DNA of 64,000 bases from a bacterium (GTDB taxonomy: Bacteria > Bacillota > Clostridia > Christensenellales > Aristaeellaceae), in the NCBI GenBank assembly GCA_029009515.1, contig JAQXJZ010000001.1:32122-96121 (forward strand). Reading direction: 5' to 3'. The position numbers and the translations under genes are program-made. Every line of letters starts with the position of its first letter. Position 1 is the stretch's first letter. Under the pieces are notes generated by a model. That model made no database searches. It saw only the letters and a list, made by a program, of their open reading frames with translations, and had not been told where the DNA came from. Positions 1 to 64,000 of the stretch are shown piece after piece.

Positions 1-1
1 G

Positions 2-2347
2 GCCATCTGCGAGCAGCTGACCGATCCTGCATTGAGCAAGGGGCTGGTAGAGCGCGATGTGATTCGCATTGTAACGCCTGGTACGGTGGTGGATCCCACT
101 CAGCTGGATGAAAAGGCGCCCAGCTACGTGCTTTGCGTGGTGTTTACTGGCAAGGCTGTACAGCTGGCTTATGCGGACGTGAGTACCGGCGAGCTGATCG
201 TGCATCAGCTGGTGGACGCCGAGCGTACGCTGCGCGATGAACTGACGCGCATCAAGCCGCATGAGATTGTCACCAACAGTCTGGAAAAGCTGCGTCCCTT
301 TATCAGCGATCATATGAGCTGCACGGAACTGCCGGACAGCTGCCTTTCCAAAAAGTCGGCTTCTCAGGCGGTGATGAAGCAGTTCCAGGTGCAGAGCCTT
401 TCCGCGCTCGGCCTGGACGACCGCGACAAGCGCTTTATTGCAGCAGGCGGACTGCTGTATTATCTGAGCGATACGCAGCGCAACAAGTTGTGCCATATCA
501 CGCAGCTGAGCATTTATCAGGGTGCGAACACCATGTTTCTCGACCGTATGACCCGCCGCAATCTGGAGCTGACGGAGAGCCTTCGGTCCGGCGAACGCCG
601 CGGGTCGCTGCTGTGGCTGCTTGACAAAACGCATACCGCCATGGGTGCGCGCCTGCTGCGCACATGGGTGGAGAATCCCATGATTGAGCGCAGCGCCATT
701 CAGACCCGTCTGGATGCGGTGGAAGCACTGCGTGATCGTTTTATGGAAGCCGAAGAGATCGGGCAGGCGCTTGAAAACGTATCCGATATGGAACGTCTGG
801 TTGGCAAGATCAGCTACAACAACCTGACGGCACGCGATTGCCTTGCGCTGCTGCGGTCCCTTCGCGCTGTGGCTCCTGTGAAGGAGATCCTGAACTCCTA
901 TGATGCCGTTCCCATTCAGGCGTTGGCTCATACCATGACGCCGCTGGAAAGCCTCTGCGATCTGATTGAGCGCGCCATCAATCCGGACGCGCCCATCACC
1001 ATGGCAGATGGCGGCGTGATCCGCAAGGGATATCATGCCGAACTGGATGAATACCGCGAGGCGACCATCAACGGCAAGCAGTGGATACTCGACATGGAAG
1101 CCGCTGAGCGTCAGGAAACCGGCATCAAGAACCTCAAGATCAATTACAATCGCGTATTCGGCTACTATATCGAGGTGACCAAGAGCAATCTGGATATGGT
1201 GCCGCTGCGCTATACGCGCCGTCAGACACTGGCCAATGCCGAGCGGTACATCACGCCTGAGCTGCAGGAGATCGAGCGTAAGATCACCAACGCCACGCAG
1301 CTGGCACTTGGTCTGGAAGTGACACTGTTTACGGAAGTTCGCGACGCGATTGCAGCAGAAATCAGTGCTATCCAGCAGAATGCACTGGCCCTCAAAACCG
1401 CTGATGCACTCCTGTCGCTCGCTACTGTCGCGCGTGAAAACGACTATGTGAAGCCCGTTCTCAACGAGGAAGGCATCCTTCGCATCACGGAAGGCCGCCA
1501 TCCCATTGTGGAACGCATGAATTCGGACGCGCCCTTTGTGCCCAATGATGTGGACATGGACACGGACGAAAACCGCATGCTCATCATCACCGGTCCCAAC
1601 ATGGCTGGTAAGAGCACCTACATGCGTCAGGTGGCGCTGATTACTCTGATGGCGCATATTGGCAGCTTTGTGCCTGCGCAGGAAGCGCAGATCAGCCTGT
1701 GCGACCGTATTTTCACCCGCATCGGCGCGTCGGATGACCTTGCAGGCGGCCAGAGTACCTTCATGGTTGAAATGAGCGAGACGGCTGCCATCCTCCGTAG
1801 TGCAAGCGATAAGTCGCTGGTCATTCTGGATGAAATCGGCCGCGGTACCAGCACCTTTGACGGCCTTGCCATTGCGTGGGCCGTGGTGGAATATCTGCTG
1901 GATAAAAAGAAGATTGGCGCCAAGACGCTGTTTGCCACGCACTATCACGAACTGAGCGAGCTGGAAGGCCGTTTCCAGGGCGTGAAGAACTATTGCATTT
2001 CCGTTATGGAGCATGGCGAGGACGTCATCTTCCTGCGCAAGATCATGCCCGGCGGAGCTGACCGCAGCTATGGCGTGCACGTGGCACGTCTGGCCGGCGT
2101 ACCTGCGCCGGTGGTCGCGCGTGCGCATGAAATTCAGGCTCGTCTTGAAGTGAGCGACATCAATCAGGAGAGCATCTCCGCCAATATTCTGGAGAAAAAG
2201 AAGAGGGAAGCCAAGCAGACGGATATGTTCCATCTGGCGCAGGACGACCTCATCGAGGAACTGCAGAATCTGGACGTGCTTTCTGTAACGCCCATGGATG
2301 CGCTCAACATCCTCTTCCGTCTGCGCGAAAAAGCACGCAGACTGTAA
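2..2347 (+). CDS. mutS: DNA mismatch repair protein MutS (5' truncated by window edge)
   Basis: Frame is open to base 2 upstream of the track's TTG; Walker A GPNMAGKSTYMRQ, DEIGRGTSTFDGLAIAW, FATHYHEL; followed by mutL. Confidence 0.97.
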   Translation, partial: AICEQLTDPALSKGLVERDVIRIVTPGTVVDPTQLDEKAPSYVLCVVFTGKAVQLAYADVSTGELIVHQLVDAERTLRDELTRIKPHEIVTNSLEKLRPFISDHMSCTELPDSCLSKKSASQAVMKQFQVQSLSALGLDDRDKRFIAAGGLLYYLSDTQRNKLCHITQLSIYQGANTMFLDRMTRRNLELTESLRSGERRGSLLWLLDKTHTAMGARLLRTWVENPMIERSAIQTRLDAVEALRDRFMEAEEIGQALENVSDMERLVGKISYNNLTARDCLALLRSLRAVAPVKEILNSYDAVPIQALAHTMTPLESLCDLIERAINPDAPITMADGGVIRKGYHAELDEYREATINGKQWILDMEAAERQETGIKNLKINYNRVFGYYIEVTKSNLDMVPLRYTRRQTLANAERYITPELQEIERKITNATQLALGLEVTLFTEVRDAIAAEISAIQQNALALKTADALLSLATVARENDYVKPVLNEEGILRITEGRHPIVERMNSDAPFVPNDVDMDTDENRMLIITGPNMAGKSTYMRQVALITLMAHIGSFVPAQEAQISLCDRIFTRIGASDDLAGGQSTFMVEMSETAAILRSASDKSLVILDEIGRGTSTFDGLAIAWAVVEYLLDKKKIGAKTLFATHYHELSELEGRFQGVKNYCISVMEHGEDVIFLRKIMPGGADRSYGVHVARLAGVPAPVVARAHEIQARLEVSDINQESISANILEKKKREAKQTDMFHLAQDDLIEELQNLDVLSVTPMDALNILFRLREKARRL

Positions 2348-2356
2348 GGAGCAAAT

Positions 2357-4411
2357 ATGGCTGTCATCAAAAAACTGTCTCAGGAGATTATCGGTCAGAT
2401 TGCGGCTGGCGAAGTGGTGGAACGCCCTGCCGCCGCGGTCAAGGAACTGGTGGAAAATAGCATCGACGCTGGCGCGAAGAACATCACCGTCGAGCTTCGC
2501 GAAGGCGGCATCAAGTATCTGCGCGTCTCTGACAACGGCAGGGGCATTCCTGCCGAGCAGATCCGCATGGCGTTTGAACGCCATGCCACCAGCAAGATCT
2601 CTGAGGCTAAGGATCTGTTTGATATTCATACGCTGGGCTTCCGTGGTGAAGCGCTGGCCTCCATTGCTGCCGTTTCCCGAGTGACGTGCACCACGCGCAC
2701 ACAGGATGCGGACTTTGGCACGCGCGCCGTGGTGGAAGCGGGGGAATTCACCGACATTCGTCAGGCTGCTTCGCCCGTTGGCACCACCATTGTGGCGGAG
2801 GATTTGTTCTACAACACGCCTGTCAGACTGAAATTCCTCAAGAAGCCCGCTGCTGAAGCCACCATGGTGTCAGATTATATGCTTCGGCTGATTCTGTCTC
2901 ATCCGGAGGTTTCCTTCCGTTACGTCAGTCAGGGCAAGACGGTCTATCACAGCACCGGCGACGGCAAGATCGAATCCGCCCTGTATGCGCTGTATGGCCG
3001 CGAGGCTTTCCAGCAGATGCGCAAGGTATCCGGTCACATGAACGGCGTGCTGCTTTCCGGCTACGTTGGCGTGGGTGAACTTTCGCGCGGCAACAGGGCG
3101 CAGCAGTCCTTCTTTGTCAACGGGCGTTATTTCCGCAGCGCTTTGCTTAGCCATGCCCTTGAAAAGGGCTGCGAGGGCCGCGTGATGGTCGGGCGTTTCC
3201 CGATGTGCGCGCTGTTCCTCGAATTGCCCCGTCAGCAGGTGGACGTGAATGTCCATCCCAACAAGCTGGAAGTACGCTTCCAGAATGAGATTGCCATCGC
3301 TGCGGCCATTGAAACGCTTGTACGCGAAGCCATGCACGCTGAAAGCCTTGGCGCAAAGCTCAATCAGCCTTTATCTGCGCCTGTTGTCGATGCGCCGAAA
3401 CCTGCCTTTACCGTTGTGGAGATGAATCCTCCCAAGGAAGAGGCTAAAACGGAAACGCCTGTTCCTGAGGCAGAGAAGCCCAGGCCGCTTCAGGTTGATA
3501 CAACTGCAGAGGATCAAATCAGTCAGGCGGTTGCCAATCTCAAGCCTGTCGTAATTGATGATGCGCCCAAAGCTGAACCGCTTCGTCAGGCGCCTTCCAT
3601 CGCTGCCATGTATACGCGTGCGGTAACTCCGCCGCCTGTGGTCAGGTCTGCGTCGCCTGCACCTGTCGTCAAAGCAGAGATACCCAAGCCGGTTTCTGTT
3701 GGCGCTGCAAAACCTGTGGAGGCACCCAAACCGGCCGCTGTGGTCGTCGCTGTTCCTGAAAAAAAGGAAACGCCGCCTGCTCAGCCCGTGCCCGTTGAAG
3801 AGCAGACGGTGCTTGCAGAAGTGCAGGAAGCGCCTGTGCCGCTCCGTCTTGCTGGAATCCTCTTTGATACCTATTGGATGTTTGAGTCCGGCGACAGGGT
3901 GCTGATGGTGGATCAGCATGCCGCGCATGAGCGCATTCTCTATGACCAGATGATGGAGCGCTTTGAGAAAGACCGTATTTCGCAAAAGCTTCTTGCGCCT
4001 CAGCTTGTGCAGCTTACCCCGTACGATATGGCTCACTTGCCTGAGTTTGCGCCTCTGCTTTCGCAGGCTGGTTTTGAGGTAGAGCAGTTTGACGATACCT
4101 GTGTGGCGCTCCACGCCATTCCCACCTTCTTTGGTGTGAACGATTCACCCAAGGAGCTTCTGCTGGAGGCGCTGGCTGAATGGCAGGCCGGACGCGGCGA
4201 AGTAACGCGTGAACGCATGCGCCGCAGGGTTGCCCAGATGGCCTGCAAACGTGCCATCAAGGGCGGCGACAAGCTGAGCGAGACGGAAATCCGCGGTTTT
4301 ATGCAGGAAATGCTCAAGAGCGAGTCCATGCCCACCTGTCCGCATGGGCGACCCATTGTAACCGAGATCACGCGCTATGCGCTGGAGAAGCGCTTTAAGC
4401 GCGTACAATAA
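2357..4411 (+). CDS. mutL: DNA mismatch repair protein MutL
   Basis: GHKL motifs (IAAGEVVERPAAAVKELVENSIDAGA, GFRGEALASIAAVS), C-terminal dimerisation domain; adjacent to mutS. Confidence 0.97.
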   Translation: MAVIKKLSQEIIGQIAAGEVVERPAAAVKELVENSIDAGAKNITVELREGGIKYLRVSDNGRGIPAEQIRMAFERHATSKISEAKDLFDIHTLGFRGEALASIAAVSRVTCTTRTQDADFGTRAVVEAGEFTDIRQAASPVGTTIVAEDLFYNTPVRLKFLKKPAAEATMVSDYMLRLILSHPEVSFRYVSQGKTVYHSTGDGKIESALYALYGREAFQQMRKVSGHMNGVLLSGYVGVGELSRGNRAQQSFFVNGRYFRSALLSHALEKGCEGRVMVGRFPMCALFLELPRQQVDVNVHPNKLEVRFQNEIAIAAAIETLVREAMHAESLGAKLNQPLSAPVVDAPKPAFTVVEMNPPKEEAKTETPVPEAEKPRPLQVDTTAEDQISQAVANLKPVVIDDAPKAEPLRQAPSIAAMYTRAVTPPPVVRSASPAPVVKAEIPKPVSVGAAKPVEAPKPAAVVVAVPEKKETPPAQPVPVEEQTVLAEVQEAPVPLRLAGILFDTYWMFESGDRVLMVDQHAAHERILYDQMMERFEKDRISQKLLAPQLVQLTPYDMAHLPEFAPLLSQAGFEVEQFDDTCVALHAIPTFFGVNDSPKELLLEALAEWQAGRGEVTRERMRRRVAQMACKRAIKGGDKLSETEIRGFMQEMLKSESMPTCPHGRPIVTEITRYALEKRFKRVQ

Positions 4412-4420
4412 GGAGTATTC

Positions 4421-5365
4421 ATGTTCAAACCACGTGCGATTGCCATTGCCGGGCCAACAGCCAGCGGCAAGAGCGATCTGGCGCTGAAAGTGGCTCAGAA
4501 GCTTGACGGCGAAATCGTCTGCATGGATTCCATGCAGATCTACCGCCGCATGAACATCGGCACCGCCAAACCTACCGCTCAGGAACAGGCGATGGTTACG
4601 CATCACATGCTGGATATTCTGGAGCCGACGGACAGCTATGCTGTGGCCGATTATGCACTGGATGCTGAAAAGGTGATCCGGGATATCATCAGCAGAGGCA
4701 AGCTGCCCATTCTTACCGGCGGAACCGGGCTGTATCTGAAGGCGCTGATGCACGGCCTTACTTTGGGCGGTGCAGGCGGCGATGAAAAGCTCCGTGAAAA
4801 GCTCAATGCCATCGCGCAGGAGCCGGACGGAAAGCAGCAGCTTCACGACCGCCTTGCGCAGATTGATCCCGTCTCAGCTGAAAAGCTGCATGTCAACGAC
4901 ATACGGCGTGTGATCCGCGCCATTGAAGTGTTTGAAACGACGGGAACACCCATCAGCCAGCAGAAGCAGGAAGAACAAAGCGGACCTTTTGACATCCTCC
5001 CTTTGGCAATTGACATTCCAAGGCCTGTTTTGTACGAGCGTCTGGAAAAACGCGTGCATCAGATGATGCGAGACGGTCTGCTCAAGGAAGTCAAGGCGCT
5101 TCTTGCCGAAGGCGTAACCCCTCAGATGCAGTCCATGCAGGGCATCGGTTATAAAGAACTGGTGCCGGTCGCTCAAAAGACGGTCAAAGTGGATGACGCA
5201 GTATGGCAGATCATCCTCAATACGCGCCATTATGCCAAGCGCCAGGGAACGTGGCTGCGCAACGAGCCCAAAGTGATCTGGATGAGCGAGACAGGGGAGG
5301 AGCGCACGAAACGCGCCCTCTCCCTGATTGAAACCTTTATGACGGAAGGAACGAAAGAAGCATGA
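4421..5365 (+). CDS. miaA: tRNA dimethylallyltransferase MiaA
   Basis: GPTASGKSDLALKVA, DSMQIYR, GTGLYLKAL, QGIGYKEL; follows mutL. Confidence 0.96.
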   Translation: MFKPRAIAIAGPTASGKSDLALKVAQKLDGEIVCMDSMQIYRRMNIGTAKPTAQEQAMVTHHMLDILEPTDSYAVADYALDAEKVIRDIISRGKLPILTGGTGLYLKALMHGLTLGGAGGDEKLREKLNAIAQEPDGKQQLHDRLAQIDPVSAEKLHVNDIRRVIRAIEVFETTGTPISQQKQEEQSGPFDILPLAIDIPRPVLYERLEKRVHQMMRDGLLKEVKALLAEGVTPQMQSMQGIGYKELVPVAQKTVKVDDAVWQIILNTRHYAKRQGTWLRNEPKVIWMSETGEERTKRALSLIETFMTEGTKEA

Positions 5366-6594
5366 AACAACTGATTCAGCAGGCGGAAAAGCGCTGCCAG
5401 CCGATGTTTGAAAAGATCGACGAAATTGCGCTTTACAACACGGAAAAGGTGCTTAACGCACTGCAGAACTACGGCGTTGCCGCCCGTCACTTTGCTCCTA
5501 CGACCGGTTATGGGTACGATGACATCGGCCGTGACACGCTTGAAAAGATCTTTGCTGATCTGTTCGAGGCGGACGCTGCTATCGTTCGTCCCCAGATTGC
5601 CTCCGGCACGCATGCCCTGTCCATGTGTCTGTTCGGTCTGCTGTGTCCCGGCGATGAACTGATGTATGCTTCCGGCGCTCCTTACGATACGCTGGAAGAC
5701 GTTATTGGCGTTCGCGGCTGCCCGCCCGGATCTCTCAAGGAAATGGGCGTGAGCTATTGCGAAGTGCCCATGAGCAGCGAGGGTAAGCTGGACATAGAAG
5801 CTATCCGTGCGGCCATGAAGCCCAACACCCGTGTGGTGGCTGTGCAGCGAAGCCGCGGCTATTCCTCCCGTCCCAGCCTGATGCCTGAGGATGTAAAGCC
5901 TCTGGCGGATATGTTACATGCGGAATTCCCGAATGCATGCCTGATGGTGGACAACTGCTACGGCGAATTCGTGTGTGAAAAAGAGCCCACTCAGTTTGGC
6001 GCTGATGTGTGCGTAGGCAGCCTCATCAAGAATCCCGGCGGCGGACTGGCTCCTACCGGCGGTTATCTGGTAGGACGTGAGGATCTGATTGAGCGTATCA
6101 GCTATCGCCTCACCGCGCCGGGCATCGGCCGCGAGGTAGGCAGTTATGCGGGCAGCTATCAGCCCTTCTATCAGGGCCTGTTCATGGCGCCTCATGTGGT
6201 TGCACAGGCGATCAAGACGGCTGTGCTGGCGGCTTCTGCCTGTGAACTGCTCGGCATGAAGAGCACCCCCGCATCCGACGCAAGACGCACGGATATCATT
6301 CAGGCGCTGGAACTTGGTACACCCGAAAGGCTGATTGCTTTCTGTCAGGGCATCCAGATGGCTTCTCCCATTGACAGCATGGCGTTGCCGGAACCGTGGG
6401 ATATGCCCGGCTATCAGCATCAGGTCATTATGGCTGCCGGTACCTTTGTGAGCGGCGCTTCCATCGAGCTCAGCGCTGATGCTCCCATGCGCGAGCCCTA
6501 TCTGGCTTTCCTGCAGGGCGGTTTGACCTACAGCCACGGTAAGCTGGCGCTGATCCGCACGCTGGAATACATGCGCAAAAAGGGCTGCCTGTAA
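5362..6594 (+). CDS. PLP-dependent methionine gamma-lyase family protein (YnbB-like)
   Basis: FAPTTGYGYDDIGRDTLEKIFADLF...PQIASGTHALS; PLP Lys in SLIKNPGGGLAPTGGY; ATGA overlap with miaA. Confidence 0.88.
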   Translation: MKQLIQQAEKRCQPMFEKIDEIALYNTEKVLNALQNYGVAARHFAPTTGYGYDDIGRDTLEKIFADLFEADAAIVRPQIASGTHALSMCLFGLLCPGDELMYASGAPYDTLEDVIGVRGCPPGSLKEMGVSYCEVPMSSEGKLDIEAIRAAMKPNTRVVAVQRSRGYSSRPSLMPEDVKPLADMLHAEFPNACLMVDNCYGEFVCEKEPTQFGADVCVGSLIKNPGGGLAPTGGYLVGREDLIERISYRLTAPGIGREVGSYAGSYQPFYQGLFMAPHVVAQAIKTAVLAASACELLGMKSTPASDARRTDIIQALELGTPERLIAFCQGIQMASPIDSMALPEPWDMPGYQHQVIMAAGTFVSGASIELSADAPMREPYLAFLQGGLTYSHGKLALIRTLEYMRKKGCL

Positions 6595-6608
6595 TCCAAC
6601 ATGTTTTT

Positions 6609-6650
6609 TCCCTCCCGCACATAGCCTTGTGCAGGGAGGGATTTGTTTTG
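6609..6650 (+). terminator. Hairpin TCCCTCCCGCAC/GTGC-a-GGGAGGGA with T-rich tail (terminator and/or SD-sequestering)
   Basis: Arms 6609-6620 and 6629-6641; right arm contains the SD of the next gene. Confidence 0.6.
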
Positions 6651-7337
6651 GATAAACAGACGCAGGTCAGGAATGTAAAGGTCAGGCAGCGTGCCTCGCG
6701 GCTGGATAGCCCATTGTTTCATCTGACACAGGCGGAGGAACTTCCACCAGAGAAGGGATGGTTTGCAACGCTTATGCAGTTTGATCAGCTGGCACGGAAT
6801 CTGGCGGTTGTTGGCGTGCTGTTGGTCATGGTTGTTGCTGTACGGAATGCCGGTGGGCCGGAAGCACAGAGCGTGTTTAGCGCGCTCCAGACAAGCACAG
6901 CGATGCAATGGGATGAAAGTGTAGGAAAACTCTCGTTTGTGAATGCACTTTTTCCGGAAAGCATACGGGCTGTGTGGAATGAGGAGGCAGACGTTGCAGT
7001 ATTCTCGCCTGTAAACGGAGATGTTGTACATACGTGGACGCGCAAAGAACCCTATGTGATGATTCAATCCAGACTGCGCGATGTTCGGGCAGCAGAAGAT
7101 GGGGAAGTGATGAGCATTGCACACGGACCGGATGAAGAGCGTATTGTGAGAATTCGACACGCAAACTGCGAAACGCTCTATGGCAACCTGCAAAGCGTCA
7201 ATCTTCAGGAAGGCGACAAGGTGTATGCGGGCGATGTCATCGCTCAGCTGATGGAAGGACGAAACCTTTCGTTTGAACTCCGGGTGGACGGCAGATCGGT
7301 TGATCCGCGCGGACGTCTGATGCCCATTCTCGAATGA
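6648..7337 (+). CDS. M23/LytM-fold membrane protein, SpoIVFA-like, metal ligands apparently lost
   Basis: One TM; DGEVMSIAHG...NCETLYGNLQSVNLQEGDKVYAGDVIA...NLSFELRVDGRSVDP (LytM fold, HxH replaced by NLS); TTG start after GGGAGGGA; overlaps an M50 gene. Confidence 0.7.
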   Translation: MDKQTQVRNVKVRQRASRLDSPLFHLTQAEELPPEKGWFATLMQFDQLARNLAVVGVLLVMVVAVRNAGGPEAQSVFSALQTSTAMQWDESVGKLSFVNALFPESIRAVWNEEADVAVFSPVNGDVVHTWTRKEPYVMIQSRLRDVRAAEDGEVMSIAHGPDEERIVRIRHANCETLYGNLQSVNLQEGDKVYAGDVIAQLMEGRNLSFELRVDGRSVDPRGRLMPILE

Positions 7338-8167
7338 CATTCGGCAAACAGTACAGGTTTTCGATTCATCCTGCCGGATTTGTTGGCTTTGCCGCTGCAC
7401 TTCTTTTCCTGCCAAGCAGAACAGTGCTTGCGGCAGCGGCAGCGCTTCTGCTGCATGAAGCCGGACATATGGCTGCGCTTTGGATGTGTGGTGTTCGATC
7501 GTGGCATTTTGAGGTGACGCCTTTTGGAGGGATGGCAGACGCCAGAACGTTTGACAGTCTTACGCCATTCCGACAGGTCTGTTCTGCAGGTTCCGGGATC
7601 CTTATCAGTTTGCTTGGTGCGCTGGGTTGCATGAAGTTAAAATGGTTCCATCCCTTTTGGCACAGTTTTATACAATTTCAGCTTTCTCTGGCTTTTGTGA
7701 ATTGTCTGCCGGTTTGGCCGCTGGATGGTTCACGCGTACTGGTTGCAGCTGCTTCTGTCTTTGGGAAAGAGGCAGCGATGAAACGTGTTCTTGCAATCAC
7801 TGCAAAAGGAATGGGTATTTGCTTTGTTCTTCTGGGATTGTGGGGCGTTTGGCACGGGGAATGCAACTGGTCGCTGCTCGCGTCCGGGCCATATCTATGG
7901 TATGCTTCACAGGAAGGCAGAGTATCGGAAAAAGTACGCAGGATGTCTCTTGCACAGAGTAGCAAGCGCAGCAGAAAACGCATTCTTCCGTTGACTGCAT
8001 ATATATGTAACGAGCATACAGATGTATGCGCTTTTGCTCATATGCTCGGAAGGTTTTCTGCAGAGAGGTACCATCTGCTTTTACAGCTGAATGAAATGGG
8101 GCAGATCAGCAGAATTCTGACGGAAGACGAACTGAGCCGCCTTGTTTTTGAAGATAGAAAGGATTGA
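7334..8167 (+). CDS. Site-2 protease-like M50 metallopeptidase (SpoIVFB-like)
   Basis: LLLHEAGHMAALW (HExxH) and FVNCLPVWPLDGSRV (NPDG-like), multiple TMs; ATGA overlap with SpoIVFA-like gene. Confidence 0.85.
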   Translation: MTFGKQYRFSIHPAGFVGFAAALLFLPSRTVLAAAAALLLHEAGHMAALWMCGVRSWHFEVTPFGGMADARTFDSLTPFRQVCSAGSGILISLLGALGCMKLKWFHPFWHSFIQFQLSLAFVNCLPVWPLDGSRVLVAAASVFGKEAAMKRVLAITAKGMGICFVLLGLWGVWHGECNWSLLASGPYLWYASQEGRVSEKVRRMSLAQSSKRSRKRILPLTAYICNEHTDVCAFAHMLGRFSAERYHLLLQLNEMGQISRILTEDELSRLVFEDRKD

Positions 8168-8180
8168 CAGCCGGATTTTG

Positions 8181-8209
8181 TAGACAAAGCCATGTTCTTG
8201 TGATACAAT
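8181..8209 (+). promoter_or_regulatory. Putative sigma-A type promoter TAGACA-17-TACAAT
   Basis: Hexamers with 17 bp spacing upstream of the SpoIID-like gene. Confidence 0.45.
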
Positions 8210-8252
8210 TCAAAATAGTTACGAAAGTATTACGGAACTGCGGAAGGAGGCG

Positions 8253-11200
8253 ATGAAGGTGTTTGCAGCGACTGAAAAGCGGGCACAGCGATTCATCGCT
8301 TTTTTTGTGTCTGTTTTTTTGATTCTTGCTTTTATTCCTGCATATGCCTCTTCTGTCAATGGCGTTCAGGTGGTTTCGGCCTCTCTTTCCAGTGAAACCA
8401 AAACCATGAATGGTATGGTGCGTATCTATCTTTCTTCTCTGGGAAACCCTTCTACCCTGAACTTGACAGTACGCGGCAACTACAGCGTCAACGGTCAGTT
8501 TCTCTCCAGCGGTACGGCGCTGACGGTTGGTTTTGATTCCTTCAGCGGTTCCATTACGCTCGGCTATAGCGGACAAACGCGCAATATGGGCAGAAGTTTT
8601 TCCATCCGCCGCCATAGCGCCAGCGGGGCCAATGGCATTCTGATTGCGCAGGCGCGCGAAAGCCAGAATCCTTATCCGGGCGATCTGTCGTTTGAGGTGG
8701 TTGCGACCACCACCGGATATAAGCTGTATACCATCGCACATGTCTATATTGAGGACTATCTCTACGGCGTGCTGCCTTATGAAATGGGCAATTCCAGCAG
8801 CCTGGAGGCGCTCAAGGCGCAGGCGGTTGCCGCACGTACCTATACGGTGCGTATGATGAGCCGCCGTGCTTCCGGCATGTACGACGTGGTGGATACCACC
8901 AGCGATCAGGTTTACCGTGGCACGCCTTCGGGCAACGCCAACTGTGTCAGCGCTGTGGATGCCACCCGCGGTATTGTGCTGATGTATGGCTCTGAATACA
9001 TCACTACCTACTATTCTGCAAGCAACGGCGGTCAGACAGAAACCGCGCGCGGCGGTACGAGCTATGCCTACATGAAGGTAAAAGACGATCCCTTCGATTA
9101 TGCCAATCCCAATTCCACCGTCAAAAGCAAAACCATCTATGCTGATCTGACCAATCCGTCCAATCCTGCACAGCTCGTGAGCCTGCTCAAAACAAAAGCT
9201 GCCAGCAAGCTCAATCAGATGGGCTATTCTGCAAGCTCTTCCAACACAAGGCTGCTTACACTGAAAAGCATAACGCCCCATACCCCCATGTATGCATCGC
9301 CCAGCAGGCTGTACACAAAGCTCGATTTTTCCATGACGGTTGCAACGCCGGCTGTTTCGGGCGTTAATTTGACTGTTACCTGCGATATTTTTGATGAGCT
9401 GGAAAGCATTCTGTCCATGGGCATCCAGTCCTCGGACAATGAGTTGTGGAGCGTGGCCACCGGCACAAACAGCTTCCAGCTGCAGGCACGGCGCTATGGT
9501 CATGGTATGGGCATGAGTCAGCGCGGCGCAATGTACATGGCAAAGCTAGGCTACACCTACGACCAGATTCTTGGTTTTTATTTTGACGGCTGCAGGCGTG
9601 TGCGGCACAGCTTTGTCCAGACGGTTCTCGATTCCTCTTCCAACGAAACGAGCACGGTACAGCCGCCGGCAGATCTGGACGAGAGTTCCAGCTATGCTTG
9701 TCGCGGAATCGTGACCCTTCCCAATGCCTCTTCTGTGCTTGGCATCCGCTCTTCCCGATCCAGCAGCGCCGCGCTTGTAGGTACCGCTGCAAACGGCGCT
9801 ATGGTGGAAGTGCTGTATAACGACGGAAACTGGTGTCAGATCCGCTTTGGTGAAACATGCGGATATGTGCCCGCCGGTTCGCTGATCATTTCCGGTTCTG
9901 CACCTCAGACACAGATGCCGGTCAGCTCTATTTTGGGCTTTGCAACCGTTACGGCTGGAGATTACGTCAATCTGCGCTCTTCCGGCAGCATGAACGGAAG
10001 AGTGCTTGGCACTGCACCTGCCGGAGCTGTATTGACGGTGTTCGGCCGTGAGGGAGCATGGGCGAGAGTGCAGTATAATGCGCTTTCTGCCTATGTCAGC
10101 ACACAGTACATCTCCGCCGTAAGCGCTTCTTATCCTTCCGGCGGTGTATCTTCCGGAAATGCATCAGCAATCATCCGCACCGAGGACGGCGTCTCCAGCG
10201 TTAATCTGCGCGAGTCGCCGTCCATGGGCGCATGGGTGTTGACCCAGATGCCTTCCGGCGCGTCTGTGACGGTGCTTTCGGATGACGGTTCCTGGAGCAA
10301 GGTGATCTATCAGGGATACACAGGCTATGTGGTTTCGTCGTTTGTCTATGGTACTGAGGAAGAGCCTGTTCCGCCGGTGATGGATGACCTTCCTTCTGCT
10401 CCGCCAGTTTCCGCACAGGCAGCCATTGTAGCTACCGAATTCGGCGCGCTCAACATGCGCAGTGAGCCGCGTGCAGGCAGCCTGATTCTCACAACCATTC
10501 CCAAAGGCGTGCAGGTGCAGGTAACCTCGCGCGGAAACGAATGGTCTGCCGTTTATTACAACGGTCTCAACGGCTATGTCGTCAGCAGTTATCTCGCTTT
10601 CGAGCAGCAGAATCATCACCCGGAAACGACGCCTTCCGTGGATGCTGCCACCGTTGTCACGCCAAGCGGATGGCTGAATCTGCGCAGCGAGCCTCGTTCC
10701 GGCAGCCCCATTCTGACTACCATTGCGCCTTATGAACAGGTGAAGGTGCTTTCCTATGGCGCTGAATGGTGCCGCGTTACCTATCACAGCATCACAGGGT
10801 ATGTGATGACACGCTTCCTCTCCTTCGAAGATGAGGAAGAGCCTGAACCGGAACAGACGGTTCAGGCTACGGTAACCACTTCCTCCGGGGCGCTTAATCT
10901 GCGTCTCGAGCCCTCTGCGCTTTCGGCGGTGATCGGTCTGATTCCGCAATACGAAACCGTTACCGTCCATCAGCGCGGAAGCAGCTGGTGTTATGTGACC
11001 TATGATGGCATAAGCGGCTATGTGATGACGGATTTCCTGACCTTCGGGCCGTTTTCCGTTCCCGATGCGGACGACTCTGTCGATAGCGCCTATGTAAACA
11101 CTTCCTCCGGAGCGCTCAATCTGCGCGAATATCCCGGCAGTGCTTACCGCGTCCTCACTGCCGTTCCGCGCGGTGAAGAAGTCTCTGTACTGCAGTACGG

Positions 11201-11780
11201 AGATGAATGGTGTCAGGTGAGGTACAACGGTTGGACAGGCTATGTGATGACGTCCTACCTGAGCTGGCAGAAGCCCGAAACTCCGCCCCGGCCTGCAGAG
11301 CCTGAAAGCACTGCAGCATGGGTTGTTACGTCGTCCGGTTCTCTCAACCTGCGTGAAGGTCCTTCGGCTATGACGCCCGTGCTTGCGCTCATTCCAAGAC
11401 TTGCACAGGTTGAGATCATCGACAAGGGCAACGAGTGGAGTTTTATCCGTTATCAGAGCCAGTTTGGCTATGTGATGACGCGCTATCTCTCTGAGGAATA
11501 TCCCGCCGCGGACACGGAGATGCCCGGAACCGTCATTGCCAATGGCAGCATGAAGCTGGACGTCACCTTAACGCTGCCGCCCTATGCGCTGTATGCCGTC
11601 AATGAGACTGGCTATCCCGTTGATCTGTACCGGATGTGTGAGGAAAGCGGTACTCCTGTTGCCACCATCGAGCCTTGGGACGAAGTGGAAATCGTCCTGA
11701 TCGGCGAAGTGTGGAGTTGTGTTGCATACGAAGGAAGACAGGGATATTGTCAAACCAGATTGCTGAGTGTGATAGAATGA
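8253..11780 (+). CDS. SpoIID/LytB-domain protein with about 8 tandem bacterial SH3 domains
   Basis: Signal peptide; YGVLPYEMGNSSSLEALKAQAVAARTYTV, SNGGQTETA, GHGMGMSQRGAMYMA; repeated NLR.EP...G..V.V...G.EW..V.Y.G..GYV.T.YL units; AAGGAGG before ATG. Confidence 0.92.
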   Translation: MKVFAATEKRAQRFIAFFVSVFLILAFIPAYASSVNGVQVVSASLSSETKTMNGMVRIYLSSLGNPSTLNLTVRGNYSVNGQFLSSGTALTVGFDSFSGSITLGYSGQTRNMGRSFSIRRHSASGANGILIAQARESQNPYPGDLSFEVVATTTGYKLYTIAHVYIEDYLYGVLPYEMGNSSSLEALKAQAVAARTYTVRMMSRRASGMYDVVDTTSDQVYRGTPSGNANCVSAVDATRGIVLMYGSEYITTYYSASNGGQTETARGGTSYAYMKVKDDPFDYANPNSTVKSKTIYADLTNPSNPAQLVSLLKTKAASKLNQMGYSASSSNTRLLTLKSITPHTPMYASPSRLYTKLDFSMTVATPAVSGVNLTVTCDIFDELESILSMGIQSSDNELWSVATGTNSFQLQARRYGHGMGMSQRGAMYMAKLGYTYDQILGFYFDGCRRVRHSFVQTVLDSSSNETSTVQPPADLDESSSYACRGIVTLPNASSVLGIRSSRSSSAALVGTAANGAMVEVLYNDGNWCQIRFGETCGYVPAGSLIISGSAPQTQMPVSSILGFATVTAGDYVNLRSSGSMNGRVLGTAPAGAVLTVFGREGAWARVQYNALSAYVSTQYISAVSASYPSGGVSSGNASAIIRTEDGVSSVNLRESPSMGAWVLTQMPSGASVTVLSDDGSWSKVIYQGYTGYVVSSFVYGTEEEPVPPVMDDLPSAPPVSAQAAIVATEFGALNMRSEPRAGSLILTTIPKGVQVQVTSRGNEWSAVYYNGLNGYVVSSYLAFEQQNHHPETTPSVDAATVVTPSGWLNLRSEPRSGSPILTTIAPYEQVKVLSYGAEWCRVTYHSITGYVMTRFLSFEDEEEPEPEQTVQATVTTSSGALNLRLEPSALSAVIGLIPQYETVTVHQRGSSWCYVTYDGISGYVMTDFLTFGPFSVPDADDSVDSAYVNTSSGALNLREYPGSAYRVLTAVPRGEEVSVLQYGDEWCQVRYNGWTGYVMTSYLSWQKPETPPRPAEPESTAAWVVTSSGSLNLREGPSAMTPVLALIPRLAQVEIIDKGNEWSFIRYQSQFGYVMTRYLSEEYPAADTEMPGTVIANGSMKLDVTLTLPPYALYAVNETGYPVDLYRMCEESGTPVATIEPWDEVEIVLIGEVWSCVAYEGRQGYCQTRLLSVIE

Positions 11781-12523
11781 TGGAACAGAATTTGTTGAAA
11801 GATGGGGAGCGGGTGGATGACCTGCAACGCAACGGCCTGAGAATCATCCAAAGCCCCTCCGCCTTCCGTTTTGGTATGGATGCAGTCCTTCTTGCGGATT
11901 TCACCCGTCTGCGCCCGCGTGACCGCGTTGCGGATTTCGGAACCGGCACAGGAATTCTTCCGCTTCTGCTAAGCCAGAAGGATGAAAGCTGTACCTTTGA
12001 GGCCATTGAACTGCAGCCGGATATGGCTGATATGGCCACCAGATCCGTACGGCTGAATGGTTTGGATGACCGTATTCATGTGCATGCCATGGATATGAGA
12101 CAGGCTTATGAATTGCTTGGCTATCAGAGCATGGATGCCGTGATCTGCAATCCGCCGTATGGGAAAAAAGGAGGCACGCTGGGGAGCGAAACTGCCTCCG
12201 TGCTTCTTGCACGGCATGAAACCGACTGCACCATCGACGACGTAGCCAAAGCTTGCGCTGCATTGCTGAAGAATCACGGCAGGCTGAGCATCGTGTTTCC
12301 GGCGCAGCGGCTGCTTGAATTGTGCGATGCGCTCAGAAATCACAGGCTTGAGCCAAAGCGAATCCGCATGGTATGTGCGCATGTGGACAAGCCGCCGTAT
12401 CTTGTGATGATTGAGGCTATGAAGAATACAAAGCCGCATCTGCTATGGATGCCTCCGCTGGTAGTCTATCACGCGGATGGAACGGAAACAGACGAAATCA
12501 AGCGCATTTATCACCAGATCTGA
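11777..12523 (+). CDS. tRNA1(Val) (adenine(37)-N6)-methyltransferase-like SAM MTase
   Basis: RNGLRIIQSPSAFRFGMDAVLLADF, DFGTGTGILPLLLS, AVICNPPY; ATGA overlap with previous CDS. Confidence 0.87.
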   Translation: MMEQNLLKDGERVDDLQRNGLRIIQSPSAFRFGMDAVLLADFTRLRPRDRVADFGTGTGILPLLLSQKDESCTFEAIELQPDMADMATRSVRLNGLDDRIHVHAMDMRQAYELLGYQSMDAVICNPPYGKKGGTLGSETASVLLARHETDCTIDDVAKACAALLKNHGRLSIVFPAQRLLELCDALRNHRLEPKRIRMVCAHVDKPPYLVMIEAMKNTKPHLLWMPPLVVYHADGTETDEIKRIYHQI

Positions 12524-13805
12524 ATTGGTTTCGCCTCCAGCGCATGAGCCAGAGAACTGACAGGAGGATGGAAAAAAGCTGAGCCGTGTAGTTTGCATAC
12601 ACAACACCATGAATTCGCATCAGTGGATTGGCGGTCCAGTGCCACGTCAGCAAAAGCATGAGCACAGAAGAGATACAGCTGATTCCCATAGATGCATTCT
12701 GGAGTCCGAGTGCAGACAGCACGTTTCCTGTCATGTGACCCGCAGCCATCAGCACGGTCAGCGGCGCGCACAGCCGGAACAGCTCCGTCAGCTCCGGCAG
12801 GCGGTAGATCCTGCTGGCTGCAAAAGGCGCTACAACGTGGATTGCCCCTGCGCACACCGCCGCAGTTGGAAGGCAGGCGGCGGCACAAAGCATAAGCAGC
12901 CTTTTCAGTTCGGATGGATGTTCCTCTGCTTTGGCGATTTTGGGGAGCGAAACCATGGAAAGCGCACTTGTGAAAACGCCCGGAAGCATCAGAATGGGCA
13001 TTACCATGCCGTTGAGCATGCCGAGCCTTGCCGTAGCCTCCGCCGCAGCCAGACCGCTTGTTTGCAGCCTTGAAGGAATCAGAATCGCTGTAAGAGAACG
13101 CAGAAGGGTTTGTATCAGCCTTGAAACGGTTGTTGGAAAGGCAAGCTTCACAATCTGGTTGCTTGCGTCTCTCAGTTCACCGTGATAAGAGCGCTTGGTA
13201 TGCAAAGAGGTCATGACCAGAACAAGCCCGATGATTTCCGCTATGAGCGTTGCTGCTGTTGGAACGGCGGCAAGCCATCCAGCAGTGAGCGAGTAAAGCT
13301 GGCGCAGCATCAGAAATGTGAGCGCAAATCTTACAATCTGCTCCATAAGTTCGCTCGCAGCAGGAAGCAGGCTCTGACCCGTTCCATAACAATAGCCATT
13401 CAAAACGGCCGAATAACCAAGAATCAGTACGCACGGTGCAGAAAACCATAAGGATGGCAAAACGCGCATATCTCCTGTCAAACCTGCAAAAACGGGAGAG
13501 AGAAGCCAGAGAAGGGGAATCAGAACCAGAGAAACGCTCCTGGCAATGCGAAGCCCTGCATACATGGGAACCAACCGTTCCTTGGTTGCGGCTTTTGCTG
13601 TCATTCGGCTGATCGCTGCCGGAAGACCGGACGTGAGCGGCGCTATGATAACCATGTGCACGCTTTGCGCCAGTTCCATTACGCCCATGACCTCTGCGCC
13701 GAGCAATCGCGAAAGCATTACGCGCATTGCAAGACCCAAAGCGCGCACAACTGCGTTCACACCAGTCAGAATCACGGTTTGTTTCTTTGCCCCCGAAAAC
13801 ATCAT
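12498..13805 (-). CDS. Polysaccharide flippase / SpoVB-like (MVF/MOP superfamily)
   Basis: Polytopic; TGVNAVVRALGLAMRVMLSRLLGAEVMGVMELAQSVHMVIIAPLTSGLPAAISRM. Confidence 0.8.
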   Translation of the reverse strand: MMFSGAKKQTVILTGVNAVVRALGLAMRVMLSRLLGAEVMGVMELAQSVHMVIIAPLTSGLPAAISRMTAKAATKERLVPMYAGLRIARSVSLVLIPLLWLLSPVFAGLTGDMRVLPSLWFSAPCVLILGYSAVLNGYCYGTGQSLLPAASELMEQIVRFALTFLMLRQLYSLTAGWLAAVPTAATLIAEIIGLVLVMTSLHTKRSYHGELRDASNQIVKLAFPTTVSRLIQTLLRSLTAILIPSRLQTSGLAAAEATARLGMLNGMVMPILMLPGVFTSALSMVSLPKIAKAEEHPSELKRLLMLCAAACLPTAAVCAGAIHVVAPFAASRIYRLPELTELFRLCAPLTVLMAAGHMTGNVLSALGLQNASMGISCISSVLMLLLTWHWTANPLMRIHGVVYANYTAQLFSILLSVLWLMRWRRNQFRSGDKCA

Positions 13806-13910
13806 CGCTTCGCCTCCGTAGCAAAGCGTATGAGAGAAAAAAGGAAAAATACATACGAATGCAGAATGATATGCATCATCTGCCGTACATCAGAAAGCGA
13901 GGCGTTTGCC

Positions 13911-14375
13911 ATGGCTCAGTGGGATAAGTGGGATATCCGGTTTATGAAAATGGCGTATGTGATCTCCGAGTGGACAAGCTGCAATGTCGAAGGACGAAGC
14001 ATCGGCTGCGTCATCGTCAAGGATAAGCGGATCATGACCACCGGCTACAACGGCGCTCCCGCCGGTCTGCGCACCTGCCGCGAGCGCGGCGAGTGCATGC
14101 GCAGAAAGCTCAACATTGAATCCGGCACGCGCGCCGAGGTGTGCTATGCCATTCATGCTGAGCAGAATGCCATCCTGCAGGCGGCCAAACTTGGCATTTC
14201 CATCGACGGCGCCACGTTGTACTGCACCCATCAGCCCTGTTCCGTCTGCGCAAAGATGATCGTCAATGTCGGCATCAAGCGCGTTGTGTATCAGCAGGGT
14301 TACCCTGATAAATTCTCACTGGAGATTTTTGAGGAAGCCGGAGTGAAGCTGGAGCAGTTTGATCTGGAAGTATAA
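13911..14375 (+). CDS. dCMP/cytidine deaminase family (ComEB-like)
   Basis: GCVIVKDKRIMTTGYNGAPAGLRTC, HAEQNAILQAA, HQPCSVCAKMIVN zinc motifs. Confidence 0.93.
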   Translation: MAQWDKWDIRFMKMAYVISEWTSCNVEGRSIGCVIVKDKRIMTTGYNGAPAGLRTCRERGECMRRKLNIESGTRAEVCYAIHAEQNAILQAAKLGISIDGATLYCTHQPCSVCAKMIVNVGIKRVVYQQGYPDKFSLEIFEEAGVKLEQFDLEV

Positions 14376-14381
14376 AAAAGG

Positions 14382-14408
14382 CCGGTCTGGCGAATGAAGC
14401 CAGACCGG
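14382..14408. terminator. Bidirectional terminator CCGGTCTGGC-N7-GCCAGACCGG
   Basis: 10 bp perfect stem flanked by A and T tracts between convergent genes. Confidence 0.85.
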
Positions 14409-14414
14409 TTTTGA

Positions 14415-15161
14415 TTACTCTGTTTTCTGCTTTTCCGGTGCAATGCAGGCGCTGCGCAGACGGTTGATGGTGCGTTCCAGCGCATTGCGGCTGTTTCCCC
14501 AGGGCTTGTCGTGGTTGCGGTAGTCAAACTTGAGCGTGAACCACTCCAGATCCTTTTCGTCCTGAGAAAGATTCTCTTTCACGAGTGAAAGCAGACTTTG
14601 GGCAAACAGCTGCTGATTGGCAGCATTCAGATGCTTCTGCGCATGCCTGAGGAGCTCGGCAGCATGGGGCAGACACACGCCCTTGGAGCTTTCCCACCTT
14701 TTCCTGAAGGCGGTATCCGTCTTCCACAGATGCAGGAAGGTGTACAGGTAGCGCTGCATGTGGCTGTTGATATCCTCGCAGATGACGCAGGTGGAACTGA
14801 GTTTTTCAAAGGCTTCGGTCAAAGCCTCCAGCCCTTCGCCCTTGGCTCCAAAGAGTCCCCTGCGCTTGCCGTCGGGAATCAGCTTATCCATGGCGTCCAG
14901 TTTTTTGAGCAGTTCCTTGCTGTGCGAATCGGTCAGCAGCGCATGCCCAAGGCGGTTCTGCATCATGAAAAGCTGCTGATGGTGTTTATCGCAGATGCCG
15001 GTTTCGTTCACCCGGATGCGCGTGTCGGGCTCCATCACGCTGCCGCCAAGGCTGCGGTCGATTTCCGTTTCTTCACACTTCTGGTACAGTGCGCAAAGAG
15101 GACAGCAGCTGTCAAGCTCCATGGCTTCCCATACAGGAATTGTATCGAGATGATATTGCAT
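14415..15161 (-). CDS. Cys/His-rich protein, DUF6062-like
   Basis: CCPLCALYQKCEE, ICDKHHQQL, CVICEDINSHMQRY, CLPHA; family name from memory. Confidence 0.65.
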   Translation of the reverse strand: MQYHLDTIPVWEAMELDSCCPLCALYQKCEETEIDRSLGGSVMEPDTRIRVNETGICDKHHQQLFMMQNRLGHALLTDSHSKELLKKLDAMDKLIPDGKRRGLFGAKGEGLEALTEAFEKLSSTCVICEDINSHMQRYLYTFLHLWKTDTAFRKRWESSKGVCLPHAAELLRHAQKHLNAANQQLFAQSLLSLVKENLSQDEKDLEWFTLKFDYRNHDKPWGNSRNALERTINRLRSACIAPEKQKTE

Positions 15162-15285
15162 ATTCAGCCTCCATCAAGTATAATGACAGTAATCATATCG
15201 TAGCAGATTGCCGCCCAAAGCGCAACCTCTCATAGTGAGAATCTTTCTGTCATAAACTCCTGCAAAAGCTTTCGGGAGGAGCCAG

Positions 15286-16116
15286 ATGGAAAGAAGAACA
15301 CGTGTATATCCGGCCAGAAAACCCTTCAGCCGCTGGATCAGTCTTTTTTTGTTGCTTCTATCTGCTGTATTGATGGTTTCAGGCGTTGTTTTGCCGCGGA
15401 CGCAAGATGACCTTTCCATCCTTCGCATTCCGCAGGCAACCACGCCGCCTGTGGATACACCGTTTGATGATGCTCCGGCCAGCAGAGAAATCACCCTTCC
15501 TTCGTCCCAGTGGTATGCGCTGCAGCTTGGCGCGTTTGAGGATGCGGAGGCGGCCCGGAAATGCGCTGATCAATTTACTGCGCGCGGGGCAGGCGGATAC
15601 ATCTGGCAGGATGCACGCTATCGCGTTTTGGCTGCTGTATATCCTTTGAAAGAGGATGCGCAGCAGGTGAGGCAGCAATTGGATTCCCAGCATGGGGTTG
15701 ACAGCTATCTCTATTCCGTGGATCTTCCTGCGCTGAAACTTCGCCTGAACGGCATGCAGGGACAGCTGGATATCCTTGAAGCGGCCTTTGTTCACGCTTC
15801 TGATCTGGTCGTTCAATTGCAGCGTCTGAGCGTGCTGATGGATCGCCAGGAACGATCCGTCGATGAGGTTTTGACGGAAACTGCGCAGATCGGGCAGCTG
15901 CTTCAGACGGTCTCACAACGGCTGAAGCAGCGATTCACCGTTCCGCGTCCTGCGTGTGTGGAAGGCTTGATTGCCAGCTTTGACAGCTTTTTGTCCTTTG
16001 CGTTGGACATGGACAGCAGCACAAGTTTGGTGAAGCTGGGAAGCGCTTTGAAGCGCCAGACGCTGTCATCATTGCATGCGCTGAAACAGATTTACGATAC
16101 TTTAGGCAATACATAG
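15286..16116 (+). CDS. Membrane-anchored SPOR-domain protein
   Basis: N-terminal TM then WYALQLGAFEDAEAARKCADQFTARG...YRVLAAVYPLKEDAQQVRQQL. Confidence 0.8.
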   Translation: MERRTRVYPARKPFSRWISLFLLLLSAVLMVSGVVLPRTQDDLSILRIPQATTPPVDTPFDDAPASREITLPSSQWYALQLGAFEDAEAARKCADQFTARGAGGYIWQDARYRVLAAVYPLKEDAQQVRQQLDSQHGVDSYLYSVDLPALKLRLNGMQGQLDILEAAFVHASDLVVQLQRLSVLMDRQERSVDEVLTETAQIGQLLQTVSQRLKQRFTVPRPACVEGLIASFDSFLSFALDMDSSTSLVKLGSALKRQTLSSLHALKQIYDTLGNT

Positions 16117-16128
16117 GAGGTTGTTGCA

Positions 16129-16488
16129 ATGACAATCCGGGAGCTGGTTACTCTGTTGGATGCACGTGTACTCTTGGGTGAGGAGAAGCTGGATCAGGAG
16201 GTCAGTTCTGGCTTTGCCAGCGACCTGATGAGCGACGTGCTGGCTTTTGTGAACGACAAAACGGTGCTGATTACCGGTCTTACCAATGTGCATGTCATGC
16301 GCACCTGCGAAATGCTCGACATCCACTGCATTGTTTTTGCCAGGGGCAAGGTTCCTTCCGAGGAAGTGCTGGAAGAAGCCGAAGAACTGGGCATTGTGGT
16401 AATGACCACCAAACATACCTGCTACAACACCTGCGGCCTGATGTATCAGGCTGGAATTCGCGGTACTGATCGCCGCACCGGCGCCTGA
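16129..16488 (+). CDS. DRTGG-domain protein (hydrogenase-locus type)
   Basis: MTIRELVTLLDARVLLGEEKLDQEVSSGFASDLMSDVLAF...LTNVHVMRTCEMLDIHCIVFARGK; paralogue at 18279. Confidence 0.8.
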   Translation: MTIRELVTLLDARVLLGEEKLDQEVSSGFASDLMSDVLAFVNDKTVLITGLTNVHVMRTCEMLDIHCIVFARGKVPSEEVLEEAEELGIVVMTTKHTCYNTCGLMYQAGIRGTDRRTGA

Positions 16489-16505
16489 GCGCAGAAAGAG
16501 GACAA

Positions 16506-16937
16506 ATGATGCAAGGAAGTATCTTGAGCCATTCTTATGATGTGAATGCCGGCGAATTCCAGACGGCGGGCGACGCCTCTGCCAGCATCAAGCGCAAACT
16601 GAAGCAGATTGGTGTGAACAGCACGGTTCTGCGCAGAATTGCCGTTGCCAGCTACGAGGCTGAACTCAACCTGATCATTCACAGCCACGGCGGAAAGCTG
16701 ACGCTGGATATGACGCCTGAAGCCATTATCCTGACCTCTTCCGATGTTGGTCCCGGTATTGCTGATATCAGCAAGGCCATGCAGGAGGGTTATTCTACCG
16801 CGAGCGAAGAGGCCCGCGATCTGGGTTTTGGCGCTGGTATGGGTCTGCCCAACATGAAGCGCAATGCGGACACCTTCGGCATTGAAAGCGAACTGGGCAA
16901 GGGCACGACCATCCAGATGGGATTTAGCCTGAAGTGA
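16506..16937 (+). CDS. HATPase_c / anti-sigma (RsbW)-like ATP-binding protein
   Basis: RRIAVASYEAELNLIIHSHGG, SSDVGPGIADISKAMQEGYS, GFGAGMGLPNMKRNADTFGIESELGKGTTI. Confidence 0.85.
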   Translation: MMQGSILSHSYDVNAGEFQTAGDASASIKRKLKQIGVNSTVLRRIAVASYEAELNLIIHSHGGKLTLDMTPEAIILTSSDVGPGIADISKAMQEGYSTASEEARDLGFGAGMGLPNMKRNADTFGIESELGKGTTIQMGFSLK

Positions 16938-16962
16938 CGCTCCGTAGCGTTGGAGGTTTTTG

Positions 16963-18267
16963 ATGAATACCAAACGTTTTCACTCGGTACGCCTTGACAA
17001 GGAAAAGTGTAAGGCGTGTACAAACTGTCTGAGACGCTGCCCTACAGAAGCCATCCGTGTGCGCGGCGGAAGAGCGCACATTATTGATGAGCGCTGCATT
17101 GACTGCGGCGAATGCATCCGCGTATGCGAATATCATGCCAAGTATGCGCAGACGGATCCGCTGGCCTGCATCAACCGCTTCAAGTACAAGATTGCACTGC
17201 CTGCGCCGGCCCTGTACGGCCAGTTCAAGCATCTTGTTGGCGCGTCGCAGGTACTGGAAGGGCTGCTCAAAATCGGCTTTGACGAAGTGTTTGAAGTCGC
17301 GGAGGGGGCAGATATCGTCACGCGCGCCATCCGCGAGCGCATGCGCAATATTGATCGCAGCAAATATCCTATCATTTCGTCGGCCTGTCCTGCCATTGTG
17401 CGTCTGATTCGTGTGCGTTTCCCGGATCTGATCCCGCACATCATCGACGTGCGTCAGCCCATGGAAGTGGCTGCCATGGTTGCCAAGCAGGAATTCTGCA
17501 AGCGCAACGATGTACCGCCGGAAGAGGTTGGCTGTTTTTTCATCACGCCCTGCGCGGCCAAAATGACCGCCATCCGCAATCCCATCGGTCATGAGACTTC
17601 CGCTGTTGATGGCGCTATTTCCATGATGGAGATTTACGGTCTGCTCAGCAGCCAGATGAAGACCATTCCGCTGGATACCAACATCTCGCGTGCCACTGCC
17701 TATGGCGTTGGCTGGGCCAACAGCGGCGGTGAAGCGGCTGCCGTGTGCCCGGAGCACAGCATGAGCGTAGACGGCATTGAAAACGTCATACGCGTGCTGG
17801 AGGAAATTGAAAACGATAAGCTGCCGGATTTGGTTTTCTTTGAAGGATCGGCCTGTACCGGCGGATGTGTTGGCGGGCCGCTGACCTTTGAAAACAACTA
17901 TATCGCCCGTGGAGCCATCCGCACGCTGATGCATGGCTGTGACATTACCCATCCTGATGAAAAGGTGAAGGTTTCCACCCTGAACAAGTACAATCTCCTG
18001 AGCGACAAGCACATCACAGCCAACAGCGCCATGAAGCTGGACGATGATATTGTGGAAGCCATGCGCAAAATTGAGCAGATGGAGGAGATTGTCAAACGTC
18101 TGCCCGGTTTTGACTGCGGCAGCTGCGGAAGTCCCACCTGCCGTACGTTTGCAGAAGATATCGTGCGCGGCTATGCCACAGAGCTGGATTGCATCCATAT
18201 CCTGAAGGACCATTTAAAGGTCATGGCACAGCAGATGGTTGAACTGGCCAAAACCACCAGAGAGTGA
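16963..18267 (+). CDS. Sensory-type [FeFe]-hydrogenase-like protein (2x[4Fe-4S], H-cluster domain, C-terminal Fe-S domain)
   Basis: CKACTNCLRRCP, CIDCGECIRVCEY; H-cluster segments SSACPAIVRL, ITPCAAKMTAI, EGSACTGGCVGGPL; C-terminal CGSCGSPTCRTFAEDIVRG. Confidence 0.9.
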   Translation: MNTKRFHSVRLDKEKCKACTNCLRRCPTEAIRVRGGRAHIIDERCIDCGECIRVCEYHAKYAQTDPLACINRFKYKIALPAPALYGQFKHLVGASQVLEGLLKIGFDEVFEVAEGADIVTRAIRERMRNIDRSKYPIISSACPAIVRLIRVRFPDLIPHIIDVRQPMEVAAMVAKQEFCKRNDVPPEEVGCFFITPCAAKMTAIRNPIGHETSAVDGAISMMEIYGLLSSQMKTIPLDTNISRATAYGVGWANSGGEAAAVCPEHSMSVDGIENVIRVLEEIENDKLPDLVFFEGSACTGGCVGGPLTFENNYIARGAIRTLMHGCDITHPDEKVKVSTLNKYNLLSDKHITANSAMKLDDDIVEAMRKIEQMEEIVKRLPGFDCGSCGSPTCRTFAEDIVRGYATELDCIHILKDHLKVMAQQMVELAKTTRE

Positions 18268-18278
18268 GGAAATGGAAA

Positions 18279-18626
18279 ATGACTGTACGCGAATTGATGA
18301 CCACCATTGGTGCTACCTGCGTGAACCCCGAAGCCAATCTGGACGCCGAAATCACCTGCGGCTACTCCTGCGATCTGCTCAGCTGGGTGCTGGCGCACGG
18401 CAAGGCTGGCATGGCCTGGTGCACCGTTCAGACCCATGTCAATGTAATTGCTGTTTCCGTGCTGATGGAAATGGCCTGCGTTATTCTGGTCGAAGGCGTT
18501 GAGCCGGAAGAAGCCTCGCTTAAAAAGGCGATTGACGAAGAAATGCCTATTCTTTCCACCAGCAAAACCGCTTACGAGGTGTGCGTGCTGATGGGCCAGG
18601 CCGGCGTGCTGCCGCCCGCTGAATAA
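18279..18626 (+). CDS. DRTGG-domain protein, second copy
   Basis: MTVRELMTTIGATCVNPEANLDAEITCGYSCDLLSWVLAH...TVQTHVNVIAVSVLMEMACVILVEG. Confidence 0.8.
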   Translation: MTVRELMTTIGATCVNPEANLDAEITCGYSCDLLSWVLAHGKAGMAWCTVQTHVNVIAVSVLMEMACVILVEGVEPEEASLKKAIDEEMPILSTSKTAYEVCVLMGQAGVLPPAE

Positions 18627-18628
18627 CC

Positions 18629-19336
18629 ATGGGCGCTTTTTGTGATCTGCACATGCACAGCTGCCTTTCGCCCTGTGCGGATGATGAGATGACGCCGTGG
18701 AATATGGTTGGCATGTCAAAAATCAAGGGGCTGGATGTGATTGCCGTTACGGACCATAACGCCTGTCTGAATGCCGAAGATGCTATGGCAGCAGGCAGGG
18801 AATATGGGGTAGAGGTGATTCCGGGAATGGAAATCACCAGCCGCGAAGAAGTGCATATCCTGGGCTATTTCTACACGCTTGAGGATGCTCTGAAAGCAGG
18901 AGAAGAAGTATATGCGCATCTTCCTGCGATTGATAACAATCCGCTTCTCTTTGGCAATCAGATCATCATGCGTGACGGCGATACTCCCAGCGGAACGCTT
19001 GACAAACTGCTGATCAACGCAACGGATCTCAGCGTGGATGAGGTTTGCGAGCTTGTGCGAAGGCATCACGGCGTTCCTGTGCCAGCGCATATCAACCGCG
19101 GCAGCAATGGTATGATCGGCGCCCTCGGTTTGATGCCCTTTCTGCCGGAATATCCGGTGGTTGAGGTCTACAAAGGCGTTGATTGCCCCGCCTATGCCAT
19201 GAAAGGTCGTTTTTTGCTGCACTCGAGCGATGCGCATCACCTGGAAGACATTCAGGAACAGGTGTTTGAGCTGGATACGGAGCCTACAGCGCAAGCAGTT
19301 CTCAAGTTAATTGAAAAAATGAATCAGCCGATCTGA
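18629..19336 (+). CDS. PHP-domain phosphoesterase
   Basis: DLHMHSCLSPCADDEMTP, VTDHNACLNAEDAMAAG, VIPGMEITSREEVHILGYF, SSDAHHLEDI. Confidence 0.9.
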   Translation: MGAFCDLHMHSCLSPCADDEMTPWNMVGMSKIKGLDVIAVTDHNACLNAEDAMAAGREYGVEVIPGMEITSREEVHILGYFYTLEDALKAGEEVYAHLPAIDNNPLLFGNQIIMRDGDTPSGTLDKLLINATDLSVDEVCELVRRHHGVPVPAHINRGSNGMIGALGLMPFLPEYPVVEVYKGVDCPAYAMKGRFLLHSSDAHHLEDIQEQVFELDTEPTAQAVLKLIEKMNQPI

Positions 19337-19339
19337 AGC

Positions 19340-19380
19340 AAGCGCCAGATAACACAAAAGATGGTATCTGGCGCTTTTTG
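19340..19380 (+). terminator. Rho-independent terminator AAGCGCCAGAT...ATCTGGCGCTTTTTG
   Basis: 11 bp stem and T-tract. Confidence 0.85.
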
Positions 19381-19543
19381 TACATAACAGATAAATATTC
19401 GCGCGTTTCTGGCATATTAAATAAAAAATTCACAAATTCTATCAAAAAGCGTGCAATTCCAAACAAAGTATGATATAATATTCACGATGTGTACGTGTGT
19501 ACATTTCGGTTCGCAACATTAATGGAGGAGGTCTCAGGCTGCC

Positions 19544-20017
19544 ATGTCCAATCATAACGAAAAATATGAAAAGCTGGCGGAAGTCATTCAGGCTCACAAG
19601 GAGCAAAAGGGCGCGCTGATGCCTGTGCTTCAGGAAGCACAGAACATCTTCGGCTGCGTTTCCGAAGACGTTCAGAAGGTGATTGCGGAGGGCCTTGGTG
19701 TGACTCTCAGCGAAGTCTACGGCGTCGCTACTTTCTACTCTCAGTTCTCTCTGCAGCCCAAGGGCAAGTACGTTGCCGGCGTTTGCCTCGGTACCGCCTG
19801 CTACGTCAAGAACTCTCAGAAGGTGCTGGATAAGCTGTGCTCCGAGCTGGGCATTCAGCCTGGTCAGACTACTGCTGATGGTCTGTTCTCCGTTCAGGCT
19901 ACCCGCTGCCTGGGCGCCTGCGGTCTGGCTCCGGTCATGATGATCAACGACGATGTTTTCGGTCGTCTGACTGAAAATGAAGTTCCCGGCATCATTGCCA
20001 AGTACAAGGCTTCGTAA
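19544..20017 (+). CDS. NADH dehydrogenase 24 kDa-type subunit (NuoE-like) of electron-bifurcating hydrogenase (HydC-type)
   Basis: GVATFYSQFSLQPKGKYVAGVCLGTACYVKNSQ...ATRCLGACGLAPVMMINDDVFG; AGGAGG upstream. Confidence 0.94.
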   Translation: MSNHNEKYEKLAEVIQAHKEQKGALMPVLQEAQNIFGCVSEDVQKVIAEGLGVTLSEVYGVATFYSQFSLQPKGKYVAGVCLGTACYVKNSQKVLDKLCSELGIQPGQTTADGLFSVQATRCLGACGLAPVMMINDDVFGRLTENEVPGIIAKYKAS

Positions 20018-20020
20018 ACC

Positions 20021-20569
20021 ATGCGTGATCTGAGCATGCATGTTCTGGATATTGCCCAGAACAGTATCAAGGCTGGCGCTGCGCTGGTTACCGTTTCCTT
20101 CACGATGGATGAAAAAGGCGTGCTGACCTTTTCTGTTCTGGATGACGGCTGCGGTATGGCGCCTGATTTCCTGGCTCGTGTAACCGATCCATTCACCACA
20201 ACGCGTACCACGCGCAAGGTTGGGCTTGGCATTCCCATGCTCAAGCAAAGCGCTGAAATGTGCGGCGGGGCGTTTGGCATCGAAAGCGAAGTGGGGAAAG
20301 GAACCTGCATTCACGCCTCCTTTGATACCAGAAACATCGACTGTATTCCTTTGGGAGACATTTGTGATTCCCTGCTGTCGCTGGTCGTGCTCAATCCCAC
20401 TCAACCCGAATTCCTTTTCCAGGCTGAAGCCCCCGGAATGGAAGCCTGTTTTGATACAAGACAGCTTCGTGAGGTGCTTGGCGGCGTTCCGCTCAATGAG
20501 CCGGATGTCATCGCCTGGATGAAGGACAGTATCGACGAAGAATTCAAACCAATTTTGGAGGTGTCCTGA
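20021..20569 (+). CDS. HATPase_c ATP-binding protein
   Basis: HVLDIAQNSIKAGAALVTVSF, VLDDGCGMAPDFLARVTDPFTTTRTTRKVGLGIPMLKQSAEMCGGAFGIESEVGKGT. Confidence 0.88.
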   Translation: MRDLSMHVLDIAQNSIKAGAALVTVSFTMDEKGVLTFSVLDDGCGMAPDFLARVTDPFTTTRTTRKVGLGIPMLKQSAEMCGGAFGIESEVGKGTCIHASFDTRNIDCIPLGDICDSLLSLVVLNPTQPEFLFQAEAPGMEACFDTRQLREVLGGVPLNEPDVIAWMKDSIDEEFKPILEVS

Positions 20570-20572
20570 TTT

Positions 20573-20947
20573 ATGAAGTCTCTGGCTGAATTGGAAGCGA
20601 TCCGCGCTAAGACCCTTGAAAGGGTTGCCATGCGCAAGGAAGGCGACAATGCCATTCGCGTGGTCGTGGGCATGGCTACCTGCGGCATCGCTGCCGGCGC
20701 TCGTCCTGTTATGCTCAAGTTCCTCGAGGAAGTCCAGAAGCGTAACCTGCAGAACGTGACCGTTTCTCAGACCGGCTGCATCGGCATGTGCCGTCTGGAG
20801 CCCATGCTGGACGTCATCGTTCCCGGCAAGGAAAAGGTTACCTACGTGAAGGTTAATCCCGACATGGTGTCCCGCATTGTTGCCGAGCACATCGTCAACG
20901 GCCGTCCTGTTCAGGAATACACCATCGGCGCCGCTGAAGGCAAATAA
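20573..20947 (+). CDS. Thioredoxin-like [2Fe-2S] ferredoxin
   Basis: VVVGMATCGIAAGARPVM...VTVSQTGCIGMCRLEPMLDVIVPGKEKVTYVKV. Confidence 0.9.
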   Translation: MKSLAELEAIRAKTLERVAMRKEGDNAIRVVVGMATCGIAAGARPVMLKFLEEVQKRNLQNVTVSQTGCIGMCRLEPMLDVIVPGKEKVTYVKVNPDMVSRIVAEHIVNGRPVQEYTIGAAEGK

Positions 20948-20968
20948 GACTGCTAAGGAGGAACGAAC

Positions 20969-22759
20969 ATGGATCTTTTTCGCGCACATGTACTTGTCTG
21001 CGGCGGTACTGGCTGTACTTCGAGCGGCTCTGCTGAGCTGATCGCCCGTTTCGAAGAGCAGATTGCCAAGAACGGCCTGGACAAGGAAGTTAAGGTTATC
21101 CGCACCGGCTGCTTCGGTCTTTGCGAAGCCGGCCCCGTTGTTATTGTGTATCCCGAAGGCACCTTCTACAGCCGCATCCGCGTGGAAGATGTGGACGAGA
21201 TCGTCTCTGAGCATCTGCTCAAGGGCCGTACTGTTCAGCATCTGGTCTACAAGGAGAAGGCCGACGAAGAACAGCATGCCACTCTGGAGAACATCGACTT
21301 CTACCGTCCCCAGATGCGTCTTGCTCTGCGCAACTGCGGCGTGATCGACCCTGAGAACATCGACGAGTACATCGCTTTTGACGGTTACAAGGCTCTGGCC
21401 AAGGTTCTGACCGAGATGTCTCCCGAAGATGTCATTCAGGAAATGATCAAGTCCGGCCTGCGTGGTCGTGGCGGCGGCGGTTTCCCCACCGGCAAGAAGT
21501 GGCAGTTTGCTGCGGCTTCCAAGTCCGAGCAGAAGTACATCATCTGCAACGCTGACGAGGGCGACCCCGGCGCGTTCATGGATCGCTCCATTCTGGAAGG
21601 CGACCCGCACTCTGTGATCGAAGCCATGGCCATCGGCGGCTACGCCATCGGCGCCTCCGAAGGTTATGTGTACGTCCGTGCTGAGTATCCCATCGCTGTT
21701 AAGCGTCTGCAGCACGCTATCAACCAGGCCCGTGAATATGGCCTGCTGGGCAAGAACATCTTTGGCACCGGCTTTGACTTTGATATCTTCATCCGTCTGG
21801 GCGCTGGCGCTTTCGTCTGCGGCGAAGAAACTGCTCTGATGCGCTCCATCGAAGGTATGCGCGGCGAGCCCACTCCCAAGCCTCCGTTCCCCGCTGTCCG
21901 CGGTCTGTTTGACAAGCCCTCCAACATCAACAACGTTGAGACCTATGCCAACATCCCGCTGATCATCAACAAGGGCGCTGACTGGTTCACCAGCATCGGT
22001 ACTCCTGGCAACAGCGGCACCAAGGTGTTCGCTCTGGGCGGCAAGATCAACAACACTGGTCTGGTCGAAGTTCCCATGGGCACTCCTCTGCGCGACGTCA
22101 TCTACAAGATCGGCGGCGGCATCCCCAACGGCAAGGCCTTCAAGGCTGTTCAGACCGGTGGTCCTTCCGGCGGCTGCATCCCCGCTGAGAACCTGGACAT
22201 CGCCATCGACTATGACTCTCTGACCGCGATCGGCTCCATGATGGGTTCCGGCGGTATGATCGTCATGGACGAAGACAACTGCATGGTTGACATCGCTCGC
22301 TTCTTCCTTGACTTTACCGTCGATGAGAGCTGCGGTAAGTGCACTCCCTGCCGCATCGGTACCCGCCGTATGCTGGAGATCCTCGAGCGCATCACCGAGG
22401 GCAAGGGCGAAGAAGGCGACATCGAGAAGCTGGAAGCTCTGGCTGCCAACATCAAGGCAACCGCTCTGTGCGGCCTGGGCCAGACTGCTCCCAACCCCGT
22501 TCTGTCTACGCTGAAGTACTTCCGTCATGAGTACGAGGCGCACATCAAGGAGAAGCGCTGCCCCGCGCATCACTGCCAGAAGCTGCTCAACTACGAGATC
22601 ACTGACAAGTGCCGTGGCTGCACCGCTTGCGCCCGTGTTTGCCCCGTCAATGCCATCACCGGCAGCGTGAAGGAAATGCACCACATCGACACCACCAAGT
22701 GCATCAAGTGCGGCTCCTGCATGGAGAAGTGCCGCTTTGGCGCCATCGTCAAGAACTAA
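20969..22759 (+). CDS. NuoF-like NAD(P)H/FMN subunit (HydB-type) with N-terminal 2Fe-2S and C-terminal 2x[4Fe-4S]
   Basis: GLRGRGGGGFPTGKKW, CNADEGDPGAFMDRS, GAGAFVCGEETALMRSIEG, ESCGKCTPCRIGTRRM, CRGCTACARVCP, CIKCGSCMEKCRFGAI. Confidence 0.96.
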   Translation: MDLFRAHVLVCGGTGCTSSGSAELIARFEEQIAKNGLDKEVKVIRTGCFGLCEAGPVVIVYPEGTFYSRIRVEDVDEIVSEHLLKGRTVQHLVYKEKADEEQHATLENIDFYRPQMRLALRNCGVIDPENIDEYIAFDGYKALAKVLTEMSPEDVIQEMIKSGLRGRGGGGFPTGKKWQFAAASKSEQKYIICNADEGDPGAFMDRSILEGDPHSVIEAMAIGGYAIGASEGYVYVRAEYPIAVKRLQHAINQAREYGLLGKNIFGTGFDFDIFIRLGAGAFVCGEETALMRSIEGMRGEPTPKPPFPAVRGLFDKPSNINNVETYANIPLIINKGADWFTSIGTPGNSGTKVFALGGKINNTGLVEVPMGTPLRDVIYKIGGGIPNGKAFKAVQTGGPSGGCIPAENLDIAIDYDSLTAIGSMMGSGGMIVMDEDNCMVDIARFFLDFTVDESCGKCTPCRIGTRRMLEILERITEGKGEEGDIEKLEALAANIKATALCGLGQTAPNPVLSTLKYFRHEYEAHIKEKRCPAHHCQKLLNYEITDKCRGCTACARVCPVNAITGSVKEMHHIDTTKCIKCGSCMEKCRFGAIVKN

Positions 22760-22780
22760 CACGCTTAGGAGGAACGTAAC

Positions 22781-24526
22781 ATGGCTAATATGATTCCGCT
22801 TACCATTGATGGCGTGAAGGTTGAAGTTCCTGCTGGTACTACGGTTCTTGAGGCTGCCCGTATCGCCAATGTGAACATCCCCACGCTCTGCTATCTGAAG
22901 GATATCAACGCTACCGGCAACTGCCGTATCTGCGTTGTGGACACCGGCGCCCGTGCTCTGCAGGCTGCCTGCGTTCTGCCCGTGACCCCCAACATGGTGG
23001 TCAAGACCAACACTCCTGCCGTGCGCGCCGCCCGTAAGCTCAACCTCGAGCTGATCCTGAGCAACCACGACAAGAAGTGCCTGAGCTGCTCCCGCAGCCA
23101 GAACTGCGAACTGCAGAAGCTGTGCCTGGATCTGGGCGTTGAGAACGGCGATCGTTTCGCTGGTGCTCAGAACAAGTACGAAATCGACCTGTCTTCTCCC
23201 TCCGTCGTGCGCGACAACAACAAGTGCATTCTGTGCCGTCGTTGCGTGGGCGCTTGCGCGAATGTCCAGAAGATTGGCGTTATCGGCGCCATGAACCGCG
23301 GCTTCAAGACCGCTATCGGCAGCCCCTGGGACAAGAACCTGGCTGAAATGGCTTGCATCAACTGCGGCCAGTGCATCGCTGTTTGCCCCGTTGGCGCTCT
23401 GACCGAGAAGACCGAAACCGACAAGGTTTGGGATGCGATCAACGATCCTACCAAGCACGTTGTCGTGCAGCCCGCTCCCGCTGTCCGCGCCGCTCTGGGC
23501 GAGGAATTTGGCCTGCCCATGGGCACCAGCGTGACCGGCAAGATGGCTGCTGCCATGCGTCGTCTGGGCTTTGACAAGGTGTTCGACACCGACTTCGGTG
23601 CTGACCTGACCATCATGGAAGAGGCCTATGAGCTGATCGACCGCATCACCAACGGCGGCGTTCTGCCCATGATCACCAGCTGCTCTCCCGGCTGGATCAA
23701 GTTCTGCGAGCACTACTATCCCGAGTTCATCCAGAATCTGAGCTCCTGCAAGTCTCCTCACGAGATGGCCGGCGCGATGATCAAGACTTACTACGCCGAG
23801 AAGGCCGGTATCGATCCCAAGGACATCGTTGTTGTGTCCGTGATGCCCTGCACCGCCAAGAAGTTCGAAGCCAAGCGTCCTGAGCTGGGCCACAACGGCA
23901 TGGCTGACGTCGATTACGTCATCACCACCCGCGAGCTCGCCAAGATGATCAAGGAAGCCGGTATCGACTTCTGCAAGCTGGCTGATGAAGACTTCGACAA
24001 GCTGATGGGCGAATCCACCGGCGCTGCCGTTATCTTCGGTGTGACCGGCGGCGTTATGGAAGCTGCTCTGCGTACCGCTTACGAAGCGATCACCGGCGAA
24101 GAGCTGAAGGACGTCAACTTCCACGCTGTCCGCGGCATGGAAGGCATCAAGGAAGCCACTGTTAAGGTTGGCGACCTGGATGTGAACGTTGCTGTTTGCT
24201 CCAGCACCGGCAAGGCTGCTGAGCTGCTCGACAGCATCAAGGCTGGCGAGAAGACCTATCACTTCATCGAGGTCATGGGTTGCCCCGGCGGCTGCGTCAA
24301 TGGCGGCGGTCAGCCCATCGTGTCTGCCCAGGTTCGCAACTGGACCGACATCCGCGCCGAGCGCGCCAAGGCTCTCTACTCTGAGGACGAGTCCAAGACC
24401 CTTCGCAAGAGTCACGAGAACCCCGAAATCAAGCAGATTTATGCCGACTTCCTCGGCAAGCCCAACAGCCACAAGGCTCACGAGCTTCTGCACACCACTT
24501 ACGAGCAGAGGGATCTGTACATCTGA
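22781..24526 (+). CDS. hydA: [FeFe]-hydrogenase catalytic subunit, NADH-linked/bifurcating type (HydA)
   Basis: Plant-type 2Fe-2S N-terminus, CILCRRCVGACANVQ, CINCGQCIAVCP, TSCSPGW, MPCTAKKFE, FIEVMGCPGGCVNGGGQP, small-subunit tail. Confidence 0.96.
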   Translation: MANMIPLTIDGVKVEVPAGTTVLEAARIANVNIPTLCYLKDINATGNCRICVVDTGARALQAACVLPVTPNMVVKTNTPAVRAARKLNLELILSNHDKKCLSCSRSQNCELQKLCLDLGVENGDRFAGAQNKYEIDLSSPSVVRDNNKCILCRRCVGACANVQKIGVIGAMNRGFKTAIGSPWDKNLAEMACINCGQCIAVCPVGALTEKTETDKVWDAINDPTKHVVVQPAPAVRAALGEEFGLPMGTSVTGKMAAAMRRLGFDKVFDTDFGADLTIMEEAYELIDRITNGGVLPMITSCSPGWIKFCEHYYPEFIQNLSSCKSPHEMAGAMIKTYYAEKAGIDPKDIVVVSVMPCTAKKFEAKRPELGHNGMADVDYVITTRELAKMIKEAGIDFCKLADEDFDKLMGESTGAAVIFGVTGGVMEAALRTAYEAITGEELKDVNFHAVRGMEGIKEATVKVGDLDVNVAVCSSTGKAAELLDSIKAGEKTYHFIEVMGCPGGCVNGGGQPIVSAQVRNWTDIRAERAKALYSEDESKTLRKSHENPEIKQIYADFLGKPNSHKAHELLHTTYEQRDLYI

Positions 24527-24540
24527 TTGTAAGTTTTCTG

Positions 24541-24573
24541 CAGGTGGGAGAGATAATCTCCCACCTGTTTTTT
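24541..24573 (+). terminator. Terminator CAGGTGGGAGA-GATAA-TCTCCCACCTG-T6
   Basis: 11 bp perfect stem with T-tract after hydA. Confidence 0.92.
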
Positions 24574-24662
24574 ACATTTCAAAACTTTGAACAAAGTATG
24601 GCTTTTTGGCGCAACGTGTCGTATACTGGTAAAAGAGTACGAAACCCGGGAGGTATGATTGC

Positions 24663-24860
24663 ATGCAAGAACCGCCGCGCCATGAGCCGCAGCCTGCTCC
24701 TAAGCCCAGAAGGGGCAGACGCCGCAGTCGTGTAAGGCGCTTTTTTTGTGGATATCTGATGTTTGTTGGTTCTTTGACCACTCTGTATGTACTCATCCAG
24801 CTGCTTGTGTGGGCGTTTGTGGAAATTGGCAAGTGGATGCCTGCCAACCCCGGATTGTAA
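24663..24860 (+). CDS. Small basic, Pro-rich single-TM protein
   Basis: 65 aa: PPRHEPQPAPKPRRGRRRSRVRR then one hydrophobic segment; immediately upstream of DUF4230-like gene. Confidence 0.5.
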   Translation: MQEPPRHEPQPAPKPRRGRRRSRVRRFFCGYLMFVGSLTTLYVLIQLLVWAFVEIGKWMPANPGL

Positions 24861-24872
24861 TGGAGGTACAGA

Positions 24873-25493
24873 ATGAAAAAATTCCTGAAGCGCTTTTTTT
24901 CATTTTTGCTCATGCTCGTTTTCGCGTTTGCTCTTGTGCAATATGGACCGAATCTCTACGTGCGCTTTTTTGGCGAGAAGAATGCACGTTGGATCAGCGA
25001 GCGATTTTCTGAAACCCTGAAAGAGAAGAACGAGCTGGTTGTGTACGAGATTGAAACCACTGGACAGGAAACGGTTACGCAGGATGCCTGGCTGCTTGGC
25101 ACCGTGCAGAAGGTTGAACTGCCTTACTCGTTCCAGATGTCCTTTACGGTCGACCTTTCCAGTGCCAAGGTTGACGTGGCCGAGAACGTCATCAAGGTCC
25201 GTGTTCCTTCGCCTGAAGCAGGCTATCAGAAACTGACGGTTGACGAGAACAACATCCGCAAGAATGACTGGCTCTATCCGCTTACGCCGGAACGCTACGA
25301 GCAGATCAAACGTCATGTAGAAAACAAACTGTATGACGAATACAGTGTGAATCAAGACTATTGCGATCACGCCTGGAATGTGACAGTTCACAACCTGCAG
25401 AAACTATTTCGAGCTGTGACAGATCAAAGTCTGTTTGGCGATGTTTATGAAATTCAGATCATTCAGGATGACAGCCTTCTCATTGAAAAATAA
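24873..25493 (+). CDS. DUF4230-like membrane-anchored protein
   Basis: N-terminal TM; KNELVVYEIETTGQETV...VELPYSFQMSFTVDLSSAKVDVAENVIKVRVPSPE; family assigned from memory. Confidence 0.6.
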   Translation: MKKFLKRFFSFLLMLVFAFALVQYGPNLYVRFFGEKNARWISERFSETLKEKNELVVYEIETTGQETVTQDAWLLGTVQKVELPYSFQMSFTVDLSSAKVDVAENVIKVRVPSPEAGYQKLTVDENNIRKNDWLYPLTPERYEQIKRHVENKLYDEYSVNQDYCDHAWNVTVHNLQKLFRAVTDQSLFGDVYEIQIIQDDSLLIEK

Positions 25494-25510
25494 TTGAATG
25501 CCTGAGTGAA

Positions 25511-25537
25511 GCCGACCTTTTTGGGTCGGCTTTTTTT
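25511..25537 (+). terminator. Terminator GCCGACC-TTTTTG-GGTCGGC-T7
   Basis: Perfect 7 bp GC stem with T7. Confidence 0.9.
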
Positions 25538-25664
25538 GATCAATAAACGTAACAATCTGTTGTATAACCGTCCATTTGTTCCAATGATATTTACATATTG
25601 TGAAAATAGTGTTACAATTATCATTGTTTGATTGTCATCAATGGATTTCACCGGAGGTGTAGAA

Positions 25665-26873
25665 ATGGATAATGTCATTATGACAAGGCTTACGGCGAAT
25701 CTTTCGGAAATAGTGGTTTATGCTGCCATCGTGGTTGTCACATTGACTGGTTTTTGCAAGTGTATTTATCCGCTGCTTCGTAATGCAGCGCTTCTCAATC
25801 GCGCAGTTGTCAAGCTGGAGAAAAGCACTGCCGCAGGCGATCGTCCTCTTTGGCGCGAAGCGCGCTTTCTTGGCAGATCTCTGCGCAATGAGTGGCAGCA
25901 GTTCCTGCTGAATGCCGGGCAGCTTGATCTTCGCGGCATGCCCTGTGATACTGGCGAATACATCAACGAAGAAACCGTCATCGACAAGCCCGGCCATGCG
26001 CAGCTTGCTGAGCTGATTCCCAGTTTACTGACTTCTCTGGGTATCCTGGGTACCTTCATGGGCTTGATGCAGGGCCTCACCAGCGTCGATTTCTCCAATG
26101 CCGAAGGTACCATTCAGAGCATTCCTCAGCTTCTGGGTGGTATGAAGTTTGCATTTGCCACGTCTGTAGCTGGCATTGCCTGTTCGCTGACATTCAACAT
26201 GTTGAATCGTATGGCTGTTGGCCGCGCTGTTCGCGCATTGGATAACTTTGAAGATGCTTTCTACGAGCTTGCCATGCCGCGTCCGCTTCAGCCCGAAGTG
26301 CAGATGATCTGCCAGAAACAGGACGATGAAGCACGGATGATTCGACTGGCAGAAAGCATCAGCAACCATGTAGCTGCATCCCTTGAAATGGCGGTCAGCC
26401 GGGCCATGAATCCGCTGACACAGTCGCTTGATACCTTCATTAAGTGCGCAACTCGTGAACAGGTTGACGGCGTACGCAGGATTGTGGGGCAGTTTGTGCA
26501 GCAGCTGAATGTAACGCTGAATGAACAGATCAGCTCTCTCGGTGAAAACATGCGTGTGGTTTCGGAAGCCCAGAAGGAAACGCAGAAAAACCTGCACAAT
26601 ACCATTGCCGCTGTACAGGCGATGTCCAATGCTGCGCAGGATATCCAGCATTCCACCAGCGAAATCGCTGCCAATATGCAGCAGCTGAGCGATGAGATGC
26701 ACATGCGCAGCGAGGCCGCTGTGAATGCGCAGGATTCTGCTGATCAGCTGGCTGTACGCCTTGAAAACCTGAGCGATTCTCTGCGCCGCATGCAGCTTGC
26801 GGTCGATGTGCTGACTGCTGAACTGAATGGAACACAGCTGCCTGTGCTGGACGACGATAACGTGGAGATGTAA
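25665..26873 (+). CDS. MotA/TolQ/ExbB-type proton-channel protein (ZorA-like) with helical C-terminal tail
   Basis: PSLLTSLGILGTFMGLMQGL...GGMKFAFATSVAGIACSLTFNMLNR; about 170 aa helical tail; GGAGG before ATG. Confidence 0.85.
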   Translation: MDNVIMTRLTANLSEIVVYAAIVVVTLTGFCKCIYPLLRNAALLNRAVVKLEKSTAAGDRPLWREARFLGRSLRNEWQQFLLNAGQLDLRGMPCDTGEYINEETVIDKPGHAQLAELIPSLLTSLGILGTFMGLMQGLTSVDFSNAEGTIQSIPQLLGGMKFAFATSVAGIACSLTFNMLNRMAVGRAVRALDNFEDAFYELAMPRPLQPEVQMICQKQDDEARMIRLAESISNHVAASLEMAVSRAMNPLTQSLDTFIKCATREQVDGVRRIVGQFVQQLNVTLNEQISSLGENMRVVSEAQKETQKNLHNTIAAVQAMSNAAQDIQHSTSEIAANMQQLSDEMHMRSEAAVNAQDSADQLAVRLENLSDSLRRMQLAVDVLTAELNGTQLPVLDDDNVEM

Positions 26874-26888
26874 GAAGGAGGGGAGGCA

Positions 26889-27995
26889 ATGGCTCGCAGA
26901 AAGAGAAACCGTCGTATGAGCGGAAAGGCGGATGGCGGATCTGCATGGATCAGCTATTCGGATATGATGGCAGCACTGCTGTTGCTGTTTGTTCTCATAC
27001 TTTGTTACAGCCTTTACCAATACTTTATCATGCTCGAAACCAAAACAGCCGAGCTGGACGAGCAGGCCCTCCTTTTGGGCAAGCAGCAGTTAACGCTTGA
27101 CGAGCAAAAGAAGACGCTTGAAAAGCAGCAAACCACGCTTAATCTGCAGCAGACTACGCTGGAAAAACAGCAGAAAGAGCTGGAAACGCAACAGACGGCT
27201 CTGAAAACGCAGGAAACAGAGTTGTCTGCCGCGCTTACGCAGCTTGATGAGCAAAGGGGATTGCTGACCAAGCAGGAGCTGACCCTTGAAGAGCAGGAAA
27301 AGATTATCCTGGCTGCTCAAAAAGAGCTTACCACCAAAGAAACAGAACTAAAGAAAGCCAATACCGAACTTGAGACGCAGCAGAAGGCTTTGCTGGATGC
27401 AACCATCCTGCTTGGCGAACAGCAAAAAGCCATGGAAACTCAGCAGCGCAAGCTGGATGATCTGGTTGGTGTTCGCACGAAGATTGTTCGTGAGCTAACG
27501 ACCGCGCTGAATAAGGCCGCACTCAAGGCAAGTGTAGACGCCAACACCGGTGATATTGTGCTGGAAAGCGCTGTGTTCTTTGATTATGGCAAAAACACCA
27601 TCAAAGAAGCCGGTCAGGCATTCCTGGATCAGTTCATTCCCATTTACCTTGGGGTTCTGCTTCAGCCCGAATACGATGATTATCTTGGTGAAATCATTAT
27701 CGAGGGCCATACCGATACCAACGGCGAATATCTGTTCAACCTCGAACTCTCTCAGGAGCGCGCGCTGAGCGTTGCAGCGTATTGCCTGGAAATGCCTTCA
27801 CTTACGAATAACCAGTTGGAAAAGCTGCGCGAAATTCTCACTGCGAAGGGCAGAAGCGAATCCGATCCCATCTACAATGCGGATGGAACTATCAACATGG
27901 AAGCGTGCAGACGCGTTGAGTTCAAATTCCGCATGAAGGATTCCGAGATGATTGACGAAATTCGCGATATTCTGTCATCTGACGACATGCAGTAA
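26889..27995 (+). CDS. OmpA/MotB-type protein with long heptad stalk (ZorB-like)
   Basis: WISYSDMMAALLLLFVLIL (TM Asp), heptad region, then OmpA-like VFFDYGKNTIKEAGQAFL...IIIEGHTDTNGEYLFNLELSQERALSVAAYC. Confidence 0.88.
   Translation: MARRKRNRRMSGKADGGSAWISYSDMMAALLLLFVLILCYSLYQYFIMLETKTAELDEQALLLGKQQLTLDEQKKTLEKQQTTLNLQQTTLEKQQKELETQQTALKTQETELSAALTQLDEQRGLLTKQELTLEEQEKIILAAQKELTTKETELKKANTELETQQKALLDATILLGEQQKAMETQQRKLDDLVGVRTKIVRELTTALNKAALKASVDANTGDIVLESAVFFDYGKNTIKEAGQAFLDQFIPIYLGVLLQPEYDDYLGEIIIEGHTDTNGEYLFNLELSQERALSVAAYCLEMPSLTNNQLEKLREILTAKGRSESDPIYNADGTINMEACRRVEFKFRMKDSEMIDEIRDILSSDDMQ
27033..27473 (+). repeat. 21 consecutive coding heptads LxxQxxx (coiled-coil stalk)
   Basis: LETKTAE LDEQALL LGKQQLT LDEQKKT LEKQQTT LNLQQTT LEKQQKE LETQQTA ... 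METQQRK LDDLVGV. Confidence 0.9.
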
Positions 27996-28005
27996 AGGAG
28001 CTTGC

Positions 28006-28500
28006 ATGAAAGGACTCAAAATTGCAGCCATTGCATCTTTTTCGCTGCTTCTGGTTATGCTGGTACTGGTAGGGTACCTGTTTATGACGGCCGAAGTTTC
28101 GGTGGTACAGGTAACGGCGCATGGCATACCGGCCTCTTCGGATCCTGCTGCGTTTGAACAGCTGAAGACGTCAGTTGAGGAAGGAACATTTCAGGGGACA
28201 TTATTTCAGAAACCTCTTGAATGGAAGGATGCAAGCGAATACGTCTATCTGACCTATACCATTAGACTGCAGAACAATTGCCTTGTTCCTATCGATATGG
28301 TGGAAGCTCAGGTTGTTCCGCTTTCTACAGATATCCTGCAGATTGGTGACTATGAAGTTCGTTCGCTGGATCTCAAAAGCCAAGGCGATCTGAACGTGCG
28401 TATTCTGGCTCCTAAGGACACTCATTCTGTACGCGAGCTGATTGTCACGTATTATCTCTGGGGCGTCTCAGGAAGCGTTAAAACGCTGTTTGGACAGTAA
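28006..28500 (+). CDS. Membrane-anchored extracytoplasmic protein, unknown function
   Basis: N-terminal TM then about 130 aa beta-rich sequence; AAAGGAG SD; same candidate transcription unit as motor genes. Confidence 0.7.
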   Translation: MKGLKIAAIASFSLLLVMLVLVGYLFMTAEVSVVQVTAHGIPASSDPAAFEQLKTSVEEGTFQGTLFQKPLEWKDASEYVYLTYTIRLQNNCLVPIDMVEAQVVPLSTDILQIGDYEVRSLDLKSQGDLNVRILAPKDTHSVRELIVTYYLWGVSGSVKTLFGQ

Positions 28501-28540
28501 AAACAAACTGATAAGCCGCTTTTTGATTAGGAGGTTTGTT

Positions 28541-29518
28541 ATGTGTACTGCCGTTTCTTATCAGCCTAAAGATCATTACTTTGGTCGTAATCTCGATCTT
28601 GAATACTCATATAACGAAACCATTACCATCACACCGCGGTGTTTTCCGCTTCATTTCCGGCATGCAAATACGCTTGAACATCACCTTGCAATGATTGGCA
28701 TGGCCTATGTAGCGGATGGGTATCCACTCTACTACGAGGCAACAAATGAGGCAGGACTCAGCATGGCAGGTCTCAATTTCCCGGGAAACGCGGTGTATTG
28801 CAGTAACCCTGAAAGCCATGAATCAGTTGCCCCTTTTGAATTGATCCCCTGGATTCTGGCACAGTACAGTAATGCTGCTGAAGCCGTGGAAGCCATCAAA
28901 CAGCTCAGTCTTGTTCATGAGCATTTCAGAGATGATCTTCCCGTCACACCACTTCATTGGCTTCTTTCAGACAAGGACGCATCGTTTGTCATCGAAAGTA
29001 TGACCGACGGAATACTCATTCTCGAGAATCCTGTTGGTGTTCTCACGAATAATCCGCCTTTTGAGTACCATATGCTGCGTCTCAATGACTTCCTGAATGT
29101 TACAAACCGGCCGCCTGAGAACCGCTTTGCCGATGAAATCACGCTGGTTCCATACAGCCTTGGCATGGGCAGTATAGGCCTGCCTGGCGATATGTCATCC
29201 TCCTCACGCTTCGTTCGTGCAGCTTTCGTTAAAGCAAACTCCATCCCTTCGGACGATGACGCAGAAAATCTCTCGCAATTCTTTCATATTCTGGATGCAG
29301 TCTTTCAGCCCAAAGGCTGTACAATGCTGCAGTCTGGGCTTTACGAATACACGCTCTATTCCAGCTGCTGCAATACAACACGAGGCGTGTACTACTACAA
29401 AACCTACGAAAACAACCAGATTTCAGGTGTAAATATGCATGCGGAAAATCTGGACGCTTCTTCTCTGATCATATATCCTATGCTGTCTGCTCAGCAAATC
29501 CACATGCAAAATCAATAA
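28541..29518 (+). CDS. Choloylglycine hydrolase family (bile salt hydrolase / penicillin V acylase)
   Basis: Starts MCTAVSYQPKDHYFGRNLDLEYSYNE (Cys2 nucleophile), EAGLSMAGLNFPGNAVY, GVLTNNPPFEYH, SSSRFVRAAF; AGGAGG SD; the track start at 28442 is too early. Confidence 0.93.
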   Translation: MCTAVSYQPKDHYFGRNLDLEYSYNETITITPRCFPLHFRHANTLEHHLAMIGMAYVADGYPLYYEATNEAGLSMAGLNFPGNAVYCSNPESHESVAPFELIPWILAQYSNAAEAVEAIKQLSLVHEHFRDDLPVTPLHWLLSDKDASFVIESMTDGILILENPVGVLTNNPPFEYHMLRLNDFLNVTNRPPENRFADEITLVPYSLGMGSIGLPGDMSSSSRFVRAAFVKANSIPSDDDAENLSQFFHILDAVFQPKGCTMLQSGLYEYTLYSSCCNTTRGVYYYKTYENNQISGVNMHAENLDASSLIIYPMLSAQQIHMQNQ

Positions 29519-29519
29519 G

Positions 29520-29551
29520 AAAAGGAGCGGGACAATCGTCTCGCTCCTTTT
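29520..29551. terminator. Bidirectional terminator AAAAGGAGCGGGAC-AATC-GTCTCGCTCCTTTT
   Basis: 14 bp stem (one G-U) between convergent bsh-like gene and nagA. Confidence 0.9.
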
Positions 29552-29567
29552 GGGTGAACGGATTGAA

Positions 29568-30683
29568 TCAGCCGATGGTTCCCACAAACTCATACTTCTC
29601 GTCAAAGCGGGCGAAGATGGCGGGGGAGCCAACCTTGATCATGCCCATCTCGCTATTGCCAATGGACTCAGCAGGCGTAGAAGTGGTCATGGTGGCAGCC
29701 TCTTCAGCGGTTGCGCCAAAGGCCATCAGATTCTGGAATGCACGCACCATGGTCAGCGTGCTGCCCGCCAGCGTGCCGTCTTCCAGACGAGCTGCGCCCT
29801 CCTTCACAAACACATCCTGACCACCCAGCTGGTACTTGCCATCGGGCATGCCGGCTGCTTCCATGGCGTCGGTGATGGCCACGGCAAGCTTCTTGCCTTT
29901 GCAGCGCATAATCAGGCGCACGATGTCGGGATGGAGGTGAATGCCGTCGCTGATGAATTCGCAGGCAATGCGGTCATCCACCATAGCGGCACCGGGCACA
30001 CCGGGCGCTCGATGATTCAGAGGCGTCTGCGCGTTGAAGGTGTGGGTGATGTGATTGGCGCCATGATCAGCAGCGGCGTGGACGGTTTCCGCATCCGCAG
30101 AGGTATGGCCGATGCTGACGGTAATGCCGCTTTCAGTCAGACGCTTGATGAAATCCAGCGCGCCTTCCTTTTCAGGAGCCATCGTGATCATGCGCACAAT
30201 GCCTTCATTGCCGCCGGTATACAGCTGCCAGTTCTCTTCGTTAGGAAGCACGAAGTACTGCTTGGGCTGAGCACCCGCCTTGCTTTCACTCAGGAAGGGA
30301 GCTTCCATGTGAGCGCCAAGAACGATTGCTCCGTCCTTTTCAGGAGTGTCCATCACAGCCTTGATGCCGTCAAGCGCCTTGCACGTATCTTCGGGACTGG
30401 CACTCATGGTGGTGGGAAGGAAGGCAGCCACGCCGAATTTCTTCAGTTCACGACTCATGTGACGTACAGCTTCTTCACCATTCATGGTATCCTTGCCCAT
30501 GAAGGCATGAATGTGAACATCCACGAAGCCCGGCAGAAGCACATCGCCGCCAAGATCAAGCACCTTTTCGCCGTTTTCAGGCAGGTTGGAACCGATCTGG
30601 GCAATCTTACCATCCTTCACCAGGATATCGGTGTTGTCGTTGAATACACCATTGATAAAAGCCCTTGCGTTGCGAATGATCAT
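29568..30683 (-). CDS. nagA: N-acetylglucosamine-6-phosphate deacetylase
   Basis: PGFVDVHIHAF, GAHMEAPFLS, HTFNAQTPLNHRAPG, ITDAMEAAGMPDGKYQLGG, LEDGTLAGSTLTM. Confidence 0.93.
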   Translation of the reverse strand: MIIRNARAFINGVFNDNTDILVKDGKIAQIGSNLPENGEKVLDLGGDVLLPGFVDVHIHAFMGKDTMNGEEAVRHMSRELKKFGVAAFLPTTMSASPEDTCKALDGIKAVMDTPEKDGAIVLGAHMEAPFLSESKAGAQPKQYFVLPNEENWQLYTGGNEGIVRMITMAPEKEGALDFIKRLTESGITVSIGHTSADAETVHAAADHGANHITHTFNAQTPLNHRAPGVPGAAMVDDRIACEFISDGIHLHPDIVRLIMRCKGKKLAVAITDAMEAAGMPDGKYQLGGQDVFVKEGAARLEDGTLAGSTLTMVRAFQNLMAFGATAEEAATMTTSTPAESIGNSEMGMIKVGSPAIFARFDEKYEFVGTIG

Positions 30684-30713
30684 GGTAACCTTCCTTTCTT
30701 TTTCCTTTGCTCG

Positions 30714-31745
30714 TTACTGATTCTTGAAAGCGGTGTAGATCTCCTGGAACTTGGTCTCGTGAGCGCCGATATCCAGAATGAACTCAGCATCCACCAGCAA
30801 TTCGTCAGGCACATTCATGACAGAGGCATTCTTGAAGGTATCGCTCAGATACGCTTCGGCAGCCTCGTTCACGCACATATAATACTGCATTTCAGCGTTG
30901 TTGGCAGCCACTTCGGGACGCATGAGATAATCCAGCAGCACATGAGCATTATCAGCGTTCTTGGCGCCAGCGGGAATCACAAAGCCATCGATGCCATAGC
31001 CGAGGCCTTCCTTGGGATACACAACCTTAAAGTCAGGATGCTCAAGCTGCACCATGTAGACGAAGGGAGTGAACATGAAACCAACGCTGGCTTCGCCAGT
31101 GGTAACCGCGGTGTAAGACTCCATGTCACCGAAGGTGCGGATGTTCTTGTACAGGGGCATCAGCTTTTCCTGCATCTGCGCAAGCACTTCAGGGTCGGTC
31201 TCGTTCATGCTCTGACCCATGGTCTTGAGGGTGATGCCGCACAGCACGCGGGCATTCTCCAGCACGGCCACGCTGTCGGTGAGCTGTTCATTCCACAGGT
31301 CTTCGTAACCGGTGATTTCAAAGGGAACGCGGGCAGGATCATAAATGATCAGCGGGCAGCCGGCAACGTAGGGGATGACATACTCGTTGGCAGGGTCGTA
31401 GGACTGGCTGAGGAAGGTGGGGTTGAGGTTGCCATAGTTGGCAAACTTGCTCATATCCAGCTTCTGCAGCAGGCCCTGTTCACGCAGGATGTTGAGGGAA
31501 TAGTCGCTGGAGAGAATCAGGTCATAGTCAGCGCCGCCTCCCTGAGTAACCTTCAGCAGCATGCTGTCGATGGAATCCATGGGGGACCAGATGACCTTAA
31601 TGCCGGTTTCCTGCTCGAAGTTGTACAGGGTATCAGCATCGATGTAGCCTTCCCAGCTGAGAATGTTGACTACCTTTTCTTCTGCGAAGCTGAAGGCAGG
31701 AATCGCCATCAGCAGGCAGAGCACGAGAGCGAGGATCTTTTTCAT
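30714..31745 (-). CDS. potD: Spermidine/putrescine ABC transporter substrate-binding protein
   Basis: Signal peptide; VVNILSWEGYIDADTLYNFEQETGIKVIW; clustered with potABC. Confidence 0.93.
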   Translation of the reverse strand: MKKILALVLCLLMAIPAFSFAEEKVVNILSWEGYIDADTLYNFEQETGIKVIWSPMDSIDSMLLKVTQGGGADYDLILSSDYSLNILREQGLLQKLDMSKFANYGNLNPTFLSQSYDPANEYVIPYVAGCPLIIYDPARVPFEITGYEDLWNEQLTDSVAVLENARVLCGITLKTMGQSMNETDPEVLAQMQEKLMPLYKNIRTFGDMESYTAVTTGEASVGFMFTPFVYMVQLEHPDFKVVYPKEGLGYGIDGFVIPAGAKNADNAHVLLDYLMRPEVAANNAEMQYYMCVNEAAEAYLSDTFKNASVMNVPDELLVDAEFILDIGAHETKFQEIYTAFKNQ

Positions 31746-31816
31746 GGTCTTGTATCTCCTTTCTGTTTTGGGTCTCGTTTATGTCTTTCGCCATTTTTAC
31801 ACGGCGGGACATTTGT

Positions 31817-32653
31817 TCAGGAACGCGCAAGCTTTTTCTGGCGCTGTGCACGCGCGCTGGAGAGGTAACGGCTGAGTGCTACCGCCAGGAAGATCACACC
31901 CATGGTGATGGTGCACAGAGCGTTCACCATCGGCGAAACGCCAACCTTTACGCTGGAATAGATCTTGATGGGCAGCGTACCCTCGCCCGCTCCATATACA
32001 AAGAAGCTGATGACAAAGTCGTCAAGCGACATGGCGAGCGCCAGAAAGCAGCCGCTGATGATGGCAGGCCGGCACAGGGGAAGGGTGATATCGCGCATTA
32101 CACGGGCAGGATTGGCACCCAGGTCCCTCGCTGCATCGAACAAAGCCGGATCCATACCGGCAAGGCGGCTCTTCACATTCAGAAACACATAGGGGATACA
32201 GAACGTGCTGTGGGCCAGAACCAGTCGAAGTTCGTTTCCGCGGATTCCAAGCGCATTGAAGATAACCATGAATGCCAAACCAAGAATGATTTCCGGAATC
32301 ATGATGGGAAGCGTTACAAGCATCTCCATGGCTGCATCCATTTTGGTTGCATGCTTCTTGTCCATGATGGTTCGCTGCGCCATTCCAATAGCGCCCAGCG
32401 TACCCACCACACTGGAAACCAGCACGGACCACAATGCCACGCGAAGACTGAGCACCAGAGCGCCGCCAAATCCGCTCCTGCCGCTGAACAGCTTCTGGTA
32501 CCACATGGTGGACCAGCCAGTAAACGCAATGGGTATGCGCGCGGTATTGTCATTGAAGGAATAGATCACCACAACGATGATCGGCAGATACATGATCAGA
32601 AGCACCAGCGACAGGAACAGCAGGGAACCAAATGATTTCTTTTTCATTTTCAT
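31817..32653 (-). CDS. potC: Spermidine/putrescine ABC transporter permease
   Basis: YLPIIVVVIYSFNDN..., EAA-loop ARDLGANPARVMRDITLPLCRPAIISG. Confidence 0.92.
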   Translation of the reverse strand: MKMKKKSFGSLLFLSLVLLIMYLPIIVVVIYSFNDNTARIPIAFTGWSTMWYQKLFSGRSGFGGALVLSLRVALWSVLVSSVVGTLGAIGMAQRTIMDKKHATKMDAAMEMLVTLPIMIPEIILGLAFMVIFNALGIRGNELRLVLAHSTFCIPYVFLNVKSRLAGMDPALFDAARDLGANPARVMRDITLPLCRPAIISGCFLALAMSLDDFVISFFVYGAGEGTLPIKIYSSVKVGVSPMVNALCTITMGVIFLAVALSRYLSSARAQRQKKLARS

Positions 32654-32662
32654 TCCCTCCCG

Positions 32663-33523
32663 TCAGAACATGCTCATGCCGTCAGAACCGCCCACACGGC
32701 GATACACGGCAATCACAGCGCCCGTTACCGTCAGCAGGAGTACGCTGAGAGCAGCTGCCATGGGCAGATCACGGCTGTTGATGAGCTGCTGAATCAATCC
32801 ACCGGCAAGAACGCTCTTGGATCCGCCAAGCAAGTCATTCAGGAAAAACAGGCCCATCGAAGGGATGAACACCAGCACACAGCCAGCCATCAGGCCCGCC
32901 AGCGTCAGCGGAACGGTAATGGTGAAGAAAGCATACAGGGGAGACGCACCCAGATCGCGCGCGGCCTCCACAACGGAAAAATCCAGTTTATCAACCGTTG
33001 TAAAGGTGGGCAGAATCATGAAGGGAATCAGCGCGTACACCATACCAAGCAGAACCGCGCCATCGGTATAAAGCAGTTTCAGAGGCTCTTTAATGATGCC
33101 GAGCTGCATCAGTACCGAGTTGACCGGTCCGTTACCCATCAGCAGAATGCGCCAGCCGTAGATGCGGATCAGCGCATTGGTCCAGAACGGCACGATGATG
33201 AGGAGCATGATGATCGACCGTGCCATCGGATTGAGCCTTGCCATCAGGTAACCAAAGGGATAGCCGATCAGGATGCAAAGCGCCGTGGTGAGCGCCGCAA
33301 GACGCAGGCTCTTGAGCAGTACATTCAGGTACTGAGGAGATGCAAGACGAAGATAATTGCCAAAGGTGATCTCGTTTGTAACGCCTACCATTTCGCCGCG
33401 CGTCAGAAAGCTCAGGCCAAGCACGTACAGCAGCGAAACGAACACAAACGCGATGGACCAGAGATACATGGGCAGCTTGAGCAGACGCGAAAAGCGAATA
33501 TCCTGCTGTTTGGTTTCCATCAC
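32663..33523 (-). CDS. potB: Spermidine/putrescine ABC transporter permease
   Basis: EAARDLGASPLYAFFTITVPLTLAGLMAG; ATGA overlap with potA. Confidence 0.92.
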   Translation of the reverse strand: MMETKQQDIRFSRLLKLPMYLWSIAFVFVSLLYVLGLSFLTRGEMVGVTNEITFGNYLRLASPQYLNVLLKSLRLAALTTALCILIGYPFGYLMARLNPMARSIIMLLIIVPFWTNALIRIYGWRILLMGNGPVNSVLMQLGIIKEPLKLLYTDGAVLLGMVYALIPFMILPTFTTVDKLDFSVVEAARDLGASPLYAFFTITVPLTLAGLMAGCVLVFIPSMGLFFLNDLLGGSKSVLAGGLIQQLINSRDLPMAAALSVLLLTVTGAVIAVYRRVGGSDGMSMF

Positions 33524-34608
33524 ATGTCCTCCAGTTCATCCGGAACAATGGGGGAATGTGCGGCGCTCCAGCCCACATATACCTCGGTTCCCACAGAATA
33601 CTTGTCCATCTCAGCCGTCTGGGATACGGCATTGAGCACAACGGAATCATTCAGACGGATCTGCGTATGCTGCATACCGCCCGTATATTCCTTGTTTTCA
33701 ATGACGCCCTTGAGGTTCATGCCATGCTGCGGCTGGCTGCCATAGCGCACACGCTGAGGGCGCAGGCAGAGAACCGCACGGTCGCCCTTTGCAGGCTGCC
33801 AGTTGGAAGCTGCGCAAGCGGAAAGCTCCAGACCAGACACATTCAGTTTCAGGTCTGCACCATTCTGCTCCGTCACAACGCCGTGAATCAGATTGCTCTG
33901 GCCAATGAAATCTGCACAGAAGAGCGTCCGGGGATGCTCGTAAATCTCTTCCGGCGTACCCATCTGCTCGATCTTGCCATTTCGCATGATGACGATGCGG
34001 CTGGACATGTTGAGCGCTTCTTCCTGATCATGGGTGATATAGATGAACGTAATGCCCAGTTTGCGCTGCAGCTGCTTCAGTTCCTTCTGCATCTCCTGGC
34101 GGAGCTTCAGATCCAGCGCACCAAGAGGTTCATCCAGCAGAAGAATCTTGGGCTGCAGAACGACAGCACGGGCAATAGCGATGCGCTGCTTCTGACCGCC
34201 GGAAAGCTGGGAAGGCATGCGCTTTTCAAAACCAGACAGCCGTACAAGCGCCAGTGCAGCCTGTACGCGTTCCCGCTGTTCCTGCTTGCTTACCTTCATA
34301 ACGCGAAGTCCATACGCGATATTCTGGAAAACATTCATATGGGGGAAGAGTGCGTAATTCTGGAAAACCGTATTCACCTGACGTTTTTCAGGCGGAATGT
34401 TGGTTACATCCACACCTTCCAGCTCCACATGGCCGCTGGTAGGCTGTTCCAGACCTGCAATAATGCGCAGGGTGGTGGTTTTGCCGCAGCCACTGGGACC
34501 AAGCAGCGTTAAAAATTCGCCAGGATACACATCCAAATCAATATTCTGCAGAATAGGGCCTTCGCCAAAATCCTTGCAAAGCCCTTTCAGACGAAGAATC
34601 GGTTCCAT
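33520..34608 (-). CDS. potA: Spermidine/putrescine ABC transporter ATP-binding protein
   Basis: LLGPSGCGKTTTLRIIAGLEQPTSG, QLSGGQKQRIAIARAVV, LLDEPLGALD. Confidence 0.95.
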   Translation of the reverse strand: MEPILRLKGLCKDFGEGPILQNIDLDVYPGEFLTLLGPSGCGKTTTLRIIAGLEQPTSGHVELEGVDVTNIPPEKRQVNTVFQNYALFPHMNVFQNIAYGLRVMKVSKQEQRERVQAALALVRLSGFEKRMPSQLSGGQKQRIAIARAVVLQPKILLLDEPLGALDLKLRQEMQKELKQLQRKLGITFIYITHDQEEALNMSSRIVIMRNGKIEQMGTPEEIYEHPRTLFCADFIGQSNLIHGVVTEQNGADLKLNVSGLELSACAASNWQPAKGDRAVLCLRPQRVRYGSQPQHGMNLKGVIENKEYTGGMQHTQIRLNDSVVLNAVSQTAEMDKYSVGTEVYVGWSAAHSPIVPDELEDM

Positions 34609-34609
34609 T

Positions 34610-34903
34610 TCAGTCTCCCTTCTGCTTGGACGAAGAACAAAGCGCCTTCAAAAGCGATTGAATGCTGGGCCAGATTTCCATGTTGATAGAATAAATCACA
34701 GCACAGCCTTCCTTGCGGGCATGAACCAAACCAACGTCTACCAATAGCTTCATGTGATAGCTGATGGTAGGCTGCGTGCACTCGAAGGAGCGAAGAATCT
34801 CACAGCCGTTCATGTCCTGCTTCGATAGAATCTGCAAGATTCCCAGGCGCGTCTCGTCGCAAAGTACCTTCAGAATGGGGATGGAAGCCTTCAAACACTC
34901 CAT
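34610..34903 (-). CDS. ArsR-type winged-helix regulator
   Basis: ILKVLCDETRLGILQILSKQDMNGCEILRSFECTQPTISYHMKLLVDVGLVHARKEG; ends 2 bp before potA. Confidence 0.9.
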   Translation of the reverse strand: MECLKASIPILKVLCDETRLGILQILSKQDMNGCEILRSFECTQPTISYHMKLLVDVGLVHARKEGCAVIYSINMEIWPSIQSLLKALCSSSKQKGD

Positions 34904-34931
34904 ATCCGACGTGCCTCCTTGCTCATGAATA

Positions 34932-34947
34932 ATAGAAGGACTTCTAT
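34932..34947. promoter_or_regulatory. Candidate ArsR operator ATAGAAG-GA-CTTCTAT
   Basis: Perfect 7 bp palindrome just downstream of the predicted arsR-pot promoter. Confidence 0.65.
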
Positions 34948-34956
34948 ATCGATCAT

Positions 34957-34985
34957 ATTTTATATCATATGCCCCTTGCTGTCAA
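34957..34985 (-). promoter_or_regulatory. Predicted arsR-pot promoter TTGACA-17-TAAAAT (minus strand)
   Basis: -35 complement of 34980-34985, -10 complement of 34957-34962, 17 bp spacer. Confidence 0.6.
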
Positions 34986-35026
34986 TATATGTTGCATACC
35001 ATTTGACAGCATATTATATATCACCG

Positions 35027-35055
35027 GTGACAGCGGAATTGAAACGTGTTATAAT
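35027..35055 (+). promoter_or_regulatory. Predicted traX-like promoter GTGACA-17-TATAAT
   Basis: Hexamers at 35027-35032 and 35050-35055. Confidence 0.5.
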
Positions 35056-35071
35056 ATTAATCGGATGAAAA

Positions 35072-35866
35072 ATGAAAGCAGGTGTTTGTTTGGCTGCCTT
35101 GAGAAACGAACGGCTTGCCGGTAATCAGGACACGTCTTTTTTGAAGCTCCTTGCCCTGATTTTTATGTTTGTTGATCACCTTGGCGCCAGCCTGATGACA
35201 AATGTGTTTGAAATGCGTGTCATTGGCCGCATGGCTTTTCCATTGTACGCATGGTGTCTGGTGGTCGGAAGCGTTAAGACCCGCAATCCGGTCAAATACG
35301 GGCTGCGTCTGCTCGTGCTGGCTGTCATCTCTCAACCCCTGTACATGATGGCGCTGAATCATGGCTGGGCTGATTTTGGCATTCTCTATACGCTGCTTGT
35401 CTCGCTAATCGCCATTCAGGGCATTCGCATCCAGAAGCTTGGCAGCCAATTATGGGGTCCTGCACTTTGTTATCTTCTGCTTGGCTATATCAAGGTAGAC
35501 TACGGCTGGAAAGGTCTTACCTTCATTTTGATTCTGTACCTGGCAAGAGAGAGCAGGAGCGGTCTGATCGGCGCCTACCTGGCGTATTCCCTGTTTTGGG
35601 GCGCGTCGAGCTCTGCAGTGACCCAGTTGTTTGGTTATCCGCTCACATTTCTTAACTGGAAGGGCATTGGTTCTGTCCTGTATTCCTTCTTCAGACTGCA
35701 GGGCATGATTTGGCTTGCGCTTCCGCTGATTGTCTGCCCGACAAACACCGGCATCCGTCTGCCCAAATGGCTTGGATATGGACTGTATCCGCTTCATCTG
35801 GTGGTTCTGATCATTCTGAAACTGGCCAGCGGTATCTCTTTTTCCAGCATGCTGCGAGGCTTCTGA
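35072..35866 (+). CDS. TraX family membrane protein (putative acetyltransferase); start uncertain (35072 or TTG at 35090)
   Basis: FLKLLALIFMFVDHLGASL...VIGRMAFPLYAWCLVVG...PLHLVVLIILK. Confidence 0.85.
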   Translation: MKAGVCLAALRNERLAGNQDTSFLKLLALIFMFVDHLGASLMTNVFEMRVIGRMAFPLYAWCLVVGSVKTRNPVKYGLRLLVLAVISQPLYMMALNHGWADFGILYTLLVSLIAIQGIRIQKLGSQLWGPALCYLLLGYIKVDYGWKGLTFILILYLARESRSGLIGAYLAYSLFWGASSSAVTQLFGYPLTFLNWKGIGSVLYSFFRLQGMIWLALPLIVCPTNTGIRLPKWLGYGLYPLHLVVLIILKLASGISFSSMLRGF

Positions 35867-35883
35867 CTGCAGGAGGTTTTTCT

Positions 35884-36789
35884 ATGACACCATACAAGGT
35901 CTATGCAGACGCGGCGGCGGACGTCCCGCGCGAACTGCGCAGCCGCTATCAAATCGAAGTGCTGCCCATTGCTGTCGCGCTTGGAGAAAAGACGTTCCAA
36001 AGCGGACTGGATCTTGAAAACGAGGATTTTTATGGAATGCTGGAAGAATTCGACGGCATTCCGGTTACTTCTCAGGTGACGCCGTATGCCTTTGAGGAAC
36101 TTTTTGAAAAGGAATTTTCAGAAGGCACCCGCGAACTGCTGATCTTTCTGATCAACGCAAAAGGCTCTGCCACCTACAATAATGCAATCGCTACGCGCGA
36201 GCGTTTCTTCGCAGATCATCCCCAAGCCAAAGAGCAAATGCGAATCCATTTGTTTGATGGCGCCAGCTACTCCTTTGGCTACGGCTATCCCGCTGTCCTG
36301 GCTGCTCAAAAGCTTGAAATGGGCATGAACACAGATGAAGTGGTGGAGTTGGCCAACGAGCAGCTCCAGAAGCAGCGTATCTTTTTCGGACTTTTTTCGC
36401 TGAAATATGCCGGAAAATCTGGCCGCATCCCCAGTGCAGCCGTGTTTGTCGGCGAAGCGTTGGGCATCAAGCCTATCATGCAGGTATGGGATCATGCCAT
36501 CACAACTGTCGGCAAGGCACGCGGTGATAAAAAGCTGATCAAAGAGATTGTCAAAATGACGTTGGATGATATGGAACCCAACACACCATACAGCATCGGG
36601 TATGGTTCTGACCCTTCTGTCATGGAAGAACTGACTGTCGAAATGACCAAAAAAGTGGGATATCCGCCTGTTTATACTTTCCGGATTGGCCCTGCCATTG
36701 CCATCAATGCCGGACCTAAGGTGGTAGGGGTAGTGTTTGAAGCAAACCAGAAAAAGCTCGCAAAAGAAGACAAGAAAAAGAACGGCTAA
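35884..36789 (+). CDS. DegV family fatty-acid-binding protein
   Basis: VYADAAADVPRELRSRYQIEVLPIAVALGEKTFQSGLDLENEDFYGML...PVTSQVTPYAFEELF; GGAGG SD. Confidence 0.92.
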   Translation: MTPYKVYADAAADVPRELRSRYQIEVLPIAVALGEKTFQSGLDLENEDFYGMLEEFDGIPVTSQVTPYAFEELFEKEFSEGTRELLIFLINAKGSATYNNAIATRERFFADHPQAKEQMRIHLFDGASYSFGYGYPAVLAAQKLEMGMNTDEVVELANEQLQKQRIFFGLFSLKYAGKSGRIPSAAVFVGEALGIKPIMQVWDHAITTVGKARGDKKLIKEIVKMTLDDMEPNTPYSIGYGSDPSVMEELTVEMTKKVGYPPVYTFRIGPAIAINAGPKVVGVVFEANQKKLAKEDKKKNG

Positions 36790-36791
36790 GA

Positions 36792-36828
36792 AAACGCCTT
36801 CGGATGTTTGCTTCATCCGAAGGCGTTT
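36792..36828. terminator. Terminator AAACGCCTTCGGATG...CATCCGAAGGCGTTT
   Basis: 15 bp perfect stem between convergent degV-like and mgtC-like genes. Confidence 0.9.
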
Positions 36829-36869
36829 CTGTATAGAACACATTTGCTCCCGAACCAGGAGGCTATCTA

Positions 36870-37556
36870 TCAGGTATTGCGCGTACGCACGCCCTGAATG
36901 TTGGCGTATTCGGACAGCTTGTTCACAATGTCCTTATACGTGGCCTTGCCCTGCATATCCAGCGTATAGATGTTGGTATACAGGTTATACTTACCCTTGT
37001 TCTCCACGTGGAAGTCGATATCCAGTACATTGACGCCAATGCTCTGGAAGTAGTCGTTGATGAAAGCAATGGTCTCCACACGGTGAATAAACTTGATTTC
37101 CACGTGCTTCACGGCATTCACATGCACCACGCGCTGCAGAAGTGCCAGCGTAATAACCACAATCAAACAACCGGCAACGGCCAGCGTATAGTAGCCCATG
37201 CCAACAGCCAAGCCCAAGCATGCAACGTTCCATAGGGAAGCCGCCGTGGTCAGACCGGCAATTTTCTTCTGGCTGATAAAGATTGTTCCAGCACCAAGAA
37301 AACCGATGCCGCTGACAACCTGCGCACTGATGCGGCCATAGCTGACCGCAATACCCGTGTTCATATTGTTCATGTTCAGACTGATGGTATCAGAAATGAT
37401 CAAACTCTCCATGATGGCGATAATCGAAGCGCCAACACATACCAGAACGTGCGTACGAAGACCCGCGGGACGGTTTTTGCGCTCGCGCTCCATACCAATA
37501 ACGCAGCCAATAACAACAGCCAAAAGCAAACGAAGGCCCTGTTCCCACCATACCAT
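36870..37556 (-). CDS. MgtC/SapB family membrane protein
   Basis: GCVIGMERERKNRPAGLRTHVLVCVGASI, SGIGFLGAGTIF, GLTTAASLWNVACLGLAVGMG; GGAGG before ATG at 37556. Confidence 0.92.
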   Translation of the reverse strand: MVWWEQGLRLLLAVVIGCVIGMERERKNRPAGLRTHVLVCVGASIIAIMESLIISDTISLNMNNMNTGIAVSYGRISAQVVSGIGFLGAGTIFISQKKIAGLTTAASLWNVACLGLAVGMGYYTLAVAGCLIVVITLALLQRVVHVNAVKHVEIKFIHRVETIAFINDYFQSIGVNVLDIDFHVENKGKYNLYTNIYTLDMQGKATYKDIVNKLSEYANIQGVRTRNT

Positions 37557-37572
37557 GTTTGAACGCCTCCTA

Positions 37573-38187
37573 TTAAAAAATTCGGTACAACGAAACCACT
37601 TTACCAAGGATAGTCAGATCCGGAACAATAATGGGTTCCATTGTGGGGTTCTCCGGCTGAAGACGGAAGCAGCCATTTTCTTTATAATAACGCTTGCAGG
37701 TTGCTTCATCCTCAATCATTGCAATCACAATATCACCGTTATAAGCGGTGTTTTGCTTGCGAACAACCACATAATCGCCATCCAGAATACCAGCATTGAT
37801 CATGCTTTCGCCGGTAACGGAAAGAATATAGTGCTCACCGCTGCCAAGCATGCTCTGAGGCAGAGAAATGTAATCTTCAATGTTCTCAGTAGCAAGAATA
37901 GGCATACCGGCAGTAACGCGACCAACAACGGGTACAGTCACCATATCGGTGCGATAAGCCTGATGATCCGCAGGCACCGAAATGGCGCGCGGCTTCATGG
38001 AATCGCGGTAAAGAAGGCCTTTCTTTTCCAAACGGATCAGATGCCCATGAACGGTTGATGTGCTTTTGAGGCCAATGGCTTCACAAATCTCACGAACAGA
38101 TGGGGGATAGCCCTTCTGCAAAGTCGCTTTTTCGATGTAAGCAAGGATTTTGGCTTGCGTATCACCGCGTGCGTTGCTCATCACCAA
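37573..38187 (-). CDS. lexA: SOS transcriptional repressor LexA
   Basis: [45 protein letters not shown] cleavage site, [20 protein letters not shown]. Confidence 0.96.
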
Positions 38188-38250
38188 TCCCTCCTTACGT
38201 CATTTCTGGTAACAGAATAACACATTGCAGACGTTTTTTCAAGGATTTGG

Positions 38251-38264
38251 CGAACAAATGTTTC
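38251..38264. promoter_or_regulatory. Candidate LexA box CGAACAAATGTTTC
   Basis: One mismatch to Gram-positive consensus CGAACRNRYGTTYG, upstream of lexA; flanking IR GAACAAA-N8-TTTGTTC (38252-38273). Confidence 0.6.
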
Positions 38265-38271
38265 TGTTTGT

Positions 38272-39378
38272 TCAAACATCATCTTCAGAAGATGCGTTGA
38301 AGGAAGGCAAATGAACATTTTCAGCAGCTTGCCTGCGTCGTTCTTCGCTCATGGCTGCGTAGTGCTTTCGGGTCGTGTTTACATTCGCGTGACCCAGTGC
38401 GTCTGCAACCAGATAGATGTCTTCCGTTTCATGATAAAGACGCGTGGCATAAGTGCTGCGAAGCTTGTGTGGACTCATACGCTTTTTGAGCGGAACAGCC
38501 ACAGAACAGTACTTTTTCACCATCAACTGCACTGCTCGCTGGGAAATACGGCGCCTCTGGAGAGAAAGGAAGAAAGCATTTTCATCTTCTTTAACCGCTG
38601 CTTTGATTGTTTTGCGATCTTCAAGATATGCCTTCAACGCATCCGTAACTTCAGGCGGATAATACAGGATTACCTGGTTGCCCCCTTTGCGCGTAACGAG
38701 CACGGCGTGATTATCAAAATCAAGGTCTGTCATATCGATTCCAACACATTCGCTCACACGGATGCCTGTACCAAGAAACAGCATCAGAATGGCATAATCA
38801 CGCTTTCGAGTATGTTGATGAAACTGCTGCTGTTTTTCAGTCAGTTTGCCACCATCTTCCGCAACCGAAAGAAGACGTTCCACTTCAGGACCGGCAAGAT
38901 GAAGAATGGGTTTTTCATGCAGTTTGGGAAGTGAAACCAATGCTGCAATGTTGCCGCCAATTCGTTCGGCTTTGAAGAGATAGTCAAAGAAAGAACGCAG
39001 CGATGACAGCTTGCGCATCACTCCGCATTCATGATTCCGAAGAACTTTCTGCTGTTCAACCGTTTCGCCGATTTCTTCATCTTTATAGTACAAAGTGAGG
39101 TAATCAGAATAGGCATGAAGGTGCTTGGCCGTGAAATAGGCCAGATCCTGATCCGTCCAATTCTGAGGCGATTTTTCAGCGAAATACGCAATCTCCTTCG
39201 TTGCAAACGTGCAAAACGTCTGTAAATCGATCGTGTAGGCCATGCGAGTGAGGACACTGGTGGTCATGGCGATACTGTTGATGAAATCAGAACACGCTGC
39301 AGGAAGCGTACGCAGCATGTTGCGGATTTTTTCGGTGCGAACCGCATTAAGATGTTCCTGGTAGGATTGATTGGCCAA
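38272..39378 (-). CDS. Tyrosine recombinase / XerC-like integrase
   Basis: GTGIRVSECVGIDMTDL, TRKGGN, SPHKLRSTYATRLY, LGHANVNTTRKHY. Confidence 0.93.
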   Translation of the reverse strand: MANQSYQEHLNAVRTEKIRNMLRTLPAACSDFINSIAMTTSVLTRMAYTIDLQTFCTFATKEIAYFAEKSPQNWTDQDLAYFTAKHLHAYSDYLTLYYKDEEIGETVEQQKVLRNHECGVMRKLSSLRSFFDYLFKAERIGGNIAALVSLPKLHEKPILHLAGPEVERLLSVAEDGGKLTEKQQQFHQHTRKRDYAILMLFLGTGIRVSECVGIDMTDLDFDNHAVLVTRKGGNQVILYYPPEVTDALKAYLEDRKTIKAAVKEDENAFFLSLQRRRISQRAVQLMVKKYCSVAVPLKKRMSPHKLRSTYATRLYHETEDIYLVADALGHANVNTTRKHYAAMSEERRRQAAENVHLPSFNASSEDDV

Positions 39379-39426
39379 AATTCAAACCCTCCGTAGTAAA
39401 TGATCAAAAAACCTCATTTCTCCACT

Positions 39427-39462
39427 CAACTATTCGTAAAAGTGTTCTTTAGCGAATAGTTG
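39427..39462. repeat. Perfect 10 bp inverted repeat CAACTATTCG-N16-CGAATAGTTG
   Basis: Arms 39427-39436 and 39453-39462, upstream of the recombinase gene. Confidence 0.9.
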
Positions 39463-39533
39463 CAGATTTATCTTATAACATTCCCCTCCAGATGTCAAGC
39501 TCTTTCTTTTTCATAACAAAGACCCCAAAAAGA

Positions 39534-39571
39534 AAACCTGCACGAAACGTGGTTTCCTTTCGTGCAGGTTT
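39534..39571 (-). terminator. rnhA terminator, stem AAACCTGCACGAAA/TTTCGTGCAGGTTT
   Basis: 14 bp perfect stem followed on minus strand by TCTTTTT. Confidence 0.9.
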
Positions 39572-39576
39572 CCCTT

Positions 39577-40104
39577 TTACTTTTGAGGCGTTTGAACAGA
39601 TTGTGGAATCGGATTGCTCTCCTCTTCCTTTTCCCCATTCATACGTCGGTAGTCTTTGATAGCCGAGGTTGCCAGTTCATCACATCGATTGTTCCAGGGA
39701 TTATCAGCATGCCCCTTCACCTTGTAAAAACGAATATCGTGCTTTTTGATTTTGATAATCTGAAGCAGCAGCTTCCAAAGATCGCTGTTCTCTACCGGCT
39801 GCTTCTTGCTGTTCATCCACCCATTACGCTGCCAGTTGTCAATCCAATGATCATTAAAGGCGTTGACCGTGTATGCCGAATCGGAATACACTTCTACAAT
39901 GCATGGCTCCTTCAAAGCGCCAAGTCCGCTGATCACAGCAAAGATTTCCATACGGTTATTGGTTGTGTTAGGCATATGGCCAGACATTTCTTTGGTCTTG
40001 CCATTGAAATTCAGGATACATCCCCAACCACCGGGACCAGGATTGCCAGAGCAGGCGCCGTCTGTATACAATTGTACCGTTTTCTTCGGTTTGATTTCGC
40101 TCAT
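39577..40104 (-). CDS. rnhA: Ribonuclease HI
   Basis: LYTDGACSGNPGPGGWG, NNRMEIFAVISGL, VYSDSAYTVNAF, KVKGHADNPWNNRCDELA. Confidence 0.96.
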   Translation of the reverse strand: MSEIKPKKTVQLYTDGACSGNPGPGGWGCILNFNGKTKEMSGHMPNTTNNRMEIFAVISGLGALKEPCIVEVYSDSAYTVNAFNDHWIDNWQRNGWMNSKKQPVENSDLWKLLLQIIKIKKHDIRFYKVKGHADNPWNNRCDELATSAIKDYRRMNGEKEEESNPIPQSVQTPQK

Positions 40105-40928
40105 GCCTTCGGACTCCTGTTCTGCGCTTCCGTCATCTGACGGTTCTTATCAGCGCAAGCAACCATCGCCTTGATCACAGCTGCGCGCATGCCGCCTTCC
40201 TCCAACGCCTGTACCGCTTCGATGGTCGTACCGCCGGGAGAACAAACCTGATCCTTCAACACCGCAGGATGCAGATGTGTATCAAGAACCATCTTGGCCG
40301 ATCCCATCACAGCCTGGGCAGCTGCTTCAATCGCCATCTGCCTGGGCATGCCAAGCTTGACGGCTGCATCCGCCATAGCATCAATGAACATAAAGACGTA
40401 GGCAGGGCTGCTGCCGCTGACTGCGATCACCGCATCAATCAATCGTTCAGGAACGATCTGCACAACACCCAGCGTAGCAAACAGCCGCTGCGCCCAGACA
40501 AAGGATTCTGCATCCAGCGAGGTCTCCTCACACAGCGCAGACAATCCCGCTCCAACCAGAGCAGGCGTATTAGGCATCACGCGCAGGAGCTGAATGCCTT
40601 CGCAGCCGCTCAATACATTCTTCAGCATTTCAACGGACCAGCCCGCAGCAATAGAAATCACTTTTTTGTTTTTAAGCACCGGAGCAATTTCCTTCAGTAC
40701 GCCTTCCAGAAAAACGGGTTTAACAGCCAGCACCACCCACTCGCAGGCTTGAGCAAGTTCAGCATTGCACTGAGCAACGTGAACGCCGTATTGACGTACC
40801 CATACTTCCGTAAGCGACTGATTGAGATCATAGATCATCACTTCGTCAGCAGAAAGATAACCGCTTTTCAAAGCACCTTTCAGAATGGCACCACCCATGT
40901 TGCCGGCACCGATAAATCCAATTTTCAT
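40101..40928 (-). CDS. proC: Pyrroline-5-carboxylate reductase
   Basis: IGFIGAGNMGGAILKG, VLAVKPVFLEGVL, RVMPNTPALVGAG, AVSGSSPAYVFMFIDAMADA, SPGGTTIEAVQALEEGG. Confidence 0.96.
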   Translation of the reverse strand: MKIGFIGAGNMGGAILKGALKSGYLSADEVMIYDLNQSLTEVWVRQYGVHVAQCNAELAQACEWVVLAVKPVFLEGVLKEIAPVLKNKKVISIAAGWSVEMLKNVLSGCEGIQLLRVMPNTPALVGAGLSALCEETSLDAESFVWAQRLFATLGVVQIVPERLIDAVIAVSGSSPAYVFMFIDAMADAAVKLGMPRQMAIEAAAQAVMGSAKMVLDTHLHPAVLKDQVCSPGGTTIEAVQALEEGGMRAAVIKAMVACADKNRQMTEAQNRSPKA

Positions 40929-41001
40929 GCAGTCTTCCCCCATTCTGATTGGAAAATGCGGCGGAAATGTATCCGCCGCATCAATGGGATTCCCCTATTT
41001 T

Positions 41002-42033
41002 TTACGCTTCCTGCGTACCAACCTTGGCGTTAGCATCGCGGGCATGATCACGCACACGCATGGTGATGGCCTTCTTGGGGCACTTCAGCGCACACTGACC
41101 GCAGCCGGTGCAGGCTTCGTTCACTTCGTGAACCTGCTTAAGCACGCCAGAAATGGCGTCAAACTTACAATTGCGCTTACAGATCGTGCAGCCGATGCAC
41201 AGATCGCGATCAATTTCAGCAATCAGACGGTTGTCAAAGTCACCCCACAGAGAACCATTGGGGCAGGTTTCGGCACACATCATGCAGCCAACACACTTTT
41301 CGTGGTCGATCACAGGCAGATTGTTCACCATGGTGATAGCGCCAAACTTGCAGGCATCCATACACTTGGCACAGCCAACGCAACCGATCTTGCAGTTATC
41401 GCTGACGACTTTGCCTTCTTCGGCTGCACGGCACAGCAGACGAACAGGAACGGTCACGGGCTGAAGGCTCAGCACTTTCTTGGGGCAAGCACGCACGCAA
41501 GCGCCGCAGCTGGTGCACTTTTCAGGATCAACCTTGGCAATACCGGTCGCTTCATCGATATGAATAGCATCGAACTTACAGGCACGTACACAGGTACCCA
41601 AACCGAGGCATGCATACTTGCAGGAACGATTGCCGTTGTTAATGGTAGCAGCGGCTACGCAGTCCTGAATGCCATGGTACTCAAACTTATCGCGGCAGCG
41701 ATCCTTGGAACCCTGACACACAACGGTCGCCACATTGCGAACCTGATCAGGCATGTCTTCCAAACCGAGGATCTCAGCAATAGCGTTGGCACAGGCAGCA
41801 CCGCCAACTGGGCAAGCGCTGATGGGCGCAGTGCCGGCAGCAATAGCATCGGCCAGAGCATCGCAGCCAGCAAAACCGCAGCCGCCACAGTTGGCGCCGG
41901 GCAGAGCAGCACGCACAGCATCACGCTTGGGATCAGAAGGCATTTCAAAAACCTTGTTGGCCAACATCAGCAGAACGCCGAAAACAAGGCCCAGAGCGCC
42001 AAGCACCAGAACGCTAATCAGAATAGCAGTCAT
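41002..42033 (-). CDS. rnfB: Rnf complex subunit RnfB (polyferredoxin)
   Basis: CGGCGFAGCDALADAIAAG + six further [4Fe-4S]-type Cys motifs; N-terminal TM. Confidence 0.94.
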   Translation of the reverse strand: MTAILISVLVLGALGLVFGVLLMLANKVFEMPSDPKRDAVRAALPGANCGGCGFAGCDALADAIAAGTAPISACPVGGAACANAIAEILGLEDMPDQVRNVATVVCQGSKDRCRDKFEYHGIQDCVAAATINNGNRSCKYACLGLGTCVRACKFDAIHIDEATGIAKVDPEKCTSCGACVRACPKKVLSLQPVTVPVRLLCRAAEEGKVVSDNCKIGCVGCAKCMDACKFGAITMVNNLPVIDHEKCVGCMMCAETCPNGSLWGDFDNRLIAEIDRDLCIGCTICKRNCKFDAISGVLKQVHEVNEACTGCGQCALKCPKKAITMRVRDHARDANAKVGTQEA

Positions 42034-42051
42034 TTGACAGGCACTCCTTTC

Positions 42052-42627
42052 TTAAATCAGGCCAGAGAAGCCCTGGAAGGCCAGAGACATCAGACCGGCA
42101 GTAATCAGCGCGCCAGGGAAACCATCCATCCACTTGGGCATGTTGCTGGTGGACAGACGTTCGCGGATGCTGGCAAACAGCACGATAGCCAGCATGAAGC
42201 CAAGAGCAGCGCCGACGCCGTTGACCACGGACTCGATCAGGTTGTAGCCCTCACGGGTGTTCAGCAGCGCAACGCCCAGCACGGCGCAGTTGGTGGTGAT
42301 CAGAGGCAGGTAAACACCCAGCGCCTGATACAGGCTGCGGCTGATCTTCTTGAGTGCGATTTCAACAATCTGAACCAGCACCGCAATCACAAGAATAAAC
42401 GCAATGGTCTGCATGTATTCCAGATCAAGCGGCACAAGCAGGTAGCTCTGGATGAAGTAGGTAATCAGAGAGGCCAGCGCCATAACAAAGGTTACGGCCA
42501 TGCCCATACCCATAGCAGTTTCCACCTTCTTGGAAACGCCCAGGAAAGGACAGATGCCCAGGAACTGGGACATAACGAAGTTGTTGACCAAAACGCTGCC
42601 AACGATGATCAAGAGAATTTCACTCAT
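42052..42627 (-). CDS. rnfA: Rnf complex subunit RnfA
   Basis: [29 protein letters not shown]..., [17 protein letters not shown] overlap with rnfE. Confidence 0.95.
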
Positions 42628-43262
42628 GCGATTCCCTCCTTCGCTTTCGCGCTCTTATGTTTGGCAACACTCTTAACAACGGCGTTGACGATCAGGATCA
42701 TAATACCCAGAACGATGAAGCCGCCAGCAGGAGAAACGACGATTGCCATGGGCTTGTAAGCGGCGGGCATCACCTGAACGCCGAACAGCTTGCCGCTGCC
42801 GATGATCTCACGCACAGCGGAAAGGAGCGTCAGAGAAGCGGTGAAACCCAAGCCCATGCCCAGTCCGTCAACGATGGAAGGCAGAACATCATTCTTGGAC
42901 GCGAAGGATTCTGCACGAGCAAAGATGATGCAGTTGACAACGATCAGCGGGATGTAGATGCCCAGAGAACTGGACAGCGCCGGCAGGAACGCCTTGATGA
43001 CCAGATCGATGATGGTAACGAACGTTGCAATAACCACGATGTAGCTGGGAATGCGTACACGATCGGGAATAATCTTGCGAAGAGCAGAGATGACCAGATT
43101 GGCAAAAACCAGCACAAACGTCGTGGACAGACCCATGCCCAGGCCCTGAGAAGCAGCCGTGGAAACAGCCAGCGTCGGGCACATGCCCAGCAGCAGGCGG
43201 AAGGTCGGGTTTTCATTCAGGATACCATTCATGAAAACCGAGAGGAGAGACTTCTTTTTCAT
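42624..43262 (-). CDS. rnfE: Rnf complex subunit RnfE
   Basis: [41 protein letters not shown]. Confidence 0.95.
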
Positions 43263-44236
43263 GCTTTAGCGCCTCCCTTGATTTTCTCCGTACCGAAGCT
43301 CTTCGGCATGGTCCACTTATCGATGAAGGGGGTGAGAACATTCATGAACAGGATGGCGAAGGAGCAGCCTTCGGGATAGCTGCCATAGGTGCGGATGACA
43401 AACAGCAGCACGGCACAGCCAATGCCCATGATGGCGCGGCCCGTCTTGGTATAGGGGCAGGTCACATAGTCGGTAGCCATGAAGAAGGCGCCCAGCATCA
43501 GGCCGCCGCTCAGAATGTGGAACAGAGCGGTTTCAGCGCTGCCGGTGGAGATCAGGAACAGAACGAAAGCCGTGCCGATGAAGAAGGCAGGCACGCGCCA
43601 GTCGATCACGCGGCGAACAATCAGGTAGATGCCGCCAAGGATCAGGGTCAGCTTGCAGGTTTCACCCAGCATGCCGGGCACGTCGCCGATGAACAGCTGC
43701 CACAGGGTGTAGCTGCCATTGGCCAGAGGAGTGGCAGAAGCGATAGCGTCCGCTTCAACCTTGGCCAGGCCAAACAGCTGGCCGCCAGCGGGAACAGCAG
43801 TAGCAGCCATCAGAGCGGTCCAGGAGAGCATCAGAATGGTGCGGGCAGCCAGAGCGGGGTTCATGAAGTTCTGGCCAAGACCGCCGAACATCTGCTTGAC
43901 AAGGATGATGGCGATGGCGGAGCCGATCGCAGCCATCCACCAGGGAGCGTTGGCAGGAATGTTGAAGGCCAGCAGCATGCCGGTCACAACAGCGCTCAGG
44001 TCGCCAATGGTCACCTTCTGGTGAGTCAGGCGCTGGTAAACAGCCTCAGACAGCACGGCAGAAACAACAGCAACCAGAATCAGACCCAGCGCAGGAGCGC
44101 CAAAGAACCACACGGCAGCCAGCGCGGTGGGCAGCATGGCAATCACTACATCGCCCATCAGACGGCGCGTGGACACAGAAGTGTCACGAATCAGGGGCGA
44201 AGAAGCAACAACGAGCTTTTTCTGCATATTGATCAC
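43259..44236 (-). CDS. rnfD: Rnf complex subunit RnfD
   Basis: KQMFGGLGQNFMNPALAARTIL, SATPLA (FMN-Thr region), FFMATDYVTCPYTKTGRAIMGIGCAVL. Confidence 0.95.
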   Translation of the reverse strand: MINMQKKLVVASSPLIRDTSVSTRRLMGDVVIAMLPTALAAVWFFGAPALGLILVAVVSAVLSEAVYQRLTHQKVTIGDLSAVVTGMLLAFNIPANAPWWMAAIGSAIAIILVKQMFGGLGQNFMNPALAARTILMLSWTALMAATAVPAGGQLFGLAKVEADAIASATPLANGSYTLWQLFIGDVPGMLGETCKLTLILGGIYLIVRRVIDWRVPAFFIGTAFVLFLISTGSAETALFHILSGGLMLGAFFMATDYVTCPYTKTGRAIMGIGCAVLLFVIRTYGSYPEGCSFAILFMNVLTPFIDKWTMPKSFGTEKIKGGAKA

Positions 44237-45585
44237 TTATCCCCTTTCTTAGCGGCAGCTTCCTTGCGGCGCTGCGTAATGATGCGCTTGGCAACGCGGC
44301 AGCTCTGGGTGAGGTTGCGGCGGGACGGGCACGCCCATGCGCAGGAACCGCACTCCATGCAGTTCATGGCGTTAAGCTTTTCAGCCTCTTCGAACAGATC
44401 CTTGCGGACATTGCGGTCGATGGCAGCAGGCACCAACTTCATCGGGCAAGCCTGGATGCAGCGGCCGCAGCGGATGCAAGCCTGTTCTTCATCGATGGCA
44501 GCAATCTGATCCATGGCCAGAATGCCGGAGCAGCCCTTGGTGACAGGAATGTCTTCGCGGCTGATGGCCATGCCCATCATGGGGCCGCCATAAATCAGCA
44601 TCTTCACATTGGCCTCAAAACCATCGGAGGTATCCACCAGCCACTCTACAGGAGTGCCGATGCGAACCAGATAGTTGGCAGGCTTGTTGAACAGTCCGCC
44701 CAGAGTGACCACGCGCTCAACCAGCGGACGGCCTTCGTAAGCGGCACGGTGCAGAGCATAGCAGGTGCCCACGTTGCACACGATGACGCCCTGATCCAGC
44801 GGCAGACCACCCATACGAACCTTGCGGCCAGTCAGCGCATACACAAGCTGCTTTTCGCCGCCCTGCGGGTACTTGGTCTTGAGAGCCTGAACGCGGAAGC
44901 CTTCAAAGCTGCTGCAGGCCTTGGCCATCACAGCAATTGCGTCCTGCTTGTTGTCTTCAATGCCGATCATCACATTGGTGATTCCCAGCACCTTCTGAAT
45001 GAGACGAGCGCCGGAAACAATCTGCTCGGCATGCTCGATCATCAGTCGATGGTCAGCAGACAGATAGGGTTCGCACTCGGCGCCGTTGAGCACCAGCGTG
45101 TCAACCTTCTTGCCAGCGGGCACATTCAGCTTGACGGCCGTGGGGAAAGTAGCTCCGCCAAGACCCACAACGCCCTTTTCCCTGGCCAGTTCAGACAGCT
45201 GCTGAACAGACATGGCTTCGGGATTGGCAACAGGAGTCAGCGCAACCCACTCATCCTTAAAATCGTTATCGATGATCACGCTGAGCTGCTCCATGCCATT
45301 GGCAAGAATGCAGGGCACAACATCAACAACCGTGCCAGACACAGATGAATGCACCGCCGCGCTCATCGCGCCAACAGGCTCGCCAATCATCTGGCCGACT
45401 TTCACATAGTCCCCTTTGGCAACAAGCGCCTTGCAGGGGGCTCCAATATGCTGCTGAAGCGGAATGACCACGCGAGAGGGCTGCGGAGCAGTCGTGATCG
45501 GCATACCTGCCGTGATAACCTTGCCACCCTTTCCCTCATGCGGATGGATGCCGCCGGGAAAACTGTGTACGGTACTCATGCACAT
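44233..45585 (-). CDS. rnfC: Rnf complex subunit RnfC
   Basis: FPGGIHPHEGKG, GLGGATFPTAVKLN, LNGAECEPYLSADHRLM, CIRCGRCIQACP, CMECGSCAWACP. Confidence 0.95.
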   Translation of the reverse strand: MCMSTVHSFPGGIHPHEGKGGKVITAGMPITTAPQPSRVVIPLQQHIGAPCKALVAKGDYVKVGQMIGEPVGAMSAAVHSSVSGTVVDVVPCILANGMEQLSVIIDNDFKDEWVALTPVANPEAMSVQQLSELAREKGVVGLGGATFPTAVKLNVPAGKKVDTLVLNGAECEPYLSADHRLMIEHAEQIVSGARLIQKVLGITNVMIGIEDNKQDAIAVMAKACSSFEGFRVQALKTKYPQGGEKQLVYALTGRKVRMGGLPLDQGVIVCNVGTCYALHRAAYEGRPLVERVVTLGGLFNKPANYLVRIGTPVEWLVDTSDGFEANVKMLIYGGPMMGMAISREDIPVTKGCSGILAMDQIAAIDEEQACIRCGRCIQACPMKLVPAAIDRNVRKDLFEEAEKLNAMNCMECGSCAWACPSRRNLTQSCRVAKRIITQRRKEAAAKKGDK

Positions 45586-45692
45586 TCGTCCTTCCTGAAC
45601 AATTAGTAGTTAAGCATATATCGCCATTTGTCAGTATACCACAATCACTGCAAAGGTGGAAGTATAGTTTGCTTTTTCACAAAGGCTTTTTT

Positions 45693-47408
45693 TCATTTCA
45701 AAGCATTTTTCCATTCTTTTGCCGACTGCAGGATTGCTTTTGCGTGCGCAAGGCCGCTTTCCTGCTGCTCATCCGTCACGCCGATCAGACGCGCCACCTC
45801 TTTGATGCGTCCTTCCTCATCCAAAGTAACCACACTGGTGCGCGTGCGATCATCTGAAACAGACTTGCGAACCAGATACTGCGTATCCGCCATGGCTGCG
45901 ATTTGAGCAAGATGGGTGACGCACAGAACCTGATGGTATTGCGCAATAGATGCCATCTTCTGCGCAACGACGCCAGCAATGTGACCGCTGATACCCGTAT
46001 CAATTTCGTCAAAAATCATGCACGGAATGCCGTCGTGCGCTGCGCCCGCTGCCTTGAGCGCAAGCATCAGGCGGGAAAGCTCGCCGCCCGAGGCCGTCTT
46101 GTCAAGGGGCTTGAGGGGTTCGCCCGGGTTAGGAGCGATGTAGAAGCACACATGGTCATCGCCAAGCGCCGTAGGCACTTTCTTCTGTCCGGGTTCGGGC
46201 TCTTCAAATACGCATACAAAGCGTGTGGAACCCATGCCCAGATCTCTCAGCTGGCCTTCCATGGTCTTCTCAAACTGTCTTGCGATCTTTTCACGTTCGC
46301 AGGTAAGCTTTGCAGCCTCCGTACGGTAGACCTGAAGTTTCTGTTTATAGTCGGCCTCTGCCCTCTTTAGCCTGTCCTCCATGCTGCCAAGGCGCGACAG
46401 TTCTTCACGCAGTTCCTCGTGATGCGTTACCAGTTCATCAGCGGTCATTCCATATCTGCGTTCCAGTCTGCGAATCAGATCCAGCCGTTCCTGAACTGCC
46501 TCGCTTCTTTCGGGATCGAAGCTCTCCGTCTCGAGCATCTCCCGCAGCTCAATGCCGATTTCTTCCGCCTCATAATAGGCAGAGGAAAGACGATCGGCGA
46601 GGGCTTTGAAGCGAGGATCCAACTCCTCAATAACGCGCATGGCATCCGTTGCACTGCGCAGCTTGGTCACGATGCTCTGCTCCCGTCCGCCGCCCAGTAC
46701 TTCTTCATAACCCGTCCGTACGGCACGGTCGATTTTCTCTGCACCGGCAAACCGTGCTTTTTCGGCGGAAAGTCGCTCTGCTTCCCCCATTTCCAGCTTT
46801 GCTGCATCCAGATCTTTGACCCTGCTTTCAAGATAAACAAGCCGTTCAGCACGCTGAGCATTTTCCTTTCGCAAGGCAGAAAAACGAACGCTGCTTTCAC
46901 GCCAGAAACGGTACGCATTCTCCACTGCATTCAGCTGCGTGTGAAAGCTATCGCCGCCGAAGGAATCCAGAAAGCCCATATGCTGCTTGCTGTCCAGCAG
47001 ACTCTGATGCTCGTGCTGACCGTGAATATCGACCAGATGAGCCGTCACCTTGCGCAAGAAAGCAAGAGGTACAATTACGCCGCACACACGGCAGATGTTG
47101 CGTTCCCCTGTCGAAATCTCACGGTGAACGCTCATCAATCCCCCATCTGCTTCCAGTTCCTGCTCGCGAAGCAGTTCCTGCACTTCCGGAGAATTTGAAA
47201 TATCGATCAGGGCTTCAACAGACGCCTTTTCACACCCGGAACGGATCAAACCGCGGTCAGCACGTTCGCCCAGCACCAGATTGATGCTGTCCACAATGAT
47301 GGATTTACCAGCGCCTGTCTCGCCGCTGAGCACGTGCATGCCTTTATGAAACTGAATTTCCAAATGCTCGATCAGCGCAATATTGCGCACAGTCATTGAT
47401 ACAAGCAT
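45693..47408 (-). CDS. recN: DNA repair protein RecN
   Basis: GETGAGKSIIVDSINLVLGERAD, DIHGQHEHQSLL, ASGGELSRLMLALKA, IFDEIDTGISG. Confidence 0.96.
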   Translation of the reverse strand: MLVSMTVRNIALIEHLEIQFHKGMHVLSGETGAGKSIIVDSINLVLGERADRGLIRSGCEKASVEALIDISNSPEVQELLREQELEADGGLMSVHREISTGERNICRVCGVIVPLAFLRKVTAHLVDIHGQHEHQSLLDSKQHMGFLDSFGGDSFHTQLNAVENAYRFWRESSVRFSALRKENAQRAERLVYLESRVKDLDAAKLEMGEAERLSAEKARFAGAEKIDRAVRTGYEEVLGGGREQSIVTKLRSATDAMRVIEELDPRFKALADRLSSAYYEAEEIGIELREMLETESFDPERSEAVQERLDLIRRLERRYGMTADELVTHHEELREELSRLGSMEDRLKRAEADYKQKLQVYRTEAAKLTCEREKIARQFEKTMEGQLRDLGMGSTRFVCVFEEPEPGQKKVPTALGDDHVCFYIAPNPGEPLKPLDKTASGGELSRLMLALKAAGAAHDGIPCMIFDEIDTGISGHIAGVVAQKMASIAQYHQVLCVTHLAQIAAMADTQYLVRKSVSDDRTRTSVVTLDEEGRIKEVARLIGVTDEQQESGLAHAKAILQSAKEWKNALK

Positions 47409-47433
47409 AAGCCGATGTTTCCTTTCCGTACAC

Positions 47434-47886
47434 TCAGCGGCGCACCATGGCGCTCAGCCTTTCCATAACGGGCTGAACCTCTTCGATGGTACGCACAATC
47501 ATCAGAATAGTATTATCGCCAGCAATCGTGCCCAGGATTTCCGGCCACTGCAGGCTGTCGATGGTTTCAGCAGCAATGTTGGCGCTGGCAGACAGGGTCT
47601 TGATGATAATCTGGTTATAGGCACTGCTCATGCTGATCACCGTCTCGCTGAACATGCGGATCAGGCGTTCGTTGAGGCTGTTTTCGTTTTTGTCGGAAGT
47701 GGCATAGCGATACGCGCCATCGGCAGACAGCACCTTCACCAGTCTCAACTCCTTGATATCACGGGAAACCGTAGCCTGCGTTACCTGAAAACCACGCCTT
47801 CTGAGGGCATCAGCCAGATCCTCCTGGGTTTCGACGGCACGTTCTGCAATGATCTCCAAAATAGCAATCTGTCGGGCGGATTTCAT
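47434..47886 (-). CDS. argR: Arginine repressor ArgR
   Basis: RQIAILEIIAERAVETQEDLADALRRRGFQVTQATVSRDIKELRLVKV, GTIAGDNTILMI; between nadK and recN. Confidence 0.95.
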   Translation of the reverse strand: MKSARQIAILEIIAERAVETQEDLADALRRRGFQVTQATVSRDIKELRLVKVLSADGAYRYATSDKNENSLNERLIRMFSETVISMSSAYNQIIIKTLSASANIAAETIDSLQWPEILGTIAGDNTILMIVRTIEEVQPVMERLSAMVRR

Positions 47887-47899
47887 GGTTCAACTCTCC

Positions 47900-48745
47900 T
47901 TATTCAGCGCTCCATTCGGAAAGCTTGATTCGTATCTTGCTAAAAAAGCGGTTGGGAGCCATACGAATAAACCGGGCACCCTGCGGTGACTTTGTGATGG
48001 TGAGCTCCTGACCATAGGCAAAATCAAATGCATCCTGTCCATCAATGGATACCATTGCTTTGACGTCGTCCGTCAAGCGAATGGAAAGCTTCTGGCTGGA
48101 CGCCGTAACCACAGGCCTGTGCTGCAGGGAATGGGCACAGATAGGCGTAAGCACCATGCATTCCACCTCCGGACACACAATCGGTCCGCCTGCGGACAGA
48201 GAATAGCCCGTAGAACCGGTTGAGGTGGAAACAATCAGCCCATCCGCAAGGAAACGGCCGATCGGATCGTCATCTACCCATGTATCAATCCCGATCAGGC
48301 GCGCATACCCGCCACGGCTGATAACAACGTCGTTCAAAGCCAGCTTCGGATCGCCACTGTCAATGGAAGCTGCCAGCATCATCCGGCTTTCGATGGAAAA
48401 ATCATCGCTCGCCAGTTTTTTACAGGTTTCATCCAGCTGTTCAAGCTCGATTTCTGTCAAAAAACCAACACGGCCAATGTTTACACCCAGCACAGGCAGA
48501 TGATAAGCAATCGCAACAGCATTGGCGCGCAGAAGCGTGCCATCACCGCCGACAGCCACCACAGCATCACACCCGTCAGGGCTCCCGCTCTGAAAACTCG
48601 AAATGCCCAGCCCGCTGGCCAAATCGTACAGCCAGGCTTCTGAAACAACCGAAATACCATGCCTGCAAAAGCAGTCAGACAGCTGCATGACCAAATCAGG
48701 CGTGTTCGGCTTGCGCTGGTGCATAAGAATGTATACCGATTTCAT
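47900..48745 (-). CDS. nadK: NAD kinase
   Basis: VAVGGDGTLLRANAVA, GVNIGRVGFLTEIE, NDVVISRG, STGSTGYSLSAGGPIV; ATG at 48745. Confidence 0.95.
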   Translation of the reverse strand: MKSVYILMHQRKPNTPDLVMQLSDCFCRHGISVVSEAWLYDLASGLGISSFQSGSPDGCDAVVAVGGDGTLLRANAVAIAYHLPVLGVNIGRVGFLTEIELEQLDETCKKLASDDFSIESRMMLAASIDSGDPKLALNDVVISRGGYARLIGIDTWVDDDPIGRFLADGLIVSTSTGSTGYSLSAGGPIVCPEVECMVLTPICAHSLQHRPVVTASSQKLSIRLTDDVKAMVSIDGQDAFDFAYGQELTITKSPQGARFIRMAPNRFFSKIRIKLSEWSAE

Positions 48746-48781
48746 GATTACGCCGCCTTTCTCATGCAGTATAACACAAAA

Positions 48782-48813
48782 TGCATAGCCATGCAATAAT
48801 GCATAGTTATGCA
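48782..48813. promoter_or_regulatory. Pair of candidate ARG boxes TGCATAGCCATGCA / TGCATAGTTATGCA
   Basis: Two TGCAT...ATGCA half-palindromes 18 bp apart in the tlyA-nadK gap, upstream of nadK-argR-recN. Confidence 0.55.
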
Positions 48814-48821
48814 CCTGCGAA

Positions 48822-49637
48822 TTATTCTTTTGCCAGCGTCTTGTGCGCCTGAGCAACCACCTGGGCAATCCTCTCAGCATCAACGGGCGTTTGTACCATT
48901 TCCTCCGGAAGAAGCTCGGTAATATACTCAATATTGCCTTCAGGGCCGGTGATCGGCGAGAAATCCAGCTGCGCCATGGCGTAGTTCATGCCCGGCACAA
49001 AGGCCGCTATATCCTCGATCACCTGACGGTGTACCGCAGGATCCCTTACAACGCCCTTCTTGCCAACATGCTCGCGACCAGCTTCAAACTGGGGCTTGAT
49101 CAGAATGCAGAAACGGCCTTTGTGATCCATCAATTCAGCCGCAACCGGCAGAATCAGCTTGACTGAGATGAAGGATACATCCATCACCGTAATATCCGGC
49201 ACGCAAGGGATTTCCTCGTGGGTCAGATAACGGGCATTTGTGCGCTCCATCACCGTTACACGCTCATCGCTGCGGATCTTCCAGTCCAGCTGGCCATAGC
49301 CAACGTCAATCGCGTAAACATGCTTCGCGCCATTCTGAAGCAGCACATCGGTAAAGCCGCCCGTTGCTGCGCCAATGTCCATAGCGACCGCGTCGGTCAC
49401 ATCCACCTGAAACACCTTCAAAGCCTTGTCAAGCTTCAGAGCGCCTCTGCCAACAAACGGGTGAACGTGGCCGCGAACGATCAGTTCCGCATCTTCAGCT
49501 ACCTTTTCGGAGGCTTTGAGCACCTTGACTTCCTTCACATAGACCTGACCTGCCATAATCATGGCCTGCGCCTTTTCCCTGCTGGGGGCAAGCCCCTGAC
49601 GCACCATGGCTAGATCCACGCGCAGCTTTTCAGCCAT
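48822..49637 (-). CDS. tlyA: TlyA family rRNA (cytidine-2'-O)-methyltransferase
   Basis: S4 domain RVDLAMVRQGLAPSREKAQAMIMAGQVYV; DIGAATGGFTDVLLQNGAKHVYAIDVGYGQL; KPQFEAGREHVGKKGVVRD. Confidence 0.94.
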   Translation of the reverse strand: MAEKLRVDLAMVRQGLAPSREKAQAMIMAGQVYVKEVKVLKASEKVAEDAELIVRGHVHPFVGRGALKLDKALKVFQVDVTDAVAMDIGAATGGFTDVLLQNGAKHVYAIDVGYGQLDWKIRSDERVTVMERTNARYLTHEEIPCVPDITVMDVSFISVKLILPVAAELMDHKGRFCILIKPQFEAGREHVGKKGVVRDPAVHRQVIEDIAAFVPGMNYAMAQLDFSPITGPEGNIEYITELLPEEMVQTPVDAERIAQVVAQAHKTLAKE

Positions 49638-51498
49638 GGCAGTCCACCACCTTTCGAACGTTCTGAATAATGCTCTCATCGTCCAGGCCAACTTCCGCAA
49701 GCAGGTGCTTGTGGTCGCCGTGCTGGATGAAACGGTCCTCTACCGCCATCACGGAAACGGGCGTTGTCATCCGGTTCTGCGCAGCCCATTCCAGTACAGC
49801 GCTGCCAAAACCGCCCTGCAAAACGTGCTCCTCAAGGGTCACAACAGGCGCGCCCTTTTCAAATATACGGCGGAGGGTTTCCGCGTCAAGCGGTTTGATG
49901 GTGGAAGCATTGATCACTTCAGCCCGAATGCCTTCCTTGGCCAGTTCATCCGCAGCCCGAAGAGCGGCTGCGGTCATGGTGCCGGCAGCCAGCAGCGTAA
50001 CGCTGTCGCCAGCGCGCAGGCTCTGCCACTTGCCGACGGCAAAGGAATCGATGCAGTATCCATCAGGCAGCTTTTCAGCATTCTTCGGGTAACGAATGGT
50101 GCAGGGCTTGCCAGCTTCATGAGCTGCCAGAATCATCAGCTTAAGCTCATCCGCGTCAGCCGGAGCCAAAACCGTCAGATTGGGAATATGACGCAGATAA
50201 GCAAAATCATACAGCCCCTGGTGAGACTGGCCATCCTCATTGGAAATGCCTGCGCGATCCAGCAAGCAAACCACCGGAAGATTCTGAATACACACATCAT
50301 GCAGCACCTGATCGTAACCGCGCTGCAGGAAAGTGGAATAAACAAAGAAGTACGGACGCATACCGCCGGAAGCAAGACCGGCGCAAAGCGTAACCGCATG
50401 CTCCTCGGCAATACCCACATCAAGGAAACGCTCAGGAAACGCCTTTTCAAACAGTTCCGTACGCGTTCCAAGCGGCATGGCAGCGGTGATAGCCATCACG
50501 CGAGAATCCTTTTTGGCAAGCTCAATGAGCGTCTCATTTGCTACATCGCCGTTTCCACGGCTGCTGGATGCATTGCTTCTTCCGCTCTCCACAAAGAACG
50601 GAGAAGTGCCGTGGAACGCTTCAGGCTTGCTCTCGGCGCGATGGTAGCCATAACCTTTCTTGGTAATGCAGTGAATGACGACAGGCTCATCCAGCAGTTT
50701 CGCCTGTCCGAGCATACGTTCCACCGCTTCCAGATCATTGCCGTCAATCGGCCCCAGATAGCGGAAACCAAGCGCAGAGAAGAAGCCTTCATCCACAAAA
50801 ACAGACTTTACCATGCGCTTGACAGTATGGACAAGGCGATACACCGGCTCCCCGATGACCGGGATGCGGCTCAGTCTGCTCTTGACGCGCTTTTTGGTGG
50901 TATTCCAGCCAGCGCTGGCGCGCAGATTGGACAGGTGCTTGCTCAGCGCGCCTACGTTCTGCGCAATGGACATCTCGTTGTCGTTGAGCAGAACAATCAT
51001 GCGCGTCTTGCTGTTGCCACAGTCATTGAGCGCTTCATAGCACATGCCGCCCGTCAGGGCGCCATCGCCCACAACCGCAATCACATGATGCTTCTGACCC
51101 TGAGCATCGCGTGCACGGGCAAGGCCCAGTGCGGCAGAAAGCGCCGTAGACGCATGGCCAGCCTCGAAGCAGTCGTATTCACTTTCGCAGCGGCGCGGGA
51201 AACCAGACAGGCCGCCATAAGTACGAAGCGTATCAAAGCGTTCATAACGTCCGGTCAGCAGCTTGTGCGGATAGGTCTGATGGCCAACGTCAAAGACGAT
51301 TTTATCCTGGGGCGTGTCAAAGACGCGGTGCAGTGCAAGCGTAATTTCCACAATGCCCAGATTGGACGACAGATGACCGCCATTCTGCGAAACCGTCTGA
51401 ATGATCTTGGTACGAAGATCATCCGCAAGTTCTTCGCATTCTTCACGGTTCAGATTGCGGATATCCTCCGGGGATTTAATTTCTGATAATGCAACCAT
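49630..51498 (-). CDS. dxs: 1-deoxy-D-xylulose-5-phosphate synthase
   Basis: HLSSNLGIVEITLALHRVFDTPQDKIVFDVGHQTYPHKLLTGR, GDGALTGGMCYEALND, DVGIAEEHAVTLCAGLA. Confidence 0.96.
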   Translation of the reverse strand: MVALSEIKSPEDIRNLNREECEELADDLRTKIIQTVSQNGGHLSSNLGIVEITLALHRVFDTPQDKIVFDVGHQTYPHKLLTGRYERFDTLRTYGGLSGFPRRCESEYDCFEAGHASTALSAALGLARARDAQGQKHHVIAVVGDGALTGGMCYEALNDCGNSKTRMIVLLNDNEMSIAQNVGALSKHLSNLRASAGWNTTKKRVKSRLSRIPVIGEPVYRLVHTVKRMVKSVFVDEGFFSALGFRYLGPIDGNDLEAVERMLGQAKLLDEPVVIHCITKKGYGYHRAESKPEAFHGTSPFFVESGRSNASSSRGNGDVANETLIELAKKDSRVMAITAAMPLGTRTELFEKAFPERFLDVGIAEEHAVTLCAGLASGGMRPYFFVYSTFLQRGYDQVLHDVCIQNLPVVCLLDRAGISNEDGQSHQGLYDFAYLRHIPNLTVLAPADADELKLMILAAHEAGKPCTIRYPKNAEKLPDGYCIDSFAVGKWQSLRAGDSVTLLAAGTMTAAALRAADELAKEGIRAEVINASTIKPLDAETLRRIFEKGAPVVTLEEHVLQGGFGSAVLEWAAQNRMTTPVSVMAVEDRFIQHGDHKHLLAEVGLDDESIIQNVRKVVDCHG

Positions 51499-51514
51499 AG
51501 TGCTCCTTTGTAGT

Positions 51515-52720
51515 TCAGCCCAGCTTGGCTCCGTTCTTGGGGCCGGCTTTCCCGCCCAGAGATACATCGCTGAGGATGCTGGAGGAGTAAGCGTAGTTGC
51601 TGTCGTCCTTATCCTTCTTCGCCTCCATGGCGAATTCGACCAGCTTGTCGATCATTTCACGGTACGGCATGCCGGTAGCCTCCCACAGATAGAAAGCCAT
51701 GGAGCCGGGAAGCGTGTTGATCTCCGTGATGTACAGGCCGTCCGAAGCGGCGTCGTACATATAGTCGATGCGTACAACGCCCTTGCAGTCCATATTGTTG
51801 AAGATCTGCACGGACAGTTCCTGCACCTTCTGGCGCAGTTCAGGTTCGATGGGCGCAGGCAGAACGCGCTTGAGAGAAGCCATGCCCTTGCTGCCGCTGG
51901 CGCCGTATTTGTCCAGATAGCTCAGCAGATCGCCGCCGGTAACAGGCATCTCAATCTCGCTGGCCTTGGAATGACCATTGTAGCCCAGCACGGAACAATT
52001 CAGCTCCAGCGGCTTGTTCAGGCCCTGTTCCACCAGTACCTTGCGGTCAAAATCGAAGGCCAGTTCAAGCGCTTCTTCCAGTTCCTTGCGGTCATTGGCA
52101 CGGCTGACGCCAATGGAAGACCCCAGAGAAGCAGGCTTGGTGAACACAGGATAAGGCAGCGTCTTTTCAATCTGATCCATCACAGCATTGCGGTCCTGCT
52201 CCCACGCACGGCGGAGGAACCAGCAATCCGGCAGCACAGGAAAACCAGCGCCGCGGAAGAACTGCTTCATGTACACCTTATCCATGCCAATGGCGCTTGC
52301 ACCAACGCTGGAGCTGGAATACGGGATGTTGCACAGTTCCAGCACGCCCTGCACCGTGCCATCCTCGCCATGCATGCCATGGAAAACGGGAATGACGCAA
52401 TCCAGACGGGCTGCCACCACTTCCTTGTCCTTGCCAAGCAGGCCCTTGCCGCGCTCGATGTAGGTCAGTGCGCCGGAACCGGCGGTCAGATCCGGATTGA
52501 CCTTCACAACGCCCTTCTTCATCGGATCAAAGGGCGTGTAGGTAGCCATATCCAGCAGCGCTTCTCCAGTAAACCATTCTCCCTGCTTGCTGATGTAAAC
52601 CGGAATGATATCGTATTTTTCCTTGTCAGCGGCGCGCATCAGCTGAACTGCACTGATGATGGACACATCATGTTCGCAGGTACGGCTGCCGTAAAAAACG
52701 CCCAATTGCAGTTTGCTCAT
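51515..52720 (-). CDS. ddl: D-alanine--D-alanine ligase
   Basis: FHGMHGEDGTVQGVLEL, KPASLGSSIGVSRA, CKGVVRIDYMYD, EINTLPGSMAFYLWEATG. Confidence 0.95.
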   Translation of the reverse strand: MSKLQLGVFYGSRTCEHDVSIISAVQLMRAADKEKYDIIPVYISKQGEWFTGEALLDMATYTPFDPMKKGVVKVNPDLTAGSGALTYIERGKGLLGKDKEVVAARLDCVIPVFHGMHGEDGTVQGVLELCNIPYSSSSVGASAIGMDKVYMKQFFRGAGFPVLPDCWFLRRAWEQDRNAVMDQIEKTLPYPVFTKPASLGSSIGVSRANDRKELEEALELAFDFDRKVLVEQGLNKPLELNCSVLGYNGHSKASEIEMPVTGGDLLSYLDKYGASGSKGMASLKRVLPAPIEPELRQKVQELSVQIFNNMDCKGVVRIDYMYDAASDGLYITEINTLPGSMAFYLWEATGMPYREMIDKLVEFAMEAKKDKDDSNYAYSSSILSDVSLGGKAGPKNGAKLG

Positions 52721-52734
52721 GGATAATCCTCCAA

Positions 52735-54366
52735 TCAAGCTTCTTCGTAGTTATCTGGAAGGTCATTTTCATACAGCACAGTGTCAGTCGGACGAACCAT
52801 GCTGTGCAGCAGTGCGGTAGAAGCGTTGAGACTGTCAACGCGATGGATGTTTCTTTCGTCAAATTCAGCTTCTTTCAGGCCATCAATGATGGGCTGCACG
52901 CGCTTCTTGCCGACAATGATGGCAATATCAACGCAGCCAGCCATAGCCTTGCCGAATTCATAGTTGTAATCCGCTTCCTTCTCACCAAGCTCAACCATAC
53001 CGGGAGTGATAATGATGCGGCGCTGCGGGAAGTCTTTCAGCACCTGCAAAGCGGCTCTGGAGCTGACAGGGTTGGAATTGAAGGCGTCGTTGATAATGGT
53101 GAAGCCGCCGGGACGGGTGATGAGCTCCAGACGGTTCTTGACAGGCTGCAGCTTTTCGATGCCGTGAGAGATCTGGCGAAGGCTGAGTCCCAGATCGCTG
53201 GCAACAGCAGCGGCAAGCAGGATGTTCTGGATGTTATGCTCGCCCAGCAACTTGGTATGGCATTCAATGCTTCCCTTGTTGCGGATGTGAAGCGTGAATG
53301 TGCTGCCCAGCTGAGATACGCTCACCTTGTCGCACCAACAGTCAGACTTTTCGGGATCGCGTCCGCAGAGCACCTTGGTCTTCTGCGTCTTTTCATACAT
53401 CTGCGTGCAATACGCACCATCGTCGTAGAAATAGCAGTGGGAACCTTCCTGAGGCAGCCCTTCAATCAGCTCATACTTGGTGCCGGCAATGCGATCAATG
53501 GTCTTGAAGGTTTCCAGATGCTGCGGACCAACGGAGGTAATAATGCCGATGGTAGGCTTGACAAGGCGGCACATTTCTTTGATATCGCCCACATGTCGTG
53601 CACCCATTTCGCCCACAAACACCTGATAGGAAGGGGTGAGGCGCTCGCGGATGGCGCGGGAAACGCCCATCGGGGTGTTGAAGCTGGCAGGAGTGATCAG
53701 CGTAGGATACTTTTCGCTCAGGATGGTACCCAGAATATGCTTAACAGACGTTTTGCCATAACTGCCAGTGATGCCGATGCGGATCAATCGGTCGTTGGCC
53801 AGCAGCTTGCGGCGGGCATCGCGGAAATAACACTCGCTGATGGCCTTTTCGATCGGCCACGCAAGCAAACCAGACAGCGCCACAATCAGCGGCAGGAACA
53901 GCGGCCACGCCACAAACAGGTACATCGTAGCATAAAACTCAGCAAGCAGCCGGCTGATGAGCAGCATTACGATGGCGTGAACAACATACAAACGCTTCAC
54001 GCGAGCCGTAATAACAAACTTTTTCTTCGCATTTTTGGGGCGGAACAGCTTGGCAATCAACAGGCCTCCAGCCACTGCAATGGGCAGAATGAGAACAAGA
54101 TAGGCATAGCCCAAAAACTTGGAGTTGAGCGCCATAGCAGGCAGAGGAAGCACAACGGTGGCAAGCAGGCTCACAACAACGGCACACACGCCAGGCATGA
54201 AGCTGTTTTTCTTATTGCGCCACAGGGTACGGAAATAGCCGGGGAACTGATAGCTCTCCAGCTGGAAATAGTGCAGAAGCGTGCGGGAAGCAAACAGGCA
54301 GCACAATACAGGCACAAGAATCCACAGCCAGCTCAGCCACAGCACTTCAGGAACAATCTTAATCAC
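52735..54366 (-). CDS. Mur ligase family protein (MurF-like) with N-terminal polytopic membrane domain
   Basis: About 180 aa hydrophobic N-terminus, then GITGSYGKTSVKHILGTIL, FVGEMGARHVGDI, SVGPQHLETF, GEHNIQNILLAAAVA, INDAFNSNPVSSRAAL; next to ddl. Confidence 0.88.
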   Translation of the reverse strand: MIKIVPEVLWLSWLWILVPVLCCLFASRTLLHYFQLESYQFPGYFRTLWRNKKNSFMPGVCAVVVSLLATVVLPLPAMALNSKFLGYAYLVLILPIAVAGGLLIAKLFRPKNAKKKFVITARVKRLYVVHAIVMLLISRLLAEFYATMYLFVAWPLFLPLIVALSGLLAWPIEKAISECYFRDARRKLLANDRLIRIGITGSYGKTSVKHILGTILSEKYPTLITPASFNTPMGVSRAIRERLTPSYQVFVGEMGARHVGDIKEMCRLVKPTIGIITSVGPQHLETFKTIDRIAGTKYELIEGLPQEGSHCYFYDDGAYCTQMYEKTQKTKVLCGRDPEKSDCWCDKVSVSQLGSTFTLHIRNKGSIECHTKLLGEHNIQNILLAAAVASDLGLSLRQISHGIEKLQPVKNRLELITRPGGFTIINDAFNSNPVSSRAALQVLKDFPQRRIIITPGMVELGEKEADYNYEFGKAMAGCVDIAIIVGKKRVQPIIDGLKEAEFDERNIHRVDSLNASTALLHSMVRPTDTVLYENDLPDNYEEA

Positions 54367-55160
54367 GCGTTATTGCCTCCAAAGAAGAATGTGTTAACGA
54401 TAGCAGCAAAGCGCTGAGGCTCTTCAAGAAACGCAAAATGAGTGCGCCCTTCAAAGATCACCAGGCCAGCGTCAGGAATTTCTTTTTCCATCTTCTGCCC
54501 CATCCAAAGCGGGGTTTCCGTATCCGCGCTGCCCCAGATCAGCAGCGTGGATGCCTTGATAGAGGGCAAAAATTCAGACAGATCCTGATTGATTACCTTC
54601 ACAAAGGTCTTGCGCATATTGGGATTCAGCCGCTTGTAATCAGCAGAGCCATACTTCTGCACCAGCTTTTCCTGCATGGCGTCTGTCCACTTTTTCAGGA
54701 AGGGCACCTTCGCCAGCGCATTGATGATCGCCTTGAGCCGCTTGTAGGCAGACTGCTTTTTCGACTGCGTCTGTGCTGCCGGTTTGCGGATCCCCGCGCC
54801 GCCAGTAATCACCATTTTGCCCACCTTCTCAGGATGATGAGAAGACAGATAAATCGCTACACGACCGCCAAAAGAGTGTGCAACCACATCTGCACATTCA
54901 ATGCCCAGCTCGTTCATCAGAGCCAAAAGCTGCTCGGCATATTCCGGCACACCCCACGGTTCAGAGGGCTCGCCGCTCTGCCCGTGACCGGGAAAATCAA
55001 CCGCAAAAACATTGGCATTTTTGCGCCATTCCGTTTCAAAGGAAGAAAAGATGGAGCCATCGCAGCCCCAGCCATGCAAAAGCATCACAGTTGGCGCATC
55101 GCTCTTGTCGCACTTTTCGTAGCGATAAGCAATCTTGCAGCCATGAATCAAATCTTCCAA
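54363..55160 (-). CDS. Alpha/beta hydrolase
   Basis: VMLLHGWGCDGSIF, VDFPGHGQSG, DVVAHSFGGRVAIYLSS; ATGA overlap with murF-like. Confidence 0.9.
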   Translation of the reverse strand: MEDLIHGCKIAYRYEKCDKSDAPTVMLLHGWGCDGSIFSSFETEWRKNANVFAVDFPGHGQSGEPSEPWGVPEYAEQLLALMNELGIECADVVAHSFGGRVAIYLSSHHPEKVGKMVITGGAGIRKPAAQTQSKKQSAYKRLKAIINALAKVPFLKKWTDAMQEKLVQKYGSADYKRLNPNMRKTFVKVINQDLSEFLPSIKASTLLIWGSADTETPLWMGQKMEKEIPDAGLVIFEGRTHFAFLEEPQRFAAIVNTFFFGGNNA

Positions 55161-55217
55161 AGAAGCACCACCTTTCCGTAGTAACCCAACATATTTTACC
55201 CTATTCTATTCAAAAAG

Positions 55218-55252
55218 AAAAGCCATAACTGCATTTTTGCAGTCAGGCTTTT
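55218..55252 (-). terminator. Hairpin AAAAGCC..ACTGCA-TTTT-TGCAGT..GGCTTTT overlapping the GNAT stop
   Basis: Two-part stem with flanking T/A tracts. Confidence 0.6.
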
Positions 55253-55731
55253 GAAATCTCGTACACGTAGCGCCTTTTTCGGCAGCTGATGGAGAACTCT
55301 GCGCGGCACCATGCAGGCACATCCACCGTGCTTTCCAGCACACACCCCAATTTTTCACACGTGCGAATGCTTGGCCAGTTATCTTCATCCGTCGTGATGA
55401 CAAATGATCGCATCTGCATGGCTTCAAATACGGGAATACACATGCGGCAAGCCTTCAGCGCACCGTTTCTGCCCTGAAAAGGCGGATCCATATGATAGCC
55501 AATATGGCCAAGATAATAGAGTCCTTCTCCTTCGCCAATGCGCAATGCGATCTCCCCTGCCACTTTTCCGGATGTCAGCTCCACAATATCAAAAATCAGG
55601 GAACACGCGCCGTCGAGCTGTGATACCCGGTGCGCATATTCGCGCGGACGCAGGGCAAACTCGCCGTCCTGAAACAGGTATTCCCCTCTGCGTCCTGCAC
55701 GCACGAATGCACGCTCTGCCGCTGTCTTCAT
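55243..55731 (-). CDS. GNAT family N-acetyltransferase
   Basis: GEIALRIGEGEGLYYLGHIGYHMDPPFQGRNGALKAC...SFVITTDEDNWPSIRTCEKLG. Confidence 0.85.
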   Translation of the reverse strand: MKTAAERAFVRAGRRGEYLFQDGEFALRPREYAHRVSQLDGACSLIFDIVELTSGKVAGEIALRIGEGEGLYYLGHIGYHMDPPFQGRNGALKACRMCIPVFEAMQMRSFVITTDEDNWPSIRTCEKLGCVLESTVDVPAWCRAEFSISCRKRRYVYEISKA

Positions 55732-56651
55732 ACTTCCTGTACCGTTACTTTGGGCAGAAGAGCATCAAAATCATTCTTGCGCACCAGCTGGGTGCCGTCC
55801 GTCATCACGCTGGCAGCACCAGCAGCAACGCCATAACGGAACGCTTCCATCAATGTAGCGCCACCAGTCAGTCCAGCCAGAATGCCGCCGAGCATGGCGT
55901 CGCCTGCGCCGACGGTCGACTTGGCTTCAACCATCAGAGCCGGCGCAAACAGCGTCGTGGATTCATTCACGAACATCGCGCCATAGCGTCCCATGGAGAT
56001 CACAACGTTCTGCGCTCCGTAGCCCATCAGAAAGAGTGCGGCGTCGCGCAGGGAGCGCAGTGTGCGAAGCTCCTTTTTCATGATCGATTCAATCTCATGC
56101 AGATTGGGCTTAATCAGATAGGGCTTTTCCTTGATGCCATGCAAAAGCGATTCGCCCGCTGCGTCGAGCACACACTTCTTGCCCTCAAGGGCCTGCATAC
56201 AGCGCTGATAAGTGGTTTTGGCACAGCCAGCCGGCAGACGGCCGCTTAGAACCACATGCGAACTGTCTGCGCAGGTATGACGAAGCAGATCCAGAAACGC
56301 TTCCAGCTGCTCATCGTTCACAGAAATACCAGGTTCATTGAACTCGGTTATCTTCTTTTCGGCAGTATCAACCAGCTTCAGATTGGTGCGCACTTCGCCA
56401 GGCACGGAAAGGTAATCGAAAGAAAGTTCCTCTTTCTTCAGCATCTGCAGAAAGCTGGCGGCATTGTCTTCACCAAGGCAGCCAACACTGCGCACATCGG
56501 CGCCAAGCCGCTTCAGCACAATGGCAACATTGATTCCCTTGCCGCCAACATCAACACGCACATCGTGCAGGCGGTTTACTTCGCCAACCATCATCTGCTG
56601 AATGGTTGCGGTTTTATCAAAGCTGGGATTCATGCAAACAGTCGTAATCAC
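55728..56651 (-). CDS. PfkB family sugar kinase, 1-phosphofructokinase-like (GTG start)
   Basis: TVCMNPSFDKTATI, VDVGGKGINVAIVLKRLGADV, STVGAGDAMLGGILAGL; GTG at 56651 with AGGAAGGAG upstream. Confidence 0.88.
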   Translation of the reverse strand: MITTVCMNPSFDKTATIQQMMVGEVNRLHDVRVDVGGKGINVAIVLKRLGADVRSVGCLGEDNAASFLQMLKKEELSFDYLSVPGEVRTNLKLVDTAEKKITEFNEPGISVNDEQLEAFLDLLRHTCADSSHVVLSGRLPAGCAKTTYQRCMQALEGKKCVLDAAGESLLHGIKEKPYLIKPNLHEIESIMKKELRTLRSLRDAALFLMGYGAQNVVISMGRYGAMFVNESTTLFAPALMVEAKSTVGAGDAMLGGILAGLTGGATLMEAFRYGVAAGAASVMTDGTQLVRKNDFDALLPKVTVQEV

Positions 56652-56689
56652 TGTAAATGCTCCTTCCTGCAGTCTGGATAATGTCAAAC

Positions 56690-56715
56690 GGGACCGATGC
56701 AAATGCACCGGTCCC
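56690..56715 (-). terminator. Terminator hairpin GGGACCG...CGGTCCC downstream of EF-G-like gene
   Basis: 7 bp GC-rich stem extendable via TGCA and G-U. Confidence 0.6.
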
Positions 56716-56735
56716 AATATTGACAATGCAGAGAA

Positions 56736-58820
56736 TTACTCCTCCTCGTCGTCCTCGATCTTCGCATTCTCGATGATCTTCTGGGCAACGTTGGCAGGCA
56801 CTTCTTCATAGCGCTCGAAGGACATGGTGAAGGAACCGCGAGCCTGAGTCATGGAACGCAGGTCGGTAGCGTACTTGAACATTTCGGCATGGGGAGCTTC
56901 CGCAACCAGCTGCTGCAGACCGTCAACCTGGTTCATACCCATGATGCGGCCGCGGCGCTTGTTCATGTCGCCCATGACGTCGCCCATGTACTCGTCGGGC
57001 ACGAGCACTTCCACGTGCATGATCGGCTCGAGCAGCACGGGAGAAGCCTGAGCGCAGCCGTTCTTGTAAGCGATACGGGCAGCGGTCTTGAAGGCCATTT
57101 CAGAAGAGTCGACGGGATGGTAGCTGCCGTCATACAGCTTGGCGTGCAGACCGACCATGGGATAGCCAGCCAGAACGCCCTTGCGGATGTGCTCGCGCAG
57201 GCCCTTCTCAACAGAGGGGATGAAGTTGCGCGGAACCACGCCGCCAACGACGGCATCTTCGAACTCGAAGTCGATGCCGGTATCGCCGATGGGAGAGAAC
57301 TCGATCCAGACATCACCGAACTGGCCGTGGCCACCGGACTGCTTCTTGTGGCGGCCCTGGATCTTCACGGTCTTCTTGATGGTCTCACGGTAAGGAATGC
57401 GAGGATCCTGCAGGTTGGCCTGAGCGCCGAACTTGCTGGCCAGCTTGTTGCGGATCACGTCCAGATGCAGTTCGCCCTGGCCGGAGATGAGGGTTTCGGT
57501 GGTCTCGACGTTCTTTTCCAGCTTGATGGAGGGATCTTCTTCCATCAGACGAGCCAGGCCGCTGAAGACCTTATCTTCTTCGCCCTGCTTGGCAGCAAAG
57601 ACGGCCTTGCTCATGCAGGGGATCGGATACTCGATGGCGGGATACTGGATGGGCTTGGCAGGATCGCACAGGGTATCGCCGGTGTTGGTGTACTGCAGCT
57701 TGGCCAGAGCGCCCATGTCGCCCGCCTGCAGCTGCTGCACGTTGATCTGCTTCTTGCCGCGCAGCACGTACAGACCGTTGATCTTTTCGGTCTTATCGCT
57801 GGTAGCGTTGTAGATGTTGCCGGTGGAAGACAGGGTGCCGCTCATGACCTTGAACAGGTTCAGCTTGCCGACGAAGGGGTCAGCGATGGTCTTGTAAACC
57901 AAAGCGCTGAAGGGCTCGTCATTGGCGCACTTGCGGGTTTCTTCTTCTTCGGTCTTGGGGTTCACACCGGTGTACACCTGGCGCACAGGAGAGGGCAGGA
58001 AATCAGCAATGACATCCAGCAGCTTGGACACGCCAACGCCGGTCAGACCGGAGCAGGGCACCACGGGGCAGATCTCGCCAGAGAACATGCCGGCCTTGAA
58101 GCCTTCCAGAATCTCCTCGTGAGTCAGTTCACCCTCTTCGAGGTACTTCATCATGAGCTCTTCATCAGCGCCAGCGGCAGCTTCGGTGATCTCTTCCAGA
58201 GCCTCGGCAATGGCATCGGCCATGTCGGAGGGAACGGGGATCTCCTTGGGCTGCCCCTTAGCAACGCGCTCATAGGCCTTGTTCTCCAGAACGTTGACCA
58301 GACCCTTGAAGTTGGCGCCGCTGCCGATGGGCAGGAGGATCGGCACAACGCTGCTGCCAAAACGCTCGCGCAGAGCAGCGGCAACCTTCGCAAAGTCAGC
58401 ATGATCGCGGTCCATCTGGTTGACGATGAACATCTTGCCGACGTTGTTCTTGGTGGCGTAGTTCCAGGCCTTCTCGGTGCCGACAGCAATGCCGCCAACA
58501 GCGTTAACCAGAATGGCAGCGGTTTCAACAACACGCAGAGGACCCATCATTTCACCGATGAAGTCAAAATAGCCAGGAACGTCGACGACGTTGATCATCT
58601 TCTGCTTCCACTCAATGGGAGCGGTGGCAGCACTGATGGAAATCTTTCTCTTGATCTCTTCGGGGTCGAAGTCGGTCACGGTGTTGCCGTCTTCGGTGCG
58701 GCCCTGACGATCGATGGCGCCAGCAGCGAACAGCAGCGCCTCAACAAGAGTCGTCTTGCCTTCGCTGCCATGACCCATGAGGGCGATGTTACGAATGTCT
58801 TTGGTCTGATAGTTTGCCAT
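56736..58820 (-). CDS. Elongation factor G-like GTPase (non-canonical G motifs)
   Basis: GHGSEGKTTLVEALLFAAGAI, DVPGYFDFIGEM, NQMDRDHADF, EF-G domains IV/V; differs from canonical fusA motifs. Confidence 0.88.
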   Translation of the reverse strand: MANYQTKDIRNIALMGHGSEGKTTLVEALLFAAGAIDRQGRTEDGNTVTDFDPEEIKRKISISAATAPIEWKQKMINVVDVPGYFDFIGEMMGPLRVVETAAILVNAVGGIAVGTEKAWNYATKNNVGKMFIVNQMDRDHADFAKVAAALRERFGSSVVPILLPIGSGANFKGLVNVLENKAYERVAKGQPKEIPVPSDMADAIAEALEEITEAAAGADEELMMKYLEEGELTHEEILEGFKAGMFSGEICPVVPCSGLTGVGVSKLLDVIADFLPSPVRQVYTGVNPKTEEEETRKCANDEPFSALVYKTIADPFVGKLNLFKVMSGTLSSTGNIYNATSDKTEKINGLYVLRGKKQINVQQLQAGDMGALAKLQYTNTGDTLCDPAKPIQYPAIEYPIPCMSKAVFAAKQGEEDKVFSGLARLMEEDPSIKLEKNVETTETLISGQGELHLDVIRNKLASKFGAQANLQDPRIPYRETIKKTVKIQGRHKKQSGGHGQFGDVWIEFSPIGDTGIDFEFEDAVVGGVVPRNFIPSVEKGLREHIRKGVLAGYPMVGLHAKLYDGSYHPVDSSEMAFKTAARIAYKNGCAQASPVLLEPIMHVEVLVPDEYMGDVMGDMNKRRGRIMGMNQVDGLQQLVAEAPHAEMFKYATDLRSMTQARGSFTMSFERYEEVPANVAQKIIENAKIEDDEEE

Positions 58821-59001
58821 TATAGTTCCCCCTTATTATCTTTCTGCATTCGGACGCATAGCCTCGCGGGCTGCATCATGCGGAAGAAATCAACAGAATA
58901 CGAAATGCTGCGTCGATGCATATGAAATTCCAGTCGAATGACATTATAGCAGAAAATACATCACTTGAAAAGACAAAACGGAAAAAAACACGACATTTTG
59001 A

Positions 59002-59910
59002 TTAAACCTTTTGGGCAAACAGGTATTTTCTTTTTAAATAGCCTTCCAAATTGCCATATTCGCTCACTTTAATCTTGGAAATGTTCAGTTCCAGCATGCA
59101 TGCAAGCAAAATGGCAATGCCATGTACCACAATATCCGCACGCTGCGGCTGTAGGCACTCCAGTTTCAGCCGCTCCTCCATAGGCATGGGAGCAAGAAAT
59201 GCAATGGTATCCATCAGCGCTTCCTGCGTAAGCACATAACCATGAATGAATTCACGCTTCTGCCACGGAATTCTCTGCACCAGTGCCGCACAGGTGGTAA
59301 AGGTGCCTCCCACGCCTGTCCATTCCACGGCGCATTCAGTTGCAAAACGTTTCTTGACTTCACTCACCACTTCACGGGCTTTTGCTATCACTTCTTGAGC
59401 AGTTTCAACATCTGTAATCGGATACAATCTGCTGAACCGGACGGCGCCCATTTGCAGGCTGGTGGCCTCTTCGATCCGCCGTCCATTTCCTACTGCAATT
59501 TCCGTAGATCCGCCGCCGATGTCAATCAGTCCTGTTTCCCCTTCTCCTTCCGCAGCGCCCCAGAAGGACAGCTGCGCTTCTTCCTCGCCGCTGCACACTT
59601 CCAGCGTAAGCTGCGTGCTGTCATACAGTGCTTGGGCAAACGCCTGCTGATTGGCAGCATCGCGCACAGCGCTCGTCGCAAACAGATGCACGGTCTGCGC
59701 GCCCTCCTTCAGCGCTTCATCTCGGAAAGCACGCACACTGCTGCATGCATTCTCAATCATCTCAGGTCTGATATTCCCTTCTGCATCCAGCGCCGCAAAT
59801 ACACGCAGCCCTTCGCGGTAGCGTTTCAGCCGTTTCAATGTTCCTTCGGATAAATCTGCAACCAGCATTCGAAGAGAATTGGAACCAATGCCGATAGCTG
59901 CCGTTCGCAT
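59002..59910 (-). CDS. Ppx/GppA family exopolyphosphatase/phosphatase
   Basis: AAIGIGSNSLRMLVADLSEG, FATSAVRDAANQQAF, GLIDIGGGSTEIAVG, GGTFTTCAAL. Confidence 0.92.
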   Translation of the reverse strand: MRTAAIGIGSNSLRMLVADLSEGTLKRLKRYREGLRVFAALDAEGNIRPEMIENACSSVRAFRDEALKEGAQTVHLFATSAVRDAANQQAFAQALYDSTQLTLEVCSGEEEAQLSFWGAAEGEGETGLIDIGGGSTEIAVGNGRRIEEATSLQMGAVRFSRLYPITDVETAQEVIAKAREVVSEVKKRFATECAVEWTGVGGTFTTCAALVQRIPWQKREFIHGYVLTQEALMDTIAFLAPMPMEERLKLECLQPQRADIVVHGIAILLACMLELNISKIKVSEYGNLEGYLKRKYLFAQKV

Positions 59911-59965
59911 GGAGAACACCTCTTCCGTATGATTTTGCACAAATAAACAGAAATACCCTCTCCGG

Positions 59966-60280
59966 TTATCGGGAAGGTATTTCTTCATCACCATACAACA
60001 CTTCGGGATTGGTAATCACAAAGCGGATTTCGTCCGGCATCATATAGCCGTACAGCGTACGGGCCTGATTTTCGATAAAAGCATCCGTGCCCGCGGCTTC
60101 CAGCATTTCATTAAGATTGGTCTGCTCTTCCTGCAATTCAGCCAGACGCACCTTGCCATCGTCATAGGCAGCATCCAGCTCCTGAATGGTATCCGTCAGC
60201 GAGCTGTTATACCAGAAAAATCCAGCCATGATGCATGCGCAGGCAGCAATGACTACCCAAATACTCATGGTTCTGCGCAA
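59966..60280 (-). CDS. FtsB/DivIC family septum formation initiator
   Basis: One TM plus coiled coil, IENQARTLYGYMMPDEIRFVI; next to yabQ/yabP. Confidence 0.8.
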   Translation of the reverse strand: MRRTMSIWVVIAACACIMAGFFWYNSSLTDTIQELDAAYDDGKVRLAELQEEQTNLNEMLEAAGTDAFIENQARTLYGYMMPDEIRFVITNPEVLYGDEEIPSR

Positions 60281-60312
60281 GCTGCATCATCCTTTCAAAA
60301 ACTTTGTCCTTA

Positions 60313-60645
60313 TTAATTTCTATTTTCAGAACAAGAATTCCTTCTTCTGAAATGCTTTTTCCACTTATCCAAAACCAAACGGAAAACCGTTCCCATTCCG
60401 CGCAGATAGATCAGCGCGCCGCACACCAAACCCAGCAGATGATAGAGCCGCAAGGATTCTTCCTGCAGCACATAGACAAGCCAGAACAGACTGGCGCCGC
60501 ATGCTGTCACCAAAAGCAAATCAATCCACAATCGCAGCATACCGCTGTTCTTTCCGAGATCAATGCACAAGGCAGCACCAAACCCGACCGGAACAGCCGA
60601 AAGAAAACTGCAAACCTGCGATGCTGTTTCAAAGAATAGTTTCAT
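60313..60645 (-). CDS. Spore cortex biosynthesis protein YabQ-like
   Basis: Hydrophobic; FLSAVPVGFGAALCIDLGK...ESLRLYHLLGLVCGALIYLRG; order yabP-yabQ-divIC as in sporulators. Confidence 0.75.
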   Translation of the reverse strand: MKLFFETASQVCSFLSAVPVGFGAALCIDLGKNSGMLRLWIDLLLVTACGASLFWLVYVLQEESLRLYHLLGLVCGALIYLRGMGTVFRLVLDKWKKHFRRRNSCSENRN

Positions 60646-60929
60646 CCATCCCTGCGCCTCCACGGCCAGACTCTGCCGGGCGTATGCCTTCCTTTCTCGT
60701 ATACGATTCCATCAATCTGGCCATCCACATCCAGTTTTCCATCCTCCAGCAGCAGCTTTCCAATATGAAGGTTTTCGCCTGTCAGAACCATCACGCCCGT
60801 ATCCACTTTCAGAACAATCTCCGTCTCATGAAAGCTGCACACGTCCATCACACCGGTAATACGCGCCGTTTTACGCCGATCAAGCTGAAGTGTATGCTGA
60901 ACACTTTCCGTTCTGCTTCCTGCATTCAT
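60642..60929 (-). CDS. Sporulation protein YabP-like
   Basis: HTLQLDRRKTARITGVMDVCSFHETEIVLKVDTGVMVLTGENLHIGKLLLEDGKLDVDGQIDGIVY. Confidence 0.9.
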   Translation of the reverse strand: MNAGSRTESVQHTLQLDRRKTARITGVMDVCSFHETEIVLKVDTGVMVLTGENLHIGKLLLEDGKLDVDGQIDGIVYEKGRHTPGRVWPWRRRDG

Positions 60930-60977
60930 CTCCGCAACCTCCCTTTTCTGTATCTCTATGCTGGAAAAGAGAAAAAA

Positions 60978-60999
60978 AGAAGGCTGAAATCAGCCTTCT
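60978..60999 (-). terminator. proA terminator AGAAGGCTGA/TCAGCCTTCT
   Basis: 10 bp stem with T-tract on minus strand. Confidence 0.85.
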
Positions 61000-61006
61000 G
61001 AAAATG

Positions 61007-62305
61007 TCAGGGAAGTTGAGGAGCGATGGGCGCATGCGTGAGGCTGATGGAACCCTCATTCAGCTCCCTCAGCGTCTGCCCGCTGCCATAAAGACGATAC
61101 TTGTACGTGCAGAGTCCTTCCATGCCCATCGGACCGCGCGCGTGAATCTTGCCAGTAGCAATGCCAACCTCTGCGCCAAATCCAAACAGGAAACCATCCG
61201 CAAAGCGCGTGGAACAATTGGCGAAAACATCAGCGCTATCCACCAGCGTCATAAATGCGGCGATGTGTTCATCGCTGGTGCTGATAATGGAATCAGTATG
61301 GTGAGAGCCAAAGTGATTGATATGATCAATCGCTTCCTGAAGCGAGCCGACTACTTTGATGGAGAGGATGGCGTCCAGATACTCCGTCTTCCAGTCCTCA
61401 TCATTCGCGGGAAGGCAATCAATCAGCTGACAGACCGTCTCGTCGCCGCGCAGCTCCACTCCGCGTTCTTTCAAAGCAGCGGCTACGGCAGGCAGGAAAT
61501 CCCCAGCGATGGCCTGGTGAACAAGCAGCGTCTCGGCAGCATTGCAGACCGAGAGGTTCTGCGTCTTGCTGTCCACGCACACCTTGAGCGCAAGTTCGGG
61601 ATCATAGCTCTCATCCACATAAACATGGCACAAACCATCTGCATGCCCCAGCACGGGAATCTCGCTGTTCTGCATGATATATCGAACAAAAGCATTGCTG
61701 CCGCGAGGAATAATCAGATCAATCAGGTCATGCAGTTTGAGCATCTCCTGTACATCCTCGCGCGAATGCAGAAGTCCGCACCAGTCGGCAGGCAGACCGC
61801 ATTCCACCGTGGCTTCCACAATCAGCTCAGCCAGCACCTCGTTGGTAAGCGCAGCTTCACGTCCGCCTTTCAGAAGCACAGCATTGCCACTCTTTAGGCA
61901 GAGCGAAGAAATCTGCACAAGGGCGTCCGGACGGCTTTCAAAAATGACGCCAATGACGCCAATTGGACAAGCAACACGGTACAGATTCAGCCCGGGGCTC
62001 AGTTCCTTGGCATACTGCACATGTCCGAGGGGATCCGGCAGCTGTGCCAGCGACCGCAGGCCTTCCGCCATGCGCTGACACTTTGTGTCCGTCAGTTTCA
62101 GTCGGCTCAGCAGCGGCGCGCTCAGCCCTTCCACAGTGGCTTTTTCTACGTCCTGCGCATTGGCCTCCAAAATGCGCTGACGGTTGTTTTCCAGTTTGAT
62201 GGCAATAGTCTCCAGCACAGCATTGCGCTGCTCCAGCGATGACGCTGCCAGCTTCAGCGCTGCTTCGCGCGCTGCCTGAGCCATGGTGCGAATGCTCTTC
62301 TCCAT
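61007..62305 (-). CDS. proA: Glutamate-5-semialdehyde dehydrogenase
   Basis: CPIGVIGVIFESRPDALVQISSLCLKSGNAVLLKGGREA, IIPRGSNAFVRYI, NCSTRFADGFLFGFGAEVGIATGKIHARGPMG. Confidence 0.96.
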   Translation of the reverse strand: MEKSIRTMAQAAREAALKLAASSLEQRNAVLETIAIKLENNRQRILEANAQDVEKATVEGLSAPLLSRLKLTDTKCQRMAEGLRSLAQLPDPLGHVQYAKELSPGLNLYRVACPIGVIGVIFESRPDALVQISSLCLKSGNAVLLKGGREAALTNEVLAELIVEATVECGLPADWCGLLHSREDVQEMLKLHDLIDLIIPRGSNAFVRYIMQNSEIPVLGHADGLCHVYVDESYDPELALKVCVDSKTQNLSVCNAAETLLVHQAIAGDFLPAVAAALKERGVELRGDETVCQLIDCLPANDEDWKTEYLDAILSIKVVGSLQEAIDHINHFGSHHTDSIISTSDEHIAAFMTLVDSADVFANCSTRFADGFLFGFGAEVGIATGKIHARGPMGMEGLCTYKYRLYGSGQTLRELNEGSISLTHAPIAPQLP

Positions 62306-62443
62306 CACAATGGCCTCCTTCATTTCATATGTATGCATTATACGGCAATCGCTTTTCGTTGACAAGTGCTTGCGTTTTCTACCCTCTCCATGCTATAATA
62401 TATTCCTGCCTATAGGCAAGGCTGTTGAAAGGAGGTCTCTTGC

Positions 62444-62914
62444 ATGCCGCATCAGAAGGGAATCAAGCTGGTATCCCAGAACAAAAAGGCGTATCACGAG
62501 TATTTTGTGGAAGAGACCTACGAGTGCGGCCTTTGTCTGAAGGGCACGGAAGTCAAAAGCATGCGTCAGGGTCGTGTGAATCTGAAGGAAAGCTTCTGCA
62601 TGATCCGCAATGGCGAAGTGTTTGCCGAGGGCATGCACATCAGCCCTTACGAGCAGGGCAACATCTTCAACACCGATCCCCTGCGCCCCAAAAAGCTGCT
62701 TTTGCACAAGAACGAAATCCGCAAGCTGGCCGGTCTTGTCAGCCGTCAGGGCTACACGCTGATTCCCCTGAAGGTCTATCTCAAAGACGGCCGCATGAAG
62801 CTGGAACTTGGCTTGTGCCGTGGTAAGCATCTGCATGACAAGCGCGATACCGCCGCCTCACGCGATGCTCAGCGCGAAATGGAGCGGGCCATCCGCCAGC
62901 GCGGAAGAGACTGA
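62444..62914 (+). CDS. smpB: SsrA-binding protein SmpB
   Basis: [73 protein letters not shown]. Confidence 0.97.
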
Positions 62915-62948
62915 TGAAACGAATCGCACGTCAGTGCATAACACACAT

Positions 62949-63295
62949 GGGGGTGTTTTGGTTTCGACGGGAGTTTATGAAGGTATGGTAAGCGAGCCGC
63001 GGCCCCTGAACCGCGTAACAACGGGGAAAAAAATAACTGACAATAGCGATTTCGCTTTCGCGGCCTAATGGCTGCGCGTTGGCCCTGAGCGCCCACTGCT
63101 CAGGTAACCAGCGTCATTAAAGTGGGGAACGAGCGCACCAAAGCTTTGAGGCGTCGCCCGTAAATATGAAGCTACCGTAGCCGCCAGCCTGTCACGGGGC
63201 GTGTGGTGAGGGGAATCCTAAAACCGTGAATGCGCTCGGAGAAAACCATATCGGCGTGCTTTCGGACGGGGGTTCGATTCCCCTCACCTCCACCA
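62949..63295 (+). ncRNA. ssrA: tmRNA (ssrA)
   Basis: 5' GGGGGTGTTTTGGTTTCGACGGG, 3' GGACGGGGGTTCGATTCCCCTCACCTCCACCA; 5' GGGGGTG pairs with CACCTCC; tag ORF ends in GCGGCCTAA; directly after smpB. Confidence 0.96.
63039..63068 (+). other. tmRNA tag reading frame, predicted tag (A)DNSDFAFAA
   Basis: GAC AAT AGC GAT TTC GCT TTC GCG GCC TAA, preceded by TAACT at the UAGUC-equivalent position. Confidence 0.75.
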
Positions 63296-63298
63296 CCT

Positions 63299-63340
63299 CA
63301 TCACCTGGTTTTTGATACAAACTGGGTGATGGTTTTTTTA
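63299..63340 (+). terminator. tmRNA terminator ATCACCTGGTTT...AAACTGGGTGAT-GGTTTTTTT
   Basis: Stem with two G-U pairs and T7. Confidence 0.75.
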
Positions 63341-63720
63341 TACTTCAAAGGCTCAAAAACCATGTAATCACAGGGTTTCTGAGCCTTTTGCTATTTCAGG
63401 GATGGGGTAATTTTCTCCCCTGGCGATGAGGTTTAATGCTCTTTTTCCGATCAGAACCGAAAAATCAGGTTTTTGGTTTTACCCCATGACCTATAACTGT
63501 CAAAGCTGACGGCATATAGACGCCTATGAGGTAATCACAGGGGACTTTCTTGGCAACGAGATCGCAGAAACTCCCCTGTTCTTTTGCTGGTTCCTATCTG
63601 ATATGGAACTGTTTGGTTTTTCGCCATCGTGTACTACTTAGAGGAATATCGAGAACAGCGGCTGGAGCACGAGGAGAGAAAGCCCCTGCGTTATAGCCGA
63701 CTGCCTGTTGGCCAAAAAAT
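63341..63720. other. Inverted-repeat-rich non-coding island, possible mobile-element debris downstream of tmRNA
   Basis: GTAATCACAGGG at 63364 and 63531, hairpins 63347-63389 and 63537-63579, orphan coding-like tail VYYLEEYREQRLEHEERKPLRYSRLPVGQK. Confidence 0.4.
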
Positions 63721-63721
63721 G

Positions 63722-63746
63722 ATCCCCCTACGAAATGTAGGGGGAT
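63722..63746. terminator. Terminator ATCCCCCTAC-GAAAT-GTAGGGGGAT
   Basis: 10 bp perfect stem with T-tract. Confidence 0.85.
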
Positions 63747-63773
63747 TTTACTATTAAAAGGAATTGCGGATGT

Positions 63774-64000
63774 TTATTCCTTATGGTCCTCCAGCCAGCG
63801 CAGGGCCATATACGCATATACGGCGCTGCCGCCGGGAAGAACGCTTTCATCGAACTTCGCCATAGGGTGGTGCTGGGGATAGCAATAGCCCTTTTCCGGC
63901 TGTCCGGCGGCCAGGGCCAGCATGACAGAGGGGACCTCCTGGCTGACATAGGCAAAATCCTCGGAACCGGCGGTCTTGGAGCCGCTTCCGCCACCCATGG
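63774..64000 (-). CDS. M20 family amidohydrolase/peptidase, C-terminal fragment (runs off window)
   Basis: GSKTAGSEDFAYVSQEVPSVMLALAAGQPEKGYCYPQHHPMAKFDESVLPGGSAVYAYMALRWLE. Confidence 0.8.
   Translation of the reverse strand, partial: MGGGSGSKTAGSEDFAYVSQEVPSVMLALAAGQPEKGYCYPQHHPMAKFDESVLPGGSAVYAYMALRWLEDHKE

What the first reader, a model, noticed from the sequence alone, without database searches (positions are those of the whole stretch)
25665..29518. Orphan Zorya-like proton-motor operon ending in a bile-salt-hydrolase-like gene
Seen: a MotA/TolQ/ExbB-like gene (helical C-tail), an OmpA/MotB-like gene with a TM Asp and long stalk, a TM-anchored extracytoplasmic protein of unknown family, and a choloylglycine-hydrolase gene. 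Gaps are 15, 10 and 40 nt, with a strong terminator before (25511) and after (29520) and none obvious between. Established: ZorA (MotA/ExbB) and ZorB (OmpA/MotB) form the Zorya anti-phage motor, normally with ZorC/D or ZorE effectors. No nuclease or helicase effector is encoded here. Inference: a ZorAB-class stator pair has been adopted for another envelope function, or is a minimal defence or sensing module with the third gene as partner. The Ntn hydrolase may be a passenger or may act in a bile/membrane-stress response.
Basis: partly seen in the sequence, partly recalled or inferred. Interest (0 to 1): 0.72.

Follow-up and report, generated by a model that had tools for sequence, protein, structure and literature searches.

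The report
Housekeeping ZorAB-like envelope motor operon
A family of bacteria that has no flagella keeps, in nearly every member, an ion-driven membrane motor related to the engine of the Zorya anti-phage system but without its DNA-cutting parts; here it has a long rod whose length changes in whole seven-residue steps and new surface partner proteins, while the bile-salt gene beside it is only a local passenger.

Summary
Observation confirmed. The four genes lie as described, after a promoter-like site and a terminator. A and B are a ZorAB-class stator pair: sequence, Foldseek and a B tree put them with ZorA/ZorB, away from flagellar MotAB. No ZorC/D/E lies nearby.

The unit is A-B-C, not A-B-C-D. 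A-B-C is contiguous in 78 of 80 other loci. The bile-salt hydrolase follows it in none and is a passenger.

In the window's taxonomic family B is in 187/200 genomes and C in 173/200; FlhA is in 0/120. C was not found in other families of the order, plasmids or phages. This pattern is housekeeping, not defence.

New features: (1) B has a coiled-coil stalk absent from Zorya ZorB; the distance from its membrane Asp motif to its peptidoglycan motif varies almost always in steps of 7 residues (28 of 32 inferred changes). (2) C is a TM-anchored beta-sandwich of no known family. (3) A second TM-anchored protein, C', takes C's place behind A-B in about ten genera, though both genes are near-universal in the family. 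(4) One clade adds a secreted D-Ala-D-Ala dipeptidase.

Best reading: an ion-driven, wall-anchored envelope motor of the ZorAB class with a non-defence housekeeping role. The cellular task is inferred.

The parts
25508..25533 (+). intrinsic-terminator-like hairpin of the upstream DUF4230 gene, separating it from the operon
   Evidence: 11 pairs, T-rich tail
25590..25618 (+). sigma-70-like promoter (TTTACA-17-TACAAT, TG before the second hexamer)
   Evidence: consensus match only
25665..26873 (+). gene A: ZorA-class channel subunit; three long membrane helices and an approx. 180-residue helical cytoplasmic tail
   Evidence: Pfam MotA_ExbB; NCBIfam ZorA_2 1.6e-20, below its cut-off; phmmer 8vvn ZorA 6e-18; Foldseek top six all ZorA, E 3e-8 to 1.5e-5; AlphaFold2 pLDDT 78.5
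26889..27995 (+). gene B: ZorB-class stator subunit (N-terminal TM with Asp25, coiled-coil stalk, C-terminal OmpA-like peptidoglycan-binding domain)
   Evidence: PADLOC ZorB1 PDLC00609 5.7e-69; tree; alignment A2
26961..26963 (+). codon of Asp25, the presumed ion-carrying aspartate of the B transmembrane helix, invariant in 30 homologues
27033..27458 (+). coding region of the heptad coiled-coil stalk of B (residues about 49-190), varying in whole heptads among homologues
   Evidence: part of it is a 21-bp tandem repeat at 27114-27172
27576..27890 (+). OmpA-like peptidoglycan-binding domain of B (residues 230-334; EGHTD and NLELSQERALSV motifs)
   Evidence: Pfam PF00691 8e-11
28006..28500 (+). 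gene C: N-terminal TM helix plus exported beta-sandwich; no known family; conserved partner of A-B
   Evidence: contiguous in 78/80 loci; AlphaFold2 pLDDT 94.6; no PDB match at E<=0.001
28541..29518 (+). gene D: bile salt hydrolase, a passenger here and not part of the motor system
   Evidence: NCBIfam NF038245 436 bits; adjacent to A-B-C in 0/80 loci
29521..29550 (+). hairpin (9-bp stem, 12-nt loop, short T tail), probable terminator between D and the convergent nagA-like gene
   Evidence: read from sequence; not called by the scanner because of loop size

Best explanation
A and B form an ion-driven motor of the ZorAB class (inferred 5 A : 2 B). B's dimer is inferred to be held by its OmpA domains to peptidoglycan at the end of a long parallel coiled coil; ion flow past Asp25 would turn the A ring and its cytoplasmic helical rod. 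C, and the unlinked C', are single-TM exported proteins that probably sit at the membrane base of the stalk and gate, brace or read the motor. In this flagella-less family of Clostridia the machine is a vertically kept housekeeping envelope system (force or wall-status transduction for the cell wall), not phage defence. The bile salt hydrolase is a horizontally acquired passenger. Shown: class, conservation, partner genes, stalk. Inferred: 5:2 assembly, rotation, placement of C and C'. Least certain: the cellular task.
For: Class: A and B match ZorA/ZorB best by profile, by fold and by tree (B clade joined with Zorya I/II ZorB, 100/99 away from MotB). Zorya neighbours in the tree carry verified ZorC/D or ZorE; this operon carries none, and the genome's best ZorD-like hit is a generic SNF2 helicase core elsewhere. 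Housekeeping: B in 187/200 and C in 173/200 family genomes (99/103 and 97/103 of the better ones); C in no genome of the order outside the family, not in plasmids or phages. No flagellum: FlhA 0/120; one MotA_ExbB gene in the own genome. Partner: A-B-C contiguous in 78/80 loci with changing flanks. C' in 140/150 genomes, directly behind A-B in about ten genera, while C stands beside polA in several of them. Wall link: OmpA domain with PG-binding motifs, stalk with 28/32 length changes in multiples of 7, secreted D-Ala-D-Ala dipeptidase behind C in 17/80 loci.
Against: No complex structure was predicted, so stoichiometry and the place of C and C' are unproven. All four genes are near-core in the family, so co-occurrence alone says little; the link rests on gene order. 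One genus (g282) has B in all six sampled genomes but no detectable C. The dipeptidase is in one clade only. No phenotype is known for any member.
Confidence: 0.62

Rival explanations
1. A minimal or divergent Zorya-type defence system in which C (or an unlinked effector) replaces ZorC/D/E.
For: A and B are closest to ZorA/ZorB; in Zorya the motor is the sensor and works with separable effectors (PMC11890865).
Against: Near-universal in one family, C in no other family of the order; flanks in the window are metabolic genes, not defence genes; C and C' are exported and not nuclease-like; C is absent from plasmids and phages. Defence systems are usually patchy and mobile (established knowledge).
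Confidence: 0.15
2. A mechanosensor or ion-flux signalling device: AB and C/C' report wall stretch or damage to the cytoplasm through the A tail instead of doing mechanical work.
For: ZorB is proposed to sense peptidoglycan damage (PMC11890865); the stalk holds a constant heptad phase; A's tail is retained but its length is not quantised.
Against: No cytoplasmic partner gene is conserved beside the operon; a housekeeping force role fits equally well. This overlaps the best explanation and differs in what the motor is for.
Confidence: 0.3
3. A leftover or re-used flagellar stator (MotAB) in a lineage that lost its flagellum.
For: The family lacks FlhA and the own genome keeps one MotA-superfamily gene.
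Against: Tree separates B from 16 Bacillota MotB with 100/99 support; A matches ZorA structures at 3e-8 against MotA at 3e-2; WISYSD and LTSLGILGTF signatures are Zor-like.
Confidence: 0.04
4. A bile-salt response operon: motor, C and bile-salt hydrolase work together.
For: 40-nt gap, no terminator or promoter found between C and D in the window.
Against: 0/80 homologous loci carry D; congeners' copies are 43-53% identical and elsewhere in the genome where this could be seen.
Confidence: 0.03

Closest known systems
Zorya type I (ZorABCD) of Bacillota
   Same: closest relatives of A and B in sequence; gene order A-B then further genes; ZorA fold and helical cytoplasmic tail; TM Asp; OmpA/PG domain
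   Different: no ZorC or ZorD; exported C instead; B has a long heptad stalk (mostly 200-264 residues between motifs against 113-131 in Zorya ZorB); family-core instead of patchy
Zorya type II (ZorABE)
   Same: ZorAB-class motor
   Different: no ZorE nickase; more distant in the B tree
Flagellar MotAB / MotPS
   Same: stator superfamily, PG anchor on B
   Different: separate clade; no flagellum in the family
ExbBD, TolQR, GldLM, AglRQS (non-flagellar ion-driven motors)
   Same: works like them in principle: an ion-driven motor used for an envelope task
   Different: A is structurally nearer ZorA than TolQ/ExbB; no TonB/TolA/Gld partner seen; partners C and C' are new
Bile salt hydrolase (NF038245)
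   Same: gene D is a full-length member
   Different: unrelated to the motor; passenger

Membership tests
Zorya defence system | ZorA/ZorB motor pair | tested here: met
   PADLOC, Foldseek and tree, though below the NCBIfam ZorA/ZorB cut-offs
Zorya defence system | ZorC+ZorD or ZorE effector encoded with ZorAB | tested here: not met
   none in the operon; the following genes are C and an Ntn hydrolase; own-genome ZorD hit is an unlinked generic SNF2 helicase
Zorya defence system | patchy, mobile distribution in defence islands | tested here: not met
   family-core, absent elsewhere in the order, metabolic flanks
Zorya defence system | protects against phage | not testable with these tools
   needs plaque assays
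5:2 ion-driven motors (MotAB/ExbBD/ZorAB superfamily) | A subunit with MotA/ExbB core; B with one TM carrying an essential Asp | tested here: met
   (presence and invariance of the Asp; essentiality not tested)
5:2 ion-driven motors (MotAB/ExbBD/ZorAB superfamily) | 5:2 stoichiometry and ion-driven rotation | not testable with these tools
   no complex prediction available
Flagellar stator MotAB | groups with MotB; works with a flagellar rotor | tested here: not met
   tree; FlhA 0/120
Bile salt hydrolase (gene D only) | CBAH fold and BSH model above cut-off, N-terminal Cys after Met | tested here: met
   436 bits over 350; Cys2 aligned to the first residue of solved BSHs

The most novel reading that the evidence does not exclude
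A previously undescribed kind of ion-driven envelope motor: a ZorAB-class stator fixed as a family-wide housekeeping machine in flagella-less Clostridia, with a heptad-quantised wall-anchoring rod and two TM-anchored partners (C, C') that alternate in its operon, i.e. a defence-type motor turned to (or kept in) cell-wall service.
Probability: 0.6. Interest if true: 0.78.

Novelty: new variant of a known kind. Interest (0 to 1): 0.62.

Why it matters
Known ion-driven motors of this superfamily serve flagella, gliding, Ton/Tol transport, type 9 secretion and Zorya defence. A ZorAB-class motor kept by nearly every member of a non-flagellated family, without effectors, suggests another job for these machines and a link between phage defence and envelope upkeep. 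It also gives two testable protein families of unknown function (C, C') and a natural series of stalk lengths for studying how such motors reach the wall. It is a caution for defence annotation too: a ZorB model hits these genes strongly although no defence effector is present.

Tried and rejected
Bile-linked function (rejected: D absent from 80 loci). Flagellar stator (rejected). Zorya effector elsewhere in the genome (only a generic SNF2 helicase). Known fold for C (Foldseek only generic Ig-like ears and filament proteins, none at E<=0.001). Heptad quantisation of A's tail as for B's stalk (not seen). The DUF4230 gene upstream as an operon member (rejected: terminator between, and found near the operon in only 11 loci, window included). 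Two weak C hits elsewhere in the class (20-21 bits) were left as probable chance or very distant matches. The B-like hit in L157 is a lipoprotein with an OmpA domain, not a stator. Literature searches found no report of this system. Naming the family was not possible from the tools; Aristaeellaceae/Christensenellales is my guess from record titles and memory.
Full report
WHAT IS THERE. The four genes are present at the stated coordinates with gaps of 15, 10 and 40 nt. A promoter-like site (25590-25618) lies upstream, after the terminator of a DUF4230 gene; no strong terminator separates the four genes. Pfam gives MotA_ExbB for A, MotB_plug and OmpA for B, CBAH for D and nothing for C. D is a bile salt hydrolase above NCBIfam's cut-off, close to solved BSH structures.

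WHICH MOTOR CLASS. A and B are ZorAB-class. PADLOC gives ZorA (1.5e-19) and ZorB1 PDLC00609 (5.7e-69); NCBIfam's ZorA and ZorB models also lead but stay below their cut-offs. Solved ZorA/ZorB chains are the best PDB sequence matches. The AlphaFold2 model of A (pLDDT 78.5, tail less certain) finds ZorA six times first (E 3e-8 to 1.5e-5), then TolQ/ExbB at about 1e-2 and MotA at 3e-2. A tree of 62 B proteins puts the 32 family members together (95/96) in one branch with Zorya I and II ZorB (100/99), away from 16 flagellar MotB. Part of the Zorya set branches elsewhere (L150, L151) and some branches are long, so 'sister to Zorya' is safer than 'derived from Zorya'. The Zorya loci used carry ZorC and/or ZorD (among them L141-L145, L150, L151) or ZorE (L147, L148, L149) by PADLOC, for the genes scanned.

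WHAT BELONGS TO THE UNIT. Eighty homologous loci from other genomes were fetched. A-B-C is contiguous in 78; in one the contig ends after B and in one C lies 4.1 kb away. These 80 are the best matches to the window's B, so they favour near relatives. Flanking genes differ among them. D is next to the unit in none. Within the window's genus 5 of 17 genomes (window included) have a BSH above cut-off; the copies outside the window are 43-53% identical to D, and where both contigs are known they are not those of the motor. D is therefore a passenger.

HOW WIDE. In 200 genomes of the window's family B is found in 187 and C in 173 (99/103 and 97/103 of the better genomes). In 151 genomes of the order C occurs only in this family; strong full-length B matches are likewise confined to it, with a few more distant relatives. 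FlhA is absent from 120 of 120 family genomes, and the own genome has one MotA_ExbB gene (the assembly is 86% complete). C is not found in plasmids or phages. The family cannot be named from these tools; related records are labelled Candidatus Limiplasma, Clostridia and Christensenellaceae. If it is Aristaeellaceae (my guess), its cultured members are described as non-motile and Gram-stain-negative (PMC12694931).

THE STALK. B's residues 49-190 are near-perfect heptads with Leu in one position (L autocorrelation 0.49 at 7 and 0.44 at 14). Across homologues the distance from the Asp motif (SYSDMM) to the peptidoglycan motif (EGHTD) is 201, 208, 215, 222, 229, 236, 243, 250, 264 or 320 in 75 of 80 rows; the five exceptions are 190, 200 (three times) and 207. 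On a tree built without the stalk, 28 of 32 inferred length changes are multiples of 7 (the binomial value of 4e-20 against 1 in 7 ignores mutational bias and tree error). Part of the effect may come from slippage of 21-bp repeats. Zorya ZorB in Bacillota has 113-131 residues over the same span. At 0.15 nm per residue (established value for a helix) the window's stalk is about 21 nm. A's tail length shows no such quantisation. A continuous coiled coil of fixed phase from membrane to wall is the simplest reading.

C AND C'. C is one TM helix plus a beta-sandwich, modelled with high confidence (pLDDT 94.6), with no PDB match at E<=0.001. Invariant residues are N90, D109, L134, R143, Y150, W152, G153. 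In about ten genera the best C lies on another contig from A-B (reading together), in several beside polA. There A-B is in most cases followed by another protein, C' (about 187 aa, N-terminal TM, faint SnoaL/NTF2 similarity below cut-off), 60-65% identical among the three aligned. C' is itself near-universal: 140/150 genomes, 82/85 of the better ones, including the own genome on another contig. So A, B, C and C' are all family-core genes, and either C or C' may share the motor's operon. I take this as evidence that both act with A-B; it is guilt by association, not proof. Elsewhere C' sits beside dusB or smc-ftsY genes, which gives no clue. In 17 of 80 loci a secreted D-Ala-D-Ala dipeptidase (PF01427) directly follows C, pointing to the cell wall.

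MECHANISM. By analogy with solved ZorAB and MotAB (PMC11890865), B's dimer should be wall-held through the OmpA domains, with ion flow past Asp25 turning A and its rod. C and C', with short ectodomains, would stay near the membrane. Shown here: class, conservation, partner genes, stalk periodicity. Inferred: 5:2 assembly, rotation, positions. Least certain: the task, for which I favour wall-related force or status transduction.

KNOWN OR NEW. It is a member of the ion-driven motor superfamily and of the ZorAB class, but not a Zorya system: the effector and distribution tests fail. Literature searches found no description, though most subscription papers are not covered. A 2025 survey of MotAB and non-flagellar relatives mentions members of unknown function in general terms (PMC12505986). 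I call it a new variant of a known kind.

Noticed in passing
G000:C29:4510-5043 (L195): The window's own genome carries C' (TM plus NTF2-like) on another contig, downstream of an AzlC gene and an L,D-transpeptidase-like gene with many PG-binding repeats.
   Followed up: partly
window 19442-24493 (-): A 1683-aa open frame lies antisense to hydrogenase-type genes (NuoF-like 20969-22759, [FeFe]-hydrogenase-like 22781-24526); probably a composition artefact.
   Followed up: no
window 24873-25493: A DUF4230 gene with its own terminator precedes the operon; homologues lie near the operon in only 11 loci (window included).
   Followed up: partly
L157 (G053:C118): A lipoprotein with an OmpA-like domain beside an FHA-ABC ATPase and a kinase-like gene; looks like a separate envelope or signalling cluster.
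   Followed up: no
L207, L208 (IMG/VR contigs): ZorB-like proteins (39% identity over residues 111-362) on contigs classed as viral.
   Followed up: no
L147 3447-4874: A NERD-HRDC protein lies directly before a type II Zorya operon (ZorA, ZorB, ZorE).
   Followed up: no
L142 1473-3995: A PglZ gene directly precedes a type I Zorya operon, suggesting a combined defence island.
   Followed up: no
genus g282 (six genomes): B is present in all six sampled genomes but C was not detected; may show loss or divergence of C.
   Followed up: no
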